Below are positions 1 to 64,000 of a stretch of 64,000 nt of DNA, in pieces (position 1 is the stretch's first letter; every line of letters starts with the position of its first letter). The DNA comes from Actinobacteria bacterium IMCC19121 (GTDB lineage: Bacteria > Actinomycetota > Actinomycetes > Nanopelagicales > Nanopelagicaceae), in the NCBI GenBank assembly GCA_002284895.1, contig CP015605.1, positions 186,001 to 250,000 on the forward strand. Direction: 5' to 3'. The notes beneath the pieces were generated by a model. That model was not told the DNA's origin. It was given only the letters and a program-made list of their open reading frames with translations, and searched no databases. A program made the translations under genes and the position numbers.

Positions 1-80
1 AGTAGCGATGCACGCTTTTCACGGCGGATGCGAAGCTGCTCTGGCAGATCCTCTTCAATAGGCGCGTTCTCTGTGCTCAT
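1..80 (-). CDS. lysS: Lysyl-tRNA synthetase, N-terminal fragment (runs off the window)
   Basis: Only the first 26 codons are in the window, starting at the ATG at 80. The peptide begins MSTENAPIEEDLPEQLRIRR and continues EKRASL; the Glu-Gln-x-x-x-Arg-x-Glu-Lys style start is typical of class II LysS. Position at the downstream end of the fol-panC-coaX operon is the usual actinobacterial place for lysS. The catalytic domain lies outside the window, so the call rests on the N-terminus plus context. Confidence 0.75.
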   Translation of the reverse strand, partial: MSTENAPIEEDLPEQLRIRREKRASL

Positions 81-101
81 AATGAGGTGAAGTCTACCGA
101 G

Positions 102-866
102 TTAGGCATTTCGTTCGTGAATCAAACGAAGGCCAATGAGCGTTAAATCTGGCTCATGATGGTCAATAGTTTCAGAAACACCAATTATCAGCGGGGCTAA
201 GCCACCCGTGGCGATGACTGTTGGTGCTTGTGAATAGCTTTCAAGAAGTTCAGCTGAAATGCGATCGACTAATCCATCTACTTGTCCGGCAAATCCAAAG
301 ATTGTTCCTGATTGAAGAGCTTCAACTGTGTTCTTACCAATGACATTCTTTGGTCGAACTAATTCAACTTTGCGAAGTTGAGCAGCGCGAGAGGCTAGGG
401 CATCAACAGAGATTTCAATTCCTGGAGCAAGTGCGCCTCCTAGGAACTCACCTTTAGGTGAAACAACATCTAAATTAGTAGAAGTACCAAAATCAACCAC
501 AATTGCTGGACCACCGAAAAGAGTATGCGCAGCCAAGGTATTTACGATTCTGTCAGCGCCAATTTCTTTTGGATTATCTACTAGAAGTGGCACGCCTGTT
601 TTGATTCCAGGTTCAACAATTGTTACTCGTGTATCTGAGAAGTAGTCATCAATCATGGAGCGAAGCTCGCGCAAAGTTGCTGGAACAGTTGAACACACTG
701 ATAACCCAGTGATTTCATAGCCATCTACAAGTGAGCGGTATTGAAGCCAGAGTTCATCAGCTGTGCTGCGAGGATCTGTTTTAACGCGCCAAGAACGCAC
801 TAATTCATCACCTTTAAAAATTCCCAATACGGTGTTGGTATTACCCACATCAACAGTTAGTAACAC
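102..866 (-). CDS. coaX: Type III pantothenate kinase
   Basis: 254 aa, the usual length. It phosphorylates pantothenate, the first step of coenzyme A synthesis. Visible motifs: the N-terminal phosphate loop DVGNTNT (residues 6-12), GADR (103-106), DFGTST (125-130) and GGALAPGI (133-140), all diagnostic of the CoaX branch of the ASKHA fold and unlike CoaA or PanK-II. The start codon directly abuts the panC stop, so panC and coaX are probably translated from one mRNA and act in the same pathway. Cytoplasmic. Confidence 0.93.
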   Translation of the reverse strand: MLLTVDVGNTNTVLGIFKGDELVRSWRVKTDPRSTADELWLQYRSLVDGYEITGLSVCSTVPATLRELRSMIDDYFSDTRVTIVEPGIKTGVPLLVDNPKEIGADRIVNTLAAHTLFGGPAIVVDFGTSTNLDVVSPKGEFLGGALAPGIEISVDALASRAAQLRKVELVRPKNVIGKNTVEALQSGTIFGFAGQVDGLVDRISAELLESYSQAPTVIATGGLAPLIIGVSETIDHHEPDLTLIGLRLIHERNA

Positions 867-1622
867 TTAGCGCCCCTCTCCCATTTTCATATTGTCAATC
901 AATCGAACTCCATCTATCCAGCCCGCAATAATTGCCCGTTTATTGCGTGTTTGATCCGTTGCTACTTCAAAAGAATCCTCATCAATAATTGCCGCATAAT
1001 CCTTTTTAAATCCAACCTCTGTTGCAAGGGTTGAATCAATGATCTCTTGGGCGATTACAACACTAGGAGCCAAATGGGCCGCAGCTAAAGCTCTGTGTAT
1101 GACATTGGCACTTACTCGTCCTTGTTCACTCAAACGGACGTTGCGAGAAGAAAGGGCAAGACCATCAAATTCACGAACAGTTGGAACGCCAATAATCTCC
1201 ACTTTGCTCTTCATGGCCTTAATGATTGCTAGTTGCTGAAAGTCTTTTTCTCCAAAAACAGCAGAGTCTGGTTTAACAATTTCAAATAAGCGATTAACAA
1301 CTGTTACAACACCATCAAAGTGATCTGGGCGAGATTGGCCTTCATAAAGTGTACCTAGTGGGCCTGCGCTTAACTTCTTAATCTCAGCTGGGTAAATCTC
1401 TTCATACTCAGGCATCCACACTTCTGTGGCACCAGCCAACGTTGCTAGCTGAATATCTCTTTCGGGACTTCGTGGATAGTTTTTAAGATCATCTGTATTT
1501 TCAAATTGAAGTGGATTAACAAAAATACTCACAACAACTTCTTTACTCATACTGCGAGCACGCTTAATCAACGCTTGGTGGCCTTTATGCAAGGCACCCA
1601 TAGTTGGCACTAATACAGTCAT
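867..1622 (-). CDS. panC: Pantoate--beta-alanine ligase
   Basis: 251 aa; condenses pantoate and beta-alanine with ATP to make pantothenate. The nucleotidyltransferase signature HKGH is at 12-15, GEKDFQQ at 124-130 and DGLALSSRN at about 153-161. The protein starts right at the first beta strand (TVLVPTMGALH), so it lacks the 20-30 residue N-terminal lead of most PanC proteins and is about 30 aa short overall. ATG at 1622 has a weak AAGGA/GGAG ribosome site upstream in the 51-nt gap after folK. Neighbours are coaX downstream and folK upstream. Confidence 0.93.
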   Translation of the reverse strand: MTVLVPTMGALHKGHQALIKRARSMSKEVVVSIFVNPLQFENTDDLKNYPRSPERDIQLATLAGATEVWMPEYEEIYPAEIKKLSAGPLGTLYEGQSRPDHFDGVVTVVNRLFEIVKPDSAVFGEKDFQQLAIIKAMKSKVEIIGVPTVREFDGLALSSRNVRLSEQGRVSANVIHRALAAAHLAPSVVIAQEIIDSTLATEVGFKKDYAAIIDEDSFEVATDQTRNKRAIIAGWIDGVRLIDNMKMGEGR

Positions 1623-1673
1623 CGTGTGGCTCCAGTCCTTTCAGGTACCGGGCAAGATGAGACAAGTTTAGGC

Positions 1674-2123
1674 TTACTTAGGCAATTGTTCCAAAAGCTG
1701 GCTTATTTTCCCATGTGTAAGCAGGATGGCATCGGGTTCTATTTCAAACCAAGGCTCTAAAACAAAGCGGCGCTCATGTGCCCGTGGATGAGGCAGTTCT
1801 AGCTCTTCACTCTTACTCAGAAGTGAGCCATATTGAATAAGATCTAAATCAATAGTTCTTGGCCCCCAACGTTGAATTCGCTCACGCCCCATAGATTTTT
1901 CAATGCCGTGCAAGAGTGAAAGTAAATCAGTTGCTGGTAATTCACTCTCAACAATACAGACAGCGTTTAAATAATCAGGCTGCTCTGGGCCACCAACAGG
2001 TGCAGTGGAGTGATAGGAAGATATCTTTTGAAGATCAGTAGCTTCTTTCAAAAGAGCCACAGCAATGTCTAAATTCTCTTTTGGATTTCCAATATTTGCA
2101 CCGAGTGCAATAACCGCTTTCAT
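1674..2123 (-). CDS. folK: 6-hydroxymethyl-7,8-dihydropterin pyrophosphokinase
   Basis: 149 aa. Transfers pyrophosphate from ATP to hydroxymethyl-dihydropterin, the substrate for FolP. It has the N-terminal ALGANIGNP strand, the HPPK signature GPRTIDLDL (87-95, Mg-binding aspartates) and the PHPR motif (111-114). The start overlaps the folB stop by 4 nt (ATGA), indicating translational coupling within folP-folB-folK. Confidence 0.95.
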   Translation of the reverse strand: MKAVIALGANIGNPKENLDIAVALLKEATDLQKISSYHSTAPVGGPEQPDYLNAVCIVESELPATDLLSLLHGIEKSMGRERIQRWGPRTIDLDLIQYGSLLSKSEELELPHPRAHERRFVLEPWFEIEPDAILLTHGKISQLLEQLPK

Positions 2124-2482
2124 CGCTTACGTGTGACCTGCACGGCAATATCTTTAAGCACTGCATCTACTGGAGCTTGTGGCTTATGAACTGTGACTGT
2201 AGCAACTAAAACTCTAGCGTGGTCTTTTAGAATGTGATCTGCAATTCGACCGGCCAACTTTTCAATCAAGTTAACTGGCTCTGTGGTTATATGCGAAACA
2301 ACTAAGTTAGTAATTTCTGCGTAATTGACCGTATCACCAATTTCATCGCTTTTAGATGCAGCGGTTAAATCCACCGTTAATGCAACGTCAACAAAGAAAT
2401 CCTGGCCATTTTGGCGCTCATGATCAAAGAGGCCGTGATATCCAAAACCTGCAATACCAGTGAGAAATATCTGATCACTCAT
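2120..2482 (-). CDS. folB: Dihydroneopterin aldolase
   Basis: 120 aa, normal family length. Cleaves dihydroneopterin to hydroxymethyl-dihydropterin and glycolaldehyde. Visible family features are the N-terminal GIAGFGYHGLFDHER stretch (Gly-Tyr-His-Gly), the VNYAEI strand in the middle and the VTVHKPQAPV strand near the C-terminus, where the catalytic lysine sits. It overlaps folK and folP by 4 nt on each side. Confidence 0.94.
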   Translation of the reverse strand: MSDQIFLTGIAGFGYHGLFDHERQNGQDFFVDVALTVDLTAASKSDEIGDTVNYAEITNLVVSHITTEPVNLIEKLAGRIADHILKDHARVLVATVTVHKPQAPVDAVLKDIAVQVTRKR

Positions 2483-3234
2483 GAGTTAAGAACTTCCTTG
2501 TGAGGTTTCACAGAGTGAACTCTAACTCCCCAAATGCCTGATGTGGATAGGCGTTTAGTTAGATTGATAGTTGCTGCTTCGCGCTCATCGGGATTGTCTC
2601 CACCAAGAAAGCGCTTGCGCGATGCCCCAATTAACACTGGATATCCAAGGGCTACGAATTCATCAATGGAATCAATGATTTCCCAGTTGTGATGGGCATC
2701 TTTGGCAAAGCCTATGCCTGGATCAATAATCAAATTATCTTTAGTGATTCCAGCATCTAATGCTGCACTGACTCGTTCCTGTAGTTCTGAAATAACATCG
2801 GTAACTACATCGCCATAGACTGCCCGTGAATTCATATCTTTGGAGTGCCCTCGCCAATGCATAGCTATATATGGCACACCTAGTTGAGCTGCTGTTGGCA
2901 ACATATCTGGATCAGCTAATCCACCGCTGACATCATTAATGATTTGTGCCCCAGCTTCAATTGCAGCTCTCGCAGTACTTGCTCGCATTGTGTCGATACT
3001 TATTCGTGCACCAGCTTTTGCTAACTCTTGCATTACTGGGATTACTCGAGCGAGTTCTTCTTCCTCTGACACCCGATCAACACTTGGTTTGGTTGATTCA
3101 CCGCCGACATCGATGATGTCAACCCCTTCGGCCAACATTTCGTGTCCACGATTTACTGCTGCTTCGAAATCATTATGACGTCCGCCGTCAGCAAAAGAAT
3201 CAGGTGTGACATTTAAAATGCCCATGACAATCAT
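2479..3234 (-). CDS. folP: Dihydropteroate synthase
   Basis: 251 aa, slightly compact. Joins hydroxymethyl-dihydropterin pyrophosphate to p-aminobenzoate; the sulfonamide target. Signature segments: MGILNVTPDSFADGG at the N-terminus, DVGGESTKP around 42-50, DTMRA near 80, NDVSGG near 100, DPGIGFAKD in the middle, GASRKRFLG, and a C-terminal VRVHSVKPHKE matching the family's final RVHDV strand. Lies between folE and folB in the folate operon; 5 nt separate it from the folE stop. Confidence 0.95.
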   Translation of the reverse strand: MIVMGILNVTPDSFADGGRHNDFEAAVNRGHEMLAEGVDIIDVGGESTKPSVDRVSEEEELARVIPVMQELAKAGARISIDTMRASTARAAIEAGAQIINDVSGGLADPDMLPTAAQLGVPYIAMHWRGHSKDMNSRAVYGDVVTDVISELQERVSAALDAGITKDNLIIDPGIGFAKDAHHNWEIIDSIDEFVALGYPVLIGASRKRFLGGDNPDEREAATINLTKRLSTSGIWGVRVHSVKPHKEVLNS

Positions 3235-3239
3235 GGTGA

Positions 3240-3842
3240 TTACCGATTTGTAATTAAGCTAATCGCTTCAGCACGAGTTGCCGTGTTTTGTAATACTCCA
3301 CGCACAGCACTTGTTGTTGTGCGTGCATTGGACTTCTTCACACCACGCATCGACATGCACAAATGCTCGCAATCAATAATCACAATTACACCAAGTGGAT
3401 TCAAGATTTCGACCATCGCATCAGCGATTTGTGTTGTTAGTCGCTCTTGCACTTGTGGTCTGCGTGAATACATATCTACTAATCGCGCAATCTTGGAAAG
3501 CCCAGTGATTTTTCCGCTGGGGATATAGCCAACATGTGCAACACCATGGAAAGGCGTTAGGTGGTGTTCACAGTGTGAAAAGACCTCAATATCGCGGACA
3601 ATTACGAGCTCTTCATGGCCGATGTCAAAGGTAGTGGTTAGAACATCTTCTGGTGATTGCCATAGGCCTTCAAAGTTCTCTTTCATAGCCCTTGCTACAC
3701 GTGCAGGAGTTTCTTTTAAGCCTTCACGATCTGGATCTTCACCGAGTGCTAGAAGTAGTTCGCGCACAGCTTTTTCCGCGCGCGCTTGGTCATAAGGACC
3801 AGAAGCACGGCCATCTGTCACTGTGACTTTACTTATCGTCAC
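3240..3842 (-). CDS. folE: GTP cyclohydrolase I
   Basis: About 200 aa from the GTG at 3842; the open frame runs further upstream (to 3908), but that part lies inside ftsH and looks like the ftsH tail in another frame. A second GTG at 3821, 7 nt after the ftsH stop, is also possible; neither has a strong ribosome site. It opens GTP to 7,8-dihydroneopterin triphosphate, the first folate step. Zinc ligands are visible in [12 protein letters not shown] and [10 protein letters not shown], with the active-site stretch RPQVQERLT between them. Coupled to ftsH by overlap, as commonly seen in actinobacteria. Confidence 0.93.
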
Positions 3843-5877
3843 TTGCAGACTTCTTTCGACGCGTTGGCTTCTTTGTTTCAACTTCAATAACTCTTTCAGG
3901 AACATCAACAGGAGGTTGTGTTGAAGGAATACGAGTAGGTGAACCTGTCCAGGCTGGACGTGGTGTTACAGCACGAACCTTTTTAAAGATCAGTGCAATA
4001 TCTTCCTTATTGAGAGTTTCCTTTTCAAGAAGCTCTAAGACCATCTCATCGAGAATCTTGCGATTTGCAACCAAGATATCGAAGGCCTCTTGATGCGCAT
4101 TTTCAATAAGTGTGCGAACCTCGCGATCGACAACTGCGGCAATATTTTCTGAATAGTCACGTTGATGTCCGTAGTCACGGCCCATGAATGGCTCAGTACT
4201 TCCGCCACCAAGTTTGATTGCACCAATTGCTTCAGTCATTCCATATTGCGTGACCATTGCACGAGCAAGGGCAGTTGCCTTCTCAATATCATTTGAAGCA
4301 CCAGTTGAAGGATCATGGAAAATTAATTCTTCTGCTGCGCGACCACCCAATGAATATGCCAATTGGTCTAATAGTTCGTTGCGAGTGGTTGAGTACTTAT
4401 CTTCATCAGGTAGCACCATGGTGTAACCAAGAGCGCGACCGCGAGGCATAATCGTAATTTTGTGAACTGGATCTGTATGTGGCAAAGCATGTGCAACTAG
4501 TGCATGTCCTGCCTCGTGATAAGCCGTTACTCGTCGTTCAGAATCACTCATAATCCTTGATTTACGCTGTGGGCCAGCCATAACGCGATCAATTGACTCA
4601 TCGAGTTCTTTATTAGTAATCAACTTCTTTTCTTCACGTGCTGTGAGCAAAGCTGCTTCGTTGAGAACGTTTGCAAGATCTGCTCCAGTAAATCCTGGTG
4701 TGCGACGTGCATAGTCCACAAGCTTTACATCATCACTTAAAGGTTTGCCCTTTGCGTGCACAGCAAGAATGGCTTCGCGGCCCTTAAGATCTGGGCGATC
4801 AACTGCAATTTGACGATCAAAGCGTCCTGGACGAAGCAGAGCTGGATCTAAAACATCTGGTCGGTTAGTTGCTGCAATTAAAATAACTTTTGTGTTTTCT
4901 TCAAAGCCATCCATCTCAACTAGTAACTGGTTAAGAGTTTGTTCGCGCTCATCGTGACCGCCACCCATACCGGCACCACGTTGGCGACCAACAGCATCAA
5001 TCTCATCTACGAAAACAATTGCAGGCGCATTCTCTTTAGCTTGATTGAACAGATCGCGAACGCGAGCTGCACCAACACCCACAAACATTTCTACGAAATC
5101 AGAACCTGAGATTGAATAGAAAGGAACATTCGCCTCACCTGCAACTGCGCGAGCAAGAAGAGTTTTTCCTGTGCCTGGAGGACCAAAGAGCAAAACACCC
5201 TTTGGAATTTTCGCCCCTAGCGCGCCATATTTATCTGGGTTGGCCAAGAAGTCTTTGATCTCATCAAGTTCAGCAATTGCCTCATCAGCTCCGGCAACAT
5301 CCTTAAATGTTGTTTTTGGAACATCATTACTTTGAAGTTTTGCTCTTGATCTACCAAATTGAAATACCTTGTTTCCACCTTGTGCTTGGCCCATCATCCA
5401 GAAGAACAGGAAACCAATAAGCAAGAAAGGAACAATTGACATTAAAAATGAAACTAATAGTGACTGTGATGGGACTCTTACATTCCAGCCTTTTGAAGGC
5501 GGATTACCCGTTAAAGCATCAATAAGTGTGGGTTCTTGGCGGGCCACATATGAGGCTTCCACCTTTGTCGCACCCTTAATGGGAGAGCCCGGCTTTAGAA
5601 CTAATCGAATCTTTTGATCTTTATCAACAATCTCAGCAGATTCAACTGAAGAGCGCGCAATTGCATCAAGTGCCTGTGAAGTCTCGATTTGTGTATAACG
5701 ATTTCCTGCGGCACTAATCTGACCAAAGATTGAAACACCAAATATTGCTACAAGAATCCAAAACAACGGTCCGCGAAGTATGCGGCCAGAACGAGTTGTT
5801 GGTTTCTTAGAAGGTGCTTTACCCGAAAAGCTTTTTTTAACTGGGCTCTTCTTCTTTGATTTCTTTGCGTCAGTCAT
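3829..5877 (-). CDS. ftsH: ATP-dependent zinc metalloprotease FtsH
   Basis: 682 aa membrane-anchored AAA+ protease that degrades misfolded membrane and regulatory proteins. Order: Lys/Ser-rich cytosolic tail (1-35), membrane segment (about 37-55), extracytoplasmic domain, second membrane segment (about 139-162), AAA module with Walker A GPPGTGKT (232-239), Walker B DEID (291-294) and SRH ([20 protein letters not shown]), then the M41 zinc site HEAGH (454-458). The C-terminal Lys/Arg-rich tail overlaps the folE start. Follows hpt by 34 nt. Confidence 0.97.
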
Positions 5878-5911
5878 AACTTAATGATCTCGTTTCGTGG
5901 GGAATGAATTC

Positions 5912-6463
5912 TTATGAATACATGTGCTTGGCAAGCACAGCAATAAATGGAAGGTTGCGGTATTTCTCATCAAAATCAAGTCCGTAACCAATTACGAAAT
6001 CAGGTGGAATTTCAAATCCAACATACTTAACATCTACGTGAACCTTTGCAGCTTCAGGTTTTCTTAAGATTGAAAGAATTTCAACGCTTCCAACGCCACG
6101 TGATTCAAGATTTGATTTAAGCCAAGAAAGAGTTAGGCCTGAATCAACAATGTCTTCAACGATTAATACATTGCGACCAGTAATGTCACGATCTAAATCT
6201 TTTAAGATGCGAACAACTCCACTTGATTTGGTTCCAGAGCCATATGAAGAAACTGCCATCCAATCCATTTCAACGTGACGTTGCAGTGCGCGTGAAAGAT
6301 CGGCCACAGCCATTACTGCCCCTTTTAATACACCGACAAGTAGAAGGTCTTTGCCCTCGTAATCTTTATCAACTTGTGCAGCAAGTTCTTTAATGCGTGC
6401 TTGCAAAGCTTCTTCGGTGACGATGACGCGTTCGATATCGCCTGAGATTGCTGCTAAATCCAC
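5912..6463 (-). CDS. hpt: Hypoxanthine phosphoribosyltransferase
   Basis: 183 aa. Salvages hypoxanthine/guanine with PRPP to IMP/GMP in the cytoplasm. The PRPP-binding signature VLIVEDIVDSGLT, the flexible-loop SSYGSGT segment and the purine-specificity region VGFEIPPDFVIGYGLD are all present, with the C-terminal YRNLPFIAVL typical of bacterial HPRTs. The gene follows tilS with an 8-nt gap; the tilS-hpt-ftsH order is widely conserved. Confidence 0.95.
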   Translation of the reverse strand: MDLAAISGDIERVIVTEEALQARIKELAAQVDKDYEGKDLLLVGVLKGAVMAVADLSRALQRHVEMDWMAVSSYGSGTKSSGVVRILKDLDRDITGRNVLIVEDIVDSGLTLSWLKSNLESRGVGSVEILSILRKPEAAKVHVDVKYVGFEIPPDFVIGYGLDFDEKYRNLPFIAVLAKHMYS

Positions 6464-6471
6464 GGTGCTCC

Positions 6472-7422
6472 CTATGGTTGGTGGCGTGAGAGCGAAAGTC
6501 TGCCCGAAAAACGCTCAACCTTCACACCGCCGGGTAAATGAGCGGGGCCTTGGCCATTCCAGGCACAAATCAGAGCCTCGATAGCGCCCACATGCTCAGC
6601 TGAGAGAGATCCCGATGGGGCTCCCGCCTCATAGACGGCTCGGCGAATAATTCGAGATCGGATGGCTCGTGGGAGCCCCTGTAAGTAGGTGCAATCCAAA
6701 TCGTGGAGATCTAATCCGACAATTTCTTCTTCTGCCCATTGATCGAGGGCATCTGCATCATCTCTGAGCAACTGCGCACTGCGTACTAATGCATCTGAAA
6801 TTCCCGGACCAATTGTTTCTTCTAAAACTGGAAGTGCTTGAGTGCGCACCCGCACTCTGGCAAATTGTGCATCTTTATTGTGCGGATCATTCCACGGTGT
6901 TAAACCAATTTCACTGCAAGCGCTTTCAGTTTGCTCACGAGTGATTTCAAGGAATGGTCGAAGATATTTGCCATTCACATCTGCCATACCTGAAAGTGAT
7001 CGTGTGCCTGAACCCCGTGCAAGTCCAAGCAATACGCTCTCGGCTTGATCGTTGTGAGTGTGACCTAAGAAAATGGCATCTGCTTGCAATTGATCTAGTG
7101 CGACATAACGCGCTTTACGTGCAGATGCTTCTAAGCCTTCCGTAATTTCAACTTTGACTTTCACTACGGTGCAATCAATTCCCAGTTGTTTCATCTGTTC
7201 AACCACACGACTAGCTTGCTCACTAGATTTACTTTGTAATTGGTGATCAATTGTCACTGCCGATAGTTGAATTGCTAACTTCTTGACTTCCATTGAAAGG
7301 GCATATGCCAACGCTAAAGAATCTGCACCACCTGAAACTGCAACAACAATGCGATCACCGGCTTCCATTTTCTCCAGGAAAGGGCGAACTGCACTACGAA
7401 TAACTGGCAGCTGGGAACTCAT
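6472..7422 (-). CDS. tilS: tRNA(Ile)-lysidine synthase
   Basis: 316 aa. Converts C34 of the CAU-anticodon tRNA-Ile to lysidine so that it reads AUA. The PP-loop SGGADS is at 30-35, with GHTHNDQAES and the RPFLEITREQ segment further on. Short form without the full C-terminal tRNA-binding domain of E. coli TilS, as usual for actinobacteria. Confidence 0.93.
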   Translation of the reverse strand: MSSQLPVIRSAVRPFLEKMEAGDRIVVAVSGGADSLALAYALSMEVKKLAIQLSAVTIDHQLQSKSSEQASRVVEQMKQLGIDCTVVKVKVEITEGLEASARKARYVALDQLQADAIFLGHTHNDQAESVLLGLARGSGTRSLSGMADVNGKYLRPFLEITREQTESACSEIGLTPWNDPHNKDAQFARVRVRTQALPVLEETIGPGISDALVRSAQLLRDDADALDQWAEEEIVGLDLHDLDCTYLQGLPRAIRSRIIRRAVYEAGAPSGSLSAEHVGAIEALICAWNGQGPAHLPGGVKVERFSGRLSLSRHQP

Positions 7423-7431
7423 GCCTTAAGA

Positions 7432-8634
7432 CTAGACCCGACCACCAAATGGCATTAAGCCCTTAATGCTGTAGATATTTGAGAACAAAAGACCCTTGCC
7501 CTTTGAATTGGCCTCCCACATCATGCCGTTTCCAGCGTAAATGGTGATGTGGTGAATCGTTGAAATAGTTCCTTTATAGGAATAGAACAAGAGGTCACCT
7601 GGGACCAAATCGTTGAGTGAAACGTGCTTTGTATAACCTGAATACAGCGCCGAGTTAAGGCGATCCCAGTCTGGCCATCCCAAACCTGCAGATTTATAGG
7701 CGGCATACACCAAACCAGAGCAGTCAAAAGTATTCGGTCCTTGAGTTCCCCAAACATATGGCTTGCGAGCAAGAACTTGAACTTTGGCAAAGGCGACAGC
7801 TTTATCTCGCTGTGCTTGTGTAGTTCTAACTGTAGAACGGCCTCTAAAGCCAATATCTGGCCACACACTCTTTTGCCCCGGAGTTTGATTTGCTTGATTT
7901 GCTTGTGATTCTTCCAGCAAAGCCAACTGTCTTTGCTGTTCTAGAGTTGTTCGAACTTTTCTAGCACTCATTAACTCTTTCATCAAAGCATCCTGAACTT
8001 TTTGTAACTTTGCAACTTCTTTTGCCTGCTCAGCCTTTGCATCATCTGCAACTTTCTTGGCGGCGGCAACTTTTTCAGTAGCTTGTTGTTGAACTGCTTT
8101 TGCATCATCGGCAGCTTTTTTCGCAGCACGTGCAACTACTTCTGCTGCTTTAAAGCGATCGAGTGCAATTGAATTCTTAGTTCCTAAGTTACTTAAAGTA
8201 CTTAGTTGGTCTATTAAGTCTTGAGGTCCGTTAGAACTCAGTAACGGTTCAATGTCAGACATGCTTCCACCCATAATGTAAGCATTTGTCGCTAAACGTC
8301 CAATAACTCGATGTGCTTGTGAAACCGCTGCTGCTGTTTCTGCTGCATATTGAGCCGCTGCGCGCGCAGCCGCCACAGCTATTGCCAATTCTTTTTGGGC
8401 TTTAACATAAAGTGCCGTTGCTGCGTTTGCTTTTGCAGTTAAAGATCTCAGAGTTTGATTGGCTGCAGCTAACTTTGCAGCCTGCGCATCAGCGGCTTTT
8501 TTCTTTGCCGCTTCAACTTTTTTAGCCGCTTCAATTTCTGCCAATGTTGGTTTTGGGGTCTTTGCCAGAGCCGGCGCTGTCGTGAGCGTCAGACCAAGGG
8601 CAAGAGCGAGTGAAATCGCTCGATATTTTTTCAA
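7432..8634 (-). CDS. Secreted NlpC/P60 peptidoglycan endopeptidase
   Basis: 400 aa. Signal peptide at 1-24 (MKKY...APALA), long Ala/Lys/Gln-rich coiled coils (about 30-110 and 165-240), then an NlpC/P60 domain (about 280-400) with catalytic Cys305 in TFDCSGLVY and His362 in HHITIYAG. The RipA/RipC-like layout suggests cleavage of wall stem peptides during division, with the coiled coil keeping the enzyme inactive until engaged by a partner (inference from the family). The start is TTG at 8634, supported by a strong GGAGGT (8641-8646) six bases upstream. No c-di-AMP riboswitch is visible; the leader is only 73 nt. Confidence 0.88.
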   Translation of the reverse strand: MKKYRAISLALALGLTLTTAPALAKTPKPTLAEIEAAKKVEAAKKKAADAQAAKLAAANQTLRSLTAKANAATALYVKAQKELAIAVAAARAAAQYAAETAAAVSQAHRVIGRLATNAYIMGGSMSDIEPLLSSNGPQDLIDQLSTLSNLGTKNSIALDRFKAAEVVARAAKKAADDAKAVQQQATEKVAAAKKVADDAKAEQAKEVAKLQKVQDALMKELMSARKVRTTLEQQRQLALLEESQANQANQTPGQKSVWPDIGFRGRSTVRTTQAQRDKAVAFAKVQVLARKPYVWGTQGPNTFDCSGLVYAAYKSAGLGWPDWDRLNSALYSGYTKHVSLNDLVPGDLLFYSYKGTISTIHHITIYAGNGMMWEANSKGKGLLFSNIYSIKGLMPFGGRV

Positions 8635-8707
8635 GTTAAGACCTCCGGGAAGGACTTAAGAATAAATGGCAATCCTTAGAAAACCGTGGGTTTAAGTGCT
8701 GGTGTCT

Positions 8708-9514
8708 CTAATTAGCTACGTCACGGCGTGCAAATAGGAATGATGCAACTGTTGCCCCAATCGCAACATAAATTCCACCAACAAGAAGTGCATGTGAATA
8801 TTCAATTCCCTCTGAACGCCCAGTTGGACCACCGCCACTTGCGATTGCACTCAACTGTGCACCTGGCAGCCACTTTTCCCATGAGTTTTTAACTGCGATC
8901 AATAGGTTTTCAACTATAAGTAACCATAAAACACCTAAGGAAATGGCACTGATTGGCGAACGAAGAAGTAAACCAAGCACCATGCCGATGGTTCCAAAGC
9001 CAATGACTGAGATTGTTACGTTTATAAAGGTTGTAAAAATCGCATGACGCCCATCTGCACCAAACCAAAGATCAGTTGATACTTCAGCTCCTGGAGCCAA
9101 AATCACTGATGCACCAATGCTCACAATGGCTGATAAAGAAATCATGACCAAGGCAAACAACTTCATCGCTACGAATTTGCCGAGCAAAATACGCAAACGT
9201 CCAGGTTGGCGAACTAATAAATTACGAAGAGTTCCATAGGTGTATTCCTGGGCAGTCTGGGCCGCAAAGACGCAGAGGGCAATAATTCCTAAGAATCCTC
9301 CGACATTGCTAAAACCTTGAACCCCGCCTGTTGCAAGTCCGAGAACTTCGCGACCAACAGTGCGCCCACGATCAGAGTTTCCTTGGGGAGAATCAATGAG
9401 TAGAAATAGGAGTGATGAAAAGAGTGCGCTGAAAAATACAACTGCACCCATGGTTCCAAAAAACAAAGTAGGGCGACGAAGTTTGCGAAGTTCTGCAAAA
9501 GCTACATTCCACAT
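8708..9514 (-). CDS. ABC-2 type transporter permease
   Basis: 268 aa integral membrane protein with six predicted membrane segments and a long extracytoplasmic loop after the first one. The conserved motif TYGTLRNLLVRQPGR matches ABC-2 exporter permeases. Its start overlaps the stop of the upstream ATPase gene, so the two form a two-gene exporter. Substrate unknown; the family includes antibiotic, lipid and bacitracin-type exporters. Confidence 0.88.
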   Translation of the reverse strand: MWNVAFAELRKLRRPTLFFGTMGAVVFFSALFSSLLFLLIDSPQGNSDRGRTVGREVLGLATGGVQGFSNVGGFLGIIALCVFAAQTAQEYTYGTLRNLLVRQPGRLRILLGKFVAMKLFALVMISLSAIVSIGASVILAPGAEVSTDLWFGADGRHAIFTTFINVTISVIGFGTIGMVLGLLLRSPISAISLGVLWLLIVENLLIAVKNSWEKWLPGAQLSAIASGGGPTGRSEGIEYSHALLVGGIYVAIGATVASFLFARRDVAN

Positions 9515-10419
9515 TATTTCTCACCTGTCATTTCAAAGAAAGTTTCTTCAAGGTTTGGTAGCTGCGGTGTGAGCTGAGACAAAGTAATTCCGGCATTAAA
9601 GGCGGCGCGGTTAAACTCCACAGCCCATTCAGCAGGTCCCTGCACATGAACGGCGCTATCACGGATAGTTGCATGGTGTCCAGCTTGCTGGGCAATTGCC
9701 AATAACAAAGTTAAATCATTCTCGCTTGCACCTTTAGCGATAATGACTGGTTGTTGGCTCAACATCAAATCAGTCATTTTTCCCGTGAAAACAACTTCGC
9801 CTTTACGAAGCATTACCAAGTAATCACTAATCAACTCAAGCTCTGAGAGCAAATGAGAAGAGACAAACACCGATGTTCCATCATTGGCCAAAGAGCGAAG
9901 CAGTGCACGAACTTCTTGAATACCTTCAGGATCTAGACCATTAGTTGGTTCATCCAGCATCAACAACTTTGGATTTGGTAATAACGCAGCAGCAATACCT
10001 AAACGCTGTTTCATTCCTAATGAATAAGTCTTGAACTTAGATTTTGCGCGATCTCCTAAGCCAACTTGTTCTAACAATCCCTGGACTCGATCTGTTGAAA
10101 ATCCACCTAAAGTTGCCAATACATTTAGATTTTCTTTTCCACTTAACGCTGGATAGAAAGCAGGTCCTTCAATCATTGCGCCAACTCGAGGTAAATACTT
10201 CTCTGGATGTTTAATTGATTCACCCAATATCTCTCCAGTGCCACCAGTTGGGGTAATGAGCCCTAAGAGCATCCGCATGGTCGTTGTTTTACCCGAGCCA
10301 TTAGGCCCGACAAAGCCACAGATAGTTCCAAGGGGAACTTCGAAGGTGGCATGGGAGACCGCTACTTGGTCTCCATATTTCTTGCTTAAATCTGTAACTG
10401 AGATTGCCGTATTGGACAT
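9514..10419 (-). CDS. ABC transporter ATP-binding protein (ABC-2 exporter)
   Basis: 301 aa. Walker A GPNGSGKT (38-45), signature YSLGMKQRLGIA, Walker B LLMLDEPTNGLDPEG, and the D/H-loop VSSHLLSELELI. The extra C-terminal domain of about 80 aa is typical of drug/bacitracin-type exporters (CcmA/DrrA-like). It pairs with the overlapping permease gene. The ATG at 10419 is preceded by CAGAGT plus 7 nt, compatible with leaderless transcription, divergent from metZ. Confidence 0.93.
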   Translation of the reverse strand: MSNTAISVTDLSKKYGDQVAVSHATFEVPLGTICGFVGPNGSGKTTTMRMLLGLITPTGGTGEILGESIKHPEKYLPRVGAMIEGPAFYPALSGKENLNVLATLGGFSTDRVQGLLEQVGLGDRAKSKFKTYSLGMKQRLGIAAALLPNPKLLMLDEPTNGLDPEGIQEVRALLRSLANDGTSVFVSSHLLSELELISDYLVMLRKGEVVFTGKMTDLMLSQQPVIIAKGASENDLTLLLAIAQQAGHHATIRDSAVHVQGPAEWAVEFNRAAFNAGITLSQLTPQLPNLEETFFEMTGEK

Positions 10420-10445
10420 GGGTGTAACTCTGCCACAATTAACCC

Positions 10446-11666
10446 ATGAGCAAACGACCTTGGGGCCTTCAGCCCATCAATGAGCGCGAAGAGCCACAGT
10501 GGGAACTCCACCCACAGACTCATGCCGTGCGCACAGGTCTTGCACGCTCTGGTTTTGGTGAAACTTCAGAAGCTCTCTATTTAAATAGTGGTTTCACTTA
10601 TTCATCAGCTGAAGAAGCTTTCTCATCATTTGCTGAAGAAACAGATCATTTCCTTTATAGCCGATTCCATAACCCAACAATTGCAATGTTTGAACAACGC
10701 CTAGCGGCAATTGAAGGCGCTGAATATTGCGTAGCTACCGGTTCTGGAATGTCTGCAATGTTTGCATCTCTTGCTTGCATAGTTGAACAAGGCGACCATG
10801 TTGTTGCATCAGCTGCAATGTTTTCTTCTTGCCATGTGGTCATTACTGAAATGTTGCCCAAGTGGGGAGTTACCTTTGAACTTGTAAAAGGAAATGACCC
10901 AGCAGTGTGGGCAAAAGCTTTGAGCAAACCAACTAAGGCGGTCTTCATTGAAACACCAAGTAATCCGTTACTTGAAATTGTAGATATTAAAATGGTGAGC
11001 GATTTAGCTCATAAAGTTGGCGCAACAGTAATTGTTGATAACGTTATGGCTTCTCCAATTCTGCAAAAGCCACTTCAACTAGGTGCTGATGTTGTTATGT
11101 ATTCAGCTACAAAACATATTGACGGCCAAGGTCGTGTGTTGGCAGGTGCTTTACTTGGATCACGCGAATACATCTTTGAAAAGCTGCTCCCATTTGTTCG
11201 ACATACCGGTCCTGCACTTAGCGCATTCAATGCCTGGGTTTTAGTGAAATCTTTAGAAACCATGGAGATGCGTGTTCAGCGCATGAGTGAGAATGCTCAA
11301 GCTGTTGCTGAATTTCTTGAAAGCCGCAAGGAAATAAAATCTGTTCGCTTCCCTGGACTTAAATCTCATCCTGGTTATGAAGTAGCAAAGAAGCAGATGT
11401 CAGGTGGCGGAACAACGATTGGCATTGAATTTGCAGGCAATCAGGAGGCTGTTTTTGCCTTCATGAATAAGCTCAGAGTTATTGATATTTCTAACAATCT
11501 AGGTGATAGCAAGTCACTAATAACTCACCCTGCCTCAACTACGCATCGCCGCTTGGGCCCTGAGGTTCAAGCCGAGATGGGAATTACAGAATCTGTCCTA
11601 CGACTATCTGTTGGCCTAGAACATTCAACTGACTTGATTAAGGATTTAACTCAAGCGCTTAATTGA
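10446..11666 (+). CDS. metZ: O-succinylhomoserine sulfhydrylase
   Basis: 406 aa PLP enzyme of the Cys/Met-metabolism family; makes homocysteine from O-succinylhomoserine and sulfide, bypassing cystathionine. The PLP lysine is K223 in SATKHIDGQ; YSRFHNPT and ATGSGMSA form the substrate/cofactor site. The Gly-Gln after the PLP-lysine Asp and the overall N-terminus (TGLARSGFGETSEALYL) resemble MetZ rather than MetB. Its 3' end overlaps ctaB (opposite strand) by 16 nt. No S-adenosylmethionine riboswitch fits in the 26-nt upstream gap. Confidence 0.9.
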   Translation: MSKRPWGLQPINEREEPQWELHPQTHAVRTGLARSGFGETSEALYLNSGFTYSSAEEAFSSFAEETDHFLYSRFHNPTIAMFEQRLAAIEGAEYCVATGSGMSAMFASLACIVEQGDHVVASAAMFSSCHVVITEMLPKWGVTFELVKGNDPAVWAKALSKPTKAVFIETPSNPLLEIVDIKMVSDLAHKVGATVIVDNVMASPILQKPLQLGADVVMYSATKHIDGQGRVLAGALLGSREYIFEKLLPFVRHTGPALSAFNAWVLVKSLETMEMRVQRMSENAQAVAEFLESRKEIKSVRFPGLKSHPGYEVAKKQMSGGGTTIGIEFAGNQEAVFAFMNKLRVIDISNNLGDSKSLITHPASTTHRRLGPEVQAEMGITESVLRLSVGLEHSTDLIKDLTQALN

Positions 11667-12520
11667 GCAGCTACAAGTACTACTGATAACAAACTTAAAT
11701 ACGTTATCGACCACTGAAAGATCTTTACAGCAGTCTTTCCGTAGTTTTCGGATCCTTCTTTTAGCGCAAGAAGTTCTCGGGCAAAAACTAGACCCAGCAG
11801 AACTGTGACAACCATTGACCACATCGCAAGTCCAGCAGAAATTATTAGCCAAATTGAACAGGCAATCATAAGTATTGTGTGGAACCACATTTCTTTATGC
11901 ACGCGTGCCTTTGTTGCAACTACTGGAAGCATTGGAATCCCTGCAGCTGAATAGTCGTCTTTATACTTAATTGCTAACGCCCAAAAGTGTGGGGGCGTCC
12001 AAAAGAATATGACCATAAAGAATGCAAGTGCTGTTAGCGAAAGAGAATTAGTTACCGCGGCCCAACCAATAAGAACGGGCATGCATCCTGCAGCTCCGCC
12101 CCAAACAATGTTCTGTGAAGTTCTGCGCTTGAGTGCCAAAGTATAGACAAGAACGTAAAAAGCTATTGCAATCAAAGATAGCAGGGTGGCAAGTGGGGTT
12201 GTGAAAAACCAAAACATTAGTAATGAAATAACGCCAATGAGAGTTGCAAAAATTGCAGCATTTGTTTTGCTAATGACACCAGTAACGATTGGTCGCTTTG
12301 ATGTTCGTGCCATTAACTTATCAATGTCACTTTCAATAACCATATTGAAAGCATTTGCACTTCCCGCAGATAATGTTCCCGCAATAATCGTGGCTATAGT
12401 TAGAGAAAATGAGGGAAGACCTTTGGCTGCTAAGACCATGGCTGGCAAAGTAGAAACGAGGAGCAGTTCCACTACCCGAAGCTTCATCAGATCGAGGTAG
12501 CCCCGCATAATTGTGCTCAC
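11651..12520 (-). CDS. ctaB: Protoheme IX farnesyltransferase (heme O synthase)
   Basis: 289 aa, eight or nine membrane helices. Adds farnesyl to heme b to give heme O for the terminal oxidase encoded at 22-25 kb. The UbiA-family prenyl-pyrophosphate site NAFNMVIESDIDKLMARTSK with RP after it (about 56-77) identifies CyoE/CtaB, and FWTPPHFWALAIKYKDDY is the second conserved loop. Lies apart from the ctaC-D-E operon. Confidence 0.95.
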   Translation of the reverse strand: MSTIMRGYLDLMKLRVVELLLVSTLPAMVLAAKGLPSFSLTIATIIAGTLSAGSANAFNMVIESDIDKLMARTSKRPIVTGVISKTNAAIFATLIGVISLLMFWFFTTPLATLLSLIAIAFYVLVYTLALKRRTSQNIVWGGAAGCMPVLIGWAAVTNSLSLTALAFFMVIFFWTPPHFWALAIKYKDDYSAAGIPMLPVVATKARVHKEMWFHTILMIACSIWLIISAGLAMWSMVVTVLLGLVFARELLALKEGSENYGKTAVKIFQWSITYLSLLSVVLVAAQLSA

Positions 12521-12609
12521 TGGGTTAGATTACTCAGCATCCTCGTGCATTGTTCTCAGTTGCTTCTCAGGCAGAAGGACTACTTTTTGTCTAACGAAAG
12601 GACCACACC

Positions 12610-13065
12610 ATGACACCGGATAAGAAGCCTGAATGGTTCCAATTAGCAGATGCAGACAATTCAGCGTCTACTCGCAAGATTTCTAAAGGTCTGCCAATTA
12701 TGGCCTTGGTTGCTGTGGCAGCGATCATCGGTGTTGGCGCAATATTTGCACAACCACAAGAACAATCCCCTGCCAATGCAACTGAAACAGTTGCTCCAGC
12801 AGTAGTGAATTCAACTCAAACTTCTGCAAAATCCGAAACTGTGGCTCCAGCAAATACTGATGCACCTGCTGTGACTTCTGCAAAAAAGGAATCAGTAGCA
12901 CCTGCAACTGCAGAACCAACAACAAAAGCAGAACCTGTAGCGCCAAAAGCTCCGGCTGCTCCTGGAGTTGCCAATCCACTTGCAAAGAAACCTAAAGGTG
13001 GCGAGCATGAAGGCCGCGAACACGGTGAACATGAAGGTGAAGACGACGAAGGTGATGACGACTAA
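12610..13065 (+). CDS. Membrane-anchored Ala/Pro-rich protein with an acidic His-containing tail
   Basis: 151 aa, not recognised. A short N-terminal cytosolic part, one membrane segment (about 29-49), then a low-complexity extracytoplasmic stalk rich in Ala, Thr, Val, Pro and Lys, ending in a Gly/Glu/Asp/His tail (about 130-151: GGEHEGREHGEHEGEDDEGD). The tail holds three His in Glu/Gly-rich steps and could bind divalent metal; this is inference. AAAGGA lies before the ATG. The next gene, a secreted beta-propeller, follows after 23 nt on the same strand. Confidence 0.7.
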   Translation: MTPDKKPEWFQLADADNSASTRKISKGLPIMALVAVAAIIGVGAIFAQPQEQSPANATETVAPAVVNSTQTSAKSETVAPANTDAPAVTSAKKESVAPATAEPTTKAEPVAPKAPAAPGVANPLAKKPKGGEHEGREHGEHEGEDDEGDDD

Positions 13066-13088
13066 GCCGTAGCCATTACAGTTAGGGC

Positions 13089-14168
13089 ATGCGCCGTAAC
13101 TATCTAGCAGTTTTGTTAATAGCATCACTCTGTGTCAATGCAACACCGGCACAGAGTGAAGTTATTTCTGCTGATACAAAGCTGTCACTTGTTAAGACAA
13201 TCACTGGTGACATTTCACCAAAGTCCGTGCGATCTTCAGGTAACGGACTTGTGAGCGCCCACAACATGATGTACAGACACAGTGTGACGATTTATGACGC
13301 AAACACTTTTGAATTGATTAAAACTGTTTCAGACTCTGTTCAACTCTCTAAATTTGGTTACTCTAAATACACATCTACTTATAAAGGGGCACCTGTCGAA
13401 GGCGCATATTCACCAGATGGTAAGTATCTATATGTAACTAATTATGCGATGTACGGCAAGGGTTATAACCACGAAGGCCATGACACATGCTCTCCTGCCT
13501 CTGGTTACGACTCAAGCTTTCTGTATCGAATTAATCTTGCCAATTATGAAATAGATAATGTTTATCCAGTTGGTTCTGTTCCAAAAGTTGTCGAAGTAAC
13601 ACCTGATAACAAGTATGTGCTTGTTTCAAACTGGTGTTCTTATGACCTTAAAGTCATATCTGTAGCCGCACAAAAGGTAGTGAAAACAATCAAGATTGGA
13701 CGCTATCCACGCGGTATTGCAGTGAGCAATGATTCCAAGTTTGCATACGTTGCAGAAATGGGAGGTGACCGAATCCATGTAATTAACTTAGAAGACTTCT
13801 CGGTCTCCTACATTCCAATTGGAAGCAACCCTCGTGCAATTGTTTTGTCTCCAGATAATTCAATGATGTACGTGACGATGAATCTTTCGGGCAAGGTTGC
13901 ATCCTGGGATCTAAAAAACAATAAGGCTGGTAAGTCAGTTAGAACTGGAAATGCTGCCCGAAGCCTTGCTATCTCCAGCGATGGGACTGCACTATTTGTT
14001 GTCAATTTTGTAAGTGACACTATTTCAAAAGTGCGCACCAGCGACATGAAAGTAATACAAAATATAAAGGTGTGTAATGAGCCAATTGGTATTACTTATG
14101 ACTCTCCAACTGCACGCACATGGGTTGCCTGTTATGGGGGCGCAATCAAGGTATTTGATAATAAATAA
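13089..14168 (+). CDS. Secreted YVTN-type beta-propeller protein
   Basis: 359 aa with a signal peptide (1-23, ending near TPAQS). Repeated propeller blades of the YncE/YVTN type: SPDGKYLYVTNYA, TPDNKYVLVSNW, SNDSKFAYVAEMGGDRIHVI, SPDNSMMYVTMN, SSDGTALFVVNF. Four Cys residues in the extracytoplasmic domain could form disulfides. Such proteins act as exported binding scaffolds or lactonase-like enzymes; the specific role is unknown. Its stop codon is directly followed by the stop of the opposing D-Ala-D-Ala carboxypeptidase gene. Confidence 0.82.
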   Translation: MRRNYLAVLLIASLCVNATPAQSEVISADTKLSLVKTITGDISPKSVRSSGNGLVSAHNMMYRHSVTIYDANTFELIKTVSDSVQLSKFGYSKYTSTYKGAPVEGAYSPDGKYLYVTNYAMYGKGYNHEGHDTCSPASGYDSSFLYRINLANYEIDNVYPVGSVPKVVEVTPDNKYVLVSNWCSYDLKVISVAAQKVVKTIKIGRYPRGIAVSNDSKFAYVAEMGGDRIHVINLEDFSVSYIPIGSNPRAIVLSPDNSMMYVTMNLSGKVASWDLKNNKAGKSVRTGNAARSLAISSDGTALFVVNFVSDTISKVRTSDMKVIQNIKVCNEPIGITYDSPTARTWVACYGGAIKVFDNK

Positions 14169-15344
14169 CTAAGGTGCTGCTGGAGCCGCTGAAATCTCTG
14201 TTGGAATGTTTGGGGCTGCGATTCTGCCTAACAATCTATCAATTGCTGCTCGTGCTTTAGCACTTGACTTAGTTCCTCTTGAAATCTCATCGGCTAAAGT
14301 GACAAAAATGTACTCACGATCTGTTGACTGAACAAAACCCGCTAACGTGACCGTTCCATTCAATGTGCCTGTCTTGGCTCGTACCAACCCCACTGCACTT
14401 GGTGCTGTTGTTAAAAAACGGGAGCGTAATGTGCCAGAGACTCCACCAACGGGGAGTGAGTCGTACAAGAGCCCATATTTTGGATCTTTGCGTAACTGAT
14501 ACAACAGTTGACCTAACATGGATGCAGTTACCCGATTTTCTTTAGACAACCCACTGGCATCTTTAACAATTAATTTACTCGGATCTATTCCATATTCCAC
14601 AAGTAGGGCTTCAAAAATCTGAGCTACACCTTTATCACTAAAAGAATTGCCTGCAGCTCGAGCAGATAATCGAGCCAATCTCTCTGCTAAGTTGTTTTCA
14701 CTCCAGAGCAGGGTGTAATTCAAGATTTGAGAAAGTTCCGGTGATTGATCGCTGACTATCAATTCAGATGCATTGAGTAATGCCTCATCACTGCTAATTG
14801 CTTTCATCACCGGCTTAAATCCTCGCTTTGCCCAAAATGCTTTAAAATTGGCGATGTCTTGAGAATATAGGCCCGAGTATAAAACCTTGATTCCCTTTAG
14901 TGAGCCATGATTGCTTTTTTTGGCTACGGTCAAAGAATTAAATGCCAGATACGGCAAAGAAGCCCGATACATTTTTCTGGCAACAGTATGGTTCAGACTG
15001 ATCCAGGGATCATAACTACCTTGGATAACTAATGTTTTTGGCTCAATACCTGATGAAATATTTGTGGTGAAGTGTGATTGCATATCCAAATATTTAATTG
15101 CAACTGCCCCAGAAAAGATCTTCATAACTGAAGCAGGCTTACGTTGTGAGAATGAATTCTTCTCATAAACTACTTCACCGGTTGTTCCATCAATCAAAAT
15201 CATTGCTGGGTTTGAAAGGGATGGCTGATGTAAGAGTTCTTCAAAAGCTGCTGGAATTGAAGCTGGGGACAGCACTGCACTTGCAGGAGCGCCAGTAAAA
15301 ACTGTTGCTATTACAAGTAGAGCTATAAACCTACGAGAGCGCAT
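14169..15344 (-). CDS. dacB: D-alanyl-D-alanine carboxypeptidase/endopeptidase (PBP4, peptidase S13)
   Basis: 391 aa, exported (signal peptide 1-23). All three penicillin-binding motifs are visible: SVMK (72-75), SEN in the middle (LLWSENNLAERLA) and KTG (324-326). The order and spacing fit the S13/PBP4 class that trims or cuts cross-bridges in peptidoglycan, although it is shorter than E. coli DacB (477 aa). Often adjacent to tilS-hpt in actinobacteria; here it is about 7 kb away. The downstream end abuts the propeller gene tail-to-tail. Confidence 0.88.
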   Translation of the reverse strand: MRSRRFIALLVIATVFTGAPASAVLSPASIPAAFEELLHQPSLSNPAMILIDGTTGEVVYEKNSFSQRKPASVMKIFSGAVAIKYLDMQSHFTTNISSGIEPKTLVIQGSYDPWISLNHTVARKMYRASLPYLAFNSLTVAKKSNHGSLKGIKVLYSGLYSQDIANFKAFWAKRGFKPVMKAISSDEALLNASELIVSDQSPELSQILNYTLLWSENNLAERLARLSARAAGNSFSDKGVAQIFEALLVEYGIDPSKLIVKDASGLSKENRVTASMLGQLLYQLRKDPKYGLLYDSLPVGGVSGTLRSRFLTTAPSAVGLVRAKTGTLNGTVTLAGFVQSTDREYIFVTLADEISRGTKSSAKARAAIDRLLGRIAAPNIPTEISAAPAAP

Positions 15345-15351
15345 CTACCTG

Positions 15352-15702
15352 TCAGTGCCACAGCGATGCGATAAGGATATTTGTGGTTGTTAAGCCAATT
15401 AATAGAAGCCATGTATTTTTAGCCAATACAGGCTTCTTCACATTCTTATAACCGATTATAAGAATAGTGATCAAAATCAATAGCTTGATTCCTACTTTTG
15501 TATGGTTAAGAACTTCATCTGGGTGCACGGTCCCCCACATGCCCACCATCGCAAGACCGGCAACAAGAGCTGTTACACCGGCGTGCAAAATTCCTGGATT
15601 GAATTTGCGAGGATTCTTGTTCCATTGGTGTGCCAAGAGTGAAAAAATTGCAATCACGCAAAGAACATGGACTAAATAAAGGACTGTATTGATAGCTGAC
15701 AT
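15352..15702 (-). CDS. Small four-helix membrane protein
   Basis: 116 aa with four predicted membrane helices, a conserved-looking HQWNKNP loop and an Asn/His-rich start. Not assigned to a function. It lies 7 nt upstream of the S13 carboxypeptidase on the same strand and so is probably co-transcribed. Similar small membrane proteins of unknown role occur in actinobacteria (from general knowledge, not a search). Confidence 0.72.
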   Translation of the reverse strand: MSAINTVLYLVHVLCVIAIFSLLAHQWNKNPRKFNPGILHAGVTALVAGLAMVGMWGTVHPDEVLNHTKVGIKLLILITILIIGYKNVKKPVLAKNTWLLLIGLTTTNILIASLWH

Positions 15703-15724
15703 GTATTCAGTTTAGAGTGCCTAC

Positions 15725-16372
15725 ATGTCTAATCCAACTACCCCGGCCTCAATTGGCCCAGGTGAATTCTTCCCAGTAGTTGGTGTGGGACCTCATGAAA
15801 AACCATGGCCAGAAGGCCTTCACTATGATCCTGAGTTATTGCTCAATGGTGATCGTAGAAATGTTCTAGATCATTACCGGTATTGGACAGTAGAAGCCAT
15901 TGTTGCCGATTTGGATTCAAAGCGACACAAGCTGCAGATTGCAATTGAAAACTGGCAACATGATTTGAATATTGGCTCAATAGTTCGAACCGCAAATGCC
16001 TTTAACGTCTCTGGTGTTCATATCGTTGGCAAGCGTGACTGGAATAAACGCGGTGCAATGGTAACTGATAGATATTTAACTGTTCATCATCATCCAACAG
16101 TTGAAGATTTTGCTGCCTGGTGTAAAGAAAATGAACTACCAATTATTGGGATCGATAATGTTCCTGGATCCAAGCAACTCGAATCCGCACAGCTTCCAGA
16201 AAAATGTGTGCTTTTATTCGGACAAGAAGGCGCGGGAATGTCTGATGAAGGAATTGCTGTGTGCGAAGTACTCTATGAAATCAATCAATATGGTTCAACT
16301 AGATCAATGAACGCATCCGCTGCAGGAGCAATCGCTATGTATCACTGGGCATTGCAGCACCTACCCCGATGA
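15725..16372 (+). CDS. SpoU-family tRNA/rRNA 2'-O-methyltransferase
   Basis: 215 aa SPOUT methylase. Motif 1 NIGSIVRTANAF, motif 2 LLFGQEGAGMS and motif 3 QYGSTRSMNASAAGAIAMYHW are present, giving the knotted S-adenosylmethionine site and the catalytic Arg/Asn. Substrate (tRNA G18, C32/U32 or rRNA) cannot be told from sequence. TAGAGT at 15713-15718 lies 6 nt before the ATG, a leaderless-type arrangement. Overlaps the MFS gene by 4 nt (ATGA). Confidence 0.86.
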   Translation: MSNPTTPASIGPGEFFPVVGVGPHEKPWPEGLHYDPELLLNGDRRNVLDHYRYWTVEAIVADLDSKRHKLQIAIENWQHDLNIGSIVRTANAFNVSGVHIVGKRDWNKRGAMVTDRYLTVHHHPTVEDFAAWCKENELPIIGIDNVPGSKQLESAQLPEKCVLLFGQEGAGMSDEGIAVCEVLYEINQYGSTRSMNASAAGAIAMYHWALQHLPR

Positions 16373-17535
16373 AAAGAATCTGGCTTACACGCAATTTAGT
16401 ACTTCTTACAATGGTTTCACTTGCTCAAGATGCTGCCAGCGAACTACTTTACCCCTTACTTCCAATTTTGCTTACAGGTGTTATTGGTGCTGCGCCATTG
16501 GCTCTAGGTCTAATCGAAGGATGCGCTGAAGCCGCAGCAGGATTCACCAAGTTAATTAGTGGAAAATCAAGTGACCGGTTGGGGCGCAAACCTTTTGTTA
16601 TATCTGGTTACACCTTGGCCGGTGTTGGAAAAGCGCTTGTAGTAGTTGCTACATCGTGGCCTCTTGTTTTTCTTGGTCGTGTTACAGATCGCATTGGTAA
16701 GGGCATGCGCAGTGCACCACGTGATGCTTTGATCTCTGACTCGGTTGATAAAGCCCACCTCGGTAAGGCTTTTGGCTTCCACCGCACTGGTGACAATATC
16801 GGTGCAGTAATTGGGCCTGGTATTGCCCTGATTGGCCTGGCAATGCTCGATGGTGATGTGCGAGCAGTTGCTATGTGGGCATTGATTCCTGCGATTATTT
16901 CTGGATTACTCACATTGTTTGTGCGAGAAAACTTTGTAAAGCCAAAAAGGGCTGAAGTAAAAGTCAAGGTGAAGCATCCACCTTTGCCAGCACCTCTTAA
17001 AAGGTCAATCACATTGTTGGTTTTCATTCAGCTTACAAATATTCCTGATGTGCTGTTATTGCTGCGCTTACATGACATTGGGTTTTCAACTCAAGGTGTT
17101 GTTCTTTCATACATGCTCTTTAGTGCTGTGACAGTATTGGCGGCATTTCCAGGTGGAGCAATTGCAGATAAATATTCACCCAGAATTGTGTACTCAGTTG
17201 GTTTAGTGGCCTTTGCAACTGCCTATGCAACTTTAGGATTAACGCAAAACCACACAGTTGCACTCATTGCTCTAGCACTCTATGGATTATTTCCAGCACT
17301 TACTGATGGAGTTGGTAAAGCTTGGATTGCTGGAATGAGTGAAGCGGCACATCGTGGTCGTGCTCAAGGTGTTTACCAAGCATCGATGAACTTTGCAGTT
17401 CTAGGTGCCGGTATTTGGGGTGGTGCACTGTGGAGTAAAGGCGATATTCAGTGGCCCCTTATTGTTGCTGCTATTGGCGCACTTATTGGTGCGATAGTTC
17501 TAGCAACAGGCCATCCACGGCGCGCTCGATCATAA
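16369..17535 (+). CDS. MFS transporter
   Basis: 388 aa, about 12 membrane helices. The loop 2-3 signature GKSSDRLGRKPF and the GRVTDRIGKGMRSAPRDALISD region with GFHRTGDNIGAVIGP are those of a major-facilitator subgroup without assigned substrate. Translation-coupled to the SpoU methylase. Its last 53 nt overlap the opposing phosphatase gene. Confidence 0.86.
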   Translation: MKRIWLTRNLVLLTMVSLAQDAASELLYPLLPILLTGVIGAAPLALGLIEGCAEAAAGFTKLISGKSSDRLGRKPFVISGYTLAGVGKALVVVATSWPLVFLGRVTDRIGKGMRSAPRDALISDSVDKAHLGKAFGFHRTGDNIGAVIGPGIALIGLAMLDGDVRAVAMWALIPAIISGLLTLFVRENFVKPKRAEVKVKVKHPPLPAPLKRSITLLVFIQLTNIPDVLLLLRLHDIGFSTQGVVLSYMLFSAVTVLAAFPGGAIADKYSPRIVYSVGLVAFATAYATLGLTQNHTVALIALALYGLFPALTDGVGKAWIAGMSEAAHRGRAQGVYQASMNFAVLGAGIWGGALWSKGDIQWPLIVAAIGALIGAIVLATGHPRRARS

Positions 17536-18004
17536 CGAGCGTCTCTTCGTAGATTTCACCGGATTGGTCATACGGATCTGGAACCTCTAATCTATTGAAT
17601 TGCGCTGACTCTGGATCAATTGCCGATAGAGCTGGATCAAAGCAACGTAGGTAGAAAACTTTGCTCCGTGAGTCATTATCTGGTGCAAGTTCAATTACCT
17701 TCTTATAGTTATTTGAATCCATCACCAAAATTAAATCTGCTTCAAAGAAATCACTTGACTTAAATTGGCGCGCAGAGTGGGAGTATTTGTATCCAGCTTT
17801 TTCCCAAGTTTTTTGTGAAGTTGGGTGCGCACCTTGACCAATATGCCAAGCACTTGTTCCAGAACTATCAACAATGATCTTGGGCGAACTCCACTGTGCG
17901 GTGCGATTAGATAAAACAGCTGCTGCCATAGGTGAGCGACAGATATTTCCCATACAAACCATCGTTATACGGATTTCAGGCAGAGTTTTTAGATGCTCAA
18001 TCAA
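17483..18004 (-). CDS. Low-molecular-weight protein tyrosine phosphatase
   Basis: 173 aa. The P-loop CMGNICR (Cys17 to Arg23) followed by SPMA is the nucleophile site, and the VPDPYDQSG stretch near 147 carries the general-acid Asp. Cytoplasmic; in this family roles include phosphotyrosine and sometimes arsenate handling, but no ars genes are nearby. The TTG start overlaps the TPR gene stop as TTGA, so the pair is coupled. Confidence 0.87.
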   Translation of the reverse strand: MIEHLKTLPEIRITMVCMGNICRSPMAAAVLSNRTAQWSSPKIIVDSSGTSAWHIGQGAHPTSQKTWEKAGYKYSHSARQFKSSDFFEADLILVMDSNNYKKVIELAPDNDSRSKVFYLRCFDPALSAIDPESAQFNRLEVPDPYDQSGEIYEETLVMIERAVDGLLLELSHQ

Positions 18005-18939
18005 GCCTGCGGCTCTTCATCTAGCGTCTCCTGCACTGACTTCAGGCGACGTTCAATCTCATCGGCCTCATCAGTACGGCCCTGCATGCGAATAATCTTT
18101 GCAATTCTTGTCTCAACATCAACGATAAATTCGAAGTCTTTAGGCTCATCTTCACTGACCACTGAGAGCACCTGCTCCAAAGTGGCTAATGCGTCATCGA
18201 ATTTCTCGAGCAAAATTTGTGCTTTACCGTATTCAAATTGAGCAAAAGTTTCGCGGCGATGATCATGCCCAGTTTCAAAGACATCAACTGCTTTGCGGGC
18301 AGTTTCAAGGGCTAATTCACCCTCACCTAATTCGATTAAGCATGATGCGATTTTTTGATCGCAGCGAGCAACATGAATGACTTCTTTGTTTCGCTTAAAT
18401 AGAGCCCGTGCTTCTTTGAATGCATCAATAGATCTCTCATAGTTTTTCAGCTCACGCTCAGCACAACCTATGAGATGTAAATCATTTGCTGCACCAATTT
18501 CATTTCCATCGACTAAATGCTCTTGGGCGCACTCATTCATTGTTTCAACAACTTTGTCATATTGCTTTGAGGTGTACCACCACTCACCTAATGTGCAAGC
18601 AAGTTCTAGTGCAATCGGTGATTTGTTCTCACGCAAAATCTCAACTGCTTTGCTCATTGCAGTTGCAGCTTCGTCCATCCGTTTTAATTGGTTTAAGTTA
18701 TAACCAATTGCAGAATATGCCTGAGCTAAACCTTCACTAGGTGCACTGTCTCCAAGTGTTGAGTAAATATCGCGCGCTGTTTCAGCTAACGCTAGCGCTT
18801 CATCGTATTGGCCACGTGCATAAATTCGCGCACTTAATTCATAATAGGTGCTGGCACGTTCTTCGCCATCTACTTCAGGAATTCGATCCCAAAGCATTTC
18901 CTCGGTGATGAGTTCTTCCATGTCGTCATCTTCACTCAC
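18001..18939 (-). CDS. TPR-repeat protein
   Basis: 312 aa, acidic, almost entirely helical with repeated 34-residue TPR-like pairs (for example YDEALALAETARDIYSTLGD, MDEAATAMSKAVEILR, YERSIDAFKEARALFKRN). Cytoplasmic scaffold, partner unknown; coupling to the tyrosine phosphatase suggests they act together. The GTG start at 18939 has TAGAGT exactly 7 nt upstream, the clearest leaderless signature here together with the Crp gene. Confidence 0.8.
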   Translation of the reverse strand: MSEDDDMEELITEEMLWDRIPEVDGEERASTYYELSARIYARGQYDEALALAETARDIYSTLGDSAPSEGLAQAYSAIGYNLNQLKRMDEAATAMSKAVEILRENKSPIALELACTLGEWWYTSKQYDKVVETMNECAQEHLVDGNEIGAANDLHLIGCAERELKNYERSIDAFKEARALFKRNKEVIHVARCDQKIASCLIELGEGELALETARKAVDVFETGHDHRRETFAQFEYGKAQILLEKFDDALATLEQVLSVVSEDEPKDFEFIVDVETRIAKIIRMQGRTDEADEIERRLKSVQETLDEEPQA

Positions 18940-18963
18940 GAGTGTGACTCTATACGCTAACTC

Positions 18964-20295
18964 TTAGGGACGAGTGGGAATATCGATATGTGGCACCCGC
19001 CAATTCCCAATCTTTTCTCGCCCGGCTTGCATAAGAATTGCAGTCGTAACTTGTCTGATTTGTTGCATGCTCTTTGCATCAAAGCTGTGGCCCCACGGGC
19101 AACGATTGGCCATTGCGCATACCCAGGCGTTAGTGCCCAGATTCAACACTCCTGCACCGCTAGGGGCTGCGTAGTAGGTGCTCATCGCAACAAAACCCTT
19201 CTCTGTAGGGCTGATGCTTGCGCGCGCTAACACTTCAACACCAGGACCTCTCGTGCCCATCGCAGTATCGGCTTCATAGCCATAAATACCTTTGATTGTG
19301 CCGGATTTAGCGATGGCGTTAAAAGGCCAGCTCCGTGCTGTCTGTGCTTCTAAATCTTTCTTGATTCCAACTGCAAAAAACTGTGATCCCATAAACAAAG
19401 ATTCCGGTTGATTAATGTCACGATAGGGAATTCTCTCATTCATTGTTCGGTCAATGAGATATGTTTTTGCATACGCAGTATTGCCACCAAAGACTAATAA
19501 GTTCGTGCCCTCATTTATTTCTTTTTCAATTACATCTCGCATTGCCTGAGTCCAGAATTCGCTATGACCACCCAGCACGATTGAAGATGAATTAATCTCA
19601 GGTGCCGAATCTAAATCAATATCTGTTAGATAATTGATATCTAAGTTGAGTTGTTCCATTAACTGAACAAGGGGTTGTTCCATATATCTAAATTGGCCAG
19701 AGCCATCTCCGTCATAGGGGCGATCAAGTGAAACTGATGTTGCTCTCGTTTCTCTTTGACCATCAGCACCTTTATAGAGTGATTCTCCACCCCACTGGTT
19801 ATATGCCTGCCAGGTGAGAACGGAGGAAACAAAAGTCACACTACTTGGCACTTGCCCTGTAATAACAAGTGGGACAAATGAAGATCGGTAGCCGGGCGAT
19901 TTTAATTTAACTAAATACTGCCCTGGTGGAGTTGATTGCGTGGCAGTAATTTTCTTTGCAGATTTAATCGTTTGAATAAGGCGAGCGCCAGCTCCTTTGT
20001 AATAACCAATTCGATACAGTGAGATATCGGCCGTTTTAGCCCCAACAATTTTTAGAGTTGCACTTTGGCCACACCCAATGCTTGCCTGATCGAAATATCC
20101 CTCGACTCTTTTGGCCTCCTTGCGACGTGAGAAATCTGCGCTAAAGCGCATCGTGACATCTGAGTCCCAGTTCTTGTTTCCGGCCTTTGCATTCTCAGCC
20201 TTGACCCAACCGGCTTGCCACGTGCATTCTTGGGCTGGGGCAGCCACTGGTGCCAGAAGCCCCAGCACTAGGGCACAGACCAGCGATAACCTCAT
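18964..20295 (-). CDS. Secreted protein related to the N,N-dimethylformamidase beta-subunit C-terminal domain
   Basis: 443 aa with signal peptide (1-21, cleavage near APAQE). After an N-terminal beta-rich domain (YRIGYYKGAGARLI, 'bad fibre' type seen in the family) comes an alpha/beta domain with LTWQAYNQWGGESLY, SLDRPYD, LDINYLTDIDLD, VLGGHSEFW and LVFGGNTAYAK. These segments resemble the large-subunit C-terminal domain of DMF amidohydrolases, found in many exported actinobacterial proteins without known substrate. Exported Cys pairs may form disulfides. Enzymatic activity is not proven. Confidence 0.7.
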   Translation of the reverse strand: MRLSLVCALVLGLLAPVAAPAQECTWQAGWVKAENAKAGNKNWDSDVTMRFSADFSRRKEAKRVEGYFDQASIGCGQSATLKIVGAKTADISLYRIGYYKGAGARLIQTIKSAKKITATQSTPPGQYLVKLKSPGYRSSFVPLVITGQVPSSVTFVSSVLTWQAYNQWGGESLYKGADGQRETRATSVSLDRPYDGDGSGQFRYMEQPLVQLMEQLNLDINYLTDIDLDSAPEINSSSIVLGGHSEFWTQAMRDVIEKEINEGTNLLVFGGNTAYAKTYLIDRTMNERIPYRDINQPESLFMGSQFFAVGIKKDLEAQTARSWPFNAIAKSGTIKGIYGYEADTAMGTRGPGVEVLARASISPTEKGFVAMSTYYAAPSGAGVLNLGTNAWVCAMANRCPWGHSFDAKSMQQIRQVTTAILMQAGREKIGNWRVPHIDIPTRP

Positions 20296-20320
20296 CTGCC
20301 AACCTTAAACTCGTTTCAAA

Positions 20321-20372
20321 TGGACAGCCCCCTGAGCGTGACTTACGCTTTCTACCTGCAAATCATTTGCAA
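20321..20372 (+). promoter_or_regulatory. Candidate promoter with Nur-like nickel operator at the transcription start
   Basis: TGGACA (20321-20326) and TACGCT (20344-20349) are separated by 17 nt and fit a sigma-70-type promoter whose start would fall near 20356. Exactly there lies cTGCAA-ATCAT-TTGCAA (20356-20372), an almost perfect match to the published actinobacterial Nur box tTGCaa-N5-ttGCAA. Equivalent reading: a 7-1-7 palindrome TGCAAATCATTTGCA. An operator over the +1 site would repress by blocking polymerase. AGGAGG at 20375-20380 follows at once. Confidence 0.72.
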
Positions 20373-20386
20373 CTAGGAGGCCCCTT

Positions 20387-21574
20387 TTGAACGTCGTAGT
20401 TAAGCCGGTTGAGCGCACCCCGCTTGCCCAGATGCTCACACGCGATGAATGGCGCCGAATGGCTGCCATGTTTGGGTTCATTCTTTTCCTTCACGTTTCT
20501 GGCGCCCTATTAATGTGGCAAGCAACTTCTGGAAGATACGAGTTAAGTGATGGAACTCTTTTTGGTTGGGGAACTGCAGCTCTTGCATACACATTAGGTA
20601 TGCGTCACGCATTTGATGCCGATCACATTAGTGCCATTGATAACACAACTCGTAAGTTGATGTCGGAAGGCAAGCGTCCGCTAGCTGTGGGTTTCTTCTT
20701 CTCGCTTGGTCACTCATCTGTTGTTGCCGTTCTTGCACTTCTGCTCAACTTTGGAATTAAAGCTCTAGGTTCACAATTAAAAGATGAAAACTCTCAACTC
20801 CATCACTACACCGGCCTTATTGGTCTGACTGTAAGTGGAACATTCCTGATGCTTATTGCAATACTTAATCTCGTTATTTTGGTTTCTATTGTTGGTGTTT
20901 TTATTCAAATGCGTAAAGGCACATACAACGAAGAAGAATTAGAAAAACACTTAAACTCCCGCGGTTTACTCATGCGCTTCTTTGGTCCAATAGCACGACG
21001 CATTGATGCTTCATGGAAGATGTATCCACTAGGTATTCTTTTTGGTCTAGGTTTTGATACTGCAACTGAAGTTGGTTTACTAGTTCTGGCTGGAACTTCA
21101 GTTATTGCTGGACTTCCGTGGTGGGCAATTCTTTCGCTGCCTTTGTTCTTTGCTGCTGGCATGAGCTTGCTTGACACAATTGATGGTTCTTTCATGAACT
21201 TTGCTTATGGCTGGGCGTTTTCAAAGCCAGTGCGCAAGGTTTACTACAACATCATTATTACTGGACTCTCCGTAGGAGTTGCATTATTTGTTGGTGGATT
21301 AGAACTCTGCCAAGTCTTTGCCCAACAGTTAAATCTCACTGGGGGCTTTTGGGACTATGCCCTGGCCTTTAATTTAAACAGTGCTGGGTACTTCATTGTG
21401 GCCGCTTTTGCTGTGGTCTGGACTGTGGCATTACTACTCTGGAAATACGGCAAAATTGAAGAGCGTTGGCATAACAAAGCACATGCGGCTCAATTAGCAC
21501 GTGGTGAACAAAGCAATCACACCGCAGCTGGAATTGATTTAGGACCTATTACCGATGGATTTAAGATCGATTAA
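20387..21574 (+). CDS. Nickel/cobalt permease, NiCoT family (HoxN/NixA-like)
   Basis: 395 aa, about eight membrane helices. The NiCoT helix II signature HAFDADH (74-80, HX4DH, metal-binding) followed by ISAIDNTTR is present, with FFFSLGHSSVV and LGFDTATEV as the other family motifs. High-affinity secondary uptake of Ni2+ and/or Co2+. Start is TTG at 20387, chosen because AGGAGG lies 6 nt upstream. The Nur-like operator just before the ribosome site argues for nickel as substrate; a Ni superoxide dismutase elsewhere would be the likely user (inference). 3' end overlaps the DMT gene by 14 nt. Confidence 0.92.
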   Translation: MNVVVKPVERTPLAQMLTRDEWRRMAAMFGFILFLHVSGALLMWQATSGRYELSDGTLFGWGTAALAYTLGMRHAFDADHISAIDNTTRKLMSEGKRPLAVGFFFSLGHSSVVAVLALLLNFGIKALGSQLKDENSQLHHYTGLIGLTVSGTFLMLIAILNLVILVSIVGVFIQMRKGTYNEEELEKHLNSRGLLMRFFGPIARRIDASWKMYPLGILFGLGFDTATEVGLLVLAGTSVIAGLPWWAILSLPLFFAAGMSLLDTIDGSFMNFAYGWAFSKPVRKVYYNIIITGLSVGVALFVGGLELCQVFAQQLNLTGGFWDYALAFNLNSAGYFIVAAFAVVWTVALLLWKYGKIEERWHNKAHAAQLARGEQSNHTAAGIDLGPITDGFKID

Positions 21575-22475
21575 AGATTTTTATACGCTGCTGACCAATA
21601 GCTGCGCCAAGTAAAACAATCAAAGCACCAACTGGTTCATTCCAAACAATCGATTCACCTAGGAAGATGATTCCAACAATCACCGCAACTACTGGTGTCA
21701 CATATGTAACAGTGCTTGCAATGGCGCTACCAGCAGCTTCCATGATCTTAAAGTTCCAGATATATGCAAAGCCACTACCAAATACACCTAATGCAATCAT
21801 TGCAAGAACTGGTCCTGCTCGGTATTCATCTTTAGCTATTCCATCGATGAGATAGAAAGGAAGTAGCGTGAGAGCACCAGCTGAAACTTGCCCAGCTGCA
21901 ATTGCTTCGGGTTTTAATTTATGAGGCAAAACAAATTTGCGTGAATAAGGAAATGAAACTCCATAGCAAGTCACTGCAAAGAGAAGGGCTGCGACGGCAA
22001 TTATTGGGTTAGCACCTAAACCTTGCCATGCACCAAGAACAGTAAGAACACCAACAAAACCAAGTAGCAGTCCAACAACTTGGTAGTTCTTAGGTTTTTC
22101 TTCACGAAAGGCAATCATGATTGCAAGCAAGGTCATTAACGGTGTGACGGCATTAATAATTCCAGCCAAAATAGATGTGACTTTTGTTTCAGCAAAAGCA
22201 AAAAGAAATCCTGGGATTACATTTAGTAATAAAGCCACAACCCATAAATGCAGCCACAACTTCTTATCTTTAGGAAGCTCAATTCCTTTATAGCGTGCCC
22301 AGAAAACTAAAGTGAGTGCCCCTAAGGAAACACGGCCAAAAGCCACGCCAATAGGGGTTAGAAACTCCAAACCCATCTTGATGAAGATAAAGGAACAGCC
22401 CCAGACAACGCCTAAGGCGATGTAGAGGCTGATCCAGTTAGAGCTGTTTTTATGGGTAGCTGAGTGAGAATGCAC
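21561..22475 (-). CDS. EamA/DMT-superfamily transporter
   Basis: 304 aa, ten predicted membrane helices in two EamA repeats (first starts ALGVVWGCSFIFIKMGLEFL, second near IIAVAALLFAVTCYGVSFP). Drug/metabolite exporters of this type carry amino acids or small metabolites; substrate unknown. The GTG start lies 26 nt inside the ctaE reading frame, so it is at the end of the oxidase operon, perhaps only by streamlining. Confidence 0.85.
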   Translation of the reverse strand: MHSHSATHKNSSNWISLYIALGVVWGCSFIFIKMGLEFLTPIGVAFGRVSLGALTLVFWARYKGIELPKDKKLWLHLWVVALLLNVIPGFLFAFAETKVTSILAGIINAVTPLMTLLAIMIAFREEKPKNYQVVGLLLGFVGVLTVLGAWQGLGANPIIAVAALLFAVTCYGVSFPYSRKFVLPHKLKPEAIAAGQVSAGALTLLPFYLIDGIAKDEYRAGPVLAMIALGVFGSGFAYIWNFKIMEAAGSAIASTVTYVTPVVAVIVGIIFLGESIVWNEPVGALIVLLGAAIGQQRIKIFNRS

Positions 22476-23052
22476 CTAGCAATGATGACACAACCATCCA
22501 GATCCACCATATTCTCACGATGTCTACCATCCAAAGATTTGAAACATAGAGACCCAAGCGGGCGCGATTCCAGTTTCCAAGGGAGATGAAGACGGTTAGT
22601 GCCAAGTGAACAAAGTTCATAATGGTAAATAAGTAGAAGCAAGATACATATGCGCCATCAGAGAATGTGAATGGTGCATTTGCAATTGTGTTGAACTGCA
22701 TAACTAGTGCAACTACAGATGCCACCATGGCCACGAGAGAACCAAGTTTTAACTGAGTTTGATTCTTTTCACGTCCACCCTTAAGAGCATAGAGATGTGC
22801 AAGCAAACCAAAGGCTGCAATTGCTGTGACAGTCCAGGCAGGTCCTGAAGAAAGAGGCTCAATTGCGCCTCGCTCTTCTGTTGCTGCAGGAAGCCACATG
22901 TCATTGACATTCTGACCACGTAAGTAGAAGTAAACAAAGACCATACTTAGTGCAAATGCAACATCTGCAACAAGTATCAAGATCACTCCAAGGCGGTTAC
23001 GACTTCCAACTACATCTGGATCTTCGTGATGTGCATGTGTCTCTACGCTCAT
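22450..23052 (-). CDS. ctaE: Cytochrome c oxidase subunit III
   Basis: 200 aa with five predicted membrane helices, the short actinobacterial form. The N-terminus (ETHAHHEDPDVVGSRNRLGVILILVADVAFALS) and the FYLRGQN and FLFTIMNFVHLALTVFISLG stretches fit heme-copper oxidase subunit III, though conservation is modest. Overlaps ctaD by 4 nt. Forms the oxidase with CtaC and CtaD in the cytoplasmic membrane. Confidence 0.85.
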   Translation of the reverse strand: MSVETHAHHEDPDVVGSRNRLGVILILVADVAFALSMVFVYFYLRGQNVNDMWLPAATEERGAIEPLSSGPAWTVTAIAAFGLLAHLYALKGGREKNQTQLKLGSLVAMVASVVALVMQFNTIANAPFTFSDGAYVSCFYLFTIMNFVHLALTVFISLGNWNRARLGLYVSNLWMVDIVRIWWIWMVVSSLLGAFSLSYP

Positions 23053-24911
23053 GATTTTGCCTTTCCGTAACCGTATGCATCTGAGGTGACTGTTGGAAGA
23101 ACATCAAAGTTTTCTAATGGGATTGGATTAGGAACAGTCCATTCCAAAGTCTTTGCTTGCCAAGGATTCATCGGTGCTTTATCACCACTGCGCCATGAAG
23201 AGATGACTCCGTGAAGTAGAACCAACATTCCCACCATGATTGTGTAAGCACCAATCGTGGTAATTAAGTTTCCAGTGTTAAATGTTGATGCATATGACTC
23301 AACGCGACGTGGTTGACCAGCTAGGCCAACAGTAAACATTCCAATGAATGCAACGTTGAAGCCAATCTGCACTAACCAGAAGCTAATCCAGCTCAGTTTC
23401 TTATCAAACATACGCCCAGTCATCTTTGGGAACCAATAAACAAGTGCTGCAAGAGCACCTGTTAAACCAGCACCCATTAATGTGTAGTGGAAGTGCGCAG
23501 TTACATACATAGAACCATGTAGGAACGCATCTGCTGGAACATCTGAAAGATAAATTCCAGTAATTCCACCAATCATGAAATTCCATAACAATGCAAAAAT
23601 CGACATCGTTGGCATTGTCATCCAGAGTCGACCACGCCATAGAGTTCCTACAAGCACCAAGAACAACATGCCTGTTGGTATCGAAATTAACTCGGTGGTT
23701 AACATAAATGGAGCATTTAGTAATGGCGCCCATCCTGAGATATACATGTGGTGAGCCCATACCAAAACAGATAAGCCAGAAATTCCAGCAATACCCATCA
23801 CTGCAACATTGAAGCTAAAGAGTGGACGGCGTGTGAAGACTGGCGCCATTTCCATCAAGGCTGCAACTGCAGGAATAAGAATTACATAAACCTCAGGGTG
23901 ACCCATGATCCAGAATAAATTCTCATATAACCAACCACTTCCACCGCCGGCTGTGTTGTAGAAAGAAGTATCAAGTGCACGATCCATTGCAGACATCACT
24001 TGAGAGAGGAAAAAGACTGGGAAAGCAGGAAGAGCTAGAGCAACCGATGCCATAGTTCCGTAAATAAAGATTGGTGTGCGGTTCCACGTCATTCCATTAG
24101 CGCGCATGCGAACGATAGTTGTCGTGATATTTGCACCTGCAACCATTGTCGAGATTGCAAAAATGCAGATAAACATGATGTAACCATTCATTCCAAGCGG
24201 TGCTTGCCCTGCAAGAGGGTTATATGCCGACCAGCCAGTTGAGATTCCCCCGATGAATTGAGCCCAGATCAGTGGAATAGCGGCTGCAACAATTAACCAG
24301 AAACTCAAAGCGTTAAGGCGAGGAAAAGCCATATCGCGAGCACCAATCATGATTGGCATGATGAAGTTACCAAAAGGACCAGTAACCATGATGATTGTTC
24401 CAACAATCATGATGATTCCATGTGTTCCTACGATTGAGTTATAGGCCTGAGGGTGAATCCATCCACCTTCTGGAGTTCCAAGATTAGTTCTGATCAGCAT
24501 TGCAAGAATTCCACCAATACCAAAAATAACCATTGTGATTACTAAATATTGGATACCTACTACTTTGTGATCTGTTGTGTATCGGAAGTAGCGGTTAACT
24601 CCCATATCTTTTCCAGCTAAGAACATGTTTTCATCATGTGAAAGATCTTTACCCATCACCCAACGGAACGGACCAACTAGGGCACCGATTCCAGTCATGA
24701 ATCCAATAAACCATGCCACCATTGATAGCAAAGTAATTTTGTCTTCTCTAGTGAAAAGGCGAACTTCAGTATCTGCTGGTAGGAACTGCAGAGCTAAGCG
24801 CCAAACAACAAATGCGCTTACTGCACCTAGTACTACAGCAGTAACAATATTGAGGCGCTCAATAACTGATTTGCCCGGTGCTGATACTGGCTTGCTCATT
24901 AATGTAGTCAT
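23049..24911 (-). CDS. ctaD: Cytochrome c oxidase subunit I
   Basis: 620 aa from the ATG at 24911, which overlaps the ctaC stop (TAATG) and has GGAGGG about 7-9 nt upstream; the open frame runs 13 codons further but that part lies within ctaC. Heme-copper core: YFRYTTDHKVVGIQYL start, the HPEVY helix (WIMGHPEVYVILIPA) holding the CuB His-Tyr pair, VWAHHMYISG with the CuB histidines, and HFHYTLMG with heme ligands. An N-terminal extension with a membrane helix (about 20-90) is typical of high-GC Gram-positive CtaD. Proton-pumping oxygen reduction. Confidence 0.96.
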   Translation of the reverse strand: MTTLMSKPVSAPGKSVIERLNIVTAVVLGAVSAFVVWRLALQFLPADTEVRLFTREDKITLLSMVAWFIGFMTGIGALVGPFRWVMGKDLSHDENMFLAGKDMGVNRYFRYTTDHKVVGIQYLVITMVIFGIGGILAMLIRTNLGTPEGGWIHPQAYNSIVGTHGIIMIVGTIIMVTGPFGNFIMPIMIGARDMAFPRLNALSFWLIVAAAIPLIWAQFIGGISTGWSAYNPLAGQAPLGMNGYIMFICIFAISTMVAGANITTTIVRMRANGMTWNRTPIFIYGTMASVALALPAFPVFFLSQVMSAMDRALDTSFYNTAGGGSGWLYENLFWIMGHPEVYVILIPAVAALMEMAPVFTRRPLFSFNVAVMGIAGISGLSVLVWAHHMYISGWAPLLNAPFMLTTELISIPTGMLFLVLVGTLWRGRLWMTMPTMSIFALLWNFMIGGITGIYLSDVPADAFLHGSMYVTAHFHYTLMGAGLTGALAALVYWFPKMTGRMFDKKLSWISFWLVQIGFNVAFIGMFTVGLAGQPRRVESYASTFNTGNLITTIGAYTIMVGMLVLLHGVISSWRSGDKAPMNPWQAKTLEWTVPNPIPLENFDVLPTVTSDAYGYGKAKS

Positions 24912-25681
24912 TAGGCTCTTCCCTCCAACGCTGCATGTTCTGCAACCCATTTGTCGTAGTCATTTTGGCTAACGACGTGCACTTTCGTTTGCATATAAGC
25001 ATGGAGTAGACCGCAAAGTTCGGCGCATCTAATATCAAATACTCCAATTTTATTTGGGGTAACCGCAGCTTCAGTAATTGCTCCAGGGTTTGCATCCATC
25101 TTGATGCCCATTTGAACGATCCAGAATGAGTGCTTCACATCAACACTTGTAATGTGGAAAACCACTGGCTTATCTACTGGTAGATAGAGATCTTCACTTC
25201 GTGCACCATTTGGATAATCAAAACTCCAAACCCACTGACTACCAGTTACATTCATCTGAATCGCAGTGCTTTCAAGAACTGCTTCGGAATCCTTTTGAAG
25301 AACTATTAATCCAGTGATAAGTGCGAACAAGCAGAGAAGTGCAGAAACAACAATCCACACTGCATTTGCTCGAGGCGAATTAGAGATTTGGTGATCAGCT
25401 TCTGCTGGTGGGTTATCGCCATAATGGCGCTTAGAGGTCAAAACAGTCAGGCATATTGCGAACACGAGGCCAGCAACGGGAGATGCTGCCCAGGTAAAGA
25501 TGCGCATTAAATCAATGACACCTGTCATCGTTTCAGATGCTGGCTCAACTATTGAGCGAACATGAAACTCTGTTCCAACATAACCAACTATGGCTGTGCA
25601 GATAACCCAAAGAATGGCAGTCTTCTTAACATCAGGACTCTTCCACCATTGTGGTTTTTTTGAATTCATTAAATCTGTCAT
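24911..25681 (-). CDS. ctaC: Cytochrome c oxidase subunit II (CuA)
   Basis: 256 aa; two membrane helices (about 22-40, 108-125 plus one near 60-85) and an extracytoplasmic cupredoxin domain. The CuA ligands are complete: His184 (VKHSFWIV), Cys219 and Cys223 (CAELCG), His227 and Met230 (GLLHAYM). QWVWSFDYPNG is the aromatic electron-entry patch. No fused cytochrome c domain. Not an obvious lipoprotein. Located just downstream of the cupredoxin-like gene. Confidence 0.94.
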   Translation of the reverse strand: MTDLMNSKKPQWWKSPDVKKTAILWVICTAIVGYVGTEFHVRSIVEPASETMTGVIDLMRIFTWAASPVAGLVFAICLTVLTSKRHYGDNPPAEADHQISNSPRANAVWIVVSALLCLFALITGLIVLQKDSEAVLESTAIQMNVTGSQWVWSFDYPNGARSEDLYLPVDKPVVFHITSVDVKHSFWIVQMGIKMDANPGAITEAAVTPNKIGVFDIRCAELCGLLHAYMQTKVHVVSQNDYDKWVAEHAALEGRA

Positions 25682-25685
25682 CGAA

Positions 25686-26468
25686 TTATCCCTTCACCGT
25701 AAAGTGGCCGGACATGTAACTCATTGCCGACATTGCATTTCCAAATCGAGCAACAGTTCCATCACCGCAAGGGAATTCGCAGTTCCAGATGTATTCGCCT
25801 TCATCACCTGTGATGAAGGTAAAAGTTGTCATTGAAGGGAATTGTGTGAATCCACCTTCTTCTTCAGCAGCTGTTACTTCATCATCATTTGCAAGAAGTA
25901 GCGGCACATTGACGAAGAGTGAGTCTTGATCACTTGAAACACCGTGGATTGTAAATGTGTGTCCAACTGCATCATGAGGAATCTGGGTAATTGTCTTTGC
26001 CTCAGTTGCATTTGTGTGTGACTTAGTGTCATAGCGCTCTACAAGAGTTGCAGTACCACCAACAGTGCCGCGAACTTTTGCAAAGAAATCATTGTTTAAT
26101 GTTTCCCCTGAGTCATACTGCCAAATTGTGATAGTCACTGCTGAATGCGCAGGAACAACAAAGTTGGTTCCAGTCTTTGCATCCCTAAGTGGTTCACCGT
26201 AAGGACCAGCTGCTCCATAGCTCACCCAATCAGGATGCGCCCCGCCATCTTCACCATGATGCCCACCAAAAGTTGAGTTTGGATAAGTATTCATAGTTAA
26301 TGTGTAGTGCGGGTAAGTCTTTCCATCAGGTGCGGTAAAACTGCCCGCAGATGTTGCCATGATGGATCCTGAATCGTTTTTTGCCGCCGCAACATATGTT
26401 CCGATGCCGGCAGTTACGCCAGCTCCAAGAATCACAGTTCCAAGTGCGGCAAGAATCCGCTTGTTCAT
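25686..26468 (-). CDS. Secreted cupredoxin-like protein, first gene of the oxidase operon
   Basis: 260 aa with an N-terminal signal or anchor helix (7-30). The last about 100 residues have cupredoxin character: VGHTFTIHGVSSDQDSLFVN (possible His ligand), TFTFITGDEGEYIWNCEF, and Cys230/Cys234 in CEFPCG, followed by a Met-rich end (NAMSAMSYMSGHF). The Cys-x3-Cys spacing is that of CuA, but the His four residues later is missing. Could be a copper donor or electron carrier for CtaC. GGGAGGGG precedes the ATG. Ends 4 nt before ctaC. Confidence 0.75.
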   Translation of the reverse strand: MNKRILAALGTVILGAGVTAGIGTYVAAAKNDSGSIMATSAGSFTAPDGKTYPHYTLTMNTYPNSTFGGHHGEDGGAHPDWVSYGAAGPYGEPLRDAKTGTNFVVPAHSAVTITIWQYDSGETLNNDFFAKVRGTVGGTATLVERYDTKSHTNATEAKTITQIPHDAVGHTFTIHGVSSDQDSLFVNVPLLLANDDEVTAAEEEGGFTQFPSMTTFTFITGDEGEYIWNCEFPCGDGTVARFGNAMSAMSYMSGHFTVKG

Positions 26469-26508
26469 TCAGTCCCCTCCCAGTTGGGATGTATGAGAAA
26501 CACAGATA

Positions 26509-26538
26509 GCTCACATAAGACTGTGAGCCCGTTCACAG
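26509..26538. promoter_or_regulatory. Crp/GlxR-type operator with a third half-site
   Basis: CTGTGA-GCCCGT-TCACAG (26521-26538) is a perfect palindrome of the Crp form TGTGA-N6-TCACA. A further TCACA at 26511-26515 lies exactly 11 nt before the TGTGA half, giving three half-sites at one-turn spacing; the first two also form GCTCACATAAGACTGTGAGC (26509-26528). Located 54-69 nt upstream of the oxidase operon start and 90 nt upstream of ctaG. A GlxR-type regulator gene is in the window at 49278. Confidence 0.7.
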
Positions 26539-26540
26539 CA

Positions 26541-26556
26541 GGATACGGGGGTATCC
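26541..26556. promoter_or_regulatory. G-tract palindrome, possible copper-responsive (CsoR-like) operator
   Basis: GGATACGGGGGTATCC is a perfect inverted repeat (GGATAC-GGGG-GTATCC). The GGGGGTAT half-site resembles operators of CsoR copper repressors. It sits 3 nt beside the Crp-type site between a cupredoxin/CuA oxidase operon and the CtaG gene, all copper-related. Assignment is inference from the motif and context. Confidence 0.4.
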
Positions 26557-26627
26557 CATGGAAAGGAAGCGCATTAATAAACGATTTTCCTTTCTCAACG
26601 ATGCCTTGAGGGCTAGCCTTCGAACTT

Positions 26628-27392
26628 ATGGAGATGCATCATCATGACGTTGGAATTTGGGGCTCTTGGCAATTAGCTCCAGAGATTGTGTTGCCGCTAT
26701 TACTTCTCACATATCTATATGCGCGCCAACCCAAAGGCGCGATCACTACTAAGCAAAAAAGCTTTTTCTACTCAGGAATTCTCAGCGCAATCTCAGTAAT
26801 CGTTACTCCAATTGGCGCTCGCGCGATGGATTTCTTTTCACTTCACATGGTTCAACACATTACGTTAATGATGATTACTGGGCCGTTACTTGTTCTTGGC
26901 ACGCCAAACTCATTTCATCCTAAAAATAAGCTTTTTACCACAGTTACCAATCCCTTATTTAGTTGGTTTGCATATGCAGCCTTAATGATTGGCGTGCATT
27001 TACCAGTGCCCCATAAATTCATTATGGAAAATCCTTGGTCCCATACTTACTTAGAAGTTGGTCTGTATTTAGTTCTTCCTTATTTCTTTTACTTTAATCT
27101 TCTTGATCGAAACTTAGTTGGCCGACGAGTTACTCCAGCAATGGCAGTTATTGCACTATTTCTTATGATGGTTCCAGAGACTATGACGGGTTTCTTTATT
27201 TATACAGCGCCCGGGTCTTTGTATGATGATATGTACACACTCAATGATCAACGCCAAGGTGGATCATTTATGTGGGCGGGTGCAATGATTATTGATGCGA
27301 TTTGGATGTCCTTTGCTGTCTATCACTGGATTAAATCTGAAGAGAAAAAGTCACGTGATTTTGATGCTGCATTAGCTGGTGAAAATGCCTAA
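26628..27392 (+). CDS. ctaG: Cytochrome c oxidase assembly protein, CtaG (caa3) family
   Basis: 254 aa, about seven membrane helices. Family features: N-terminal WQLAPEIVLPLLLLTYLY, the central FFSLHMVQHITLMMITGPLLVLGTP (conserved His pair on adjacent helices), and a C-terminal FMWAGAMIIDAIW segment. Supports copper insertion or assembly of the oxidase encoded divergently. MEMHHHDV at the N-terminus could bind copper. TAGCCT lies 8 nt before the ATG and no ribosome site is seen, so the mRNA may be leaderless. Confidence 0.88.
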   Translation: MEMHHHDVGIWGSWQLAPEIVLPLLLLTYLYARQPKGAITTKQKSFFYSGILSAISVIVTPIGARAMDFFSLHMVQHITLMMITGPLLVLGTPNSFHPKNKLFTTVTNPLFSWFAYAALMIGVHLPVPHKFIMENPWSHTYLEVGLYLVLPYFFYFNLLDRNLVGRRVTPAMAVIALFLMMVPETMTGFFIYTAPGSLYDDMYTLNDQRQGGSFMWAGAMIIDAIWMSFAVYHWIKSEEKKSRDFDAALAGENA

Positions 27393-27705
27393 AGAAGAAG
27401 GTTTTGAAGCTCCTGACTGGGTGAGCGATGATTCAGCAACGCCGCCGCTTACAAAACAACAAAAACGAATCCTCAATATTTCATTATTCGTAGCTGTTCC
27501 CCTTTGTCTGTGGGCAGGTTGGTTTGAGTTTGGACGTGCGCAAGAAGGAAATTGGCGTGCCTGGGTATACACATTTGAATGGCCACTTTTTGCCGGAGTT
27601 TCTTATTACTTATGGAGAAGGCTTTCTAAAGGCGATATTCCACGTATTCCGCGGCCAGATTTGAAAGCATTGGCCGATGAAGTTGATGGTAAAGAGAAGG
27701 AATAA
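27385..27705 (+). CDS. Small two-helix membrane protein next to ctaG
   Basis: 106 aa from the ATG at 27385 (a GTG two codons earlier is possible). Acidic N-terminus, membrane helix at about 30-48 (ISLFVAVPLCLWAGWFEFG), a second at about 60-76, then a Lys/Arg-Asp-rich tail. It overlaps the ctaG end by 8 nt and is therefore coupled to it. Layout resembles the small subunits or assembly helpers of actinobacterial oxidases, but I cannot assign a family. Confidence 0.75.
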   Translation: MPKEEGFEAPDWVSDDSATPPLTKQQKRILNISLFVAVPLCLWAGWFEFGRAQEGNWRAWVYTFEWPLFAGVSYYLWRRLSKGDIPRIPRPDLKALADEVDGKEKE

Positions 27706-27727
27706 TCCACGGTAGAATTAACCCGTT

Positions 27728-27847
27728 GATGCAACCGCATCAAAGAACTTCCCCCAAGTGCTGCACATGTAGCACTACATGCGAGTCTTATCACCACCCT
27801 GACGGCCATTGAGCGCCGATCACACCCGAGACGCGCTTGTCGTCTCG
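27728..27847 (+). promoter_or_regulatory. Hairpin-rich leader before the DEAD-box helicase gene
   Basis: Four inverted repeats lie in 120 nt: GATGC-AACC-GCATC (27728-27741), ACTT-CCCCC-AAGT (27747-27759), CATGTAG-CA-CTACATG (27766-27781) and CGAGACG-CGCTTGT-CGTCTCG (27827-27847). No T-run follows, so they are not simple terminators. The last ends 16 nt before the helicase ATG at 27864. A structured, possibly autoregulated or cold-responsive 5' UTR is the likely meaning (inference). Confidence 0.5.
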
Positions 27848-27863
27848 ATTGGTATGTATTTCT

Positions 27864-29957
27864 ATGTCATTAACACCTCGTACTTCAGCGCCCGGAAAAG
27901 CCCGTCGCGCAGCATCAGTTGGTAAGCCTAAGCGAGCGAAGAAAGCTGCATTTAAATCAGCTGATCCAAAAGCTCGTCACACAACTGCACAGAAGAATGC
28001 ACGCAAGAGCGCTGCAACTACTTCTAAAACAGGAAAGCCTGCATCAACTCGTCGTTATTCAGATGTTGATTCATCAACACAATCAAAGAAGCAAGAGCGT
28101 TTAACTGATCGTTCAAAGCTTCGCGCAAAGCGCTTCCAAGAAAAGACTGCCTCAAAGCCACGTCCAATTGAAGCTCCAGAAGAGCGCGCGGCACGCATTG
28201 AACAATCACAGCGCCCAGAAAGTCGCGCTAAGAAGTTTGTGGCACAGCGCGATGATCGCACTAAGCGTGCCTTTGATAAGAAAAAAGAGTTTGTTAAGCC
28301 AGAAAATAAGAAGTCTGAATATAAGAAGCCAGAGTTCAAAAAGAGCGAATACAAGACATCAGATACTCGTCCAACTAATCGCCGTGATGCCGCCAAAGCA
28401 AAAGTTTCACGTAATGATGATGGTCGTCCAAACTTTGTTCCACGTAAGGTAGAAAAGTTTGATCCAACACGTCCAAAGAAGCGCAGCGAAGCACCTGATA
28501 CTCGCGCGGCTAACTTCCGTGCAGAGCGTCCAGTTCGTGATCGCCGTAATGATTCACCTGCTTATGCTCGTGATGATTTCAAGCGCTCATCAAAGACTCA
28601 CACAAATGCTGCCGTTGATTTTGGCGCAGACGATAACTACATCTCAACAAATTTAGCTGATGCCAACTTGGTTGATGCGACTCCACTCACTGAAATCACA
28701 ACTACTTTCAGTGATCTTGGAATTGCAGCACCTTTGGTAAATGCCCTTGCAAAGCAGGGAATCATGCATCCATTCCCAATCCAAATTGCAACATTGCCAG
28801 ATGCTCTAGCTGGCCATGACATCTTGGGCCGTGGACAAACTGGTTCAGGTAAGACTCTTGCTTTTGGTTTAGCACTTCTTAATAACCTCAATGGCAAGGT
28901 GGCAAAGCCACACAAGCCACTTGCTTTGGTCTTAACACCAACTCGTGAGCTTGCTCAGCAAATTGATGAAGTATTAATGCCACTTGCTCGCTCAATTGGT
29001 CACGAATCAGTTGTTGTTGCCGGTGGAATGTCATATGCAAAGCAGATCACTGCAATGCGCCGTGGCACAGCAATCTTGGTTGCAACTCCTGGACGTTTAA
29101 TTGATCTTCTTAATAAGGGTGAAGTTCAACTCGATCACTTGCAGATCACAGTCCTTGATGAAGCTGATCAAATGGCTGATATGGGCTTCTTGCCTGTAGT
29201 AAAAGAAATTTTAGATCAAGCAAAGCTCGATGGACAGCGTCTGTTGTTCTCAGCAACTCTTGACCGTGGTGTTGATTCATTGGTTCGTCAGTACTTGAAG
29301 AACCCAAAGACTCACTCACTACAAAATGACCGTGCATCTGTTTCAACTATGGAGCACTTCGTTCTTGTTATGAACCCAGGCGATAAAGATGACATCACAA
29401 GCCAAATCGCTGCACGTAACGGTAAAACAATTATGTTCGTAAAGACTCAACGCGGTGCTGATCGCTTAGCTGACAAACTTGCACATGCAGGTGTTGCAGT
29501 TGGTGCTTTGCACGGTGGTAAGTCTCAAGCCGTTCGTACTCGCACTCTTGCACTATTCAAAGATTCAGCTAATGCAGCACTTGTAGCAACAGATGTTGCT
29601 GCACGTGGAATCCACGTTGATGGAATCTCCCTTGTTGTGCACGTTGATGCGCCAACAGATCACAAGGATTATCTACACCGCGCAGGTCGAACAGCCCGCG
29701 CTGGTGAAGCTGGAACTGTTGTAACAATTGCTACAACTAAGCAGCAGAAATCAATTGGTGGACTTACTTCACGTGCTGGTGTTACTCCAAAATTTGTTGG
29801 TGTCACCCCATTGAGTACTGAGTTAATGAAGATCACTGGTGCACAAGAGCCTTCTGGTGTTCCATACATCCAGCCAATCGTTGAAAAGTCAGTACGCAGT
29901 GGTGGCAATAAGCGCCCTCGTCCGAACTCAAGTCAGCGCCGCCGCCGTCCTCGTTAA
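27864..29957 (+). CDS. DEAD-box RNA helicase with a long basic N-terminal extension
   Basis: About 697 aa from the ATG at 27864; an in-frame TTG at 27837 lies inside a leader hairpin and is less likely. Residues 1-260 are low-complexity, Lys/Arg/Ser-rich, with repeats of the type KKSEYKKPEFKKSEYK, fit for RNA binding. The helicase core follows: Q motif HPFPIQ, Walker A GQTGSGKT, PTRELAQQ, VLDEADQM (DEAD), FSAT, and HRAGRTARAGEAG. Likely acts on ribosome assembly or mRNA decay, or on structured RNA in the cold. Basic Arg-rich C-terminus. Confidence 0.92.
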   Translation: MSLTPRTSAPGKARRAASVGKPKRAKKAAFKSADPKARHTTAQKNARKSAATTSKTGKPASTRRYSDVDSSTQSKKQERLTDRSKLRAKRFQEKTASKPRPIEAPEERAARIEQSQRPESRAKKFVAQRDDRTKRAFDKKKEFVKPENKKSEYKKPEFKKSEYKTSDTRPTNRRDAAKAKVSRNDDGRPNFVPRKVEKFDPTRPKKRSEAPDTRAANFRAERPVRDRRNDSPAYARDDFKRSSKTHTNAAVDFGADDNYISTNLADANLVDATPLTEITTTFSDLGIAAPLVNALAKQGIMHPFPIQIATLPDALAGHDILGRGQTGSGKTLAFGLALLNNLNGKVAKPHKPLALVLTPTRELAQQIDEVLMPLARSIGHESVVVAGGMSYAKQITAMRRGTAILVATPGRLIDLLNKGEVQLDHLQITVLDEADQMADMGFLPVVKEILDQAKLDGQRLLFSATLDRGVDSLVRQYLKNPKTHSLQNDRASVSTMEHFVLVMNPGDKDDITSQIAARNGKTIMFVKTQRGADRLADKLAHAGVAVGALHGGKSQAVRTRTLALFKDSANAALVATDVAARGIHVDGISLVVHVDAPTDHKDYLHRAGRTARAGEAGTVVTIATTKQQKSIGGLTSRAGVTPKFVGVTPLSTELMKITGAQEPSGVPYIQPIVEKSVRSGGNKRPRPNSSQRRRRPR

Positions 29958-29984
29958 CTAGAAATTCTCGATAGGGTTTGCGCC

Positions 29985-32018
29985 ATGACAATCGCGAACC
30001 CATTTGCCCAAAGAAGCGCCCTTGATTATGAGCTGCCACCTTTTGCACTCATAAAAGAAGAGCACTACCTGCCCGCTTTCTATGAAGGCTGCACACAACA
30101 ATTAGCAGAAGTTCAGGCAATCCTGGACACACCAGGTGCTGCGACTTTTGAAAATACGATTGTTGCATTGGAAAAAAGTGGGCAGATGCTAATGCGCACA
30201 CTATTGGTTTTCTTTAACAAATCATCGAGTGATACCAACGATGCTCTGGATAAAATTGAAGAAGAGATGGCACCCAAGCTTGCCGCTCATCAGGATGCAA
30301 TTAATCTCAATCCTGCTCTCTATGCCCGCATCAAATCTCTATATGACAACCGTGAATCTTTAGGCCTCAATACTGAAGATGCTTGGCTACTTGAGCGCTA
30401 CTACAAAGATCTCATCCATGCTGGTGCTCATCTATCTGAATCACAACGCGATCGCCTCAAAGAGCTCAATGAAGAACTCTCAAAGTTAGAAACACAGTTC
30501 TCTAAAAATGTTTTAGCTGACACAAATGACTTAGCTGTTTTAGTTGACACTATTGAAGAGCTTGATGGTTTAAGTGAGAATGAAATCGCATCAGCTGCGG
30601 CGGCTGCCAAAGATCGTGGCCATGAAGGTAAGTGGCTTATTGGAATGGTGAATTTCTCTGGAAACCCAGTCCTTGATTCTCTAACTAACAGGGCTCTTCG
30701 CAAGAAAATTATGCAGGATTCTCTTCTAAAGGGTAATCGCCCTAACGAGAATGACAATAAGCCGGTCATTCTTAAAGTAGTAAAGCTAAGGGCTGAGCGA
30801 GCAAAACTTTTCGGCAAAAACACACATGCTGAGCATGTGATTGCCGTGCAAACTGCAGAGCATCCCGACAACGTCCATGCCATGCTTCGAAAGATCGCAC
30901 CTGCTGCAGTGCGAAATGCCAAGGCAGAAGCAGAAGATCTTAAGAAATCAGCAGGTACTGATATTGAAAGTTGGGACTGGGGCTTTTATACAGAACAAGT
31001 TCGCCTTGAAAAATACAATATCGACACCAGCAAAATGCGCCCCTACTTTGAACTCGAATCAGTTTTAAAGAATGGAATTTTCTTTGCCGCAAACAAACTA
31101 TTCGGTATCACTTTTAAAGAGCGTCCAGATTTAGTTACTTATCACCCAGAAGCCCGTGCATTTGAAGTATTTAATGAAGATGGCTCAAAGCTAGGACTCT
31201 TCATCGGCGATTTCTACACACGTGATTCAAAGCGTGGTGGAGCATGGATGAATAATTTGGTTGATCAGAACTTCCTTTTCAATCAACTGCCTGTGGTGGT
31301 TAATAACCTCAACATTCCAAAGCCTCCAGCTGGAAAACCAACGTTGCTCACTTTCTCCGAAACAACAACTCTTTTCCATGAGTTTGGTCATGCTTTGCAT
31401 GGTCTGCTCTCACAAGTTAAATATCCACGTGTCTCAGGCACAAGTGTTCAGCGTGACTTTGTTGAATTTCCATCCCAAGTTTATGAGATGTGGATTTTGT
31501 GGCCTGAAGTTGTTGAGAACTACGCACGTCACTTTGAAACTGGCGAGAAATTGCCACAAGAGTGGATTGATAACCTTGATGCTGCATCAACTTTTAACGA
31601 AGGGCATGCAACTACAAGTTACTTGGCTGCAGCTATTTTAGATCTTGCCTGGCACTCATTAGATAGTGAAGAGGCAGCAAAAGTTAGCGATGTAGAGGCC
31701 TTTGAAGCCCAAGCAATTAAGGACTATGGCCTTGATTTTGCGCCGGTTCCAACACGTTACCGCTCTACCTATTTCTCACACATTTTCGCGGGTGGATACT
31801 CTGCTGGCTACTACGGTTACATCTGGTCAGAAGTACTAGATGCTGACACCGTGGATTGGTTTAAAGAAAATGGTGGTTTGCAACGCAAGAACGGTGAGCA
31901 CTTTAGAAACACTTTACTTGGTCGTGGTGGATCTATCGACTCAATGCAGATGTTCCGCAATTTCCGCGGGCGTGATTCAAAGATCGAGCCGCTGTTGAAG
32001 CGTCGCGGTCTGCTGTAG
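29985..32018 (+). CDS. M3-family oligopeptidase (peptidyl-dipeptidase Dcp / oligopeptidase A type)
   Basis: 677 aa, normal for the family. The zinc site HEFGH with ALHG after it lies near residue 465, in FSETTTLFHEFGHALHG; the third ligand region is FVEFPSQVYEMW. C-terminal TYFSHIFAGGYSAGYYGYIWSEVLDADT is the conserved substrate-binding cap of Dcp/OpdA. Cytoplasmic, cuts short peptides; no signal peptide. The last 42 nt overlap the opposite-strand DUF167 gene. Confidence 0.93.
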   Translation: MTIANPFAQRSALDYELPPFALIKEEHYLPAFYEGCTQQLAEVQAILDTPGAATFENTIVALEKSGQMLMRTLLVFFNKSSSDTNDALDKIEEEMAPKLAAHQDAINLNPALYARIKSLYDNRESLGLNTEDAWLLERYYKDLIHAGAHLSESQRDRLKELNEELSKLETQFSKNVLADTNDLAVLVDTIEELDGLSENEIASAAAAAKDRGHEGKWLIGMVNFSGNPVLDSLTNRALRKKIMQDSLLKGNRPNENDNKPVILKVVKLRAERAKLFGKNTHAEHVIAVQTAEHPDNVHAMLRKIAPAAVRNAKAEAEDLKKSAGTDIESWDWGFYTEQVRLEKYNIDTSKMRPYFELESVLKNGIFFAANKLFGITFKERPDLVTYHPEARAFEVFNEDGSKLGLFIGDFYTRDSKRGGAWMNNLVDQNFLFNQLPVVVNNLNIPKPPAGKPTLLTFSETTTLFHEFGHALHGLLSQVKYPRVSGTSVQRDFVEFPSQVYEMWILWPEVVENYARHFETGEKLPQEWIDNLDAASTFNEGHATTSYLAAAILDLAWHSLDSEEAAKVSDVEAFEAQAIKDYGLDFAPVPTRYRSTYFSHIFAGGYSAGYYGYIWSEVLDADTVDWFKENGGLQRKNGEHFRNTLLGRGGSIDSMQMFRNFRGRDSKIEPLLKRRGLL

Positions 32019-32288
32019 TTCTAAATACTTCTTTTCTAGAGCGGCAACATCACCGGTAATAAGTAAACGTTTGTCGCGACCTAATTCGCCATAAACAATG
32101 GTGAAATCGCGAGCGCGACAATCAAAAGCTTTCGCTAGCTCTTTTACTACTGCCTCATTGGCTTTGCCATCAACTGCTGGTGCTTGCACTGCAACAACTA
32201 AACGAGGAGGGTCACCAACAGTTCCACCAACTTTATTTCGTGAAGAATTTGGTCGAACTCTTATTTCAATTAATAATTGATCTGACAC
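31977..32288 (-). CDS. DUF167 (YggU) family protein
   Basis: 103 aa. Family hallmarks: IEIRVRPNSSRNKVGG near the N-terminus, VAVQAPAVDGKANEAVVKELAKAF in the middle and GELGRDKRLLITGD after it. Function in the family is unknown. Same-strand neighbours are the DUF5302 gene upstream, whose stop abuts this start. Confidence 0.88.
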   Translation of the reverse strand: MSDQLLIEIRVRPNSSRNKVGGTVGDPPRLVVAVQAPAVDGKANEAVVKELAKAFDCRARDFTIVYGELGRDKRLLITGDVAALEKKYLELQQTATLQQRLDL

Positions 32289-32480
32289 TTAGCCAGCAGA
32301 GCCAGAACCTGACGGACCGGCCTTGCGCTGCACCTGTGGAGCTCCTCCACTGCGTTGTCCGCCGCGAATTTTTGATCCAGTTTCAGCATGTGTCTGAGTA
32401 CCTGGTGCACCTGGTTTGTTTTTCTTTGCTTCAAGGGCAGCAAGCATTCTTGCTTTCATGTCATCATTTTTTTCGCTCAT
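32289..32480 (-). CDS. DUF5302 family small protein
   Basis: 63 aa, Gly/Ala/Lys-rich and probably disordered. The N-terminal KNDDMKARMLAALEAKKN and a tail of basic and Gly/Ser residues match the short actinobacterial DUF5302 pattern (recalled, not searched). Starts at the ATG at 32480; sits between bldC and the DUF167 gene in one direction. No function known. Confidence 0.8.
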   Translation of the reverse strand: MSEKNDDMKARMLAALEAKKNKPGAPGTQTHAETGSKIRGGQRSGGAPQVQRKAGPSGSGSAG

Positions 32481-32496
32481 GAGACAACCTTACTAG

Positions 32497-32694
32497 TTAA
32501 CTAGAACTCTCTTTGTACTCACGCAGACGCTCAAGAACTTCAGACTCACGGTATCGACGATGCCCACCAAGGGTGCGAATTGCAGTTAGCTTGCCTGCTT
32601 TTGCCCATCTGGTCACTGTCTTTGGATTGACGTGAAAACGGGCTGCGACCTCTTTAGGAGTCAGGAGAACTTCAGCATCTGGCAAACGTGCCAT
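32497..32694 (-). CDS. bldC: BldC-type MerR-like DNA-binding protein
   Basis: 65 aa from the ATG at 32694, chosen because AAGGAG lies 7 nt upstream; an ATG five codons earlier has no such site. The protein is a single winged-helix domain: LLTPKEVAARFHVNPKTVTR then WAKAGKLTAIRTLGGHRRYRE, near-identical in pattern to Streptomyces BldC, which binds DNA as head-to-tail oligomers and controls development. In a non-differentiating planktonic cell its regulon must be different (inference). Confidence 0.92.
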   Translation of the reverse strand: MARLPDAEVLLTPKEVAARFHVNPKTVTRWAKAGKLTAIRTLGGHRRYRESEVLERLREYKESSS

Positions 32695-32792
32695 GGCGAT
32701 CTCCTTCATTGCTAGTTAGCGTGTCCGAATTGCTCCGTATTGTGGTGAAGTATTCCTATATAGACGCTGGTGCGCAATATGAAAGAGATGAA

Positions 32793-33608
32793 TTAATTGG
32801 CCGATTCCAGGGCTTGAACCCTGCGCCAGCGCGACATTAAACGCTCATACCCCTGCCCAGCCATTAAGCCATCGGCTGCGGCCAGACCAGAAAGAGAATG
32901 CAGGACATCTTCAATAGATGTGTCAGATAGCAAGCCATCTTCATTGTTATCTCGAAGTGCTTTATTTAAATACTGTGCAAGCCCGCCGTAATCTAATTCC
33001 ACATATGACTTTGGGTGAAACATTTCTAACCAAGCAAGTAGGTTTTCAAGATCCTGTTCAACAGGGCCTTCACCAAATGCATTAACAACAGTGGTGTGTG
33101 CAACCTCTGCACGAGCTTTTGCATTTGCAATAGTCGCACGCGCAATTGTGAAAAGCCCATCCTTATTCTCACCACGAGTTCGCTCTTCAGGCATAAACAA
33201 TAGGAACCAACGAGGTGGAATAACCCACGTCTCATTTAATATATGTGGCACTTTATCGTCTAATAAATCAACACCTGCCGTAATCACATCTTCCATTGCA
33301 GGTGAAACAAAATATGGAACGACACTACTTGGAAGTGAATCTTTGAAATTATCTAGCGCTGCCCAACAACGAGTTGCTGTTGACCATGGCGCAACATAGC
33401 GCTCACCTTCAATATCTAAAATATGAACACCGTCGGGGCGACCAGCAGGTGGTTCTGGAACTACGGTGCGATGCAGAGCAAAAGCTTCTTCATTTACATA
33501 ACTTTGTTCGCTGATATCAATTGATTGCCAACGCAAACGGTCAGGAGGTTCAAATGCAGAAAGAGGTTCGTAAACTCTCAGTGATGCTACGTACGGTGTA
33601 GGTCTCAC
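32793..33608 (-). CDS. Conserved hypothetical protein
   Basis: 271 aa, soluble, not recognised. Pro/Trp-rich N-terminus (PLSAFEPPDRLRW), central WVIPPRWFLLFMPEE, and a helical C-terminal half (GLAQYLNKALRD, LSGLAAADGLMAGQGYERLMSRW). The GTG start at 33608 overlaps the DUF3073 stop (GTGA), so it is coupled to that gene. Similar proteins next to bldC occur in actinobacteria, from memory only. Confidence 0.75.
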   Translation of the reverse strand: MRPTPYVASLRVYEPLSAFEPPDRLRWQSIDISEQSYVNEEAFALHRTVVPEPPAGRPDGVHILDIEGERYVAPWSTATRCWAALDNFKDSLPSSVVPYFVSPAMEDVITAGVDLLDDKVPHILNETWVIPPRWFLLFMPEERTRGENKDGLFTIARATIANAKARAEVAHTTVVNAFGEGPVEQDLENLLAWLEMFHPKSYVELDYGGLAQYLNKALRDNNEDGLLSDTSIEDVLHSLSGLAAADGLMAGQGYERLMSRWRRVQALESAN

Positions 33609-33781
33609 GCACGTGGAATGTAATTGCCTTCAGCAAAGGGATCATCGTCATCCCGATTACGTGAAGGTTCAACGTCGCCATGAAGTTCTTTCGCAAGACG
33701 ATCTAAATCCATATCTTGTGAGTTATATTTCAAATCACGTGCAACTTTGGTTTGTTTTGCTTTGGCTCGGCCGCGACCCAT
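33605..33781 (-). CDS. DUF3073 family protein
   Basis: 58 aa, missed by length filters. Begins MGRGRAKAKQTKVARDLKYN, the characteristic DUF3073 start, then an acidic middle (DDDDPFAE) and an IPRA end. AAGGAG lies 6-8 nt before the ATG at 33781. Found in actinobacteria downstream of the purine genes purF-purM, as here. Function unknown; the basic start suggests nucleic-acid contact (inference). Confidence 0.9.
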   Translation of the reverse strand: MGRGRAKAKQTKVARDLKYNSQDMDLDRLAKELHGDVEPSRNRDDDDPFAEGNYIPRA

Positions 33782-33824
33782 ATGCGAGCTCCTTAACTAA
33801 GTACGTGTTCGTCAGAGGCGTAGG

Positions 33825-34883
33825 TTATCGCGCTCTGTAGGTGCCTTCCAAAGTTGAGCGTGGATTGGAAGCCACCCGCTCCTCTACAACGCCTGCGACC
33901 CATGCTTTCATTCCCCGAGCAGCCAGGGAGCGAAGGGTTAAATCGGCCGCATCAGGTGCAACTATCGCCGTCATTCCGATGCCACAGTTCCATGTTCGCT
34001 CCATATCAGCCTGGGGCACGCCACCAACTTTAGAGAGGTACTCCATCTCAACTGGAATCGACCATGTGGAGCGATCATAGATTGCACTCAAATGTTCTGG
34101 AATCACGCGCGCAGTATTTTCTGCAATTCCACCACCGGTAATATGCGAAAACCCGCGCAGCTTTCCCTGCATTGATCTAATCAAAGCTAAGCAATCCAAA
34201 GCATAGATTTCAGTTGGTGTTAAAAAGACTTCTCCAGAAGTTTTGCCATACTCACGGACGTGCGCTTCCATTGAAAGCTTGGCAGTTTTAATGATGTGTC
34301 GCACTAATGAAAAGCCATTAGCGTGGAAACCACTTGATGGCATTGCAATTAACACATCACCTTTTTGAACAAGGTGTGCTCCAAGTTGTAGATCTGCATC
34401 AACAACACCTGTTGCAGCACCGGCGACATCAAACTCATCATCAGCTAGTAGCCCTGGGTGTTCAGCTGTCTCTCCCCCAATTAATGCTGTGCCTGCTTTT
34501 TCACAACCACGAGCAATTCCAGAAACAATTTCAGCAATGCGCTCTGGGATAACTTTTCCAACTGCAATGTAGTCAGTCATAAATAATGGTTCTGCTCCGC
34601 ACACCACTAAGTCATCAACAACCATCGCTACTAAATCTTCACCAATGGTGTCGTATTTACCAATTGCGCGAGCAATTTCAGTCTTAGTTCCCACACCATC
34701 AGTTGATGTTGCAAGCAATGGCTTCTTCATATTCTTGAGTGCACTTGCATCAAACAAACCGGCAAAGCCGCCGATGCCACCCATTACTTCTGGACGAGAA
34801 GCTTTGGCAATCGATGCCTTCATTAATTCAACGGCGCGATCTCCTGCATCAATATCAACCCCGGCATCTTTATATGTGCTCAT
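33825..34883 (-). CDS. purM: Phosphoribosylformylglycinamidine cyclo-ligase (AIR synthetase)
   Basis: 352 aa. Closes the imidazole ring (step 5 of purine synthesis). Start MSTYKDAGVDIDAGDRAVELM, GGFAGLFD, DGVGTKTEIA and GGETAEHPG are PurM landmarks, with HITGGGIAENTARVIP in the C-terminal half. The ATG directly follows the purF stop; co-transcribed with the whole pur cluster. Confidence 0.96.
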   Translation of the reverse strand: MSTYKDAGVDIDAGDRAVELMKASIAKASRPEVMGGIGGFAGLFDASALKNMKKPLLATSTDGVGTKTEIARAIGKYDTIGEDLVAMVVDDLVVCGAEPLFMTDYIAVGKVIPERIAEIVSGIARGCEKAGTALIGGETAEHPGLLADDEFDVAGAATGVVDADLQLGAHLVQKGDVLIAMPSSGFHANGFSLVRHIIKTAKLSMEAHVREYGKTSGEVFLTPTEIYALDCLALIRSMQGKLRGFSHITGGGIAENTARVIPEHLSAIYDRSTWSIPVEMEYLSKVGGVPQADMERTWNCGIGMTAIVAPDAADLTLRSLAARGMKAWVAGVVEERVASNPRSTLEGTYRAR

Positions 34884-36353
34884 TCAATGACCATGCACTT
34901 CTGTGATTTCAAGGCGCATCTTTCCTTCAGACATATCGGCCGGAATACGGATTGGGTATTGGCCCGTAAAGCATGCCCCGCAAAGCTTATTTTCATCCAC
35001 CTGGGTGGATTCAATGAGGCCCTCAAGTGAGACATAACCTAAAGAATCTGCGCCAATAGAGCGTCTAATCTCTTCAACTTCTAAACCACTGGCCACTAAT
35101 TCAGCGCGAGTAGCAAAATCAATTCCATAGAAACATGGCCATTTAACTGGTGGTGAAGAGATGCGCACATGGATCTCACGTGCTCCAGCTTCGCGCAGCA
35201 TGCGAACAATTGCACGTTGGGTATTTCCACGCACAATAGAGTCATCGACAACCACAATGCGCTTGCCTTCAATAATTTCGCGCAAAGGATTGAGCTTTAA
35301 GCGAATACCTAATTGACGAATGGTTTGTGATGGTTGGATAAATGTGCGGCCAACGTATGAGTTTTTTACTAATCCCATTCCAAATGGAATCCCCGAACCC
35401 TTTGCATAACCAATTGCTGCAGGTGTTCCTGATTCAGGAACTGGAATGACAAGATCAGCTTCAACTGGAGCTTCTTTTGCTAAGCGCTCACCAATTCGCA
35501 CGCGTGTTGCATGAATTCCTTGTCCGGCAATTGTTGTGTCAGGTCGAGCTAGATAAACATATTCAAACAAACAACCCTTAGGTTCTGCAGGTGCCCAGCG
35601 CTCTGAACGAACTCCAGTTTCATCAATTGCAACAAATTCTCCTGGTTCAATCTCTCGAACAAAAGCTGCGCCAACAATGTCTAAGGCTGCAGATTCAGAT
35701 GCAACTACCCAGCCGTTTTCTAACTTGCCTAGTACTAATGGGCGAACACCATGGCGATCACGCGCGGCATATAGCGTGTGCTCATCCATAAAGACCAGTG
35801 AGAAAGCACCTTCTAGTTGTGGCAGAACTGACATCGCACTCGCTTCAACATTTTTCTCATTTTGCAACGAGATTAGTGCGGTCATAATTTCAGTATCTGT
35901 CGTGGCTCCGCGCTCACGGCCATTACTTGGCTCAAGCTTTTGCACTAATTCAGCTAAATCACCGGTATTAGTCAGGTTCCCATTGTGGGCTAAAGCCAGT
36001 GTGCCGTACTTAGTTGGGCGAAGGGTTGGCTGTGCATTAACCCAAGTACTTGAACCAGTGGTACTGTATCGGCAGTGACCAATTGCTAAATCTCCAGGAA
36101 GAGTAGCTAGATCACTTTCAGTAAAGACTTGAGAGACTAATCCCATATCTTTATAAACAAGGATTCTACTTCCATCACTAGTTGCAATTCCAGCAGATTC
36201 AGTTCCGCGGTGTTGCAAAGCATAGAGACCATAGAAAGTGAGCTTTGCAACTTCTTCACCCGGTGCCCACACGCCAAAAACTCCACAAGCATCTTGTGGG
36301 CCTTTATCTTCGCCCAAGACGTTGTGATTGAGTAATCCATCTGGGCGTCTCAT
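34884..36353 (-). CDS. purF: Amidophosphoribosyltransferase
   Basis: 489 aa; makes phosphoribosylamine from PRPP and glutamine, the first and controlled step. The class II glutaminase Cys is in QDACGVFGVW after a 22-residue leader that is normally cleaved (propeptide form). Other sites: HRGTESAG, RYSTTGSS, and the PRPP loop VVVDDSIVRGNT. CGACFTGQYP near the end with the other cysteines matches the Fe-S cluster type known from Bacillus PurF. Overlaps the SCP gene by 4 nt. Confidence 0.96.
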   Translation of the reverse strand: MRRPDGLLNHNVLGEDKGPQDACGVFGVWAPGEEVAKLTFYGLYALQHRGTESAGIATSDGSRILVYKDMGLVSQVFTESDLATLPGDLAIGHCRYSTTGSSTWVNAQPTLRPTKYGTLALAHNGNLTNTGDLAELVQKLEPSNGRERGATTDTEIMTALISLQNEKNVEASAMSVLPQLEGAFSLVFMDEHTLYAARDRHGVRPLVLGKLENGWVVASESAALDIVGAAFVREIEPGEFVAIDETGVRSERWAPAEPKGCLFEYVYLARPDTTIAGQGIHATRVRIGERLAKEAPVEADLVIPVPESGTPAAIGYAKGSGIPFGMGLVKNSYVGRTFIQPSQTIRQLGIRLKLNPLREIIEGKRIVVVDDSIVRGNTQRAIVRMLREAGAREIHVRISSPPVKWPCFYGIDFATRAELVASGLEVEEIRRSIGADSLGYVSLEGLIESTQVDENKLCGACFTGQYPIRIPADMSEGKMRLEITEVHGH

Positions 36354-36643
36354 GATTGAATCTTAAGTGGTAAATACTCCGAAAGATCTGCTCGAACCCC
36401 TGAAGCGATAATGTCGCCATTATTTAGTGCATCGGCCCAATTAATTTCGCCCTTAGCTAAAGCCAGCCATGTTGGGGCGTTCATCTCAATAACATTTGCG
36501 GGTATTCCACGGGTATGAGTTGGTCCATCACCACATTGCACTGCGGCATATGGTGGAACTCGAACTTCAATAGCACGACCAGGGGCCTTAGCAGTCAACA
36601 ACGCAAGCGTGCTCTTAACTTCGTCTAGGACCTCTTGATTGCG
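36350..36643 (-). CDS. SCP-type (sterol carrier) domain protein
   Basis: 97 aa from the ATG at 36643, 9 nt after the purL stop; the open frame runs upstream into purL, which I reject as start. Small alpha/beta domain with EVRVPPYAAVQCGDGPTHTRGI and WADALNNGDIIASGVRADLS, resembling actinobacterial SCP_3-like proteins. It sits between purL and purF, coupled to purF by a 4-nt overlap. Its link to purine synthesis is unknown. Confidence 0.75.
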   Translation of the reverse strand, partial: RNQEVLDEVKSTLALLTAKAPGRAIEVRVPPYAAVQCGDGPTHTRGIPANVIEMNAPTWLALAKGEINWADALNNGDIIASGVRADLSEYLPLKIQS

Positions 36644-36651
36644 CATATCTT

Positions 36652-38877
36652 CTATCCAAACAGCCGTGGGAATGTTGACGTGTGTGCAGTGCGCAATTCT
36701 TCTAGGGAAATAACACAATCGTTAATAGTCAGTGAATCCCCGCCGGTAGTGCCTAGCTTTGAAATTGCTATCGAGTACTTGGTAGAAAGTGCTTGTAGCT
36801 GTGAAACTTTGCTTGCATCTATTGCAATAATTACTCGTCCTGGAGTTTCACTTAAGAGATCAACGGCTGGATTTGAAAGAGAGATAGTGGCACCAACGCT
36901 ATGGCGCAAAACCATTTCAGTTAATCCGGCCGATAGTCCGCCTTGGCTCAAATCATGAGCGGCAGTAAAGAAAGCATTACCCTCTAGAAGTAGTTCAATC
37001 AGGCGCATTTCACGGGCTAAATCAGCATCTGGTGACTGTCCAACTCGCTGACCATGCAAGAAAGCCCATTCACTTCCCGCTAGATCTTCTTTTGTTTCTC
37101 CTAGTAAAAACAGTTCCAGGCCACTTGTCTTATAACTCATCGGTGTTCGCTTGCGAACATCTTGAATTACTCCCAAAACACCAATAACTGGTGTTGGCAA
37201 GATAGCAACTGCGCCTGTTTGGTTATAGAAAGATACATTGCCACCTGTAACAGGCAATCCCATCTCTAAACAACCATCGGCTAAGCCGCGTACAGATTCA
37301 GCAAACTGCCACATCACACCTGGGTCTTCAGGAGATCCAAAGTTAAGACAGTTAGTAACTGCAAGTGGTCTAGCACCAGCAGTTGCAATATTTCGTGCAG
37401 CTTCGGCTAGCGCAAGCTTTGCTCCTTGATAAGGATTTAAATATGACCAGTTTGCATTTGCATCCGTTGAGATTGCAACACCTAGATGTGTTGTCTCATC
37501 AAGTCGAACCATTCCTGAATCATCAGGCTGAGCTTGAATAGTATTTCCTTGAACATATTTATCGTATTGAGCTGTAACCCAGGATTTGTCTGCCAAGTTT
37601 GGCGTACCTGCAAGTTTAAGAACTGCAGCTTTTATTTCAGCTGCCCCGCTTGGCAAAGTAACATTTACTTTTTGTGAATTCACTTGATCGATGTATGCAG
37701 GCTGTGCAAGTGGACGGTTATAGACCGGACCTTCATGGGCCACAGTGCGCGGTGGAACATTGACGATTACCTCGCCATTCCATGTGATTTCTAATCTATC
37801 CCCATCAGTTACTTCTCCAATGACAGTAACTGTCACATCCCATTTCTTACAAATCTCTAAGAAGCGATTGATCTTGCTGGGTTCAACAATTGCACACATG
37901 CGCTCTTGTGACTCTGACATCAAAATCTCTTCAGGAGAAAGAGATGGGTCGCGCAAAGGAACCTTGTCCAGGGCTACTTTCATACCCCCGCTGCCACCTG
38001 AGGCTAATTCACTCGTTGCGCACGATAAGCCTGCTCCGCCAAGGTCTTGGATGCCGACAACTAAATCTTCAGCAAAGATTTCAAGGGAGCATTCGATCAA
38101 TACTTTTTCAACAAATGGATCTCCCACTTGAACACTTGGACGCTTGGTTGAACCACCAGCACCAAAAGTTTCCGAAGCTAAAACTGAAACTCCACCAATT
38201 CCATCTCCACCAGTCTTAGCGCCATAGAGAACTACAAGATTTCCAGCACCAGCAGCTTTAGCTAACTTAATATCGCTGTGCTTCATCACACCAACACATA
38301 GGGCGTTAACTAATGGATTACCAATATAAGTCTCATCAAAGACAACTTCGCCACCAATATTTGGTAGCCCTAAGCAGTTTCCATACCCACCAACACCAGC
38401 AACGATGCCCGGCAGAACTCTGCGAGTATCTGCAGCATCTGCTGGACCAAAACGCAAAGGATCCATCACTGCAATTGGTCGTGCACCCATCGTCAAAATA
38501 TCTCTCACGATTCCACCAACACCAGTTGCTGCGCCTTGATACGGTTCAATGAAAGAAGGATGGTTGTGTGATTCAATTTTGAAAGTTACTGCATAACCTT
38601 GACCAACATCAACAACTCCTGCATTTTCACCAATACCGACTAATAACGCATCAGACTTCGGTGCTTTTTCTCCAAATTGCTTCAAATGTACTTTTGATGA
38701 TTTATAAGAGCAGTGCTCAGACCACATCACTGAATACATAGCCAACTCAGATGAAGTTGGACGGCGACCTAAGATTTCTTTTATACGTGCATACTCATCA
38801 GGTTTTAAACCTAACTCAGCAAATGGCTGCAGGTTATCCGGAGTTGATTGGGCAATAAGGACAGTATCTAGCGCCAT
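36652..38877 (-). CDS. purL: Phosphoribosylformylglycinamidine synthase subunit II
   Basis: 741 aa, the short form that needs separate PurS and PurQ. Signatures: [11 protein letters not shown] near the N-terminus, [42 protein letters not shown] and, in the second half, [13 protein letters not shown] and [11 protein letters not shown]. Uses ATP to make FGAM from FGAR with ammonia channelled from PurQ. The start is one nt after the purQ stop. Confidence 0.96.
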
Positions 38878-39546
38878 TTACTTCACCATCACATTGAGAA
38901 TAGAAGTAAAGAAACCAAGACCTTGAGCAGATGGCCCAGTTAGTTCATCAATTGCATGCTCTGGGTGAGGCATAAGCCCCACAACGTTTCCACGTGCATT
39001 AGTGATTCCTGCGATCAAATTCCTTGACCCGTTAGGGTTTTGGCCCACATACCTAGCAATAATTCTTCCTTCACCCTCTAGTTCAGCAAGGGTTTTATCA
39101 TCACATTGGAATGATCCCTCACCATTTTTAAGTGGAATAACAATCTTCTCGCCAGCCTTATAGGAAGAGGTCCAAGGTGTTGAGTTATTAACTATTTCAA
39201 TCTCTTGATCTCTGCAAAGGAAATGCAGATCTGAGTTGCGCGTTAGTGCACCTGGAAGCAAATGCGACTCACAGAGAACTTGAAAGCCATTACAAATTCC
39301 TAGAACTGGCATTCCTTTACCTGCAGCTTCAATTACTAACTGCATTACTGGTGCAAAGCGAGAAATTGCACCGCAGCGCAGATAGTCACCGTATGAAAAT
39401 CCGCCAGGCAAAATAACTGCATCCACGTTCTTTAAATCAGCATCTGCATGCCAAAGGGAAACAGCTTCTGACCCTCCTGCAACAACAGCCCGTGCAGCAT
39501 CTCGATCATCGAGTGTGCCCGGAAAAGTTATGACTCCAACGCGCAT
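38878..39546 (-). CDS. purQ: Phosphoribosylformylglycinamidine synthase, glutaminase subunit
   Basis: 222 aa class I glutamine amidotransferase. [14 protein letters not shown] is the family signature, the nucleophile is in [10 protein letters not shown], and the C-terminal PHPEHAID gives the His/Glu of the triad. Works with PurL and PurS as the FGAM synthase complex. Start overlaps the purS stop by one nt. Confidence 0.96.
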
Positions 39547-39791
39547 TACTTTTCAACTCTCACAACATAGTTTTCAATAACTGGATTAGAAAGTAAAACT
39601 TCAGCAGCTTTTTCAATTTCAGCTAACTGAGCAGCCGTTGGCTCACCTTCAACTTCAATTTCAAATCGCTTTCCTTGGCGCACTGATTTAGCAAAAGAGA
39701 ATCCAAGGCGAGGTAGAGCTGATGCAACAGCGTTACCTTGTGGGTCAAGAATCTCTGGCTTCAACATCACATCAACCACGATCTTTGCCAT
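39546..39791 (-). CDS. purS: Phosphoribosylformylglycinamidine synthase subunit PurS
   Basis: 81 aa from the ATG at 39791; AAGGAG is 9 nt upstream, while an ATG two codons earlier would be only 3 nt away. [22 protein letters not shown] and the C-terminal [13 protein letters not shown] are diagnostic. It bridges PurL and PurQ. Confidence 0.94.
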
Positions 39792-39809
39792 TGTCATATT
39801 CTCCTTTAG

Positions 39810-40691
39810 TTAGAACTTGCTGCCAGTTAAACGATAAAAAGCTTCTTCATAACGTTGTGCCGTCTTTTCTACAATCTCTGCTGGAAGCTCAGGTGGTGGG
39901 CTATTTCTATCCCATCCACTGGCTACGAGGTAGTCACGTAAAAACTGCTTATCAAATGAGGGCTGTGTACCACCTGGCACCCATGTGGATTGATCCCAAA
40001 ACCTAGATGAATCAGGGGTTAGAGCCTCATCGCCCAAAACAATTGCCCCGGCCAAATTTCGTCCAAATTCGAATTTAGTATCAGCCAAAATAATGCCCCG
40101 GCTCTTAGCAAAATCTGCTGCAGTGTCATAGAGCTTTAAAGTTAAATCGCGCAGCTCGGCTGCATCCTTGGCACCAACAATCTTTGATGCAGTATCAAAA
40201 TCAATGTTTATGTCGTGATCACCAATCTCTGCCTTTGTTGCTGGTGTGAAAACGCTGTTAGGAAGCTCTGATCCATCTAGTAATCCTGCGGGAAGAACAT
40301 TGCCACACACTGCACTATTTTCTTTATATTCACTCCAACCACTGCCAGTTAAATACCCACGTGCAACACATTCAATTGCAAACATCTCTAGTGGTTGAAC
40401 AATAATTGCGCGATCTTCCACAATTTCTGGAACATCAGTTGAAACAATATGGTTCGGAATTATGTCTTCTAGTAAATCAAACCAAAATAAAGATAGTTGT
40501 GTGAGTACTGCGCCCTTACCTGGTATCTCTGTCGGCATTACCCAGTCATAAGCAGAGATGCGATCAGATGCTACGAGTAAGATGTTTCCTAAATCATTTG
40601 TGTATAGGTCTCGTACTTTTCCGGTGCGCAGGTGTGTCCACCCAGGAATCATCGGTGCTGGCGGTGGACCAGCTGGGCCGAAGCCGCTCAC
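39810..40691 (-). CDS. purC: Phosphoribosylaminoimidazole-succinocarboxamide synthase
   Basis: 293 aa, the longer actinobacterial form. GKVRDLY (about 24-30), SDRISAYDWVMP, ECVARGYLTGSGWSEY and DTKFEFGRN are SAICAR synthetase signatures. Joins aspartate to CAIR with ATP (step 8). The start overlaps the purB stop by 4 nt. Confidence 0.95.
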   Translation of the reverse strand: MSGFGPAGPPPAPMIPGWTHLRTGKVRDLYTNDLGNILLVASDRISAYDWVMPTEIPGKGAVLTQLSLFWFDLLEDIIPNHIVSTDVPEIVEDRAIIVQPLEMFAIECVARGYLTGSGWSEYKENSAVCGNVLPAGLLDGSELPNSVFTPATKAEIGDHDINIDFDTASKIVGAKDAAELRDLTLKLYDTAADFAKSRGIILADTKFEFGRNLAGAIVLGDEALTPDSSRFWDQSTWVPGGTQPSFDKQFLRDYLVASGWDRNSPPPELPAEIVEKTAQRYEEAFYRLTGSKF

Positions 40692-42109
40692 CTAATAGAG
40701 CCGGGCTTGTACTGCACTGCGGCAGGGTGCGCGGAAGTAATCGCGCCAATGCGACTAACAACTCGAGCAACTTGTTGGCGAGCTTCGCCAGTAAATTCAA
40801 GTGGGGTACTAATCAATACATCTAATGCTGCGCGATCAAGTGGTAGACGATCATCTTCAGCTAAATCATCTAGAAGTGAGTTCTTCTTTCCTTCACGCAT
40901 TCCGAGTGCTGCTTTAACTGCATGTTCTTTAATTACTTCATGGGCAACTTCACGGCCAACGCCGGCCTTAACAGCTGCCATTAAAATCTTTGTTGTGGCC
41001 AAGAAAGGCAGATAACGTTCTAATTCAGCTGCAATTACTGCTGGAAATGCTCCGAACTCATCTAGAACTGTGAGCATGGTTTCTAGAAGGCCATCAATTG
41101 CATAGAAAGCATCAGGCATTGCAACACGGCGAACTACAGAACAAGAAACATCGCCTTCATTCCATTGATCTCCAGCTAATTCGCTGACCATTGATGCATA
41201 TCCACGAAGCACAACTGCTAAACCATTTACTCGCTCACACGAGCGTGTGTTCATCTTGTGTGGCATTGCACTGCTACCAACTTGGCCAGCTTTAAATCCT
41301 TCAGTGACAAGTTCGGCTCCTGCCATAAGGCGAATTGATGTAGCAAGAGATGAAGGAGATGAAGCTAGTTGAACAAGAGTTGTGACAACATCATAATCAA
41401 AAGAGCGAGGATAGATCTGACCGGTTGAATCTAGAACACGGTTGAAGCCAAGCTCTTTTGCAATTGTGTTTTCTAATTTCGCATGTGCATCTGTTGAACC
41501 AAGTAAGTCAATTGAATCTTGCGCAGTTCCAACTGGACCCTTTATGCCACGCATTGGGTAGCGATCTTGCAAAGCAGTTAAGCGCTCATAAGCAAAGAGT
41601 AATTCTTCGCCAGCTGAAGCAAATCTTTTTCCTAAAGTTGTTATCTGTGCTGGAACATTATGTGAACGTCCTGCAACTGGTTGGCCTGCATATTGCGTTG
41701 CGCGTTCTGCTAATCGTGCAAGAAGAGTGACAACTTTGTCATGAACGACTTCAAGTCCATTGCGGATTTGAAGAGCTTCAATGTTTTCTGTTAAATCTCG
41801 GCTGGTCATACCTGCATGGATTGCTTCATGGCCAGCCAAAGCGTTGAATTCTTCAATGCGGGCTTTCACATCATGACGCGTCTTCTTTTCACGGGCATCA
41901 ATGGAAGCTAAATCCACCTGTGTAATTACCTTTTCGTAATCTGTAATTACATCCTTGGAGATTGCGTGGCCTAATGTTGATTGAGCACGCATTACTGCGA
42001 TCCAGAGCTTTCTTTCAGCGATAATTTTTGCTTCAGGTGCGAAGATTTCACGCATCGCAGCTGATGCATAACGGTTAGCGAGAAGGCTCACGGCCGAATT
42101 ATCCTTCAT
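40688..42109 (-). CDS. purB: Adenylosuccinate lyase
   Basis: 473 aa fumarase/aspartase-family lyase. The signature loop GSSAMPHKMN with RSCERVNG, and GRSHNVPAQ as the second catalytic region are visible. Releases fumarate in both AICAR and AMP formation. The stop lies inside the purC start; upstream purD ends directly at this start. Confidence 0.95.
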   Translation of the reverse strand: MKDNSAVSLLANRYASAAMREIFAPEAKIIAERKLWIAVMRAQSTLGHAISKDVITDYEKVITQVDLASIDAREKKTRHDVKARIEEFNALAGHEAIHAGMTSRDLTENIEALQIRNGLEVVHDKVVTLLARLAERATQYAGQPVAGRSHNVPAQITTLGKRFASAGEELLFAYERLTALQDRYPMRGIKGPVGTAQDSIDLLGSTDAHAKLENTIAKELGFNRVLDSTGQIYPRSFDYDVVTTLVQLASSPSSLATSIRLMAGAELVTEGFKAGQVGSSAMPHKMNTRSCERVNGLAVVLRGYASMVSELAGDQWNEGDVSCSVVRRVAMPDAFYAIDGLLETMLTVLDEFGAFPAVIAAELERYLPFLATTKILMAAVKAGVGREVAHEVIKEHAVKAALGMREGKKNSLLDDLAEDDRLPLDRAALDVLISTPLEFTGEARQQVARVVSRIGAITSAHPAAVQYKPGSIR

Positions 42110-43354
42110 TTAATTGCCCTTCTCTGCCACCGACGCATTGAGCGCGATATCGGTTCGATAGAAGGATCCATCAAGTGAGATGTGGCTGATTGCCCGATAA
42201 GCACGATCGCGAGCTTCAGTTAAATCACTGCCCGTGCCGGTAACAGTAAGCACTCGGCCACCTGATGAGACTAAGCCTTTTTCACTGTGAGTTGTGCCTG
42301 CATGAAAAATTGAAACCTTTTCAATCGCTGGAAATTCTCCAATTACACCGCCTACTGCGGGAGATGCTGGATATCCATCGCTAGCTAATACAACTGTTAC
42401 CGCAGATTCATCACTCCATTGCAAAGTAACGCCTTCTAGATTTCTCGTTGCTGCTTTATAGAGAAGTTGTGCCAATGGAGTTTTCAAAAGGGGAATTAAC
42501 ACTTGAGTCTCTGGATCTCCAAAGCGCGCGTTAAATTCAATAACGCGAGTTCCGTGATCAGTTAATGAAAGACCTGCATAGAGTAAACCAACAAATGGTG
42601 TGCCACGTGCTGCCATTTCAGCAATCATGGGTGCAAGAACTTTCTTATGCGTGTCTTCAATAATGTCTGATGGCGCCCAAGGAAGTGGTGAGTACGCACC
42701 CATTCCCCCAGTATTTGGTCCCTGATCACCATTGAGCGCGCGTTTAAAATCTTGCGCTGGTTGCATGGCAATAACTGTTTTGCCATCGCTAATTCCAAAG
42801 AGTGAAACTTCTGGACCATCTAAGAACTCTTCAATAACTACTCGCTTGCAAGATAATGCGTGATCTAGGGCTTCTTGGCGATCTCTTGTAACAACAACGC
42901 CTTTGCCTGCAGCTAAACCATCATCTTTAACTACATATGGCGCACCAAAAGTATCGAGCGCCTTTTCAATCTCAGCTTGAGTTGTGCAGGTAAAACTATG
43001 GGCGGTTGGCACACCAGCATCTGCCATCACCTCTTTTGCAAAGTTTTTAGAGCCCTCTAATTGAGCTGCCGCCTTAGATGGGCCAAAGACAGATATTCCA
43101 GCGGCCCGCAGCAGATCTGCAGCCCCATTTACTAATGGAACCTCAGGACCAATAACTACTAATTCAACATCAAGTTTTTGTGCCAAATCTAGAATTGCTT
43201 GGTTATCACTTATTACTAATGGATAACATGGTGCAAATTGCGCAATCCCTGGATTACCTGGTGCAACATGTAGTTGTGTGCACTCTGGATCTGCGTGTAG
43301 TCCTAGTCCTAAGGCGTGTTCGCGACCGCCGCTTCCGACTAGGAGGATTTTCAT
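42110..43354 (-). CDS. purD: Phosphoribosylamine--glycine ligase (GAR synthetase)
   Basis: 414 aa ATP-grasp ligase (step 2). VGSGGREHALG at the N-terminus, GPSKAAAQLEGSKNFAKEVM, YVVKDDGLAAGKGVVV, EEFLDGPEVSLF and the family signature FNARFGDPETQ are visible. No fused PurN/PurM domains. Confidence 0.96.
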   Translation of the reverse strand: MKILLVGSGGREHALGLGLHADPECTQLHVAPGNPGIAQFAPCYPLVISDNQAILDLAQKLDVELVVIGPEVPLVNGAADLLRAAGISVFGPSKAAAQLEGSKNFAKEVMADAGVPTAHSFTCTTQAEIEKALDTFGAPYVVKDDGLAAGKGVVVTRDRQEALDHALSCKRVVIEEFLDGPEVSLFGISDGKTVIAMQPAQDFKRALNGDQGPNTGGMGAYSPLPWAPSDIIEDTHKKVLAPMIAEMAARGTPFVGLLYAGLSLTDHGTRVIEFNARFGDPETQVLIPLLKTPLAQLLYKAATRNLEGVTLQWSDESAVTVVLASDGYPASPAVGGVIGEFPAIEKVSIFHAGTTHSEKGLVSSGGRVLTVTGTGSDLTEARDRAYRAISHISLDGSFYRTDIALNASVAEKGN

Positions 43355-43357
43355 TTC

Positions 43358-44668
<1,311 letters not shown>

Positions 44669-44671
44669 TTA

Positions 44672-45706
44672 TTACTTAAGTGATGAAGTTCCTGTTGAGC
44701 GAAGATCTTCACAAGCATGTACAACACGAGCAGCCATGCCAGCTTCAGCAGCCTTACCCCACGCACGTGGGTCATAAGCCTTCTTGTTGCCAACTTCGCC
44801 GTCAATTTTTAACACACCGTCATAGTTCTTAAGCATGTGATCAACAACTGGGCGAGTAAAGGCGTATTGAGTATCTGTATCAACATTCATCTTAATAACG
44901 CCGTAATCAAGGGATTCGCGGATCTCTGAAAGAAGTGAGCCAGAACCACCGTGGAAAACCAAGTCCATTGGCTTGCTTCCAGCGGCAAGACCTAACTTCT
45001 TTGTTACTGCTTCTTGAAGTGTTGCCAGAATCTTTGGTTGCAAAACAACGTTTCCTGGCTTGTAAACACCATGGACGTTTCCAAATGTTGCAGCTACTAG
45101 GTAACGAGCATTTGCATCTGTTCCAAGTGTTTCAACGGTGAGAAGGGCATCTTCAGGAGTTGAGTAGAGCTTGGCATCATGCTTTGCTTCAATGCCATCT
45201 TCTTCTCCACCAACAACACCAATTTCAATTTCAAGAATTGTCTTTGCAGCAACAGACATCGTCAACATTTCCTTTGCGATGCGCATGTTTTCTTTCATAT
45301 CAACTGCAGAGCCATCCCACATGTGTGAGTTAAATAGTGGAGCCTTACCTGACTTAAGGCGATCTGCGCCAAATGCAAGAAGCGGACGCATGAAGCCATC
45401 AAGCTTTTCTGCTGGGCAGTGATCTGTGTGAATACCAATATTTACTTTGTAGTTCTTAGCAACAACATGTGCGAACTCAGCAAGTGCAACTGCGCCATCA
45501 ACCATGTTCTTAACTGTTGAACCTGAAGCGTATTCAGCCCCGCCCCAAGAAAATTGAATGATTCCATCTGACTCTGCTTCGGCAAAACCACGAATAGCAG
45601 CGATGAGTGTTTGTGATGATGAAACGTTAATTGCTGGGTATGCAAAAGCGCCTTTCTTGGCGCGATCCAACATATCTGCATAAATTTCTGGGGTTGCAAT
45701 TGGCAC
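44672..45706 (-). CDS. fba: Class II fructose-bisphosphate aldolase
   Basis: 344 aa zinc aldolase of glycolysis/gluconeogenesis. NIGIHTDHCPAEK (catalytic Asp and Zn ligands), EIEIGVVGGEEDGIE and HGGSGSL are the family landmarks; this is the longer class IIA form. Start is GTG at 45706 with AGGAG about 8 nt before it. Upstream gene is the small ORF whose terminator ends about 109 nt away, so fba likely has its own promoter. Confidence 0.96.
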   Translation of the reverse strand: MPIATPEIYADMLDRAKKGAFAYPAINVSSSQTLIAAIRGFAEAESDGIIQFSWGGAEYASGSTVKNMVDGAVALAEFAHVVAKNYKVNIGIHTDHCPAEKLDGFMRPLLAFGADRLKSGKAPLFNSHMWDGSAVDMKENMRIAKEMLTMSVAAKTILEIEIGVVGGEEDGIEAKHDAKLYSTPEDALLTVETLGTDANARYLVAATFGNVHGVYKPGNVVLQPKILATLQEAVTKKLGLAAGSKPMDLVFHGGSGSLLSEIRESLDYGVIKMNVDTDTQYAFTRPVVDHMLKNYDGVLKIDGEVGNKKAYDPRAWGKAAEAGMAARVVHACEDLRSTGTSSLK

Positions 45707-45814
45707 GATGACTCCTAGTTACTTGGTGTAATCCCTAAAAGCGAGTGCATCTTTGAACCGTCTAGAGGCTTACGGCCAATCCTCTCACTTTGGCCCGAAT
45801 CCCACAAAAGAGGC

Positions 45815-45850
45815 GCGAAAAAGCCCCTGGATCGGGTGGACCAGGGGCTT
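45815..45850 (-). terminator. Intrinsic terminator behind the small ORF
   Basis: Perfect 10-bp stem: AAGCCCCTGG (45821-45830) and CCAGGGGCTT (45841-45850) with a 10-nt loop. Read on the minus strand the stem is followed by a T-run (complement of GAAAAA, 45817-45822). No T-run on the plus side, so it serves minus-strand transcription from the small ORF at 45866-45973. Confidence 0.85.
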
Positions 45851-45865
45851 AATTCATAGACCTAT

Positions 45866-45973
45866 CTAGATGTAGGTCTTAAAGACCGAGCCCGCAAAAC
45901 GGAACAGGGCTGAGACCAATGTGGCATTGCCGAAGAACTTAAATATCAACAAGAAGATTGACGTTATTCCCAT
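45866..45973 (-). CDS. Small hydrophobic cationic protein of 35 residues
   Basis: ATG at 45973 preceded by a full AAAGGAGGT ribosome site (spacing 7 nt) and stop TAG at 45868-45866; 16 nt later a strong terminator. The peptide starts MGITSIFLLIFKFFGNATLV and goes on SALFRFAGSVFKTYI: one hydrophobic helix, net positive, no acidic residues. Both the perfect ribosome site and the private terminator argue for a real expressed small gene. No family recognised. Divergent from acs. Confidence 0.62.
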   Translation of the reverse strand: MGITSIFLLIFKFFGNATLVSALFRFAGSVFKTYI

Positions 45974-46081
45974 GTGTGAGACCTCCTTTCGTGTTTGGCA
46001 TTCTGGATGCCCCGAAACTGTGAGAACTACCCCAACCAAAACTCTGTTGATAACTGGCTATGAAAGGTAATCTCTCTATTT

Positions 46082-48043
46082 ATGAGCCAAGACCATGAGT
46101 CCTTAGAAAACTTATTGAGCGAAGATCGCCATTTCCCGCCAACTGCGCAGTTTGCTGCAGCTGCTAATGCGCAGCCTGATCTTTATGCTCGTGCTGAAAA
46201 AGATCGCCTAGCTTTTTGGGATGAACAAGCACAATCATTGCAATGGGATACACCTTGGAATAAAACTTTGGATTGGCAATCTCCCTACGCCAAATGGTTT
46301 ATCGGTGGAAAATTAAACGCCTCAGTGAATGCACTTGACCGACATGTGAGTGAAGGCCGCGGAAGCCGTGTTGCTTTTCATTTTGAAGGCGAACCTGGAG
46401 ACACACGCACAATCACTTATGCCGAGTTGTTAACTGAAGTTAAGAAAACAGCTAATGCATTAATTGAACTTGGAGTTAAAGCCGGCGATCGCGTCGCAAT
46501 CTATATGCCAATGATTCCAGAGGCTGCAGTTGCAATGTTGGCTTGTGCACGCATTGGTGCACCGCACTCGGTTGTCTTTGGTGGTTTTTCTGCAGATGCC
46601 TTGTTGTCTCGTATTCAAGATGCCGATGCAAAAATAGTTATTACCGCCGATGGTGGATTTAGAAAAGGTGCTGCTTTTGCATTAAAGCCTGCAGTTGATG
46701 AAGCGCTTAAAGGTAAACACAATGTTGAAAAAGTTTTAGTTGTTCAACGCACTAAACAAGAAACTGCTTGGACTGAGCGCGATGTTTGGTGGCATGAAAT
46801 TGTTGGTCGTCAATCAAGTGAACATGTGGCAGAAAGCTTTGATTCTGAGCACCCACTCTTCATTTTGTATACCTCGGGCACCACAGCTAAGCCAAAGGGT
46901 ATTTTTCACACAACTGGCGGTTATTTAACTCAAGTTGCCTATACCCACAAAATGGTTTTCGACATTAAACCTGAAACTGATGTTTATTGGTGCACAGCAG
47001 ATGTTGGTTGGGTAACTGGTCATTCATACATCGTCTATGGGCCGCTTATTAATGGTGCGACGCAGGTGATGTATGAAGGAACTCCAGATACACCGCATAA
47101 GGGACGTATCTTTGAATTAATCGCTAAATATGGCGCCACTATTTTGTATACAGCGCCAACACTTATTCGCACATGGATGAAGTGGGGCGATGAATTTCCT
47201 CAAGCACATGATCTTTCATCACTTCGTTTACTGGGCTCTGTTGGTGAACCAATTAACCCTGAAGCATGGATGTGGTACCGGGAAATTATTGGTGGAAACC
47301 GTTGTCCAATTGTTGACACATGGTGGCAAACTGAAACTGGTGCAATCATGATTTCACCATTGCCTGGAGTAACTGCAACTAAACCAGGTTCAGCAATGAC
47401 TGCCCTTCCTGGAATTAGCGCCAAAGTTGTTGATGACAATGCTGGTGAAGTTGGCAACGGACATGGTGGATATTTAATTCTTGATCAACCCTGGCCATCA
47501 ATGCTGCGCGGTATTTGGGGTGAGGATGAACGATATAAAGAAACATATTGGTCTCGCTTTGAAGGAATTTACTTTGCAGGCGATGGCGCAAAGCTTGATA
47601 ATGATGGTGCGATCTGGTTATTAGGCCGAGTCGATGATGTTATGAACGTTTCTGGTCACCGCATTTCAACTACTGAAGTTGAGTCTGCACTCGTTTCTCA
47701 TGAATCAGTTGCAGAAGCCGCCGTTGTTGGCGCTGCAGATGCAATGACGGGGCAAGGAATTGTGGCCTTCGTGATTTTGCGTGGAGGAATCGAGCACGCT
47801 GATGGTGATGAACTCAATAAAGCGCTACGTAATCACGTTGCTAAAGAAATTGGCGCAATCGCTAAGCCTCGTCAGATCTTGATTGTGAATGAGCTTCCCA
47901 AGACTCGAAGTGGCAAAATCATGCGCAGACTTCTCAAAGATGTGGCTGAAAACCGAGTAGTGGGAGATGCAACAACCTTGGCTGATCCAAATGTTATGAA
48001 GTTGATTTCAGAGGGCTTACAGAGCGCAAAATCTGAGGATTAA
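46082..48043 (+). CDS. acs: Acetyl-CoA synthetase
   Basis: 653 aa AMP-forming ligase of acetate. Motifs: [12 protein letters not shown] (P-loop), [32 protein letters not shown], and [24 protein letters not shown] near the end holds the acetylatable catalytic Lys. TAATCT lies 8 nt before the ATG with no ribosome site, so it may be leaderless. The 3' end overlaps the TlpA gene by 4 nt. Confidence 0.97.
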
Positions 48044-48564
48044 AGCTTCACCCCTAAGTGCTTAGATGTAAGTGAAATCAATTCAATTTCATTTTTCAGC
48101 ACGCCAATATGTTTATAGGCCACGCTTCCATCGGGTGCAATAAACCATGTGACCGGAACTCCCATTCCAAAGTAAGCCCGGGATTTGCCATCTGCATCAA
48201 AAAGATTGGGCCAAGTAATTCCATTGTTTTCTACAAACTTACGACCATCTTCAATAGAAGCCTCTTCAACATCAACACCTATTAATAAAACTTTGCCTTG
48301 AGCTTTTTCATAGAAAGAGCGCAGGATTGGCATCTCTTCTTTACATGGACCACACCATGATCCCCACACATTAATAATTGCCGGACCCTTGATTGAATCT
48401 ACTGATGCACCAACACCACCATCTAAACAATCCAACACTAATGAATCTTGTGTTGTACTACTTGAAATACTTTCACAGGAAACAACTTGCCCAGCTACTT
48501 TTTCTGAAGGCGAAGAACATCCGGCAAGTAGCAACACTGCAACTGCAATAGCTGCTCTCTTCAT
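48040..48564 (-). CDS. TlpA/ResA-like thioredoxin lipoprotein
   Basis: 174 aa. Lipoprotein signal with lipobox LLAGC (Cys16), then a thioredoxin fold with [13 protein letters not shown] (redox CGPC at 71-74) and [20 protein letters not shown]. Likely reduces exported cysteines, for example for cytochrome c or CuA maturation. Two extra Cys (about 30 and 46) are upstream of the active site. Overlaps nth by 4 nt. Confidence 0.88.
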
Positions 48565-49259
48565 CGAAAATCCTTATCTGTCTTGACTAACAACTTTGCC
48601 TTTGCGACATCCATTTCACCGATACCAACGCTAGGGCATATTTTTGCAACAGGGCATGCCCCGCAGGCAGGCTTGCGTGAATGACAGATTCTCCGACCAT
48701 GCCAAATCATTCGCTGTGACAAGTTTGTCCATTCTTTTTGAGGGATTAACTCACCAACTATACGTTCTACTTTTACTGGATCCATTTCTTTAGTCCAACC
48801 AAAGCGACGAGATAAGCGACCAAAATGTGTATCGACTGTGATTCCAGGAATATCAAACGCATGACCTAAAACTACGTTTGCAGTTTTGCGACCAACACCT
48901 GGCAAAGTAATTAACTCTTCAAGAGTGCTGGGAACTTCACCGTTAAATTCCTCGACTAATTTGATTCCTATTCCCTTTATATGGCGGGCTTTCGCACGAT
49001 AAAAACCAGTTTGAAACACCAGTTCTTCGAGCTGATGAATATCTGCTCCTGCATAAGCTTTTGCAGTCTTATACTTCTTAAACAGAGCTGGGGTAATGGT
49101 GTTAACTCTCTTATCTGTGCACTGCGCGCTCAATACTGTCGCAACTATTAACTCCAGCGGATTCTTAAAATCTAGTTCACATCGGATCTCTGGGTAGGTC
49201 TTGCTCAGAATTCGATACACAGCCCGAGCCTCTTTGCGGGTTTCACTATCTGCGGGCAT
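48561..49259 (-). CDS. nth: Endonuclease III
   Basis: 232 aa DNA glycosylase/AP lyase for oxidised pyrimidines. The HhH motif [14 protein letters not shown] (Lys) and the catalytic Asp in [11 protein letters not shown] are present; the Fe-S cluster is intact as Cys-x6-Cys-x2-Cys-x5-Cys ([19 protein letters not shown]). Divergent from the Crp-type gene with an 18-nt gap. Confidence 0.95.
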
Positions 49260-49277
49260 GAGGCTAAAGTACTACCC

Positions 49278-49961
49278 GTGACCATAGATTTAGATGCCGT
49301 ACACAGAGCACCGCTCTTTACCGCCCTTGATGACGCCGCTTCGGCTTCTCTTCGCGCACAGATGGATTTAGTGAAGATTTCCAAGGGAAGTGTTTTATTC
49401 GCCGAAGGCGCAGATGGTGATCACCTATACGTAATCGTTGAAGGAAAGCTCAAGCTTGGAACGTCAAGTGGTGATGGACGCGAGAACCTTCTTTCAATTC
49501 TTGGACCGGGTGAAATGTTTGGCGAACTCAGCCTCTTTGATCCAGGCCCACGCACATCAACTGCAACTGCAGTTACTGATGCAAAACTTTTAAGTCTTGG
49601 ACAAGCAAAACTTCTTCCATGGCTTCGCGAAAATCCAGATGTCGCACTTCATTTACTAGCTCGTTTGGCACAACGTCTTCGTCGCACCAATGAAGCGGTG
49701 GGCGATCTTGTTTTCTCTGATGTTCCAGGACGTGTTGCTAAAGCTCTCATTGATCTAGGTGAGCGCTTTGGTAAGAAAACTGATGAAGGTTTATACGTTC
49801 ACCATGATTTAACACAGGAAGAGCTTGCTCAACTTGTTGGTGCATCTCGCGAGACAGTTAATAAAGCCCTTGCAGATTTCGCAGGACGTAACTGGTTAAA
49901 GCTTGATGGACGTGCAGTTTTGATTACAGATTTTGAACGCCTAGCAAAGCGCGGTAAGTAG
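49278..49961 (+). CDS. Crp/GlxR-family transcriptional regulator
   Basis: 227 aa. N-terminal cyclic-nucleotide domain with the phosphate-binding cassette GEMFGELSLFDPGPRTSTAT, then a winged helix with the recognition motif LTQEELAQLVGASRETVNKAL. Matches the actinobacterial GlxR/Crp pattern (including VFSDVPGRVAKALIDLGERFG). Predicted to bind TGTGA-N6-TCACA, as found at 26522. GTG start: TAAAGT lies at 49265-49270, exactly 7 nt upstream, and no ribosome site is visible, so the mRNA is probably leaderless. Confidence 0.93.
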   Translation: MTIDLDAVHRAPLFTALDDAASASLRAQMDLVKISKGSVLFAEGADGDHLYVIVEGKLKLGTSSGDGRENLLSILGPGEMFGELSLFDPGPRTSTATAVTDAKLLSLGQAKLLPWLRENPDVALHLLARLAQRLRRTNEAVGDLVFSDVPGRVAKALIDLGERFGKKTDEGLYVHHDLTQEELAQLVGASRETVNKALADFAGRNWLKLDGRAVLITDFERLAKRGK

Positions 49962-50429
49962 TTAGTCTGTAATTTCTACTGTGAGTTCAATTTCAACAGG
50001 TGAATTCAATGGCAATTCCGCAATTCCCACCGCGCTACGTGCATGCTTTGCACCATCGCCCCAGATTGCTAAAAACAGCTCACTTGCCCCATTAACAACC
50101 ACCGGTGCGTTGATATAGCCAGGAACACCGTTGACGTAGCCAACAACTCGAACAATCTTTGTAATCTTGTTTACATCTGCAACTGTTTCAACTGCAGCTA
50201 ATGCGTTCAATGCACAAACTTGAGCTAATTCTTTTGCGCGCTCTGGAGTTATCTCTCCATCAACTTTTCCAACTCCAGCCATTTCACCGTTCACAAGTGG
50301 AAGTTGTCCGGCAGTGAAAACTATATTTCCTGTGCGAATCGCTGGAACATAAGCAGCAACTGGCTTTGCAGCAACTGGTAGTTCTAAACCAAGTTCTTTT
50401 AGCTTTGCACGGACATCTACTGGATTCAT
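49962..50429 (-). CDS. RidA family protein
   Basis: 155 aa from the ATG at 50429, which overlaps the stop of the small upstream gene (ATGA). TGNIVFTAGQLPLVNGEM, GYVNGVPGYINAPVVVNGAS and GDGAKHARSAVGIAELP are family landmarks; the Arg in HARSAVG is the residue that binds the enamine/imine substrate in RidA. Deaminates reactive enamines. The open frame continues upstream but through the DUF4177-like gene in another frame. Confidence 0.88.
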   Translation of the reverse strand: MNPVDVRAKLKELGLELPVAAKPVAAYVPAIRTGNIVFTAGQLPLVNGEMAGVGKVDGEITPERAKELAQVCALNALAAVETVADVNKITKIVRVVGYVNGVPGYINAPVVVNGASELFLAIWGDGAKHARSAVGIAELPLNSPVEIELTVEITD

Positions 50430-50584
50430 GCGATTACTCTCTTCATGTAAGCAACTAGCTGCTCGCCAGTTCCTGGTGCTGGAACAACTTGGACGAGTTC
50501 CCAACCATCAGAACCCCATGTATCAAGAATCTGCTTAGTTGCATGTGAAAGTAGTGGCACAGTTGCATATTCATACTTTGTCAT
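50426..50584 (-). CDS. Small DUF4177-like protein
   Basis: 52 aa, too short for most gene lists. [20 protein letters not shown] then WGSDGWELVQVVP and AYMKRVIA; the GWELVQV core with a preceding YEY strand fits DUF4177. ATG at 50584 overlaps the YqeY stop and the TGA overlaps the RidA start, so three genes are chained by ATGA overlaps. Function unknown. Confidence 0.82.
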   Translation of the reverse strand: MTKYEYATVPLLSHATKQILDTWGSDGWELVQVVPAPGTGEQLVAYMKRVIA

Positions 50585-51033
50585 TTATTTAACGCTGCTT
50601 TCACTAGTGCAGAAACCACGCCGCCATCGGCTTTTCCTGCGATCTTTGGCTTTACCGCTCCCATTACTTTGCCCATATCAGCTGGGCCTTGTGCACCAGT
50701 TGATGCAATTGCCTCAGCAATAATTGCTGCAATATCTGCTTCACTGAGCTGGGCTGGAAGATACTTTGCAATAACTTCGCCTTCACTCTTTTCTAGCGCT
50801 GCTTTGTCAGTACGACCAGCAGTTTCAAAAGCTTCGGCTGCTTCACGACGCTTCTTAGCTTCACGAGATAGAACAGTGATTACTTCTTCATCACTAAGAA
50901 CGCGTGCTTCTTTGCCAGCCACTTCTTCATTAGTGATTGCAGTGAGAACCATACGAATAGTGCCTGAAGTGATTTCATTGCGACCACGAATAGCCTCTGT
51001 TAAATCCTTTTGCAGCGTTTCTTTAATACTCAT
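50581..51033 (-). CDS. GatB/YqeY domain protein
   Basis: 150 aa, helical. [50 protein letters not shown] and the [22 protein letters not shown] end are the YqeY signature, related to the tail of GatB that contacts tRNA. Overlaps asd by 4 nt on the same strand. Confidence 0.9.
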
Positions 51034-52097
51034 GCGGTGAACTCTACTGCTAGTAATTCAGCGATCTGCGCGGTGTTTAGGGCAGCTCCCTTGCGTAGGT
51101 TGTCGCCACAAAGGAATAAATCAATCGATTTCTTATCATCGAGTGATTGGCGCACGCGCCCAACCCATGTTGCATCTGTTCCGACTGCGTCATTTGGTGT
51201 TGGAAATTTCTTATTCTCTGGATCATCCAGCAATGTCACTCCAGCAGCTTTTTCAAGAACCTTTTGCGCGGCTTTGCGTGTGACTTCCTTCTTAAATGTT
51301 GCGTGAACAGCCAATGAGTGAGTTGTTAGAACTGGGACGCGCACACAAGTTGTTGAAACCTTGAGCTTTGGCATTCCAAGAATCTTGCGAGATTCATTGC
51401 GCACCTTGAGTTCTTCAGATGTGTAACCATCCTCTTTAAGAGATCCCGCCCAAGGAATTACGTTAAGTGCAAGTGGAGCTGGGAACGCGCCTAAGTCTTT
51501 AACTAATTTGCGAACATCACCAGTTTCTTCACCAGCACTAGTTCCTGCCACAAGTGACATTTGCTCACGCAAAGAGTCAATGCCTGGTTGACCAGCACCT
51601 GAAGCTGCCTGGTAAGAAGCAACAACGAGTTCCTTTAAATCAAACTTTTTATTAAGTGCACCCATCGCAACAATCATTGAAAGAGTCGTGCAGTTTGGAT
51701 TCGAGATAATTCCCTTAGGACGCTTCTTGGCATCCTTTGGATTAACTTCTGGAACAACCAATGGAACTTTTGGATCCATACGAAAAGCTGCAGAGTTATC
51801 AACGACAACTGCTCCTCGCTCTACTGCAATGGGAGCCCACTCGGCAGAAACCTCATCTGGCACATCAAACATCGCAACATCAATTCCATCAAATGCTTCA
51901 GGTGATAGGGCAACAACAGTTAGCGCTTCACCGCGACACATCAACTTCTTACCTGCACTGCGCGCAGATGCAATTAAGCGAATCTCGCCCCAGACATCTT
52001 TGCGTTCAGAGAGAATGCTGAGCATTACTGTGCCAACAGCGCCAGTTGCGCCAACTACGGCAAGTGATGGTTTCTTAGAACTCTTCGTTTTACTCAT
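51030..52097 (-). CDS. asd: Aspartate-semialdehyde dehydrogenase
   Basis: 355 aa. NADPH motif [11 protein letters not shown], catalytic Cys in [20 protein letters not shown] and the substrate region [13 protein letters not shown] are seen. Second step of the aspartate pathway to Lys/Thr/Met and diaminopimelate. Overlaps lysC by 4 nt, the usual lysC-asd operon. Confidence 0.95.
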
Positions 52098-53365
52098 CGG
52101 CCAGTTCCTCCATAAACAACGGCTTCATTGCTATCAGCATCTAAACCAAAGGCGGCGTGAGCAGCTTTAGCACCACGTTCTAGATCTGCTTGGCGGCAGA
52201 TAATTGAAATACGAATCTCTGATGTTGAAATCATTTCAATATTAATTCCAGCCTCAGACATTGCGCCAAAGAAGGTTGCTGTAATACCTGGGTGTGAGCG
52301 CATTCCAGCGCCAATTAATGACAATTTACCGATTTGATCATCGTATTGAATGGATGCAAAGCCAACTTCACCTTGAAGCTTTTGCAAAATAGCTGTTGCA
52401 TCTGCGCCTTCATCTTTTGGCAAAGTAAATGAAATATCAGTAAGGCCAGTTGCGGCAGCAGAGACGTTTTGGACAATCATGTCGATGTTGATGTCAGCAT
52501 CGGCAATGGCTTGGAAGATACGTGCAGCAACACCGGTTCGGTCCGGTACGCCGACAATCGTAATCTTTGCTTCGCTCTTATCGTGGGCGATGCCTGAGAT
52601 GATTGCTTGTTCCATTTCTCCTCCTTGTGGATGATCTTTGACCACCCATGTTCCTTCATTTGTTGTAAAAGATGAACGTACGTGAATAGGTAAGTCATAA
52701 CGGCGGGCGTATTCAACACATCGCAAGTGCAGAACTTTTGCACCGCTTGCTGCAAGTTCCAACATTTCTTCATACGTAACAGTTTTTAACTTACGTGCAG
52801 CAGGAACAACTCGCGGATCGGCACTAAAAACTCCATCAACATCTGTATAGATTTCACAAACATCGGCCTCTAACGCTGCAGCTAGTGCAACTGCAGTTGT
52901 GTCACTGCCGCCACGACCAAGAGTTGTTACATCTTTTGTGTCTTGTGAAATTCCTTGAAAGCCAGCAACGATTGCAATTGCACCTTCTGCCAACGCTTCT
53001 TGAATACGTCCTGGTGTCACATCGATAATGCGAGCGCGACCATGTGCAGATGTTGTAATCACACCAGCTTGGCTACCTGTAAATGAACGGGCTTCATGTC
53101 CTAAATTTGTAATCGCCATTGCAAGAAGAGCCATCGAAATTCGCTCACCAGCAGTAAGTAACATATCTAGTTCTCGCCCAGATGGAATTGGAGTGATCTG
53201 TTTAGCTAAATCAATGAGTTCATCGGTTGTATCGCCCATCGCAGAAACTACGACTACGACCTGATTGCCATCGCGCTTGGCTGCAACGATGCGATTGGCA
53301 ACGCGCTTCATGCCCTCGGCATCTGCCACCGAGGAGCCGCCATACTTCTGAACGATGAGTCCCAT
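52094..53365 (-). CDS. lysC: Aspartate kinase, with internal beta-subunit start
   Basis: 423 aa. KYGGSSVAD at the N-terminus, [11 protein letters not shown], and two C-terminal ACT domains ([36 protein letters not shown]) for Lys/Thr feedback. An in-frame ATG at 52615 (residue 251, [10 protein letters not shown]) has a strong AAGGAGGAG at 52618-52626; this is exactly the position of the beta-subunit start in Corynebacterium lysC, so a 173-residue regulatory beta subunit is likely also made (52094-52615). Confidence 0.95.
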
Positions 53366-53455
53366 GGGTTAATGGTGGCGCATAGATTTAAATCTCGCTA
53401 ACCGTTTTTCAGATTATCTTAAATAATGAGACAAGGCACGTATCAAATAACGAGA

Positions 53456-54058
53456 TTAAACGTCGCGGCGGCCTTCAAATGCACGGCCCAGCGTGACTTC
53501 ATCGGCATATTCCAGATCCCCGCCCACTGGCAGACCGCTAGCTAATCGAGAGACCTTTATTTCTAGCGGCTTAATCATGCGCGATAGATAGGTAGCTGTG
53601 GCCTCTCCCTCAAGGTTTGGATCGGTAGCCAAAATAACTTCAACGATTCCAGGATCTGCAAGACGTGCCATGAGTTCACGGATGCGCAGCTGCTCTGGAC
53701 CAATTCCATCGATGGGACTTATTGCCCCACCTAGCACGTGATACTTACCGCGAAATTCTCGTGTGCGCTCAATGGCAATGACATCTTTACTCTCTTCAAC
53801 AACACAAATTAAGGTGTTATCACGTCGTGGATCACGACAGATGCGGCACTGATCTTCTTCGGAAACGTTTCCACACTCCACGCAAAACTTCACACGCTCT
53901 TTTACCGTGCGAATGGAATCCACGAGCGCAGTTGCTATCTCGGCGTCTGCTTGCAAAATATGGAAAGCAATACGTTGGGCCGACTTTGGACCAATTCCTG
54001 GCAGACGACCTAGCGCATCGATGAGATCTTGAATTGCGCCTTCATACATACCTGACAT
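53456..54058 (-). CDS. recR: Recombination protein RecR
   Basis: 200 aa. HhH near the N-terminus ([19 protein letters not shown]), zinc finger [16 protein letters not shown], and TOPRIM ([33 protein letters not shown]). Part of RecFOR gap repair. Directly downstream of dnaX with a 3-nt gap, the classical dnaX-recR pair (no ybaB gene between them here). Confidence 0.95.
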
Positions 54059-54061
54059 TAA

Positions 54062-55744
54062 TTATTTACTCTCAATAACTTTTGCACCAAGTTCTTGGGC
54101 AAGAAGTGCAGCCCCTGAAAGCAAAGTCTTATCTGAAGGAGCCTCTGATGTGCGAGTCTCACGTGCTGCCGGAGTATTGGTATCAATAGACGGATCAACA
54201 ACACATTCAATCTTTCGATCAATGCCAACTACATCCACAAATGCCTTGCGCAAAATCTCATCTGATTCTGATCGAACAAATGAATCTCTGGCTCCAGCAT
54301 TAACAATTCCAATGGTGATTGCTTTGTCATCAACAGCTAATACTTGTGCCGAAGCAGAAAGCAGTGACCAGGTCAGTCTGCGGCGCTTCTTCACATCTTC
54401 AATAACATCTGGCCAAGCACGACGCAGAGCTGCAATATCAAAGGCACCAGGAGCACTATTTACCTTAGCTACAGGTGCTTCTACCTTCACTTCTGCTGGC
54501 GCAGCTTCAGCCTTTACTGGCGCAGCTGGTGCTTCTTTTTTCTCAACAACTTTTACTGGCGCAGGTGTTGTCATCGGTGCAATGTTTTCTGCGCGCTCTA
54601 ATCGCTCAATACGTGAAAGCATTCCAGATTCACCATTGTCACCAATAGGCAAAAGTATGCGCCCGCAGATCAGTTCCAGCATTAAACGTGGTGCTGTGGC
54701 ACCGCGCATCTGAGTTAAACCTTCGGCAGCGATATCTGCAGCCCGTGAAAGATTAGCTGTTCCAATTCGGTTAGCTTGATTGCGCATTCTCTCCATTTGA
54801 TCATCTGGAATATCGCGCAGAATTGAATTGCTAGCTGAATCTTTTAAGGCATCAACAATCATTAGATCGCGAATGCGCTCCAACATGTCACTGGTAAAGC
54901 GGCGTGGATCATGGCCGGATTCAATGACTCGATCAATGGTTTTAAACAACGTTGCGCCATCATGGGCAGCAATTGCATCGATGGCATCATCGAGTAGGGC
55001 GCCATCTGTGAAACCTAATAATTGAATTGCAATTTCATAGCTCACGCCATCTTTGCCAGCACCAGCAAGTAGCTGACCCAACACAGAGAGTGCGTCACGC
55101 ACTGAGCCACCAGAGGCCCGTACTACAAGTGGAATAACGCCCTTAGCAACGCTAACGCCTTCATGATTACAAATCTTTTCTAAGTGCGCAGCAAGAATTC
55201 CAGGTGGAACTAAACGGAACGGATAGTGGTGTGTACGAGAGCGAATAGTTGCAATCAACTTGTCTGGCTCTGTTGTAGCAAAGATAAAAATAACGTGGGG
55301 AGGCGGTTCTTCAACAACTTTCAAAAGTGCATTTGCAGCACCTGGTCCAAGTTGGTGCGCCTCATCGATAATGTAGATCTTGTAGCGACTTTGTACTGGT
55401 GCAAAGAAAGCTTTGTCGCGAAGATCGCGTGCATCATCTACTAAACCGTGTGTTGCCGCATCTAGTTCAATAACATCAAGTGAACCTGGACCGTTTGCAA
55501 CTAGATCATTACATGATTGGCATTCACCGCACGGATTAGGTGTTGGTCCTTTAACGCAGTTAAGTGAGCGCGCCATAATGCGAGCGCTAGAAGTTTTTCC
55601 GCAACCGCGTGGACCACTAAATAAATATGCGTGATGTGTGCGCCCAGATTCCAATGCGTTAGAAAGTGGAACTGTTACATGTTCTTGACCGATGACATCT
55701 GCAAAAACAGAGGGACGATACTTGCGATACAACGCTAAAGACAT
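54062..55744 (-). CDS. dnaX: DNA polymerase III subunit gamma/tau
   Basis: 560 aa clamp-loader ATPase. Walker A FSGPRGCGKTSSAR, zinc-binding Cys cluster (CVKGPTPNPCGECQSC), Walker B IIDEAHQLG and the sensor SRTHHYPF are visible; domain III ends near residue 370, followed by an Ala/Pro/Glu/Lys-rich linker (about 385-435) and a tau-like C-terminus. An A6 run (54536-54541, Lys402-403) in the linker would end either shifted frame within 12 codons; see findings. The SRP RNA gene lies just upstream. Confidence 0.95.
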   Translation of the reverse strand: MSLALYRKYRPSVFADVIGQEHVTVPLSNALESGRTHHAYLFSGPRGCGKTSSARIMARSLNCVKGPTPNPCGECQSCNDLVANGPGSLDVIELDAATHGLVDDARDLRDKAFFAPVQSRYKIYIIDEAHQLGPGAANALLKVVEEPPPHVIFIFATTEPDKLIATIRSRTHHYPFRLVPPGILAAHLEKICNHEGVSVAKGVIPLVVRASGGSVRDALSVLGQLLAGAGKDGVSYEIAIQLLGFTDGALLDDAIDAIAAHDGATLFKTIDRVIESGHDPRRFTSDMLERIRDLMIVDALKDSASNSILRDIPDDQMERMRNQANRIGTANLSRAADIAAEGLTQMRGATAPRLMLELICGRILLPIGDNGESGMLSRIERLERAENIAPMTTPAPVKVVEKKEAPAAPVKAEAAPAEVKVEAPVAKVNSAPGAFDIAALRRAWPDVIEDVKKRRRLTWSLLSASAQVLAVDDKAITIGIVNAGARDSFVRSESDEILRKAFVDVVGIDRKIECVVDPSIDTNTPAARETRTSEAPSDKTLLSGAALLAQELGAKVIESK

Positions 55745-55780
55745 CGTGCGCTCTCCTCTACTCTTCGACGCAATTTAATA

Positions 55781-55870
55781 GGACCCCTCGCACACCCGCC
55801 AGAGCGGACCTACCCTTGCTGCATTCCTGCCCTGGGGGAGTTCAGTACGGATAACGCCGTACGAGGGATC
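55781..55870 (-). ncRNA. ffs: Bacterial small signal recognition particle RNA (4.5S type)
   Basis: About 90 nt hairpin RNA. The outer helix pairs GATCCCTCGTAC with GTGCGAGGGGTC, and the conserved domain IV tip reads CAGGAATGCAGCAAGGGTAG, the form expected for Ffh binding in actinobacteria. Ends are approximate. Position beside dnaX and tRNA-Ser fits the group. Confidence 0.9.
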
Positions 55871-55913
55871 TGGCGTAATCATAGTTATAGCCACCGATAG
55901 AGTGCTCCCCTCG

Positions 55914-55998
55914 GGAGGATTCGCATAGCGGCCGAGTGCGCACGCTTGGAAAGCGTGTATAGGGCAACCTATCGAGGGTTCAAATCCCTCATCCTCCG
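55914..55998 (+). tRNA. tRNA-Ser (GGA)
   Basis: Class II tRNA, 85 nt. Acceptor GGAGGAT/ATCCTCC with discriminator G, anticodon arm CACGC-TTGGAAA-GCGTG giving anticodon GGA, long variable arm TATAGG-GCAA-CCTATC, T arm GAGGG-TTCAAAT-CCCTC. CCA is not encoded. The 3' end is the integration target of the downstream island. Confidence 0.95.
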
Positions 55999-55999
55999 C
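55982..55999. repeat. Left att direct repeat within the tRNA-Ser 3' end
   Basis: AAATCCCTCATCCTCCGC occurs here and exactly again at 59730-59747. It spans the T-loop end, T stem, acceptor stem and discriminator. A further CAGATT follows both copies (with one extra T here), which looks like an attL/attR pair. Confidence 0.8.
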
Positions 56000-56013
56000 T
56001 CAGATTTGAAGAG

Positions 56014-57144
56014 CTAAAAAGCTCTAACTGGCCGGACGTAGAAGGTGTTGCTCTTAGTGTTAGAGCCATGATTGTCAGAGAGGAAATTGAAGGAAAAGGC
56101 CGAGTCGCCTGCAGATTCGGATGAGGACCAGTAGCTTGACGCCACAAATCCACCAATACCGATTGTGTTGTCATGAATCAATTTCATTTCGCCAAGTGAA
56201 CCTAAAAACCAATCTGATTTGGATCCGGCCCTACAACTTTGAGCATACTTTGCGGCGGAGTCGGCAACGGTTCCAGCGGAGTCGGCAGTAACAATTGCAT
56301 TACTGTTATCAAGGCCCCGTCCGACGGCCTGTGAAGAAGAACCTGCAGCACCCGAAACCGAAGTTATTCTGAAACCGCTTGAAGTCCAGCTTCTTGTACT
56401 CTCACATGATGACGGTGCCGCTTCCAAATAATTAAATCCTGCGTACTGATCGTTGTAGTCAACAAAGAAAATATGTCCCCCTCCAGGGCCGGTATCGCCA
56501 ATTTTAAATGTGCATTTAGCGCCGATACAATTTGCTCCAGTTACTGTCGGTGCTGAAGAACCGCCGCTTCCCGTGTCACCTGTTGCACCCGTTGCACCTG
56601 TTGCACCCGTTGCACCCGTTGCACCTGAAGATCCCGTTGCACCAGCAGGTCCTTGTCCTCCGTTTGCACCATTGGCTCCTGGTAAACCAGGTATGCCTTG
56701 AATACCTTGCGAGCCAGCTGGACCAACGATTGAAAATCCGTTCGGCCAAGTATTTTCTAAAGTTTTTGGTCCAAACAAATATTTTGTTGCAGTATTTATA
56801 AATATATCACCAGGTGCACCCCAGGAATCCAAAGGGTCAGTAATTCCATTCCATAATGTTTTCCCATCGAAACCATCTTTGCCGTTAAGCCCTGCTGCCC
56901 CAGTAAGACCAATTGGGCCTTGCGCCGCTTGGGTATTAATAAGAAGCTCTTTAGAAGTTTTCGGGCAACTTTTACTTGACGGGTGTGTAACATATTTACT
57001 TTTAATGTCTACGCACAACAAATACTTATTTGTTGTGGACTTTAGATCGGAGGCAACTGATGGAAGTGCAGCAAAGACAAGTAAAAGAATTAAGCCAATT
57101 AAAGTGTTTCTGGAACCAAGGCTTCTCTTTTGTGGAATTCTCAT
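56014..57144 (-). CDS. Secreted collagen-like protein with a DUF1566/Lcl-type C-terminal domain
   Basis: 376 aa from the ATG at 57144; longer starts would place the two palindromic sites at 57186-57226 inside the coding region. Signal peptide or anchor (about 10-30: GLILLLVFAALPSVAS), then Gly-x-y collagen-like repeats in two blocks (GPIGLTGAAGLNGKDGFDGK, and from GPAGSQGIQGIPGLPG through a run of Gly-Ala-Thr to GDTGSGG), then a C-terminal domain (about 210-376) with FKIGDTGPGGGHIFFV, YLEAAPSS, WFLGSLGEMKLI, YWSSSE and a VRPVRAF end, as in environmental actinobacterial DUF1566 proteins and Legionella Lcl. Probably a surface adhesin or fibre. Within the tRNA-Ser island and divergent from the regulator. 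Confidence 0.82.
   Translation of the reverse strand: MRIPQKRSLGSRNTLIGLILLLVFAALPSVASDLKSTTNKYLLCVDIKSKYVTHPSSKSCPKTSKELLINTQAAQGPIGLTGAAGLNGKDGFDGKTLWNGITDPLDSWGAPGDIFINTATKYLFGPKTLENTWPNGFSIVGPAGSQGIQGIPGLPGANGANGGQGPAGATGSSGATGATGATGATGATGDTGSGGSSAPTVTGANCIGAKCTFKIGDTGPGGGHIFFVDYNDQYAGFNYLEAAPSSCESTRSWTSSGFRITSVSGAAGSSSQAVGRGLDNSNAIVTADSAGTVADSAAKYAQSCRAGSKSDWFLGSLGEMKLIHDNTIGIGGFVASSYWSSSESAGDSAFSFNFLSDNHGSNTKSNTFYVRPVRAF
56582..56626 (-). repeat. 9-bp tandem repeat in the collagen region
   Basis: Five near-identical copies of GTTGCACCC/T (plus strand), each encoding Gly-Ala-Thr on the minus strand. Differences are only in the last base of the unit. Copy number changes keep the frame, so the length of the collagen stalk could vary between cells or strains. 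Confidence 0.75.
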
Positions 57145-57185
57145 GGTTATAGACTCGACTCTTTTCTCCATAAACACACTGATGT

Positions 57186-57226
57186 ACTTGGTTTTACCAA
57201 GGTACAAAACTTGGTTTTACCAAGGT
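57186..57226. promoter_or_regulatory. Two identical palindromic operator-like sites
   Basis: ACTTGGTTTTACCAAGGT occurs twice without mismatch (57186-57203 and 57209-57226), 23 bp apart, so the same face of the helix is shared roughly every two turns. Each contains CTTGG-TTTTA-CCAAG. They lie between the divergent collagen-like gene (start 57144) and response regulator (start 57285). Best guess: sites for the LuxR-type regulator encoded next to them. Confidence 0.65.
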
Positions 57227-57284
57227 TTGATGAAATATTTCTCAAACCCTTATTGAGTGATTGAATCTCTGTCATTATGGTCAT

Positions 57285-57926
57285 ATGAGTAAAGGCAGAA
57301 TTATCCTTGTTGAAGATGATTCCTTTACGCGAGCAGTTCTTGGTGATGCGCTAGTACTGCAGGGGTTCGATGTTAAAGCTCGAGTTGCCACTGCGGTTGA
57401 AGCAATGAAAGCCCAACAATTACACAATCCTGATGTTGCAATCCTCGATTTTGATTTAGGACTTGGACCGACAGGAATCGATGTCGCAGTCGCATTACGA
57501 AAGAATAATCCGACTATTGGCTTGGTCTTCTTAACAACATATAAAGATCCCCGCCTTATAGGTCAAGCAGTTCCGACTTTGCCTGAAGGGGCAATTTATT
57601 TAAATAAATTAGATATGGGATCTACGGCATCCATCGCAGAACAAGTCTCTCTTGCGCTTATCAAACCCACGCAAAAACGTTCTGTCCCGTGGATAAGGAG
57701 CAGCCCACTCGGTGGAATGTCGCTTAACCAAGTAGAAATATTGAAAGATATCTCTGAAGGAATGAGCACAAAAGAAATTGCTAGAAAGCGTGATGTATCA
57801 GAGCAGGCGATAGAGCAAAGTATCTCGAGAATCATGCGGCATCTTGGTATCGAAAAAACTGCGGACACCCATCAAAGAGTAAAAATCGTCCGTGCGTACT
57901 TTGACAATAAGGGTCAGGGAACCTAA
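57285..57926 (+). CDS. LuxR-type two-component response regulator
   Basis: 213 aa from the ATG at 57285 (a TTG eight codons upstream is possible). Receiver domain 4-120 with acidic pocket E10/D11/D12, phosphorylatable Asp55 in VAILDFDLG, and TTYKD near 95. C-terminal HTH of NarL/LuxR type (about 147-210): LNQVEILKDISEGMSTKEIA and VSEQAIEQSISRIMRHLGI. Upstream of the kinase gene in the same direction and divergent from the collagen-like gene. Confidence 0.88.
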   Translation: MSKGRIILVEDDSFTRAVLGDALVLQGFDVKARVATAVEAMKAQQLHNPDVAILDFDLGLGPTGIDVAVALRKNNPTIGLVFLTTYKDPRLIGQAVPTLPEGAIYLNKLDMGSTASIAEQVSLALIKPTQKRSVPWIRSSPLGGMSLNQVEILKDISEGMSTKEIARKRDVSEQAIEQSISRIMRHLGIEKTADTHQRVKIVRAYFDNKGQGT

Positions 57927-58025
57927 ATTTCAAAATTATCTTTCTTAAGTTGGCGGACATTTGTAATTACTGCCCCTATTTCAACAATTGTTGCGGTTCA
58001 ATCGGCAGACCATGAAACTCCAAAT

Positions 58026-59603
58026 TTGAGAACACTTGCATCTTGGCTTCTCGTTGGCCTGCTCTCGCACCTATTTCTTGCACCCTTCCTAATCATCCTA
58101 AGGAATCTGGCATCAAGATTAGAATCCAGAGCTTTTGAGATCTTTTCTCTATTCATACTGGGCACGCTCCGTGGGATCTTCATTTGTGGGTTAGTTGCAA
58201 CCTTTCGAATGGAGATGCTCTTCACATATTGGTACAAGATTCTAAATTCAACATTGGCGACTCCTATCTGGTTTATGACCATCACCTCTTTTTACGTAAC
58301 CAGACATTCATTTCAAAAAGAGTATTCCCGATTATTGACAACTGCCCTACAAATGAAGCAAAGAAATCTCCATAGTGATGAATCATTAGTAAGGACTGCT
58401 GCAGAAATTGATCAGGTGCTTAAGCGCCTCAAATACCTCTCTACCTCCTTTGAAAGAGAAATGACAAAACTTCTTACAAAGTCAGATGGTGTAATGGACT
58501 ATCTCCAGGAATCAGCAAAGATTAAGGCTCTAATCCATTCAGAGATTCGCCCAATGACAAGAAGTTTAGATCGGAAAGACACTAGAAATATTAATAGGCT
58601 TTCCTTCAAAAATGCACTGCAAATGTCGTTACTGAGCGAGAAGCTCCATGTTGTGCCAATTGCCTTGATTTCAACTATCTATCTATTTTTAGGCATTCAA
58701 TTCACCTTTGGAATTTCTTTTGCTCTTGCTCAATGTGCAATTTATCTTCTACCTAATTTAATAATCTATTATGCAATTGAAGCGCTTCATGATAGAAAAT
58801 ACATTCTTCGAAAAGCCGCCAATACAATCATCATCATTGGGGGGTTTTTTACTCCAATTATCTTCTCGGAATTATTGCCAATTAACTTGAACTTTTCTGA
58901 TGAATTTTTCTCTCCCATATTTGTGCACCTGTTCCTTTTAGCCCTCTATTTCGCGGCATTGGGCACTTATAACCTCTCGGAAATCCTAAATAGGAATAGA
59001 GAAGGAATTCTGGCTCGACTTGGAGTAATCATTGATTCAGAAATAAAGTCTGGACCACAGAATTTTGCTTCAACTGAGGATTATTCCTTTATGGCAAATT
59101 ACTTGCATGGTGAAATTCAATCTGGTTTAACGGCATGCAGCCACCTACTAATCGAAGCAGCAGAAACCGGTGACGTCACTATGGGTAGGAAGGCATTGTT
59201 CCGAGCAGCAAAGTTGTTGAATCAAGATCACCACAGCGTTTCAAGAGAATTATTGGTGGACTCTCTCTCCAAGTTGGAAGCCATAGCTGCCGCTTGGGAA
59301 GGAATTGCTGAAATTAACTTGAGTTTTGAAAATGATGTGGTGGAATCAACGACTTTTCCGATTGCGGTTACTTTGATCCAGGAAGGGATTTCAAATGCGA
59401 TCCGTCATAGTTCTGCCACCGTTATTGGAATTAGTGGGTTTATTCACGAAGATTCCGTCCGTTATGTAATAGTTTCCAACGGTGAAGTGAAAAAGGAAAG
59501 AGGAAAGGGACTGGGAACAGTCTTGTTTGACGAACTCACTAACAACTGGTCTTTAAAACGATTAAAAGATTCCAATCAGCTTCAATTTGAGTTAAGCAAA
59601 TAG
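58026..59603 (+). CDS. Membrane histidine kinase of unusual type
   Basis: 525 aa from TTG at 58026; the frame is open from 57927, where no ATG/GTG/TTG exists, see findings. At least seven hydrophobic helices in two blocks (about 5-25, 42-62, 78-92; and 205-310), separated by a soluble helical region (100-200). C-terminal kinase part: His361 in ANYLHGEIQSGLTA, N box in LIQEGISNAIRHS (Asn457), and a G-box GKGLG (493-497). The HGE-x5-L pattern and short CA domain resemble HPK7/NarX-type kinases that pair with LuxR-type regulators such as the one just upstream. Composition is AT-richer than the flanking core genes. Confidence 0.8.
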   Translation: MRTLASWLLVGLLSHLFLAPFLIILRNLASRLESRAFEIFSLFILGTLRGIFICGLVATFRMEMLFTYWYKILNSTLATPIWFMTITSFYVTRHSFQKEYSRLLTTALQMKQRNLHSDESLVRTAAEIDQVLKRLKYLSTSFEREMTKLLTKSDGVMDYLQESAKIKALIHSEIRPMTRSLDRKDTRNINRLSFKNALQMSLLSEKLHVVPIALISTIYLFLGIQFTFGISFALAQCAIYLLPNLIIYYAIEALHDRKYILRKAANTIIIIGGFFTPIIFSELLPINLNFSDEFFSPIFVHLFLLALYFAALGTYNLSEILNRNREGILARLGVIIDSEIKSGPQNFASTEDYSFMANYLHGEIQSGLTACSHLLIEAAETGDVTMGRKALFRAAKLLNQDHHSVSRELLVDSLSKLEAIAAAWEGIAEINLSFENDVVESTTFPIAVTLIQEGISNAIRHSSATVIGISGFIHEDSVRYVIVSNGEVKKERGKGLGTVLFDELTNNWSLKRLKDSNQLQFELSK

Positions 59604-59826
59604 TTACTGGTCTGAATACATTAAAGGTGCGTTCCATTTCCGGGGCTGCCTTTTTAGACTAAAAATGCTAGGTTGTCTTTTATGACCCGTTTACCTAAAA
59701 AACGGGGAATTACCCAGGTTGAAGAGGATAAATCCCTCATCCTCCGCCAGATTGACATTGATAGCAGCTGTAGCCGCTGGGGATAACCTAATTAAGTAAG
59801 TCGGCGTGTTTCTCTAGTTTCAAAGC
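59604..59826. other. Intergenic end of the island
   Basis: No gene seen. It holds a weak stem with T-run after the kinase (AAAGGTG 59623-59629 with TGCCTTTTT 59647-59655, two G-T pairs), a hairpin CCCGTTT-ACCTAAA-AAACGGG (59686-59706), and the right att copy (59730-59747) preceded by GAGGAT. Confidence 0.5.
59730..59747. repeat. Right att direct repeat
   Basis: Exact 18-bp copy of the tRNA-Ser 3' end sequence at 55982-55999. AGAGGAT just before it (59723-59729) resembles the tRNA 5' acceptor GGAGGAT and can pair with ATCCTC inside the repeat. Confidence 0.8.
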
Positions 59827-60324
59827 ATGCCCCTAACAATCCCCAAACCAATATTACTTTTGCCAAAAGTACCCAGCGTTCTAGTCGTCGGGCTATTAGC
59901 CGCTCAGTTCTTTTTCCTCCAAATTGGACATGGCCCTGAACCAAAGTGCACTCTAAATGTTGAGAGACCGCATTACTCCACAAGCTTGAAGGAGATAAGG
60001 AACTTCGACGCAATCAAACTCAACATAACAGTGGATTGTAATGTTCCTCAGAAATATTCAGAAATCACTTCAAGCATCCAAAAAATAAGAAACAACCGTG
60101 AAGCTCTTGCACATAGATTTCAAGTTATACGCCGTGTGCCTGAGGTCAAATTCCCCAACCTGGTAGTTATTCAAGATCTTTACAGTGAGTGCCCCTTAGG
60201 CGTCTGGGGTACCTATAAGGGTGAAGCCAAAGGTTATGCAATGCTGGAGAGTGGTAAGAAATTCCCATTGGAAGGTGATTCAGGAAAATATATGGCAGTA
60301 GATTGTTCGATAGGTGCACAATAG
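59827..60324 (+). CDS. Membrane-anchored hypothetical protein
   Basis: 165 aa, not recognised. Hydrophobic segment at about 9-32 (LLLPKVPSVLVVGLLAAQFFFL), then an extracytoplasmic domain with three or four Cys (CTLN, DCNVP, SECPLGVWG, VDCSIG). Overlaps the next gene by 11 nt and lies just outside the right att repeat. No ribosome site of note. Composition fits the accessory region rather than the core. Confidence 0.6.
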   Translation: MPLTIPKPILLLPKVPSVLVVGLLAAQFFFLQIGHGPEPKCTLNVERPHYSTSLKEIRNFDAIKLNITVDCNVPQKYSEITSSIQKIRNNREALAHRFQVIRRVPEVKFPNLVVIQDLYSECPLGVWGTYKGEAKGYAMLESGKKFPLEGDSGKYMAVDCSIGAQ

Positions 60325-60829
60325 GGGTGTGAGTTACTTTGAAGAATGCTTAACTTCTGGTGGCCTTCGATTCCAAGAGGAGCGAAGGGCGCTTTATAAG
60401 TACTTGCTTGAAATAAATAATGATTTTTATGTGAGTCAGGCCAATTTACTTTTGGACAAAGGAACAATCACGCGAAGTATTGCAAACGGAGAAGCAACGT
60501 ACTTTCTTAAAAATAGAAAGGTTGACTATTCCGCGAGAAAATTAGACTCCGCTGAGATTTATTCTGAACTTCGGGATATCAAGTTGACGAGACTTAGGTT
60601 TTACAACATCAGAAAACTCCAAAGGTTTTTTGCTCAGTGCGATGTCGATGTAATTAGTAACTTTCCGCTTCCAGGGCCTAATCCTCAAGAAGGATCAGGG
60701 TATGGATTCAATGCCAAACCTTTTTACACGGTTGCTTACTACGCTAATGGACAAAATCTATTTGTTGGATTGATGAAGAAAATCAGAACAACTGACAGAG
60801 AAATGCTCACAAAACTGCGAACTTTATAA
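60314..60829 (+). CDS. Hypothetical protein paired with the preceding gene
   Basis: 171 aa from GTG at 60314; a second GTG at 60329 (MSYFEECLTS) is equally possible. Soluble, Arg/Lys/Tyr-rich, with RALYKYLLEINNDFYVSQAN and KLTRLRFYNIRKLQRFFAQC. No family seen. The frame overlap with the previous gene implies co-translation. Ends 5 nt before the stop of the opposing dehydrogenase gene. Confidence 0.6.
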   Translation: MHNRGVSYFEECLTSGGLRFQEERRALYKYLLEINNDFYVSQANLLLDKGTITRSIANGEATYFLKNRKVDYSARKLDSAEIYSELRDIKLTRLRFYNIRKLQRFFAQCDVDVISNFPLPGPNPQEGSGYGFNAKPFYTVAYYANGQNLFVGLMKKIRTTDREMLTKLRTL

Positions 60830-60834
60830 GTCTT

Positions 60835-62265
60835 TTAAATCTCTACCCCGATGTACTTGGTCTGCAAGAACTCATGAATGCCATCAAAGCCACCTTCACG
60901 CCCCAGACCTGATTGCTTCACGCCACCAAAGGGAGCTGCTGGATCTGAGATAACACCTTTATTGATGGCAACCATTCCTGATTCCATTGCTTCTGCTGTG
61001 CGCAGGGCGCGGGTGAGATTTGATGAAAAGACATAACTAATAAGTCCAAACTCAGTGTCATTAGCCAGCTTGATGCCCTCTTCATCTGTATCAAAAATAA
61101 TGATGGGTGCAACTGGACCAAAAATTTCATGGAGAAGGATTGGATTGTCTTTATCAACGATTAAAACCGTGGCTGGATAAAAGGCACCATCGCCTTCAGG
61201 CTTTACTCCACCAACCTTTACCTTCGCACCCGCAGCTACAGATTCATCAACGATTTGTGCAATCTTGTTGCGCTCCTTCATTGAAACTGAAGCTCCAAGA
61301 GTTGTTGTGGCATCAGTTCCACGACCCATCACAAATGAGCTCATCGACTTAGTCATTTCATTAATGAATGCCTCTGAAATTCCGCGCTGAACAAAGATTC
61401 GGTTTGCAGATGTGCAGGCAGCTCCACCGTTGCGCATCTTGGCAAGAAGCAACTGCGGAATTGTCACCGCAAGATCTGCATCATCATGAACAACTACTTG
61501 TGCGTTTCCACCTAGCTCCATAGAGCAGCGAATTACCCTGTCCGCAGCCTCTTTTAACAGCACGCGGCCAACTTCAGTTGAACCAGTAAATGAAAGATTC
61601 TTTACCCGTGGATCATGCAACATCTTTGAAATCGCTGGCCCAGTTTTTTCTGGCAGAACTAGATTAAGAACTCCCTTAGGAAGACCTGCACGTTCCATGA
61701 TGTCAACGATATACATGGCAGTTAAAGGTGTTTCAGTTGCTGGCTTTAAAATCATTGTGCAACCAGCAGCAACTGCAGGTCCAATCTTTCGAGTTGCCAT
61801 ACCTGCTGGGAAATTCCATGGCGTAATGAGAATAGAAAGCCCGATAGGTTGGTGAGTAACAAGGATTCGCTTGTCCCCTGATGGTGATTTACGGAAATCT
61901 CCAGGTGTGCGAACAGTCTCTTCAGCAAACCAGCGGAAAAACTCTGCTGCATATCCAGCTTCACCGCGAGCATCTGGCATCGCTTTTCCATTTTCGCGAG
62001 AAATTAAAGTAGCAATCGCTTCAATTTCACCGGTCATAATTTCAAATGCTTTGCGCAAAATCTCAGATCGATATCGAGGCGCGGTTTTTGCCCAGGATTC
62101 TGCTGCTGCATCGGCGGCAGCAATTGCGGCTTCGCACTGCGCATCAGAGGCCAAAGAAACTTCGGCAATTACTGAGTTATCACTTGGATCATGGACGGCT
62201 ACCTTGCTAGCGCCCTCTACCCATTGGCCATCGATATATAGCTGTGTATGCATAGCGGCAAGCAT
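60835..62265 (-). CDS. gabD: Succinate-semialdehyde dehydrogenase-like aldehyde dehydrogenase
   Basis: 476 aa from ATG 62265 (an ATG four codons later is possible; numbering below is from that one). NAD(P) aldehyde dehydrogenase: LITPWNFPAGMATRKIGPA, the FTGSTEVGR motif, Glu246 in MELGGN and catalytic Cys280 in GGAACTSANRIF. The first half and FGGVKQSGLGREGG end place it near GabD/SSADH; exact substrate uncertain. Divergent from the APC permease, with a palindrome in between. Confidence 0.85.
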   Translation of the reverse strand: MLAAMHTQLYIDGQWVEGASKVAVHDPSDNSVIAEVSLASDAQCEAAIAAADAAAESWAKTAPRYRSEILRKAFEIMTGEIEAIATLISRENGKAMPDARGEAGYAAEFFRWFAEETVRTPGDFRKSPSGDKRILVTHQPIGLSILITPWNFPAGMATRKIGPAVAAGCTMILKPATETPLTAMYIVDIMERAGLPKGVLNLVLPEKTGPAISKMLHDPRVKNLSFTGSTEVGRVLLKEAADRVIRCSMELGGNAQVVVHDDADLAVTIPQLLLAKMRNGGAACTSANRIFVQRGISEAFINEMTKSMSSFVMGRGTDATTTLGASVSMKERNKIAQIVDESVAAGAKVKVGGVKPEGDGAFYPATVLIVDKDNPILLHEIFGPVAPIIIFDTDEEGIKLANDTEFGLISYVFSSNLTRALRTAEAMESGMVAINKGVISDPAAPFGGVKQSGLGREGGFDGIHEFLQTKYIGVEI

Positions 62266-62322
62266 ACGCTCAGCCTGCGAGAAGTTGAAGCCAATGCGCT
62301 CTACGATAGAGCCTTGAAATAA

Positions 62323-62341
62323 TATTGCGTTATACGCAATA
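62323..62341. promoter_or_regulatory. Palindrome between gabD and the APC permease
   Basis: TATTGCG-TTATA-CGCAATA is a perfect 7-bp inverted repeat with 5-nt centre. Two nt after it comes the ribosome site AAAGGAGC of the permease (GTG at 62356), so a bound protein would cover its promoter start region, and it lies 58 nt upstream of gabD. Form is that of a GntR- or similar dimeric operator; the regulator is not in the window. Confidence 0.55.
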
Positions 62342-62355
62342 AAAAGGAGCTTTGA

Positions 62356-64000
62356 GTGCCTAAGTCATGGACTGATGACGCCCCAACACCGGTTGTGCTT
62401 CAAGACCATGCACACCTAAAAGATTCCTTTTTCTACACTCTTAAACGACGCTTATTAGGAAACCCTCTCAATCGTCACTCTTTAGGTCACCAACGTTTAA
62501 GCAAGAGATACGCGCTTGGAATTTTATCTAGCGACTGTATTTCTTCTTCTGCATATGGGTCAGAACAGATTCTTATTGCACTTCTTCCAGCATTTGGTTT
62601 AGCTGCATTTGCAATTTTGATGCCAATGACTGCGGTAGTTCTTATCATTTTATTAATCATTACTTTGTCATATCGCAATGTTATTAACGTTTATACAAAA
62701 ACTGGCGGGGCATACATAGTTTCCCGAGATAACTTCGGTCCCGTGGTTGCACAAATTGCAGCTGTTGCATTGATGCTCGACTACATCGTGACGGTAGCAA
62801 TCCAATCAGCAGCTGGTGTGGCAGCAATCATTTCAACTTTCCCTTCATTGCATCCATGGAAAATTCCAATGATTCTGCTTGTCATAGTGTTGTTAACATT
62901 TGGCAATCTGCGCGGAGTGAAAGAAGCAGGCAAAGCTTTCGCAATGCCAACTTACTTCTTTATTAGTTGTATGTTCATTGTTTTTAGCATCGGCATCTAC
63001 CGCAACTTCAATGGCACTCTTGAGACTTTATCGACTGATCAGGTCGGTGCGGTTCCACTTGGAGAGAGCCAAGGACTTCTCACATTTGCCGCCATTTTCA
63101 TCTTGCTTCGTGCATTTGCTAATGGTGGCTCATCACTAACTGGACTTGAGGCCATCTCTGATGGTGTTGCCCTCTTCCAACAACCAGAAGCGGTCAATGC
63201 CCGCCGTACCTTGTTTATCATGAGCGGGTTGCTCGGCACATTAGTTCTAGGTGTTTCTTGGTTCGCCCACCGCATTTATGCAATGCCATATGAATCTGGC
63301 ACACCAACAGTTATTTCTCAGATTGCCAAGACAATTGTGGGTGACGGTGTATTTGGTCAAATAATGTTCGTAATGGTTCAGGCGGCGACAATGTTAATTT
63401 TGTTCGCTGGCGCAAACACCACATACAGCGCTTTCCCTTTGCTCTGTAACTTCGTTGCAACTGATGGATATCTACCTCGCCAATTAACAAAGCGTGGACA
63501 CCGTTTAGCTTTCTCTAATGGAATCCTGCTTCTTTCAGGCGGTGGAATTTTCCTCGTTCTCATAACTGCCGGATCAGTTGAGCACTTGGTTGCTTTCTAT
63601 GCTCTTGGTGTTTTTACTGGCTTTACTTTGGCAGGCTTTGGAATGACACGACATGCCTTGCGCAACAAAGAAGGACACTGGAAAGCAAAAGTATTTATTA
63701 ATGCACTTGCTGGCTCTGTGTCATTTTTAATCGTAATAATTTTCTCAGTTGTTAAATTCACTGAAGGTGCCTGGCTTGTGCTTGTCACTGCCCCAATTCT
63801 TGTTGTTACTTTCTTGCGCTTGCGTCGCCAGTATGACCGTGAACAAGAAGCTCTTTCAGTTAAGCGCCATCAAGAGCGTGCTACGTCAATTGCTCGTCAC
63901 GATGTAACAATCTTGGTAGATAGCGTTGATATTGCAACCGTTGGCGCAGTTCGTTACGCCCGCAGCCTTAAGCCACGTAACTTAACTGCAGTTCACTTTG
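62356..64000 (+). CDS. APC-superfamily amino acid permease, C-terminus beyond the window
   Basis: At least 548 codons, open to the window end; GTG start at 62356 with AAAGGAGC 6-8 nt before it. Twelve hydrophobic segments are read from about residue 50 to 480: LSSDCISSSAYGSEQILIAL and TKTGGAYIVSRDNFGP are the APC signatures (helix I and II), NGGSSLTGLEAISDGV lies in the helix VI region. After residue 490 a soluble part starts (ARHDVTILVDSVDIATVGAVR) that looks like the universal-stress-like domain fused to several actinobacterial permeases. Substrate unknown; the neighbour suggests GABA or a related amine/amino acid (inference). Confidence 0.85.
   Translation, partial: MPKSWTDDAPTPVVLQDHAHLKDSFFYTLKRRLLGNPLNRHSLGHQRLSKRYALGILSSDCISSSAYGSEQILIALLPAFGLAAFAILMPMTAVVLIILLIITLSYRNVINVYTKTGGAYIVSRDNFGPVVAQIAAVALMLDYIVTVAIQSAAGVAAIISTFPSLHPWKIPMILLVIVLLTFGNLRGVKEAGKAFAMPTYFFISCMFIVFSIGIYRNFNGTLETLSTDQVGAVPLGESQGLLTFAAIFILLRAFANGGSSLTGLEAISDGVALFQQPEAVNARRTLFIMSGLLGTLVLGVSWFAHRIYAMPYESGTPTVISQIAKTIVGDGVFGQIMFVMVQAATMLILFAGANTTYSAFPLLCNFVATDGYLPRQLTKRGHRLAFSNGILLLSGGGIFLVLITAGSVEHLVAFYALGVFTGFTLAGFGMTRHALRNKEGHWKAKVFINALAGSVSFLIVIIFSVVKFTEGAWLVLVTAPILVVTFLRLRRQYDREQEALSVKRHQERATSIARHDVTILVDSVDIATVGAVRYARSLKPRNLTAVHF

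Follow-up and report, generated by a model that had tools for sequence, protein, structure and literature searches.

The closest described system to the locus analysed here is the Nur regulon of Streptomyces coelicolor. According to the accessible portions of the reports on it, its targets are nikABCDE and sodF and, indirectly, sodN (PMC3919588, PMC7055735), the operator conforms to the consensus tTGCaa-N5-ttGCAA (PMC3919588), and nur itself lies beside ygfZ (PMC4531530). For NikMNQO and nickel-specific NiCoT permeases control by NikR has been predicted, and the accessible portion of that account makes no mention of Nur (PMC2667541). A literature search for the lineage considered below returned no account of Nur control or of importer exchange, which is weak evidence of absence, with subscription journals mostly uncovered.

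Here we examine a 64,000-nucleotide stretch of the genome of Actinobacteria bacterium IMCC19121 (family Nanopelagicaceae), which is referred to as the window, together with its relatives. Judging from sequence evidence, we put the probability at about 0.9 that a palindrome in it, CTGCAAATCATTTGCAA, is the operator of Nur, a nickel-sensing repressor of the Fur family, and controls nickel uptake by the product of nicT.

A predicted Nur-type operator ahead of nicT

The box lies at 20356..20372 on the + strand of the window, 14 nt 5' of the TTG start codon of nicT (20387..21574, + strand), which codes for a permease of 395 aa belonging to the NiCoT family (PF03824, E 2.8e-95). Its inner 15 bp (20357-20371), TGCAAATcATTTGCA, form a perfect 7-1-7 palindrome. 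Upstream, a predicted -35 element, TGGACA (20321..20326), stands at a spacing of 17 nt from a predicted -10 element, TACGCT (20344..20349), which is separated from the box by the 6 nt TTCTAC; a Shine-Dalgarno sequence, AGGAGG (20375..20380), begins 2 nt past the box, all of these being on the + strand. In this arrangement the box would overlap the transcription start. A sigma-70 scan of 20000-22000 detected no promoter; the two elements were recognized in the sequence and by comparison with 31 close named NicT loci, where TRGAC occurs upstream of the box in 23, TAnnnT, a loose pattern, recurs at the same distance in all 31, and CTAG directly follows the box in 24. Among named sequences, those nearest to the permease come from metagenome-assembled or single-cell genomes whose titles read actinobacterium, Planktophila or Nanopelagicaceae.

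The preliminary description of this locus had read cTGCAA-N5-TTGCAA as a Nur box placed on the predicted start site of a NiCoT gene. The sequence layout is as given there and the box differs from the published Nur box at one position; the promoter that it overlaps, itself a prediction, is largely conserved in close relatives; and the gene behind it is a predicted nickel-uptake gene, its product passing the NCBIfam NicT equivalog NF052500 (498.7 bits against a cut-off of 450).

Within the window CTGCAAATCATTTGCAA is the sole match with one mismatch to the published Nur pattern, and a scan admitting up to two mismatches gives 13 matches against 10.75 expected, which is the chance level. The site is not significant in the window alone; its significance comes from its uniqueness in the whole genome and from its conservation. 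The genome-wide search proposed in the preliminary description found a single perfect TGCAAATnATTTGCA in the 1,506,415 bp of the one contig, and this is the nicT box. Ten sites fall within two mismatches of the 15-mer, eight of them within ORFs of at least 100 aa; the two that lie outside ORFs are the nicT box and one ahead of the DUF4395-nur operon.

Conservation of the box ahead of two types of importer

A NicT match was recovered in 79 of 121 genomes of the family, many of which are drafts, counting a remnant in G020. Two genomes whose matches lack the N-terminal part (G022 and G094) were left out and G076 contributes two copies, giving 78 NicT rows from 77 genomes, the row of G020 being the remnant. 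We scored the upstream regions in both orientations against a 17-mer pattern, wTGCrAAynATTyGCAw, and found the box at up to three mismatches in 76 of the 78 rows (0 mismatches in 44, 1 in 21, 2 in 7 and 3 in 4), a count that is partly circular, the pattern having been shaped on the first loci, and that is drawn from relatives which are not independent. It is absent from G048 and from the second copy of G076. In view of this circularity, the later 48 NicT rows, 46 of them boxed, are a fairer test, as is the CbiM set described below. By comparison, 2.8% of 2,160 Markov-shuffled upstream regions (NicT and CbiM together) reach three or fewer mismatches. Outside the family the distribution is patchy: among 80 named permease relatives the published box at up to one mismatch was also seen in sequences from a Mycobacterium, a Nocardiopsis and Streptosporangiales, and all eight loci titled Acidimicrobiaceae lack it.

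Searching for the box in 20 genomes devoid of NicT gave matches in 19, and in 14 of the 20 loci returned it stands just 5' of a gene whose product starts with MHIPDGFI or a similar sequence, i.e. CbiM/NikM of an ECF importer. The presence of the same kind of operator before an unrelated importer in relatives goes beyond the preliminary description. CbiM scores above the cut-off in 36 of the 121 genomes, with two further matches below it, and was not found in the IMCC19121 genome itself. With the G020 remnant excluded, NicT is present in 78 genomes, CbiM in 36 and neither of them in 7, with no genome combining the two. A box with three or fewer mismatches precedes CbiM in all 30 loci examined out of the 36, and by a score taken both ways 28 of these boxes have 0 or 1 mismatch. 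The box lies 12 nt before the start codon in 20 of the 30 and is directly followed by TAnnnT in 23, an arrangement in which the 17 bp would form the spacer between a TTGCAG-like -35 element and the -10 element of a leaderless transcript. In G028 the operon runs in the order CbiM, PDGLE-domain protein, CbiQ and ABC ATPase.

The 106 importer boxes selected in this way comprise 74 distinct sequences, in which T2, C4, A6, T12, G14 and C15 are invariant. That the site is a chance palindrome, as the failure of the window scan at two mismatches to exceed expectation might suggest, is barely conceivable in view of this diversity of sequences, conserved ahead of nearly every NicT and of each CbiM examined.

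Fur-family regulators and the distinction from zinc boxes

A search with PF01475 recovered two Fur-family proteins from the IMCC19121 genome, one an orthologue of Nur and the other of Zur. The first, encoded at C1:484481-484888, is matched most closely, among solved structures, by Nur 3EYY (E 5.7e-44, against 1.2e-14 for the runner-up), and the two are identical at 71 of the 130 residues aligned, so that the Fur-family Nur gene for which the preliminary description advised looking is indeed present. What we take to be the metal-ligand histidines of Nur, namely 33, 81, 88 and 90 of the M-site and 70, 72 and 126 of the Ni-site, occupy seven columns that are histidine in all 30 Nur loci compared, that of IMCC19121 included; H86 and H87 of 3EYY are not conserved in these loci. 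The gene adjoins ygfZ, which was named from its sequence and not by a profile. As counted among the matches listed, a Nur match of at least 63% identity is present in 98 of the 121 family genomes, and in five genomes at least 90% complete (G041, G042, G068, G104 and G118) the Nur query finds at best a match of 26-33% identity; G041, G042 and G118 have the importer box despite this weak match.

In 14 of 29 loci, compared with 0.9% of shuffles, a box with at most two mismatches also lies at a distance of 450-800 nt on the 5' side of the nur motif, which is consistent with autoregulation of nur. In IMCC19121 and two further loci this box stands ahead of the DUF4395 gene; that of IMCC19121 is weak, with two mismatches in the 15-mer. 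The DUF4395 gene (L201:3910-4362, equivalent to C1:483923-484375) directly precedes nur and has the nur-operon box in common with it.

Similar palindromes found ahead of cysK and of a rhodanese gene in a few genomes could mean that the operator is real and is bound by a different palindrome-recognizing regulator. We regard this as highly improbable, given that PF01475 recovers just two Fur-family proteins from the genome, that the published Nur consensus fits and that the nur operon is itself boxed in the above 14 loci.

As separate observations, in two genera (L130:1500; L225/L370 of G052) the interval from an NAD-synthase-like gene to cysK contains a box-like palindrome, about 170-190 nt 5' of cysK, and in L130 a cysteine-rich ORF of 25 codons lies in between. 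At about position 1590 of L371 (G079), TTGCAAATGATTCGCAA stands about 196 nt ahead of a rhodanese-like gene, which might be a further target of Nur or belong to another regulator.

The second Fur-family protein is a Zur by structure match (3MWM, E 1.3e-38), and its gene follows a ZIP gene, beside ORFs read as uppS and recO. The ZIP-zur operon is preceded by a box of its own, TGAAAATCATTTTCA, and the resemblance between the two kinds of box has to be weighed: the nicT box has the 7-1-7 geometry and AATcATT core common to Zur boxes, its 15-mer TGCAAATCATTTGCA differs from TGAAAATCATTTTCA at just two bases, and the Zur of S. coelicolor binds a 7-1-7 repeat, TGAAAATGATTTTCA, in the accessible portion of its description (PMC2823685). 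The nicT box might on these grounds be a Zur operator, with NicT answering to zinc. However, all 106 importer boxes have C4 and G14 (17-mer numbering), two bases that were held by the pattern used to select them, and these never occur together in 18 Zur-type boxes, where A and T or C stand in their place. These 18 were recovered at two or fewer mismatches from 20 zur upstream regions of relatives; of the remaining two, that of G072 has a box at three mismatches and that of G008, cut by a contig end, has none. The nicT box departs in the same manner from the Zur form TGAAAATnATTTTCA, C and G replacing A and T, and the genes behind the importer boxes are nickel/cobalt importers, none of them zinc genes. 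Control of nicT by zinc through Zur is thus very unlikely, and the preliminary description's own caveat, that such boxes might be placed mainly at zinc genes, is not borne out, ZIP-zur having its separate Zur-type box. In these boxes a single base per half-site would appear to separate the importer operators from the Zur-type ones. Zur was put aside as the binder, the boxes of the ZIP-zur operon and of the relatives' zur genes differing at the discriminating base.

Nickel demand and the proposed mechanism

The preliminary description had also suggested looking for nickel enzymes, with SodN and urease as examples. The former holds, in that the IMCC19121 genome and 109 others, i.e. 110 of the 121 family genomes, code for NiSOD; the latter does not, since urease, like Fe/Mn-SOD, Cu/Zn-SOD and CbiC, was searched for in the IMCC19121 genome and not found. 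Across the 121 genomes Fe/Mn-SOD occurs in one (G092), Cu/Zn-SOD in none and CbiC, a marker of B12 synthesis, in none; the urease alpha subunit is above the cut-off in four and clear in one (G011). The single Fe/Mn-SOD (G092:C4:19040-19339) belongs to a genome that is 81% complete and in which NiSOD was not found. Four complete acI genomes are described, in the accessible portion of the report, as having no B12 pathway, with a predicted ECF cobalt/nickel module in one (PMC5301498). Because of this report, the SOD counts and the absence of CbiC from all 121 genomes, nickel for superoxide dismutase is the likely demand and cobalt for making B12 an unlikely one; the latter was put aside on the CbiC count. 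The lake actinobacteria of this family thus appear to be dependent on nickel for the sole superoxide dismutase found in most of them. In a 3.4-kb stretch around sodN of IMCC19121 the best match to the symmetric 15-mer has four mismatches. Repression of sodF, as practised by the Nur of one species, has no counterpart here, the search for Fe/Mn-SOD having yielded no such target in the genome.

We propose that when nickel is plentiful a nickel-bound Nur dimer would occupy the palindrome of 17 bp, placed over the predicted start of nicT transcription, and block RNA polymerase. When nickel is scarce Nur would release the operator, and NicT would take up nickel to supply NiSOD, no other superoxide dismutase having been found. 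What we infer in this scheme is that Nur binds, that nickel is the co-repressor, where transcription starts, that nicT is repressed and that both importers carry nickel. For NicT, nickel transport is deduced from the Nur box, the presence of NiSOD and the absence of CbiC, and for CbiM nickel is the predicted substrate. The box would in this manner link uptake to a nickel sensor, and it suggests nickel over cobalt for two types of importer whose substrate sequence leaves unsettled.

Probable exchange of importers at one chromosomal slot

Synteny around nicT delineates a slot in which the importer varies. In the window its left side is formed by genes for a TPR protein (18001..18939, - strand, from domain searches), which holds this place in 12 of 12 same-genus loci compared, and for a divergent neighbour with a DMFA2_C domain (18964..20295, - strand; PF20254, E 4.7e-58), which is the left border in part of the genus; the right border is an EamA transporter gene (21561..22475, - strand, from domain searches), which recurs in 9 of the 12. 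NicT lies in this slot in the window, G040, G091, G097 and G103, and CbiM is flanked by the TPR (or DMFA2_C) gene and EamA in G067, G016, G061, G028 and G079, so that in the five same-genus CbiM genomes compared the operon occupies the place of NicT in the window. G109, G051 and G115 share this left side; no EamA gene was seen in the region retrieved for each of them.

In two close pairs the flank, operator included, was kept while the importer changed. Over the 3.9 kb that lead up to the start codon, G097 (NicT) and G079 (CbiM) share 93.6% identity, and from EamA onward they again agree, at 96.8%; three bases distinguish their boxes, each of which is within one mismatch of the pattern. In G040 and G061 the flank is kept up to the operator, with 49 of 60 bases identical just upstream of it. 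In G040/G016, G091/G028 and others it is not, so that in some exchanges the importer seems to have come with a promoter of its own. In G020 (L363, 2989-3246) a NicT remnant with a stop codon is followed by an intact CbiM frame, both of them boxed, and in G082 (L361, 3119-3325) the NicT frame stops after 68 codons. These truncated copies with a recognizable operator are apparent recent losses of the importer, or else breaks in draft assemblies.

A tree of Nur and YgfZ from 70 genomes requires 13 or more changes of importer, a number that is approximate, the tree being built by a quick method from two adjacent genes of partly draft genomes, with 14 of 66 inner branches below 80% support. Sister pairs with differing importers on it include G000/G067 and G097/G079. 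On balance, we lean towards a picture in which, in these lake actinobacteria with their streamlined genomes, one operator acts as a plug-in slot, NicT and the four-gene ECF CbiM/NikM system having been swapped repeatedly (these at least 13 changes), sometimes at one site, with the operator either kept or brought along; selection would then hold the regulatory input and not the transporter, and a single base per half-site would keep nickel and zinc control apart. If this is true, the replacement of one importer by another behind a common operator offers a natural experiment on how regulation may outlive its target gene, and it is directly testable in sister genomes, for instance G079 and G097.

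Comparison with known systems

The half-sites TGCAA-N5-TTGCA in the same 6-5-6 frame, the position of nur beside ygfZ and a nickel-uptake target are shared with the S. coelicolor Nur regulon as far as the accessible text describes it (PMC3919588, PMC7055735). Unlike in that regulon, the importer here is NicT, or an ECF system in relatives, and there is no sodF target; moreover, the N5 usually reads ATnAT, lengthening the palindrome to 7-1-7. As a member of NF052500 the NicT protein itself shows no difference, the Nur-type operator being the addition. The relatives' ECF operons resemble CbiMNQO/NikMNQO transporters in gene content, as in the G028 operon above, and differ in carrying the same kind of box and in taking the slot of NicT in five same-genus loci. 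The actinobacterial Zur box, in the accessible portion of its description, is alike in its 7-1-7 geometry and AATcATT core and differs in having A, not C, as the third base of each half-site (PMC2823685); the ZIP-zur box TGAAAATCATTTTCA of IMCC19121 is of the 7-1-7 form given there for S. coelicolor Zur (PMC2823685). Taken together, the regulator, the box and NicT are of known kinds, and it is the repeated exchange of importers under one conserved operator that is the notable part.
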